Shown: piece after piece, positions 1 to 14,781 of the stretch
Numbering within the stretch: position 1 is the first letter of the stretch
How the letters are laid out: every line of letters starts with the position of its first letter
DNA from: an uncultured Blautia sp.
Lineage (GTDB): Bacteria; Bacillota; Clostridia; Lachnospirales; Lachnospiraceae
Length of the DNA stretch: 14,781 bases
NCBI GenBank assembly: GCA_900552095.1
Contig: URYM01000022.1
Location: 1-14,781, forward strand
Reading direction: 5' to 3'
Made by a program: the position numbers and the translations under genes
The notes under the pieces: generated by a model
What the model was told of the DNA's origin: nothing
The model's database searches: none
Seen by the model: the letters and a program-made list of their open reading frames with translations, nothing else

Positions 1-124
1 TCTTATTTGTCAATTATTTTTTATATTTTTGTTAAATATATAAGATTATATCGTTCTCTTTTTATGCATATTTACTATCTTTTTCTTATTAAGTATGCCC
101 TTGTTACCCTTTTTTAGCTTATTT
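1..124 (-). promoter_or_regulatory. AT-rich contig edge with a possible cut-off leftward promoter
   Basis: This is a very AT-rich stretch with no credible gene. On the minus strand a perfect -35 hexamer TTGACA lies at 13-8, only seven bases from the contig end, so any matching -10 would be off the contig. Read with the operator at 125-138, it may be the upstream region of a minus-strand gene beyond the left edge. A TATAAT also occurs on the minus strand near 45-52 but has no good -35. This is weak evidence: such hexamers arise easily by chance in AT-rich DNA. Confidence 0.25.
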
Positions 125-138
125 TGAAAACGTTTGCA
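125..138. promoter_or_regulatory. cre-like / LacI-GalR-family operator
   Basis: TGAAAACGTTTGCA matches the Gram-positive catabolite-responsive element consensus TGWAARCGYTWNCW at every position and has the central CG of LacI/GalR-family operators. It lies between the terminator of the VOC gene and the AT-rich contig edge. It therefore more likely serves a minus-strand gene off the left end than anything inside the window. CcpA or a local LacI-type repressor could be the binder; the sequence does not separate the two. Confidence 0.55.
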
Positions 139-140
139 AT

Positions 141-195
141 CCAAAGAAAAGAAGGCGGGACAGGGAGAAATATCGTAATCTCTCCCCTTCCCGCC
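141..195 (-). terminator. Rho-independent terminator after the VOC gene
   Basis: The arms 154-168 and 181-195 pair over 13 of 15 positions (GGCGGGA with TCCCGCC, then GGGAGA with TCTCCC, with two mismatches between), leaving a 12-base loop. On the minus strand the hairpin is followed by a T-rich run (CTTCTTTTCTTT). It starts 18 bases after the stop codon of the VOC gene. Confidence 0.85.
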
Positions 196-213
196 TGTTT
201 TCCGCCGGAGGCT

Positions 214-585
214 TTATTTCTCCGCCGGCACGATCTCCAGCCAGTAGCCGTCCGGATCCGTGATAAAATAGATTCCCATAGCCGGATTTTCAAACACAAT
301 ACAGCCCATCTTCTCATGAAGCGCATGAGCCGCCTCATAATCCTCTGTCCGGAATGCCAGATGAAATTCACACTCTCCCAGGTTGTAAGCCTCAGGATGT
401 TCCTTTAACCAGGTCAGTTCCAGAAGGAAATCTGTCGTATCATTGCCCAGATAGGCAATGATAAAGGAACCGTCCTCTGCCTCAATCCTTCTCTGCTCTG
501 TCAGTCCCAGCGCTTCCTCATAAAACTTCAGACTGGCCTCCAGATCCTTTACATTATAGTTTTCATGATACATTTGAAATTTCAT
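214..585 (-). CDS. Glyoxalase/VOC-family metalloprotein (lactoylglutathione lyase-like)
   Basis: This 123-residue protein is a single vicinal-oxygen-chelate subunit with two beta-alpha-beta-beta-beta modules, close to the 120-135 residues of bacterial glyoxalase I. Candidate metal ligands sit at the family positions: His7, Glu56, His75 and Glu117, the last in the DPDGYWLEI motif. The family isomerises the methylglyoxal-thiol hemithioacetal to an S-lactoyl thiol in the cytosol. Clostridia usually lack glutathione, so the real thiol, or even the reaction, is uncertain. AGGAGG seven bases before the ATG fixes the start. It has its own promoter candidate (612-639) and terminator, so it is probably a separate unit from the CHR genes upstream. 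The family call is firm, the substrate is not. Confidence 0.88.
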   Translation of the reverse strand: MKFQMYHENYNVKDLEASLKFYEEALGLTEQRRIEAEDGSFIIAYLGNDTTDFLLELTWLKEHPEAYNLGECEFHLAFRTEDYEAAHALHEKMGCIVFENPAMGIYFITDPDGYWLEIVPAEK

Positions 586-611
586 GCTCTCTTCCTCCTT
601 TTCCCGCTTTT

Positions 612-639
612 ATTATACTGAAAAGGAGAAAAATTACAA
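612..639 (-). promoter_or_regulatory. Sigma-A-type promoter for the VOC gene
   Basis: On the minus strand TTGTAA (639-634) and TATAAT (617-612) are separated by 16 bases. The -35 covers the stop codon of the CHR gene and the -10 is 27 bases upstream of the VOC start codon. The perfect -10 makes this plausible, but read-through from the upstream operon is also possible because no terminator separates them. Confidence 0.5.
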
Positions 640-1194
640 CAGATAAAGGAGAGTGCCCAGAATTCCCGTCCCGAAAATGATGAGCACAGGGCTGACTTTC
701 CATTTCCGGAGCAGAAAGAAACTTCCCAGAAAAAGAACCGCCTCCACAATCCGAAAATCTGCGATCTGAAGATTTCCCAGTTCACTGTTAAAGAGAGCCA
801 GCAGCAGCAGAGACATTCCCGCACCGGCAATCATGGCAACGATCGCCGGGCGCAGCCCTGTGAGTATCCCCTGCATTCCCTTCAGATTCCGATACCGGAT
901 ATAGAGAAAGGAGAGCAGCAATACCAGCACAAAAGAAGGGAAGACGCAGCCGAAGGTGGCAATGACAGCCCCCGGCAGTCCAGCCACCTGAGTTCCCACA
1001 AAGGTAGCGCTGTTAATGGCAATAGGCCCCGGCGTCATCTCCGCGATCGTGATCAGATCGGCAAACTGCCCCATAGACAGCCACTGATTTGTCTCCACAA
1101 TCTGGCTCTGGATCAGGGGAACAGCCGCATATCCGCCGCCAAAACTGAAAAGTCCGATCTGAAAAAAACTCCAGAACAGCTGCAGATAGATCAT
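634..1194 (-). CDS. CHR (chromate transporter) family half-protein, second of a pair
   Basis: This 186-residue, very hydrophobic membrane protein belongs to the short-chain CHR family. It has FGGG at 18-21 in the first membrane segment and the conserved TPGPIAINSATFVG stretch from 54. I place the start at 1194, not at the in-frame ATG at 1326. The 1194 ATG follows a GGGAGGGGAG ribosome site and overlaps the upstream gene's stop as ATGA, while the longer form adds 44 hydrophilic residues lying inside the neighbouring gene. Short-chain CHR proteins occur as adjacent pairs that together equal one full-length ChrA. Characterised members move chromate, a sulfate analogue, out of the cell. Following directly on a PTS-sulfatase operon, a role in exporting sulfate is my inference. 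Confidence 0.88.
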   Translation of the reverse strand: MIYLQLFWSFFQIGLFSFGGGYAAVPLIQSQIVETNQWLSMGQFADLITIAEMTPGPIAINSATFVGTQVAGLPGAVIATFGCVFPSFVLVLLLSFLYIRYRNLKGMQGILTGLRPAIVAMIAGAGMSLLLLALFNSELGNLQIADFRIVEAVLFLGSFFLLRKWKVSPVLIIFGTGILGTLLYLL

Positions 1195-1775
1195 AAGCTC
1201 CCCTCCCTCTTTTCTTCCCCTCTGCTGTGGAGGAACCCGATCACTCCACAGATCAGAACAATGACAACAGCGCTCACCTTCAGAAAATAAGAGGCTATAA
1301 AAGATGCTGCCATCAGGAAGATCCACAGCGCACTTCCCGTCTTCCAGATATTCTGCGCCAGAGAAATCACCACGTCAAAAATAACAGCCGCCACCCCGGC
1401 TCTCATCACCTGCAGAGCCACCGCAATATACGGATTAGAAGAAAACTGATTATAGAAAACCGAGATCAGGGAAATGATCATCAGAGGCGGAATCACAGTA
1501 GCCACCGCCGCCGTCACCGCCCCGGAAATTCTTCTGACCCGGTATCCCACCACGATGGAGGCATTTACCGCAAGCGATCCCGGAGCCGACTGGGCAATAG
1601 CCGCCATGTCAAGCATTTCTCCTTCTTCCAGCCAGCCCAGTTCCTCTACAAACTTCTTCTTCATCATGGAAATGATCACAAAACCGCCGCCGAACGTGCA
1701 GGCACTTAAGACCAGATTTGCCCAGAACAGCCTGAGACAGCTGACCGGCACCTGCTTTCGTTCTTCTTTTTCCAT
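1191..1775 (-). CDS. CHR (chromate transporter) family half-protein, first of a pair
   Basis: This 194-residue polytopic membrane protein is the partner half of the CHR transporter. It carries FGGG at 28-31, SAPGSLAVNASIVVG from 63 and several long hydrophobic segments, and has a short charged N-terminus (MEKEERK) and C-terminus. A strong AAGGAGGG site precedes the ATG. It starts only 24 bases after the PTS IIA stop codon with no promoter or terminator visible between, so it should be on the PTS-sulfatase transcript. Its stop overlaps the next CHR start by four bases (ATGA), implying coupled translation of the two halves. 'Chromate transporter' is the family name. The physiological anion is unknown; sulfate fits this operon best. 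Confidence 0.88.
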   Translation of the reverse strand: MEKEERKQVPVSCLRLFWANLVLSACTFGGGFVIISMMKKKFVEELGWLEEGEMLDMAAIAQSAPGSLAVNASIVVGYRVRRISGAVTAAVATVIPPLMIISLISVFYNQFSSNPYIAVALQVMRAGVAAVIFDVVISLAQNIWKTGSALWIFLMAASFIASYFLKVSAVVIVLICGVIGFLHSRGEEKREGSL

Positions 1776-1799
1776 CTGCCTGCCCTCCTTCCGTCCAGC

Positions 1800-2243
1800 C
1801 TATATCTCAAAACTGTTAAACATTCCGGCTACGCTCTCCGGATCCTCCGCCCGGCATACCCGCTCCATATTTTCCTCATCGCTCAGAAGTCCGGCAATCA
1901 CCTGAAGTTTATCGATGTGGGAACTGTCATCCACAGCCGCCAGGGTGATCACTACGCGCACGGGACCCAGCTCGCTGCCAAAGTCAAGAGCCTGCCGAAG
2001 GGTCACAAGGCTGATGCCTGTTTTTAACACGTTTTCATCCGGCCTGGCATGCGCCAGGGCAAGTCCGGGGCCGATCACAATATACGGCCCGAACTCCTTC
2101 ACCCCTTCTATCGTCTTATCAATATATCCTTTTTTGATATAACCGCTCTTAACCAGAAGTTCCCCGGATTTCACCAGCGCTTCCTCCCAGGTATCCGCCT
2201 GCACCTGCAGCAAAATATTTTCTGTCTCTATTATGCAGCCCAT
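1800..2243 (-). CDS. PTS EIIA component, ascorbate/mannitol-fructose superfamily
   Basis: This 147-residue cytosolic phosphocarrier is close to the usual length of a stand-alone EIIA of this type. The phosphorylated histidine is His65 in PGLALAHARPDENV, which resembles the UlaC/SgaA version of the motif (APGIAxPHARPE). HPr-phosphate charges this histidine, which passes the phosphate to Cys11 of the EIIB encoded at 3744-4055. A CAGGAG site lies in the 13-base gap after the sulfatase stop codon, so the gene is translated from the same message. Splitting the PTS genes around a sulfatase (IIC, IIB, sulfatase, IIA) ties the enzyme to the transporter. The sugar cannot be read from this subunit. Confidence 0.9.
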   Translation of the reverse strand: MGCIIETENILLQVQADTWEEALVKSGELLVKSGYIKKGYIDKTIEGVKEFGPYIVIGPGLALAHARPDENVLKTGISLVTLRQALDFGSELGPVRVVITLAAVDDSSHIDKLQVIAGLLSDEENMERVCRAEDPESVAGMFNSFEI

Positions 2244-2256
2244 GTTCTCTCTCCTG

Positions 2257-3738
2257 TCACTTTAATCCCAGCCGCTCAAACTGCTCTGCCGGGCACTCAT
2301 TTTTCTCCATTTCTTTGATCAGCTTCTCCGCCATCTGCTGCTCCAGCGCTTCATCCTGAAGAGGAGAACACTCGCCCGGATCCTTCTCCAGGTCAAAAAG
2401 CAGATTTCCAAAACGTCCCACTCTGTACTTGTCCTTTCCTTTTACCTTCAGGACTCTGCAGCCTTTCGTAAAAGAGAAGGGGGAAACCAGTTCTGCCGTT
2501 TTCAGTTCCTCCGGCGTAAACCTCTGGTTCATATGAAGCGGCGTCAGCGTATAATTGTAAATCTCATTTACTTTCTCCGGAAGAGGCGCCCTCATATAGA
2601 CGTATTTTCCATCTGTGATATTTACATGTCCGCTGAACACGCCGAACAGAGCGCAATCCCTCACCTTTTTGTCCCGGGCTACGGTTTCTGCCAGATCCTT
2701 CCCCTGCATATCCTCCGGAACCTTCTGTCCGAAATAATTCAGAAGCGTGGGAGCCCAGTCGATCATCTGAACAAGAGCTTCTCTCCGCTCCCCTTTCACC
2801 CCGGATCGGGGATCCCAGATAAAGAGGGGATTATTGGCGATCTCATTATAATAAGGCATCTGGTTTTTCCCCCAGTGTCCATGCTCTGCCAGCAGGAATC
2901 CATGATCCGTCCCCACGATCAGCATGGTGTCTTTCCACATATCATACCGGTCCATCAGATCCAGCACCCGGCCCAGATTGTGATCGCACATGCTGACCAG
3001 CGCCTGGTACTGACGGCGGCAGTGGCGGATCGCCTCCTCATCCTCTTCCACCCGCCCTCTCGGCCAGTCAAAATGAGGTCCTTTATAATCTTCCGGATAC
3101 AGATCCAGATATTTCTGCGGCGCATAGAAGGGTTCATGGGGATCAAACGTTTCCAGCTGCAGCAGCCAGTTGTCCGCATCCTTATTCTTCTCGATGAACT
3201 CACACCCCCGGTCAAAGCACTGGGTCTGAGGAAAATCTTTCTCTTCCCGGATATACTGCCGGTTCACCCAGTCATAGCGCCACAGACCGGATTCTCCGGT
3301 ACCCGTCTGTTTCTGCGGCACCTTTACCACGGGAGGGATCTCCGGGCGCTCAACCTGCCCCTTCCAGTGATCTCCCTCCTGCCCCCGGATGATCTCCCAG
3401 GATGAATAGCGGTTATGATAGGTGGCGCCCCCATCCTCCCAGTAATGGAGATGGTCGCTGACCAGGTGGGTATATATGCCGTTCTTTTTCAGGATCTCCG
3501 GCATAGAATCATCAAAGGGCTCCAGCGGTCCCCACTCCCGGTGCAGGAAGTTATACCTTCCTGTATGAAGCTCTCTTCTTGCCGGCATACACGGCATGCT
3601 GCCCACATAACTGTTGTCAAAAACCGCCGTATGCTCTGCCAGTCTGGAAAAATTCGGCGCGATTGTGGTGCAGTCCGGACAGTACGGCGGCAGATAACGC
3701 TTATTTAAACTGTCATAAAATACAACTATCGCTCTCAT
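2257..3738 (-). CDS. Cytoplasmic Cys-type (formylglycine) sulfatase
   Basis: This 493-residue protein is a complete S1-family sulfatase of the alkaline phosphatase superfamily. The signature C-x-P-x-R-x4-TG is present as CMPARRELHTGR (50-61), where Cys50 would become formylglycine. Other visible elements are an N-terminal metal-site segment with Asp9 and Asn12 (YDSLNKRYL) and the C-terminal metal motif TDHG with Asp278-His279, followed by EHGHWGK and Lys291 as a likely catalytic lysine. There is no signal peptide or lipobox; the chain begins MRAIVVFYDS, already inside the fold. It therefore acts in the cytosol, unlike the exported sulfatases of Bacteroides. The start lies five bases after the IIB stop, suggesting translational coupling. 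The maturase at 6319-7410 supplies activation. The expected substrate is a sulfated sugar, possibly phosphorylated, delivered by the flanking PTS; its identity is unknown. Confidence 0.93.
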   Translation of the reverse strand: MRAIVVFYDSLNKRYLPPYCPDCTTIAPNFSRLAEHTAVFDNSYVGSMPCMPARRELHTGRYNFLHREWGPLEPFDDSMPEILKKNGIYTHLVSDHLHYWEDGGATYHNRYSSWEIIRGQEGDHWKGQVERPEIPPVVKVPQKQTGTGESGLWRYDWVNRQYIREEKDFPQTQCFDRGCEFIEKNKDADNWLLQLETFDPHEPFYAPQKYLDLYPEDYKGPHFDWPRGRVEEDEEAIRHCRRQYQALVSMCDHNLGRVLDLMDRYDMWKDTMLIVGTDHGFLLAEHGHWGKNQMPYYNEIANNPLFIWDPRSGVKGERREALVQMIDWAPTLLNYFGQKVPEDMQGKDLAETVARDKKVRDCALFGVFSGHVNITDGKYVYMRAPLPEKVNEIYNYTLTPLHMNQRFTPEELKTAELVSPFSFTKGCRVLKVKGKDKYRVGRFGNLLFDLEKDPGECSPLQDEALEQQMAEKLIKEMEKNECPAEQFERLGLK

Positions 3739-3743
3739 AAAAC

Positions 3744-4055
3744 CTACTTTCTGGCTGCCGGATAGAAGGCATCCACAATTTCTCCGATTTTTTTGGCAAT
3801 CCCCGGTCCATCCATGATATTGACCACTTCTACCAGATGGGTGTTCTCGTCAAATTTCAGTCCTTCTGCCAGTTTTTTGGAGATTGCCACCACATCAGCC
3901 CAGTCCCGAAGGGAATTCAGTTCTCCCACAGCGGTATGCTTCACCTCCGCGTTAATGCCCTCGGCCACCAGGCCTTTCTTCACCAGCATTTCCGCCACTG
4001 CGCTGCTTCCCAGTCCATATCCGCATACAAACAATACATGAATCTTATCTTTCAT
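3744..4055 (-). CDS. PTS EIIB component (Ula/SgaB-like, lactose/cellobiose IIB fold)
   Basis: This 103-residue soluble phosphotransfer protein has the P-loop-like active site VCGYGLGSS, with Cys11 as the phosphorylated residue. The length and the motif with serines after the glycines match EIIB of the ascorbate-type PTS. It accepts phosphate from EIIA His65 and donates it to the substrate bound in EIIC. It begins 31 bases after the IIC stop with an AAGGAG ribosome site and ends five bases before the sulfatase start, inside the same operon. Confidence 0.9.
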   Translation of the reverse strand: MKDKIHVLFVCGYGLGSSAVAEMLVKKGLVAEGINAEVKHTAVGELNSLRDWADVVAISKKLAEGLKFDENTHLVEVVNIMDGPGIAKKIGEIVDAFYPAARK

Positions 4056-4086
4056 CTTTTTTCTCTCCTTTTTCTTTCTTTATTCT

Positions 4087-5388
4087 TTATGCAAAGATAC
4101 CGCCGATCCAGTTCATAATCTGGGTGATTGCCGGCCATACCGTACTGAAATCAAACATTCCGGACCAGCCCACTCCCTGAGGATACTGCATAAGGGAAAT
4201 TGCCCAGATGGTTCCGAAAGACTGAATCATTCCCAGAAGGGTACAGCAGATAATAACCGCCTTGATTCCGCCCTTCTTATTTGCTACCACACCGATCGGA
4301 CCGCCGGAGAAGAACAGAGGCACAAATCCCGGAAGCACCATGATCGGGCTCTTAATCAAAACCAGAATTCCAATACTGATCACCGTTCCGATCGTACAGA
4401 AGATAAATCCCAGCGTTGCCGCATTGGGTGAGAAAGGCAGAAGCGCTGCCACATCGATAGCCGGGATCGCATTCGGCACCAGCTTCTCCTGGATTCCCTT
4501 GAAGGATTCCGTCAGTTCCGCGCACATCATACGCACACCGGTAAGCAGGATCACCATGTCCATGGAAAATGCGATTCCCACGCTGATAATATATACGATC
4601 CAGTTGTCCTTTCCTGCCAGTTCCTGAATTCCGGAAATACCCAGAGGCGCCATGAATCCGCCCACAAAGATCCACATGATCACACAGGTAGCTACCACGT
4701 TGTTGTTGAAAATCGAAAGCCAGCCCGGCAATTTTAAGTTCTCTGCATCCTGTTCTTTCTTTCCAAAGAAATGGGCAATCTTTCCGAAGAACCAGATACC
4801 AATCTGCTGATTGTGGCCTACGGTAAATCCGGCTCCTCCCGTCACATCGTCACAGACTTTTGCCGCCAGCGTAGTGGAGTAAGCCCAGTACACACCCACC
4901 AGAACACCAGTGATCACAACTGCCGCCGCGTTGCCTACCATCAGGTTGGCAAGCACCAGCCACAGGACAGACTGGGCATGCGCCGTGCCCGCATTTCCGG
5001 TGAGGAACACACCCTTTGCCTTGGTATATTTTCCAAAATAGACCAGAATAATGTTTACCGCAAAAGCGATCAGAAACGCATACCCCATGAGACCGAAACG
5101 ATCCCCCAGCGCTTCCTGGCTGGTCGCTTTCATCGCATAGGAATCCATAATATATCCCTGGATCCCCGTTGCCTCACTCACTGCTGTCACAATTGGTTTA
5201 AATGTGTTGGTGAACTGATTTCCTCCAAAAATCACCATCTGGATACCCACCATGGCGCTGATGGTTCCGGTGATCGTCTTCACCGTGCTCTCCCGCTTCA
5301 GCAGATAGCCGATACAGATCAGAAGACCGATCAGTATTACCGGTTTTGTGAGGAAATCATTCAGCAGAAAATCAAGTACTACATTCAT
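4087..5388 (-). CDS. PTS EIIC permease, UlaA/SgaT (ascorbate) family
   Basis: This 433-residue integral membrane protein has about ten or more hydrophobic segments, and its length fits the UlaA/SgaT family. Family hallmarks include FGGNQFTNTF (about 54-63) and the glycine-rich loop GGAGFTVGHNQQ (184-195). The characterised family member imports L-ascorbate and releases ascorbate 6-phosphate. Here none of the ascorbate-catabolic genes (lactonase, decarboxylase, epimerases) are present and a sulfatase is, so the substrate is probably a sulfated sugar or sugar acid instead. AGGAGG nine bases from the ATG fixes the start. It is the first gene after a promoter region containing tandem regulator-site candidates (5466-5547). 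Confidence 0.92.
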   Translation of the reverse strand: MNVVLDFLLNDFLTKPVILIGLLICIGYLLKRESTVKTITGTISAMVGIQMVIFGGNQFTNTFKPIVTAVSEATGIQGYIMDSYAMKATSQEALGDRFGLMGYAFLIAFAVNIILVYFGKYTKAKGVFLTGNAGTAHAQSVLWLVLANLMVGNAAAVVITGVLVGVYWAYSTTLAAKVCDDVTGGAGFTVGHNQQIGIWFFGKIAHFFGKKEQDAENLKLPGWLSIFNNNVVATCVIMWIFVGGFMAPLGISGIQELAGKDNWIVYIISVGIAFSMDMVILLTGVRMMCAELTESFKGIQEKLVPNAIPAIDVAALLPFSPNAATLGFIFCTIGTVISIGILVLIKSPIMVLPGFVPLFFSGGPIGVVANKKGGIKAVIICCTLLGMIQSFGTIWAISLMQYPQGVGWSGMFDFSTVWPAITQIMNWIGGIFA

Positions 5389-5410
5389 TTACATACCCTC
5401 CCTTTTTCAT

Positions 5411-5462
5411 AAAAAAATAAGATAAAACCACCCGTTTCCTTTTCTGGATAGTCTTATCTTAT
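5411..5462 (-). terminator. Possible conditional terminator between the regulator and the PTS genes
   Basis: A perfect 9-bp inverted repeat (5417-5425 ATAAGATAA with 5454-5462 TTATCTTAT) is followed on the minus strand by seven Ts (5417-5411). It could stop transcripts coming from the maturase-regulator genes. The stem is AT-only apart from one G-C pair and the loop is 28 bases, so it is weak. The upstream arm overlaps the -10 of the PTS promoter. A transcript started there would lack that arm and could not form the hairpin, so the element could separate the two units without blocking the PTS promoter. Confidence 0.35.
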
Positions 5463-5485
5463 CATTTTTAGTCTATTTCAGTCAA
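5456..5485 (-). promoter_or_regulatory. Promoter for IIC-IIB-sulfatase-IIA-CHR operon
   Basis: On the minus strand TTGACT (5485-5480) and TAAGAT (5461-5456) lie 18 bases apart, with a TGA just before the -10. This would start transcription near 5449 and give a leader of about 60 bases before the IIC ATG. The -35 lies inside one copy of the 10-bp repeat described at 5466-5547, which suits repression. Confidence 0.5.
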
Positions 5486-5547
5486 TATTACTCATATACT
5501 CTTTTGATTTTCGTATATTATAATAATTTTTTGACTATTTTTGACTA
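5466..5547. repeat. Two tandem pairs of a 10-bp repeat, candidate DeoR operators
   Basis: Four copies fit TTTYWGWCWA. The first pair, TTTTAGTCTA and TTTCAGTCAA, is at 5466-5485. The second pair, TTTTTGACTA twice in perfect tandem, is at 5528-5547. Within each pair the copies are 10 bp apart, one helical turn; the pairs are 62 bp apart, about six turns. The first pair covers the -35 of the PTS promoter and the last copy ends in the regulator's stop codon. The spacing on one helix face and the link to the DeoR gene suggest operators that could form a loop. Binding is inferred. Confidence 0.55.
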
Positions 5548-6306
5548 TTTCCCTTTTCTCTTCCAAATATACGCCTGTTTTTCTTGTGCAAATTGCTCAA
5601 ACCCTTCCACCTGCCGGTCTGTAATAATGTTCAAATAGCTGACCAGTTCCTTCGGTGTGACATACATAGCCGTTCTGTTAAACTTGGTGTGATCCGCCAG
5701 GATATACGTCTCCCGGGCGTTGCGGATACAGATATTTTTAATGTCATACTCATACTCATCTGCAGAGAGGGGTGCAAAATCCGCATCGAATCCCTTGATC
5801 CCCAGAAAAGCCTTGTCAAACCGGTAGGAAGCCAGCATCTTCGTCGTCTGCCTTCCCACCACAGACCGGGAGTATTCCTTAAAAAAGCCGCAGAGGAGAA
5901 ACACATTGATCCCCCTTCTGGAGAGGGCTTCCAGCTGCGGAATACCATTGGTGATCACCGTAATGTCCCTGGCTGTAATACACTCTGCCATAGCCAGCGT
6001 CGTCTTGCCCGGTCCCAGAAAGATCAGTTCTCCATCCTGCACTTTGCTGGCCGCCAGTTCCCCGATCACTCTCATCGGCCCTGTGAGATTGCCTTCCTCC
6101 ACCTTTCTCTTATACAGACTGACATCCCGGATCCTCTGTGCTCCTCCCCAGAGACGGCTTAAGATGCCCTCTTTTTCCATGGCAGCCAGATCCCTCTGAA
6201 CGGTAGAGGGCGAAACCCCCAGCGCCTCCTCCAGCTGCTTTTTACTCACGATCTCATTTTCAGCCAGAAGCTCTTTTATCTTTTCTTTTCGCAGTTCGTA
6301 GGTCAT
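5545..6306 (-). CDS. DeoR/GlpR-family transcriptional regulator of the sulfatase-PTS locus
   Basis: This 253-residue protein has the standard family length. The N-terminal helix-turn-helix (about 20-42) runs into the family signature SPSTVQRDLAAMEKEGILSR and then WGGA. The C-terminal effector domain, of the sugar-phosphate isomerase-like fold, shows GPGKTT (98-103), an NG pair at 120-121 and ADHTKF (204-209). DeoR-family members are usually repressors released by a phosphorylated sugar, which suits a PTS that produces one. The ribosome site GAGGAGGG overlaps the maturase stop codon and the gap is 12 bases, so it is co-transcribed with the maturase. Candidate sites upstream of IIC and of the maturase share the core TTCAGTCA, suggesting it controls both units. 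Confidence 0.93.
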   Translation of the reverse strand: MTYELRKEKIKELLAENEIVSKKQLEEALGVSPSTVQRDLAAMEKEGILSRLWGGAQRIRDVSLYKRKVEEGNLTGPMRVIGELAASKVQDGELIFLGPGKTTLAMAECITARDITVITNGIPQLEALSRRGINVFLLCGFFKEYSRSVVGRQTTKMLASYRFDKAFLGIKGFDADFAPLSADEYEYDIKNICIRNARETYILADHTKFNRTAMYVTPKELVSYLNIITDRQVEGFEQFAQEKQAYIWKRKGK

Positions 6307-6318
6307 ATGCTCCCTCCT

Positions 6319-7410
6319 CTACAGCCGGGCCCGGGCCAGACGGGCCAGCCTCTCCCCGCAGGTCTCAAAAAACTTCCGATATGCGGCACAGAAACAGTGT
6401 TTCCCCTGCTCCCCTTCCCGGTATCTGCGGCAGCCTCCGCGGCACAGCGCTGCCCAGGGGCATTTCCGGCACTCCTCCGGCAGGGAAATCTCTTCCAGAA
6501 ACCCTTTTTTCTCCCGGTTTCGATCGATTTCTTCCCATCCCTCCCGCTTTATATCTCCGATCTTCCACTGATCCAGCGCATAAAAATCGCAGGGATATAC
6601 GCTTCCATCCGCCTCGATCACATAATTTTTTCCGCACCGCCCCCGCATATCGCAGGCCTCCGGCTCATAGCCGGAAAGCATATCCACATAATTGTCAAAC
6701 TGGCGGATCCATACCTGCTCTCCCCTGCAGAGCTCGTCATACCACAGGTCAAAAATACGGCACAGAAAATCCCCATATTCTTCTCCGCTCAGGGAATATG
6801 CGCTCTTTTCTTTCCCGCCCAGCGGATCCATGCAGGGAATAAACTGCAGATGATCAAATCCCTGTTTTCGCAGGAAGCGGTATACCTTATCCGCTGTTCT
6901 GGCCACATCCCCGGTTACTACAGTCAGTATATTAAAGGGAACCCGATATCTGTTCAGGCTGTCAATCCCTTCCATCACCCGCCGGAACGTGCCCTCCCCC
7001 CGGATATTCTTTCTCCAGCGGTCATGGGTATGGATGGTTCCGTCCAGAGACACTCCCACCAGGAAACGGTTTTCCTGAAAAAAACGGGCCCACCGGTCAT
7101 CCAGCGTATATCCATTCGTCTGAATAAAATAAAAGATTTCCAGATCATCTCTCTTCTGTCTCTTCACGCACTCCACAAACTCCTGAAAATATTCCAGGCC
7201 CCAGAGTGTTGGTTCTCCCCCCTGGAATCCGAACGTACAGCTTCCTTCTGCCTGCTGCAGAGCCTTCCGGATCAGCACTTCCATCGTCTCCCGGTTCATA
7301 AATCCATAGGAAGCTGTTCCCCGGTTTTCCATCTCATCACAGTAAAAACAGTAGGCGCAGCGCAGATTGCAGGCTCCGGAAGCCGGCTTGATCATCAGCG
7401 ATAACGGCAT
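6319..7410 (-). CDS. Anaerobic sulfatase-maturating enzyme (radical SAM/SPASM)
   Basis: This 363-residue radical-SAM enzyme has the length and layout of clostridial anSME. CNLRCAYC (14-21) binds the catalytic 4Fe-4S cluster and SAM, and FQGGEPTLWG (62-71) is the glycine-rich SAM motif. A C-terminal SPASM region holds cysteines at 253, 259, 274, 314, 317, 323, 327 and 339/341 for two auxiliary clusters. Asp275 in YPCDFYAL is the residue expected to act as catalytic base. It oxidises the sulfatase Cys (or Ser) to formylglycine without oxygen. Its only visible client is Cys50 of the sulfatase at 2257-3738. A GGGAGGA site precedes the ATG. The gene leads the unit, with its own promoter (7455-7483) and palindromic operator (7432-7456), and is followed by the DeoR gene. 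Confidence 0.95.
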   Translation of the reverse strand: MPLSLMIKPASGACNLRCAYCFYCDEMENRGTASYGFMNRETMEVLIRKALQQAEGSCTFGFQGGEPTLWGLEYFQEFVECVKRQKRDDLEIFYFIQTNGYTLDDRWARFFQENRFLVGVSLDGTIHTHDRWRKNIRGEGTFRRVMEGIDSLNRYRVPFNILTVVTGDVARTADKVYRFLRKQGFDHLQFIPCMDPLGGKEKSAYSLSGEEYGDFLCRIFDLWYDELCRGEQVWIRQFDNYVDMLSGYEPEACDMRGRCGKNYVIEADGSVYPCDFYALDQWKIGDIKREGWEEIDRNREKKGFLEEISLPEECRKCPWAALCRGGCRRYREGEQGKHCFCAAYRKFFETCGERLARLARARL

Positions 7411-7431
7411 CCTGCTTCCTCCCTTCTAATC

Positions 7432-7456
7432 ATTCAGTCATTGTTTATGACTGAAT
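7432..7456. promoter_or_regulatory. Perfect palindromic operator upstream of the maturase gene
   Basis: ATTCAGTCAT and ATGACTGAAT form a perfect 10-bp inverted repeat around the 5-base spacer TGTTT. It covers the end of the -10 box and the predicted transcription start of the maturase-regulator unit, a classical repressor position. Each arm contains TTCAGTCA, also found in the repeats upstream of IIC (5477-5484), pointing to the DeoR protein as binder. A hairpin in the leader RNA is an alternative reading. Confidence 0.65.
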
Positions 7457-7483
7457 TTTACCATAATGCGTCAGAATCGTCCA
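7455..7483 (-). promoter_or_regulatory. Promoter for maturase-regulator unit
   Basis: On the minus strand TGGACG (7483-7478) and TAAAAT (7460-7455) are 17 bases apart, and TGG before the -10 gives an extended -10. Transcription would start within the palindrome at 7432-7456, about 40 bases before the ribosome site. Confidence 0.55.
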
Positions 7484-7504
7484 GTGCTTTCCTCTCAAAA
7501 GCGC

Positions 7505-7553
7505 ATAAAAAATACCGCACCATGTATCTGCTCTTCACAGAATACAGGTGCGG
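7505..7553 (-). terminator. Rho-independent terminator of the ABC transporter operon
   Basis: CCGCACC (7515-7521) pairs perfectly with GGTGCGG (7547-7553). After a bulged base, five more pairs form (7523-7527 with 7542-7546). On the minus strand TATTTTTTAT follows. The hairpin begins seven bases after the ATPase stop codon and separates this operon from the maturase promoter. Confidence 0.85.
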
Positions 7554-7559
7554 CAGGGA

Positions 7560-8327
7560 TTACTGCGCACACATTCTGGGAACGATCATGCCGTTTTTCA
7601 TCCTGCATACGCTCCCGTACAGTTCTTCAAGACAATCCTGAGTCAGAACCTGATCCACCTGTCCCTCTTCCAGCACCTGTCCTTCCTTCAGGACCAGTAC
7701 CTGCTCACAAAACCACTTCACATGGTTGGGATCATGCATACAGGCGATCACAAGACGTCCACTGTCTGCCATGTCCCGCAGGATCTCAAATACCCTCAGC
7801 TGATTTTTGAAATCCAGAGCCGATGTGGGTTCATCCAGGATCACTACCGGCGTATCCTGAGCCACTGCCCGGGCCAGAAGCACCAGCTGCCGCTGCCCGC
7901 CCGAGAGCTGGGTGTAGATCTTCTCTTTGATCGCACTAATCCCGATTTCTTCTATCGCCTGCTCCGCCCGTTCTGTGTCTGCTCTGGACGGATTTCCCAG
8001 TCCTCCCAGGTGAGGCGTTCTGCCCATGAGAACAACCTCCTCCACCGTAAAAGGAAAGGAGAGACGGTGCTCCTGAGGCACATACGCGATCTTCCGGCTC
8101 CTCTCCCTGCAGGAGAGTGCGGAAATATTTTTTCCGCCCAGCTCGGCCGCTCCTCTCTGCGGTTTCAAAATTCCTGTACAGCATTTCAGCAGCGTTGTCT
8201 TCCCGGATCCGTTAGGTCCGAACACCCCATGCATACCTGCCCCGCCAAATCCGGCGCAGACACCTTTCAGGATTTCCCCCTGTCCGTAGGAAAAATGCAG
8301 TCCCTCCACTCTGATCGTTTCACTCAT
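7560..8327 (-). CDS. ABC transporter ATPase, FecE/BtuD type
   Basis: This 255-residue nucleotide-binding subunit serves a type II importer for ferric chelates, heme, cobalamin or similar complexes. All motifs are intact: Walker A GPNGSGKTT (37-45), Q-loop Gln85, signature LSGGQRQ (141-147), Walker B VVILDE (161-166), D-loop SALD and switch His198 in MHDP. Its start overlaps the permease stop by four bases (ATGA), so the two are coupled in translation. It is the last gene of the operon, with a terminator seven bases beyond. Length and motifs are typical. The transported compound cannot be read from the ATPase. Confidence 0.94.
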   Translation of the reverse strand: MSETIRVEGLHFSYGQGEILKGVCAGFGGAGMHGVFGPNGSGKTTLLKCCTGILKPQRGAAELGGKNISALSCRERSRKIAYVPQEHRLSFPFTVEEVVLMGRTPHLGGLGNPSRADTERAEQAIEEIGISAIKEKIYTQLSGGQRQLVLLARAVAQDTPVVILDEPTSALDFKNQLRVFEILRDMADSGRLVIACMHDPNHVKWFCEQVLVLKEGQVLEEGQVDQVLTQDCLEELYGSVCRMKNGMIVPRMCAQ

Positions 8328-9349
8328 TCAAAATACACCTTTCTGTTATGTCTCAGCAGGAAGATCAGATAAGGCGCTCCCAGAACTGAGGTGAGAATGC
8401 TGACCGGAAGTTCTCCCATGATCAGCGTCCTGGCAAGAGTATCACAGATTACCATGAAGATTCCTCCCAGACAGGCGGAAAAAGGAATCATATAGCGGTG
8501 ATCCGGTCCGAGAATCATCCGCGCCGCATGGGGCACCATAAGTCCTACCCAGGAAATAATACCGGACTCTGCCACGCAGGAGGCTGTGAGAAAGGTAGCC
8601 GCAAGGATAAGGACAAACTTCAGCCTGCCGGTATGAATTCCCAGAGACCTGGCTTCCGCATCCCCCATGGCCAGCACATTCAGTTTCCATCCGCAGCCCC
8701 AGATCAGGACAAGTCCCCCCAGAGTAAGAAGAAAGAGCCGCACTGCGCCTTCCCACTCCGCCGTGTAAAATCCTCCCATCGTCCAGAAGGTAATCTCCCG
8801 GAGTTTACTGTCAGAAGCCATCACCTTCAGAAAATTCAGAAGCGCTGTAAAAACCGCTGAAACGATCATTCCCGACAGGATCAGCCGCACCACCGGCATA
8901 TTTTCCCGGCTGTATGCCATTCCGTAAGCCAGAAGCATAGCCAGAACGGCGAATAAAAATGCGGCTGTATTTTTCGTAAGAAATCCCCAGGAAAATACAA
9001 TGCTGGCCGCCGCCCCAAACGCCGCTCCCGAAGAGACGCCCAGAACATAAGGCTCCACCAGAGGATTGCGGAAGACCCCCTGAAAAACCGCTCCCGAAAT
9101 GCTCAGAGCCACTCCGGTCATCGCGGCGGTCAGGATACGTGGAAGACGGATTTCCCACACGATCGTGTCCAGACTGGCATCCGGCCAGGTATTTCCCCGC
9201 AGGTGTGCAGAAATCACTCCCAGAATATCCCCTGTTTTCATCTCATAGTTGCCGAACTGCACAGCTCCGGCCAGAACTGCCAGGAAGACCGCAAGTCCTC
9301 CCCAGAGCCAGATACTTTTATGTTTTTTCCATTTACCCATATGTTTCAT
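8324..9349 (-). CDS. ABC transporter permease, FecCD/BtuC family
   Basis: This 341-residue membrane protein has roughly ten hydrophobic segments, the family's usual size. The N-terminal half has the EIRLPRILTAAMTG segment and then FRNPLVEPYVLGVSSGAAFG. The C-terminal half has GIISWVGLMVPHAARMILGPDHRYMIP split by the usual coupling helix that contacts the ATPase. It would form a homodimer moving a chelated metal or corrinoid from the binding lipoprotein at 10107-11300. The chosen ATG at 9349 overlaps the methyltransferase gene by 17 bases. An alternative ATG three codons later (9340) is possible and no strong ribosome site decides between them. Translation is probably coupled to the upstream gene. 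Confidence 0.93.
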   Translation of the reverse strand: MKHMGKWKKHKSIWLWGGLAVFLAVLAGAVQFGNYEMKTGDILGVISAHLRGNTWPDASLDTIVWEIRLPRILTAAMTGVALSISGAVFQGVFRNPLVEPYVLGVSSGAAFGAAASIVFSWGFLTKNTAAFLFAVLAMLLAYGMAYSRENMPVVRLILSGMIVSAVFTALLNFLKVMASDSKLREITFWTMGGFYTAEWEGAVRLFLLTLGGLVLIWGCGWKLNVLAMGDAEARSLGIHTGRLKFVLILAATFLTASCVAESGIISWVGLMVPHAARMILGPDHRYMIPFSACLGGIFMVICDTLARTLIMGELPVSILTSVLGAPYLIFLLRHNRKVYFE

Positions 9350-10097
9350 CCATCACATTCCAGGAAATTCTTCCATATCGGGTCAGATCCCGGTAGTACC
9401 AGATCTCCCCCCGCCTTTCCAGCCGTTCTTCCAGATAACTCCGCAGCTCTCTCTCTTCCCCGTCAGAAATCTCATAGCGCATCTTCATATCCTGAACCGC
9501 TCTCTCAAAGTCCGGATATTCCCGGTCAAAAGAAGTACCGGAAAGCATCGTAATATCACTGTAGATCCCCATCCGGCACAGCGTCTGGTAAAAGCTGTCA
9601 ATCTTCGGTGCCTGACCCTTTCTGGTCTCCCGTCCCAATCGCTCCTCCAGAATCCGGCGGTCCCTCTCCCAGGAAGTTTCTCCCGCAAACCAGTACAATT
9701 CCACCCGGCCGCCGGCATGGCGGTTCATCTTTCTGACCGCCTCCTCAAAATCCGGCATCATCAGAGAATAAGAAGCAAGGATCAGATCGTACGTTTCCAG
9801 CAATTCTTCCGGAAGTTCTTCCCAGGTGTAGGGAAGTATCTTAATCTCTGTCATCTGCTCTTCTTCCATATGGCGGCACAGCAGTTCCCGCATAGCCCCG
9901 GAGGGTTCCGCCGCAGTCACACGGCACCCCCGCCCGGCCAGCGGAAGGGACAGGATTCCCGGGCCGCTTCCGATGTCCAGCACCGACATTCCCGGGGTTA
10001 CTGCCATTTCCCCTGCTCTCTTTCTGCCGTCCTCCCAGATTCTGACGGAACTGTCATATCGCCGTGCCGCTTCCCGGTCTTCATACTGATTCTTCAT
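9333..10097 (-). CDS. Class I SAM-dependent methyltransferase within the FecBCD operon
   Basis: This 254-residue protein has a Rossmann methyltransferase core. Motif I is VLDIGSGPG (39-47) and the post-I acidic residue is Glu64 in AAEPS. A ubiE/Methyltransf_11-like core runs to about residue 140, and a basic and acidic C-terminal half of about 110 residues of unknown role follows. An AAGGAGGG ribosome site overlaps the binding-protein stop codon, with a 9-base gap. The gene then overlaps the permease by 17 bases, so it is an integral member of the import operon rather than a neighbour. It may methylate the imported chelate or a partner metabolite, but no substrate-specific motif is recognisable and the function is open. 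Confidence 0.82.
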   Translation of the reverse strand: MKNQYEDREAARRYDSSVRIWEDGRKRAGEMAVTPGMSVLDIGSGPGILSLPLAGRGCRVTAAEPSGAMRELLCRHMEEEQMTEIKILPYTWEELPEELLETYDLILASYSLMMPDFEEAVRKMNRHAGGRVELYWFAGETSWERDRRILEERLGRETRKGQAPKIDSFYQTLCRMGIYSDITMLSGTSFDREYPDFERAVQDMKMRYEISDGEERELRSYLEERLERRGEIWYYRDLTRYGRISWNVMDETYG

Positions 10098-10106
10098 ATT
10101 CCCTCC

Positions 10107-11300
10107 TTAGAATCCCCGCGCATCCATCCAGTCCAGCTGCTGGATTTCTTTTATCTTCTGCGCCTCTTCGTCTGTCAGGCCGTAGAGTGTTTTGTGATAC
10201 TCATTCAGCCACTCGCCCACCTGCACATCCGCAAACTGCTCCGGATACGCGGATTTCGCTGCAATCAGCAGAATCGTCGGGAATTCCAGCCGGAAATCTC
10301 CCCACCAGGTCAGAAGCCCCACAGAAGTCACCCTTCCATTCTTTACCGCAGATACATTCTGCAGGTTGGCGTAAGCCGGATCCTCCGATAAAATATTCGG
10401 ATCGGGGCGCACGGAATTGGTACACAGGATCATCACATCCGGATCCAGCGTAATGATCTGTTCTGCGGACATATTTGTGCGCTCAGATTCTGTATATACA
10501 TTCTTTATATTGGCATACTCCGTGCTGAATTTGGCGTCTCCGAAATTCTCTCCCCAGACTACACCCACACCCTCGTCCTTGCGAAGTCCGATATACATCA
10601 CTTCCGGCTTTTCTGCTTCCGGTATATCCTTCGTTCGATCCTGGATCATGGAAACCTGTTCCTTCATATAAGAAATGATCTCTTCCGCCCGCTCCTCTTT
10701 TCCGAAGATTTCTCCCAGAAGTTCAATTCCTTCATAGTGATAATCCAGCTTTGCCTCCTCATAACAGCCCGGCCCGTTAATTACAAACAGCGGAAGCTTC
10801 ATATCTTCCTCTATCTTCCGAATCGCGTCGGCAGTAACCTCACTGTCTTTGATATATTCACTGTTTCTTAAAATAACCAGATCCGGATCCGCCGCTGCCA
10901 GCGTCTCAAAATCCACAGCATCCGTGGGATAACCAATGATCGGAAGTTCCATGATCTCCGGGAAAAGATACAGACTGTCCCTCTCCTCCGGATCTCCCAC
11001 TTCCGTGATCAGACCTCCGGTAGCGCAGATCTTATCTTCCACTCCCAGCGCCTTCATAGACTGCACCAGAAATCCTTTATCCAAAATAGCAACCCTCTGG
11101 GGATCTTCCGGCACTTCCACCTCTTCCCCTCTCATGTCTGTCAGGATTCTTCCCTTTTTCTGTGTCTCATCCGCTGCCTCCGCAGTCTGCCCGCTTCCTT
11201 TTTCATCCTCTTTTTTTGTTCCTCCGCAGCCGGCCAGTCCGCTTATCATCAGGCATCCGCTCAGCAGAAGCGCTGTCATTCTTTTTACTTTCTTTCTCAT
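10107..11300 (-). CDS. Substrate-binding lipoprotein, FecB/BtuF family
   Basis: This is a 397-residue precursor. A positively charged start (MRKKVKR), a hydrophobic segment and the lipobox GLAGC put the lipid-modified cysteine at residue 25, followed by a Gly/Lys/Glu linker. The periplasmic-binding domain of helical-backbone type (PF01497-like) spans about 50-370, including the opening MRGEEVEVPEDPQRVAILD. I chose the ATG at 11300 because of the AGGAGG site just upstream and the signal peptide that begins there. The in-frame ATG at 11438 would add 46 residues with no matching leader and run through the galE terminator. Lipoproteins of this type capture ferric-siderophore, heme, cobalamin or other metal complexes outside the membrane. 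No cobalamin riboswitch or Fur box is evident upstream, so the ligand is unresolved. Confidence 0.9.
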   Translation of the reverse strand: MRKKVKRMTALLLSGCLMISGLAGCGGTKKEDEKGSGQTAEAADETQKKGRILTDMRGEEVEVPEDPQRVAILDKGFLVQSMKALGVEDKICATGGLITEVGDPEERDSLYLFPEIMELPIIGYPTDAVDFETLAAADPDLVILRNSEYIKDSEVTADAIRKIEEDMKLPLFVINGPGCYEEAKLDYHYEGIELLGEIFGKEERAEEIISYMKEQVSMIQDRTKDIPEAEKPEVMYIGLRKDEGVGVVWGENFGDAKFSTEYANIKNVYTESERTNMSAEQIITLDPDVMILCTNSVRPDPNILSEDPAYANLQNVSAVKNGRVTSVGLLTWWGDFRLEFPTILLIAAKSAYPEQFADVQVGEWLNEYHKTLYGLTDEEAQKIKEIQQLDWMDARGF

Positions 11301-11339
11301 CTGTCTTCCTCCTGTTTTCTGCATATGTATCTTCACTCT

Positions 11340-11377
11340 ATCATATCCCCCATACCGCCACAAGCCCCCCCGGGGGG
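11340..11377 (-). promoter_or_regulatory. Candidate promoter with a C6G6 palindrome at the -35 position
   Basis: On the minus strand a good -10, TATGAT, lies at 11345-11340. No -35 matches at the proper distance. Instead, the perfect 12-bp palindrome CCCCCCGGGGGG (11366-11377) sits there, and a second ATCCCCC/GGGGGAT inverted pair encloses it. This could be an activator-dependent promoter or a metal-regulator site for the ABC operon. It remains speculative. Confidence 0.35.
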
Positions 11378-11401
11378 ATGAAACTTCCGCCGGCTCTGCA
11401 C

Positions 11402-11442
11402 AAAAAAAACGGATACAGATCTGTTTCAGAATCTGCATCCGT
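11402..11442 (-). terminator. Rho-independent terminator of the galK-galE operon
   Basis: ACGGATACAGAT (11409-11420) pairs with ATCTGCATCCGT (11431-11442) over 12 positions, with one G-U, around a 10-base loop that itself closes CTG/CAG. On the minus strand eight Ts follow. It is a textbook intrinsic terminator 48 bases after the galE stop. Confidence 0.93.
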
Positions 11443-11461
11443 CTTCCCCTTTATGCGCTGC

Positions 11462-11476
11462 GCGGCAGTCTGCCGC
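11462..11476 (-). other. Small GC hairpin just after galE
   Basis: GCGGCA and TGCCGC form a perfect 6-bp stem with a 3-base loop, flanked by GCGC-rich sequence. It has no T-run, so it is not itself a terminator. It may stabilise the 3' end of the gal message or help the main terminator downstream. Confidence 0.4.
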
Positions 11477-11490
11477 ATTCTGCGCGCTCT

Positions 11491-12516
11491 TTATTTTTCT
11501 GTATTGTAACCATCCGGATTCTGGGACTGCCATCTCCAGGAATCCTCACACATCTCCTCAATCCCGTAAGCAGCCTCCCAGCCCAGCTCGCGTTTCGCCT
11601 TTGCCGGATCACAGTAACACTGGGCAATATCACCTGCACGGCGGGGTTTGATCTCATACTTGATCGCATGGCCGCAGGCCTTCTCGAAAGCCTTCACCAC
11701 CTGCAGTACGCTGTAGCCGTTTCCGGTTCCCAGGTTGTAAATGCTCACACCTTCCTTGTCAGCCAGCTTCTTCACTGCCTTTACATGGCCAACTGCCAGG
11801 TCTACCACATGGATATAGTCCCGGACACCGGTTCCATCAGGCGTATCGTAATCATCACCGAATACTCCCAGACACTCCAGCTTTCCGATGGCAACCTGAG
11901 CCACATAGGGAAGCAGATTGTTGGGAATCCCCTTGGGATCCTCACCCATTTTGCCGCTCTTATGGGCACCGATGGGATTGAAGTAGCGAAGCAGGATCAC
12001 ATTCCACTCCGGATCTGCCTTCTGAATATCCATGAGGATCTGTTCCAGCATCCATTTCGTCCATCCATAGGGATTGGTGCAGGTTCCCTTGGGGCAGTCC
12101 TCCGTAATGGGAACAAAAGCGGGATCTCCGTATACCGTTGCGGAAGAGCTGAAAATGATATTCTTCACGCCATGGCTGCGCATTACATCGCACAGATTTA
12201 ATGTTCCCGCAATATTATTCTCATAGTACTCGATCGGTTTTGCCACAGACTCACCTACAGCCTTCAGGCCTGCAAAATGAATCACTGCCTCTGTGTCGGA
12301 CTCTTTCTCAAAAATTTTATCCAGAGCCTCTTTATCCCGGATATCTGCGTTGTAGAACGTCAGATTCTTTCCTGTGATCTCTTTCACTCTCTCCAGAGAC
12401 TTCTCACTGGCATTGTAAAGATTATCTACAACTACTACATCATAACCTGCATTCAGAAGTTCCACACACGTATGGCTTCCAATATAACCTGCTCCGCCTG
12501 TCACCAAAATTTTCAT
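11491..12516 (-). CDS. galE: UDP-glucose 4-epimerase GalE
   Basis: This 341-residue protein is a full-length extended short-chain dehydrogenase. The NAD-binding motif GGAGYIG (7-13) opens the chain. The catalytic set is Ser125 in SSSATVYG and Tyr150/Lys154 in YGWTK, with RYFNPIGA and the C-terminal RRAGD motif in the expected places. It interconverts UDP-glucose and UDP-galactose in the cytosol, serving galactose breakdown and galactose supply for surface glycans. An AAGGAGG ribosome site precedes the ATG. The gene follows galK by 30 bases with no promoter or terminator between, and ends at a strong terminator, so galK-galE is one unit. Confidence 0.97.
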
Positions 12517-12546
12517 TCTTATACCTCCTTTTGTTCTGCACCTGTC

Positions 12547-13716
12547 TTAATCCAGACAACGGGCGCCGTCTCCAATATCTACTACATAAAAGTCAGCCGC
12601 ATAGCCGATCTTCTCCCTGTAGGCTTTCCCTACCTGATCGATAAACGCATCAATCTTGTCCGTCTCCACAATGCTCACCGTACAGCCGCCAAATCCTGCT
12701 CCGGTCATGCGTGAACCAATGACACCCTCGCATTTCCAGGCTTCCTCCGCCAGCGTATCCAGCTCAATCCCCGTCACCTCATAATCATCCCGCAGGGAAA
12801 CGTGAGACGCATTCATCAACTCTCCAAAAGCCCGGATATCTCCCTGCTCCAGAGCCTTCACCGCTGCGATCGTTCTCTGATTCTCATAAACTGCATGCTT
12901 TGCCCTCTTTCGGCGAACCGGATCCTGGATCAGTTCTTTATTCGCTTCAAACTCTTCCTCTGAGAGCTCGCCTAACGACTTAATGGAAAGTCTGGTCTGA
13001 AGCTCTTCCAGCGCCTTCTCACACTCTGCCCGGCGCTCATTATATTTTGAGTCTCCCAGCCCCCTCTTCTTGTTGGAACAGATAATCACGATTCTTGCCC
13101 CCTCCAGTTTCAGCGGCGCATACTGGTAAGACAGATCGCTGGTATCCAAGAAAATGGCATGATCCTTTTTCCCCATGGCAATGGCAAACTGATCCATAAT
13201 ACCGCAGTTTACCCCGTTAAAATTGTTCTCTGCAAACTGGCCGATCAAAGACAGATCAATCATGCTCAGCGTATCATGTCCGAACATATCCCGCAGCATA
13301 ACGCCGGTAGCCAGTTCCACGGACGCAGAGGAGGAGAGGCCGGAACCGTTGGGAATATTTCCAAAGAGCAGGATGTCAAAACCGTGATCCACCGCAAAGC
13401 CCTTCTCCCGAAAAGCCCACATAACCCCCTTGGGGTAATTCGTCCAGCCCGCTTCCTTCTTCCATACCAGATCCGACAGATCAGACTCCAGCATCCCCGC
13501 CTCCGGGAAATTCATAGAATAAAAGCGCAGCTTGTCATCCTCCCTCTTTTTAGCCAGAAGATAGGTTCCGATGGTCAGAGCACAGGGAAAAACATGACCC
13601 CCATTGTAATCCGTGTGCTCACCGATCATATTGACCCGGCCCGGCGCAAAGTAAGTTTTCACTTCCTCTGCCGCCCCGAAAATCTTCCGGAACTCTTCCA
13701 TCAGTTTTTGTTTCAT
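12547..13716 (-). CDS. galK: Galactokinase GalK
   Basis: This 389-residue GHMP-family kinase has all diagnostic motifs: the galactokinase signature GRVNMIGEHTDYNGG (26-40, with Arg27 at the active site), the ATP loop PNGSGLSSSAS (122-132), Asp175 in GIMDQF as catalytic base, and TGAGFGGC (338-345). It phosphorylates alpha-D-galactose at C1 in the first step of the Leloir pathway. It is the first gene after a good promoter (13780-13807), has an AAGGAGGAG ribosome site, and is followed by galE. No galT lies in this unit, so the uridylyltransferase must be encoded elsewhere or replaced. Confidence 0.97.
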   Translation of the reverse strand: MKQKLMEEFRKIFGAAEEVKTYFAPGRVNMIGEHTDYNGGHVFPCALTIGTYLLAKKREDDKLRFYSMNFPEAGMLESDLSDLVWKKEAGWTNYPKGVMWAFREKGFAVDHGFDILLFGNIPNGSGLSSSASVELATGVMLRDMFGHDTLSMIDLSLIGQFAENNFNGVNCGIMDQFAIAMGKKDHAIFLDTSDLSYQYAPLKLEGARIVIICSNKKRGLGDSKYNERRAECEKALEELQTRLSIKSLGELSEEEFEANKELIQDPVRRKRAKHAVYENQRTIAAVKALEQGDIRAFGELMNASHVSLRDDYEVTGIELDTLAEEAWKCEGVIGSRMTGAGFGGCTVSIVETDKIDAFIDQVGKAYREKIGYAADFYVVDIGDGARCLD

Positions 13717-13748
13717 CCCGACTCCTCCTTTATTTATTTTAAAAATTT

Positions 13749-13760
13749 TGTTTTAAAACA
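13749..13760. promoter_or_regulatory. Palindromic operator candidate in the gal leader
   Basis: TGTTTTAAAACA is a perfect 12-bp palindrome set in a longer A/T-rich near-symmetric block (about 13740-13766). It lies roughly 12-24 bases downstream of the predicted gal transcription start, where a repressor would block elongation. No regulator for it is identified in the window; the ArsR-type protein just upstream is one candidate. Confidence 0.4.
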
Positions 13761-13779
13761 TTTTTGTTGTTCCTTTTGT

Positions 13780-13807
13780 ATTATACTACATTCCCGCTCC
13801 GCGTAAA
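13780..13807 (-). promoter_or_regulatory. Promoter of the galK-galE operon
   Basis: On the minus strand TTTACG (13807-13802) and a perfect TATAAT (13785-13780) are separated by 16 bases. The -35 begins 16 bases past the stop codon of the upstream regulator. The leader to the galK ATG would be about 57 bases. Confidence 0.6.
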
Positions 13808-13822
13808 GCCCTTTTCTTTAAT

Positions 13823-14733
13823 TTAATAGTAAAATTTCAGTAAAATATTTTGTGGATAATCACCAAAGTGCTCGCCAAAGATGTTCATACCTCCCGCATG
13901 CTCCGCCTCCTCTGCGATTCCCAGACGCACAGAAATATAAGGAAGCTCTGCCAGGCGGTAATCCTCCAGCCGAATATCCGACACCCTTTCCCCGTCCAGA
14001 CAGGTTCCCTCCGGCTTCAGCGTCCAGGTCTTCAGACACCCATACTGAGTCTTTGTCACCGGCCACCACTGCGGACTGTATTTCCCCCTTCGTCCGCCAA
14101 AATCACTGGGACAGTTCCAGGTTCCCGCACAGATCCCGTTGACCCAGAGCGTCAGATCTGACGGACAGTTAAGATCATAATCCGACACCTCAGAGCAAAG
14201 TTCCGCCGAGATCTCCACCTGTTCCACTTTATTGTTCAGAAGAAAGGCATTGGGGAAACGGTATTCCACATATCCCTTTCCCAGCCACAGAAGCTGCGCC
14301 TCTGTCCTCCCCGGATTATAAAAACACCGGGGCTCATCCTCCTCATCGATCAGCCCGTCCGGTCCCACGATCCCGCAGGTGGGCTCCGCCTGATAATCTA
14401 CAAAATTCCCGATCGGCATGGAGATCGTCTCAACCCTCTTTCCCGCATTTTCCGAAGCGCACAGATCAATGGATATTCCGCCGCCCACTGCAGAACAGAT
14501 CTTCATCGATCCTCTGGTTCCGGGTTTGAGGCTGGTCTTTAAAAGGCCTGCCTCCTCCAGGATCCGCACATGATTTGCCGCGGAGGAAGGCGGAAGTTCC
14601 AGCCGTTCTGCAATCTCATTTACATTCAGGTTCTGATACTCAAGAAGTTTTAAAATGTCGATGCGCACCTGAGATGACAGTGCCTTCCCCAGTTTTACCA
14701 GTTCTTCTCCCCGGGTCAGACTGAACTTACGAT
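13823..14733 (-). CDS. ArsR-type winged-helix regulator with large C-terminal domain, 5'-truncated
   Basis: The reading frame stays open to the end of genuine sequence. Upstream of the internal GTG at 14668, codons encode KLGKALSSQ and then VRIDILKLLEYQ, the normal first helices of an ArsR fold. The true start is therefore beyond position 14733, and about 302 residues are visible. The winged helix continues with NEIAERLELPPSSAANHVRI (recognition helix) and an EEAGLL turn. The remaining 220 or so residues are rich in Trp, Gly and beta-forming residues and do not look like a DNA-binding or metal-site ArsR. They resemble a ligand-binding beta-rich domain, but I cannot name it. No terminator follows, so transcripts may run into galK 106 bases away. 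Its regulated genes may lie off the contig. Confidence 0.8.
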
Positions 14734-14781
14734 CTGTCTCTTATACACATCTCCGAGCCCACGAGACCGTACTAGATCTCG
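14734..14781 (+). other. Illumina Nextera adapter read-through (not genomic)
   Basis: The 19-base Tn5 mosaic end CTGTCTCTTATACACATCT occupies 14734-14752 exactly. It is followed by the Nextera read-2 adapter tail CCGAGCCCACGAGAC (14753-14767), an 8-base i7 index CGTACTAG (14768-14775, which I recall as the N702 index) and ATCTCG, the first bases of the P7 tail. This is library adapter left on the contig end by incomplete trimming. Any annotation crossing 14733 is an artefact. Confidence 0.98.

What the first reader, a model, noticed from the sequence alone, without database searches (positions are those of the whole stretch)
634..7410. Candidate PTS-coupled intracellular desulfation system (maturase, DeoR, PTS IIC/IIB, sulfatase, IIA, CHR pair)
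Seen: a Cys-type sulfatase with no export signal lies between the IIB and IIA genes of a Ula-type PTS, preceded by its dedicated anaerobic maturase and a DeoR regulator and followed within 24 bases by two CHR genes. Known: anSME activates Cys-type sulfatases, UlaA-family IIC phosphorylates its substrate at C6 during uptake, and well-studied gut sulfatases act outside the cytoplasm. Inferred: the cell imports an intact sulfated sugar or sugar acid, phosphorylates it and desulfates it inside, keeping sugar and sulfate from competitors. Because phosphorylation probably needs a free C6 hydroxyl, substrates sulfated at C2, C3 or C4 (for example galactose 3-sulfate, a 4-sulfated hexosamine or ascorbate 2-sulfate) fit better than 6-sulfated ones. 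The absence of ascorbate-breakdown genes argues against plain ascorbate.
Basis: partly seen in the sequence, partly recalled or inferred. Interest (0 to 1): 0.82.

Follow-up and report, generated by a model that had tools for sequence, protein, structure and literature searches.

The report
Probable vitamin C sulfate uptake operon
A gut bacterium's gene cluster probably imports a sulfated form of vitamin C, tags it with phosphate on the way in, and removes the sulfate inside the cell, so that the ordinary vitamin C pathway can use it; related clusters occur in other gut bacteria, including about one E. coli genome in ten.

Summary
Eight consecutive genes encode an anaerobic sulfatase maturase, a DeoR regulator, Ula-type PTS IIC and IIB, a Cys-type S1 sulfatase without export signal, IIA, and two overlapping CHR genes. 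The IIC-IIB-sulfatase core recurs in clostridial relatives, Erysipelotrichaceae, Bacillus and Enterobacteriaceae (552 of 5426 complete E. coli genomes). Two database proteins fuse the sulfatase to IIA, which supports desulfation in the cytoplasm.

The evidence points to a sulfated L-ascorbate, most likely ascorbate 2-sulfate. Ascorbate genes (UlaG, UlaE, UlaF, in Bacillus also UlaD) lie near the cassette in several relatives. UlaG passes its curated cut-off in 13 of 15 genomes with this sulfatase type, against 28 of 299 in the clostridial family sample. The IIC keeps much of UlaA's ascorbate pocket but has smaller residues on one face. An eight-residue signature marks one sulfatase clade, tied to Ula-type PTS or ascorbate genes.

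Not shown: any enzyme activity, the sulfate position, or ascorbate genes in the window's own genome (not held). Clostridial relatives mostly lack a clear UlaD. A PTS-plus-sulfatase island was already proposed in pneumococcus: a new variant of a known kind.

The parts
6319..7410 (-). anaerobic sulfatase maturase (anSME, radical SAM/SPASM)
   Evidence: TIGR03942 393.4 bits, cut-off 349; 70% relative heads the same cluster in L008
5545..6306 (-). DeoR-family regulator
   Evidence: PF00455, PF08220; 83% and 81% relatives at the same place in L008 and L019
5410..5470 (-). inverted repeat followed by a T run in the DeoR-IIC gap; possible operator or leader hairpin
   Evidence: fold -22.6 kcal/mol, z -4.81; similar paired arms with changed letters in L008 and L019, compared by eye; not found by the consensus terminator scan
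4087..5388 (-). PTS IIC, Ula (ascorbate) type, distinct clade
   Evidence: NF009550 646 bits, cut-off 583; UlaA 4rp8 336.9 bits; pocket table
3744..4055 (-). PTS IIB
   Evidence: PF02302; CGYGLGSS loop in the translation
2257..3738 (-). cytoplasmic Cys-type S1 sulfatase with the 8-residue signature E68 G146 S150 G276 N292 Y296 W328 F368
   Evidence: PF00884; signature and tree
3577..3591 (-). formylglycine motif C50-M-P-A-R54
   Evidence: translation; invariant in A1 except position 51
1800..2243 (-). PTS IIA
   Evidence: PF00359; fused to the sulfatase in P0004 and P0023
1191..1775 (-). CHR family, first half of the pair; putative sulfate export
   Evidence: PF02417
634..1194 (-). CHR family, second half of the pair; putative sulfate export
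   Evidence: PF02417; start codon; CHR pairs also by the sulfatase in L008 and L009

Best explanation
The operon is for using a sulfated L-ascorbate, most likely ascorbate 2-sulfate. The Ula-type IIC imports it and IIA/IIB phosphorylate it, by analogy with UlaABC at C6, giving ascorbate sulfate 6-phosphate. The cytoplasmic sulfatase, activated by the anSME encoded beside it, releases sulfate and leaves ascorbate 6-phosphate, which enters the ordinary Ula pathway (UlaG lactonase onward) encoded elsewhere in the genome. The CHR pair probably exports the sulfate, and DeoR probably represses the operon. Shown here: gene order, families, fusions, co-occurrence, clade signatures. Inferred: substrate, sulfate position, phosphorylated carbon, export, regulation.
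For: (1) Gene linkage: Bacillus FJAT-50079 (L018) has UlaG, UlaD, UlaE, UlaF, two Ula-type PTS, two sulfatases and an FGE in one cluster; Bacillus SD088 (L017) has UlaG, UlaD, UlaE, UlaF divergent from IIC-IIB-sulfatase. UlaG scores 540-647 bits against a cut-off of 306 in L013, L017 and L018; in L018 a 3-dehydro-L-gulonate-6-phosphate decarboxylase subfamily model, L-ribulose-5-phosphate 3-epimerase and 4-epimerase models also pass (the narrower UlaD equivalog does not, 260.5 of 294). In G314 a UlaG-IIA-IIC-IIB operon lies about 5 kb from the sulfatase, in G012 UlaG about 15 kb. (2) Co-occurrence: among genomes with a signature sulfatase, UlaG is over cut-off in 10 of 12 and in three more (G234, G314, G497), so 13 of 15. 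In the 299-genome family sample of G012, 4 of 4 signature genomes have UlaG against 24 of 295 others, Fisher p 6e-5. (3) The closest relative, G001 with the same operon, has a separate UlaG-IIA-IIC-IIB-DeoR-UlaE-UlaF operon. (4) In the same 299 genomes the cassette-type IIC (550 bits or more) occurs in exactly the four signature genomes; the next hit is 310 bits. (5) IIC pocket, UlaA positions from PMC6048161: H194, R288, D314 and F362 kept in all 19 cassette rows (13 distinct genes); 135/136/139/195/59 change from H/I/Q/Q/S to N (once Q), A/T/S, A/S, N, G. (6) Sulfatase signature: 7-8 of 8 in 21 of 117 sequences, forming one clade (support 1.0), at most 3 of 8 in the other 96; two genomes scored only after the set was chosen, G314 and G497, match 7 and 8. 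(7) Sulfatase-IIA fusions. (8) Exporter genes beside the sulfatase: CHR pair in the window, L008, L009; TauE in L010, L011, L135: 6 of 19 signature loci against 0 of 74 others.
Against: No activity or growth data. The window's own genome is not held, so its UlaG cannot be checked. UlaD passes its cut-off in only 5 of 15 signature genomes, all of them Enterobacteriaceae or Bacillus. L012 and L013 carry a signature sulfatase with UlaG and UlaF but Tct-like transport genes and no Ula PTS. Non-signature sulfatases also co-occur with UlaG more than expected (6 of 20 genomes, p 0.003), so the association is not exclusive to this clade. L060 lacks Tyr87 in IIC, and G001's ordinary Ula IIC also has Asn135. 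The IIC does not reach NCBI's ascorbate-specific IIC model (350.7 of 380). G003 has no UlaG (its cassette contig is 3 kb; completeness not told) and G007 has only two partial matches cut off by runs of N. The Erysipelotrichaceae and Enterobacteriaceae samples alone are not significant (2 of 2 each, p 0.08 and 0.10). The exporter count used query proteins taken from signature loci, which favours them.
Confidence: 0.7

Rival explanations
1. The same scheme (PTS import, desulfation inside) but for a non-ascorbate sulfated sugar, for example galactose 3-sulfate or a 4-sulfated hexosamine, with the phosphorylated sugar entering another core pathway.
For: No ascorbate genes in the window; galK and galE lie nearby and a galE fragment directly precedes the anSME in L008; a Lac-type PTS-sulfatase island in pneumococcus was assigned to sulphated glycans (PMC3302838, passages).
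Against: UlaG linkage and co-occurrence; IIC pocket; GalK acts on unphosphorylated galactose (recalled), so it does not fit a PTS product.
Confidence: 0.17
2. The operon serves sulfur supply: ascorbate or another compound is only the carrier, and the released sulfate is assimilated.
For: A sulfatase releases sulfate; bacteria use sulfate esters as sulfur source (general knowledge).
Against: CHR or TauE family genes stand beside the sulfatase in 6 of 19 signature loci, which fits export rather than retention, though transport by them was not tested; PTS and DeoR are typical of carbon use.
Confidence: 0.06
3. The hydrolase is not a sulfatase but acts on a phosphate or phosphonate ester of ascorbate, as some FGly enzymes of the alkaline phosphatase superfamily do.
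For: Phosphonate monoester hydrolases are among the hits.
Against: Hits to sulfatases rank above them; TauE or CHR neighbours.
Confidence: 0.05

Closest known systems
L-ascorbate PTS and Ula regulon (UlaABC, UlaG, UlaD, UlaE, UlaF)
   Same: IIC of the UlaA family (336.9 bits to UlaA 4rp8), separate IIB and IIA, DeoR-type regulator, UlaG elsewhere in relatives' genomes
   Different: IIC forms its own clade with smaller residues at several ascorbate-binding positions; a sulfatase and its maturase are built in; no lactonase in the operon
Pneumococcal Lac-type PTS-sulfatase island (SPH1922-1929; PMC3302838 and PMC3283741, passages seen)
   Same: PTS, sulfatase, sulfatase-modifying enzyme and a TauE exporter in one operon; uptake of sulphated sugars proposed there
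   Different: Lac-family PTS rather than Ula; substrate unknown and no sulfatase activity detected there with a fluorogenic substrate; no ascorbate genes mentioned for it in the passages seen
Sulfatase inserted in the Sebaldella termitidis ula regulon (PMC3219644, passages seen)
   Same: a sulfatase among ula genes
   Different: named there only as an inserted gene; not examined here, so whether it has the signature is unknown
S1 sulfatases with solved structures (for example 7oz8, 7lha, 6g5z)
   Same: alkaline phosphatase fold, CxPxR motif
   Different: 15-21% identity in the 50 Foldseek rows listed; no signal peptide here

Membership tests
L-ascorbate PTS (TC 4.A.7, UlaABC) | IIC of the EIIC-GAT/UlaA family | tested here: met
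   PF03611 338.6 bits; UlaA 4rp8 336.9 bits
L-ascorbate PTS (TC 4.A.7, UlaABC) | score over NCBI's ascorbate-specific IIC model | tested here: not met
   NF006919 350.7 bits, cut-off 380; it passes NF009550 (substrate not named) instead
L-ascorbate PTS (TC 4.A.7, UlaABC) | ascorbate-binding residues of UlaA | tested here: inconclusive
   window IIC keeps Y87, H194, R288, D314, F362, M410; differs at 59, 86, 135, 136, 139, 195, 358
L-ascorbate PTS (TC 4.A.7, UlaABC) | transport and C6 phosphorylation of ascorbate | not testable with these tools
   needs assay
Ula ascorbate pathway | UlaG in the same genome | tested here: inconclusive
   13 of 15 relatives' genomes with a signature sulfatase over cut-off; the window's genome is not held
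Ula ascorbate pathway | UlaD in the same genome | tested here: not met
   5 of 15 relatives' genomes over cut-off; missing or below cut-off in the clostridial and Erysipelotrichaceae relatives; the window's genome is not held
S1 formylglycine sulfatase | C/S-x-P-x-R motif and sulfatase domain | tested here: met
   CMPAR, PF00884 111.7 bits
S1 formylglycine sulfatase | maturase available | tested here: met
   anSME in the operon
S1 formylglycine sulfatase | sulfate ester hydrolysis | not testable with these tools
   needs assay
known S1 subfamily of extracellular polymer-active enzymes | close sequence match to a solved member and an export signal | tested here: not met
   best solved relative 78 bits, 15-21% identity; no signal peptide by inspection; SulfAtlas assignment could not be run
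CHR transporter pair | two short Chromate_transp proteins in tandem | tested here: met
   PF02417 144 and 171 bits
CHR transporter pair | sulfate export | not testable with these tools
   needs assay

The most novel reading that the evidence does not exclude
A previously unrecognised catabolic route for vitamin C sulfate (ascorbate 2-sulfate, a metabolite measured in a human cohort): a dedicated Ula-type PTS clade and a cytoplasmic sulfatase clade evolved together and occur in gut Firmicutes, Bacillus and Enterobacteriaceae, including about 10% of complete E. coli genomes.
Probability: 0.6. Interest if true: 0.82.

Novelty: new variant of a known kind. Interest (0 to 1): 0.72.

Why it matters
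It gives a testable function to an accessory block found in 552 of 5426 complete E. coli genomes and in several gut Firmicutes. If right, gut bacteria can feed on a conjugate of vitamin C by importing it intact, which keeps carbon from competitors. It also defines sequence marks (IIC pocket, sulfatase signature) by which such systems can be recognised and annotated.

Tried and rejected
Rejected: plain ascorbate as the substrate (a sulfatase is built into the operon, and relatives such as G001, G012 and G234 have a separate Ula operon with its own PTS). Galactose chemistry from the nearby galK and galE: kept only as a low rival. Literature: ten searches. Searches on sulfatase with PTS (one found no paper) gave as precedents the two pneumococcus papers (PMC3302838, PMC3283741; passages read) and one sentence on Sebaldella (PMC3219644; passages read); the other papers in those listings were seen only as listings. 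One search (ascorbate 2-sulfate, sulfatase, bacteria; 2 of 3 terms needed) listed 20 of 3,204 papers, all 20 with zero occurrences of ascorbate 2-sulfate. One search on ascorbate sulfate names found 71 papers, 30 listed, mostly metabolomics by title and abstract start; passages of one (PMC11322087) were read. One search listed 10 of 1,403 papers, none relevant. One search led to PMC6048161 (passages read). So no report of a bacterial ascorbate 2-sulfate operon was seen, within this library and these listings only.

The AlphaFold model (mean pLDDT 77.5, from an alignment of 16) was poor around the active site and gave no coordinates, so the signature residues could not be placed in space; it was used only for the fold search. 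A deeper alignment was given up after two failed calls. Distances of IIC, IIB and sulfatase correlate across 16 loci (sulfatase-IIC Pearson 0.84), but shared ancestry alone can give that, so it carries little weight. A Fisher test on exporters used a wrong count (6 of 17 against 0 of 67); the set was recounted (6 of 19 against 0 of 74). One search also printed a wrong start coordinate for the second CHR gene; one search corrects it. A sample of 299 genomes of the class of G011 gave only G011 itself with a close sulfatase and one at 51%, so that class added no independent case and its UlaG background was not measured.
Full report
What is there. The window carries, on the minus strand, anSME (7410-6319), DeoR (6306-5545), Ula-type IIC (5388-4087), IIB (4055-3744), a Cys-type S1 sulfatase (3738-2257), IIA (2243-1800) and two CHR genes (1775-1191 and, from ATG 1194, to 634). 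The gaps are short except for 156 nt between DeoR and IIC. The sulfatase starts directly with its catalytic core and has no export signal by inspection.

Conservation. A scan of one-genome-per-species contigs returned 80 loci encoding relatives of the sulfatase (the best 80 of 540 confirmed). In 11 of 80 a Ula-type IIC and IIB lie by it: directly upstream in 10 (L008, L010, L011, L014-L019, L060) and rearranged in L009; two more close relatives (L012, L013) have no Ula PTS. By record titles the hosts include Lachnospiraceae and other clostridia, Dielma (Erysipelotrichaceae), Bacillus, Yokenella (Enterobacteriaceae) and Salmonella. In E. coli, 552 of 5426 complete genomes hold the IIC-IIB-sulfatase block with at least 80% of the query covered, one place each (402 at 99% identity or more and 150 at 90-95% to the query strain). 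It lies between rlmC and artJ in the two strains viewed; in the first an IS1 interrupts the IIC. An Enterobacter plasmid has the same trio. Among the 120 listed homologues two, P0004 (643 aa, 28 member sequences) and P0023 (635 aa), fuse the sulfatase to IIA and carry the full signature.

Link to ascorbate. Recurrent neighbours included UlaG and UlaF. In Bacillus L018 one cluster holds UlaG, UlaD, UlaE, UlaF, two Ula-type PTS, two sulfatases and an FGE maturase; in Bacillus L017 UlaG, UlaD, UlaE and UlaF face the cassette. UlaG in L013, L017 and L018 and epimerase and decarboxylase models in L018 exceed curated cut-offs; the narrow UlaD equivalog does not (260.5 of 294). L012 and L013 combine Tct-like transport genes (labelled by eye), UlaG, UlaF and a signature sulfatase. 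Operons with UlaG, IIA, IIC, UlaE and UlaF and a DeoR gene occur in G001, G012, G234 and G004, with IIB labelled in the first three. G314 has UlaG-IIA-IIC-IIB about 5 kb from its sulfatase. G001 is the genome of L008, the closest relative of the window with the same operon. So the pathway is available in trans in relatives; the window's own genome is not held.

Co-occurrence. UlaG is over its cut-off in 10 of 12 genomes reached through these loci; of the other two, G007 has two partial matches cut off by runs of N and G003 has none. The tool does not name family samples. That of G012 (Clostridium porci; Clostridiaceae in NCBI) also contains G002, titled Lachnospiraceae, so it is probably GTDB's Lachnospiraceae (recalled). 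UlaG is over cut-off in 28 of 299 there, 40 of 145 in the family of G007 and 48 of 149 in the family of G009. Genomes with a signature sulfatase numbered 4, 2 and 2; all have UlaG, counting G007's partial matches. Only the first comparison is significant alone (4 of 4 against 24 of 295, p 6e-5; the others p 0.08 and 0.10). Five of these eight were known carriers, chosen for the sulfatase and not for UlaG; G234, G314 and G497 were new. Against exclusivity, 6 of 20 genomes of the first sample with a more distant sulfatase also have UlaG (p 0.003). In the same 299 genomes the cassette IIC type (550 bits or more) appears in exactly the four signature genomes; the next best hit is 310 bits.

IIC pocket. 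PMC6048161 (passages) lists the residues of UlaA around vitamin C. In 31 aligned IIC rows, 19 are cassette rows from 13 distinct genes. They keep H194, R288, D314 and F362, but carry G59 (where covered), N195, N135 (Q in L018), A/T/S at 136 and A/S at 139, where Enterobacteriaceae UlaA has S, Q, H, I and Q. Exceptions: L060 has V87 instead of Y87; the three enterobacterial cassettes have I410; G001's ordinary Ula IIC also has N135; L140 has T136, C139 and N195. Smaller side chains on one face fit an ascorbate with an added group; this is inference, because no coordinates could be examined. The cassette IICs form one clade (support 0.93).

Sulfatase signature. Comparing 15 cassette-group sulfatases with 67 others gave 13 positions fixed or nearly fixed in the first and different in the second (L035, L042, L052 and L069 were left out). 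I took eight of the 13 (E68 G146 S150 G276 N292 Y296 W328 F368), with the letters of L060 in view, so the match of L060 is partly by choice. Over 117 sequences, duplicates included, 21 match at 7-8 positions and the other 96 at no more than 3; the 21 form one clade with support 1.0. With all 13 positions and 149 sequences the gap stays: 29 match at 10 or more, the rest at 3 or fewer; G314 and G497, scored only then, match 12 and 13. The 120 listed homologues match 7 or 8 of the eight. L060 matches all eight at 56% overall identity, while L105 at 59% matches 2.

Maturation and sulfate. The window, L008 and L011 have an anSME beside the cassette and L018 an FGE. CHR pairs lie by the sulfatase in the window, L008 and L009, and TauE genes in L010, L011 and L135: 6 of 19 signature loci against 0 of 74 others (p 4e-5). 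The queries were one TauE and the window's CHR proteins, which favours signature loci; an annotated short TauE near the distant relative in L004 was missed. Sulfate export is the likely role and is inferred.

Mechanism and limits. PTS uptake phosphorylates during entry, so the sulfatase should meet a 6-phosphate. In L134 and L170 (G005, G006) a non-signature sulfatase stands with a kinase gene (FGGY by Pfam in L134), UlaG, UlaE and UlaF, with a Tct-like gene upstream, which suggests a second route in which desulfation precedes phosphorylation; only the L134 sulfatase was scored for the signature (0 of 8). UlaD passes its cut-off in only 5 of 15 signature genomes; clostridial Ula operons instead carry a roughly 349-residue gene without a confident family, so the step after UlaG is open there. 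No activity has been shown for any part.

Relation to known systems. A Lac-type PTS with sulfatase, modifying enzyme and TauE was proposed in pneumococcus for sulphated sugars (PMC3302838, PMC3283741; passages), and a sulfatase was noted as an insertion in the Sebaldella ula regulon (PMC3219644; passages). Ascorbate 2-sulfate is a metabolite measured in a human cohort (PMC11322087; passages). That the Ula-type cassette serves ascorbate sulfate was not seen in the ten searches made.

Noticed in passing
L137:13294-14343, with relatives in L132, L134, L136, L169, L170, L138, L167, L012, L013: A roughly 349-residue protein, no Pfam family for the L137 copy and only a weak FG-GAP match for the L134 copy, recurs in clostridial and Erysipelotrichaceae Ula clusters where UlaD is mostly missing; a candidate for the missing step.
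   Followed up: partly
L014:14336-17425, L018:4692-7908: A second Ula-like IIC-IIB pair followed by a different sulfatase; its IIC has N87, K139 and N410 at the ascorbate-binding positions.
   Followed up: partly
L134:1813-9140, L170:6178-13181: Sulfatase of the wider family (54-55% identity) with a sugar kinase gene, UlaG, UlaE and UlaF, and a Tct-like gene upstream: a possible non-PTS route.
   Followed up: partly
window 5410-5470: Inverted repeat with a T run before IIC, with changed but still pairing arms in L008 and L019 (compared by eye); operator or leader hairpin.
   Followed up: partly
L002:5465-6880: An annotated aryl-sulfate sulfotransferase gene stands next to the Enterobacter IIC-IIB-sulfatase trio, and an annotated anSME gene lies about 6.5 kb further upstream.
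   Followed up: no
window 7560-11438: Genes that look like an ABC transporter (ATPase, permease, binding protein; by eye) and a methyltransferase lie between galE and the anSME; in L008 a galE fragment is followed directly by the anSME.
   Followed up: no
L051:5318-13598: A distant relative of the sulfatase stands among genes that look like a nucleoside ABC transporter, a nucleoside phosphorylase and an anSME (labels by eye, except the anSME).
   Followed up: no
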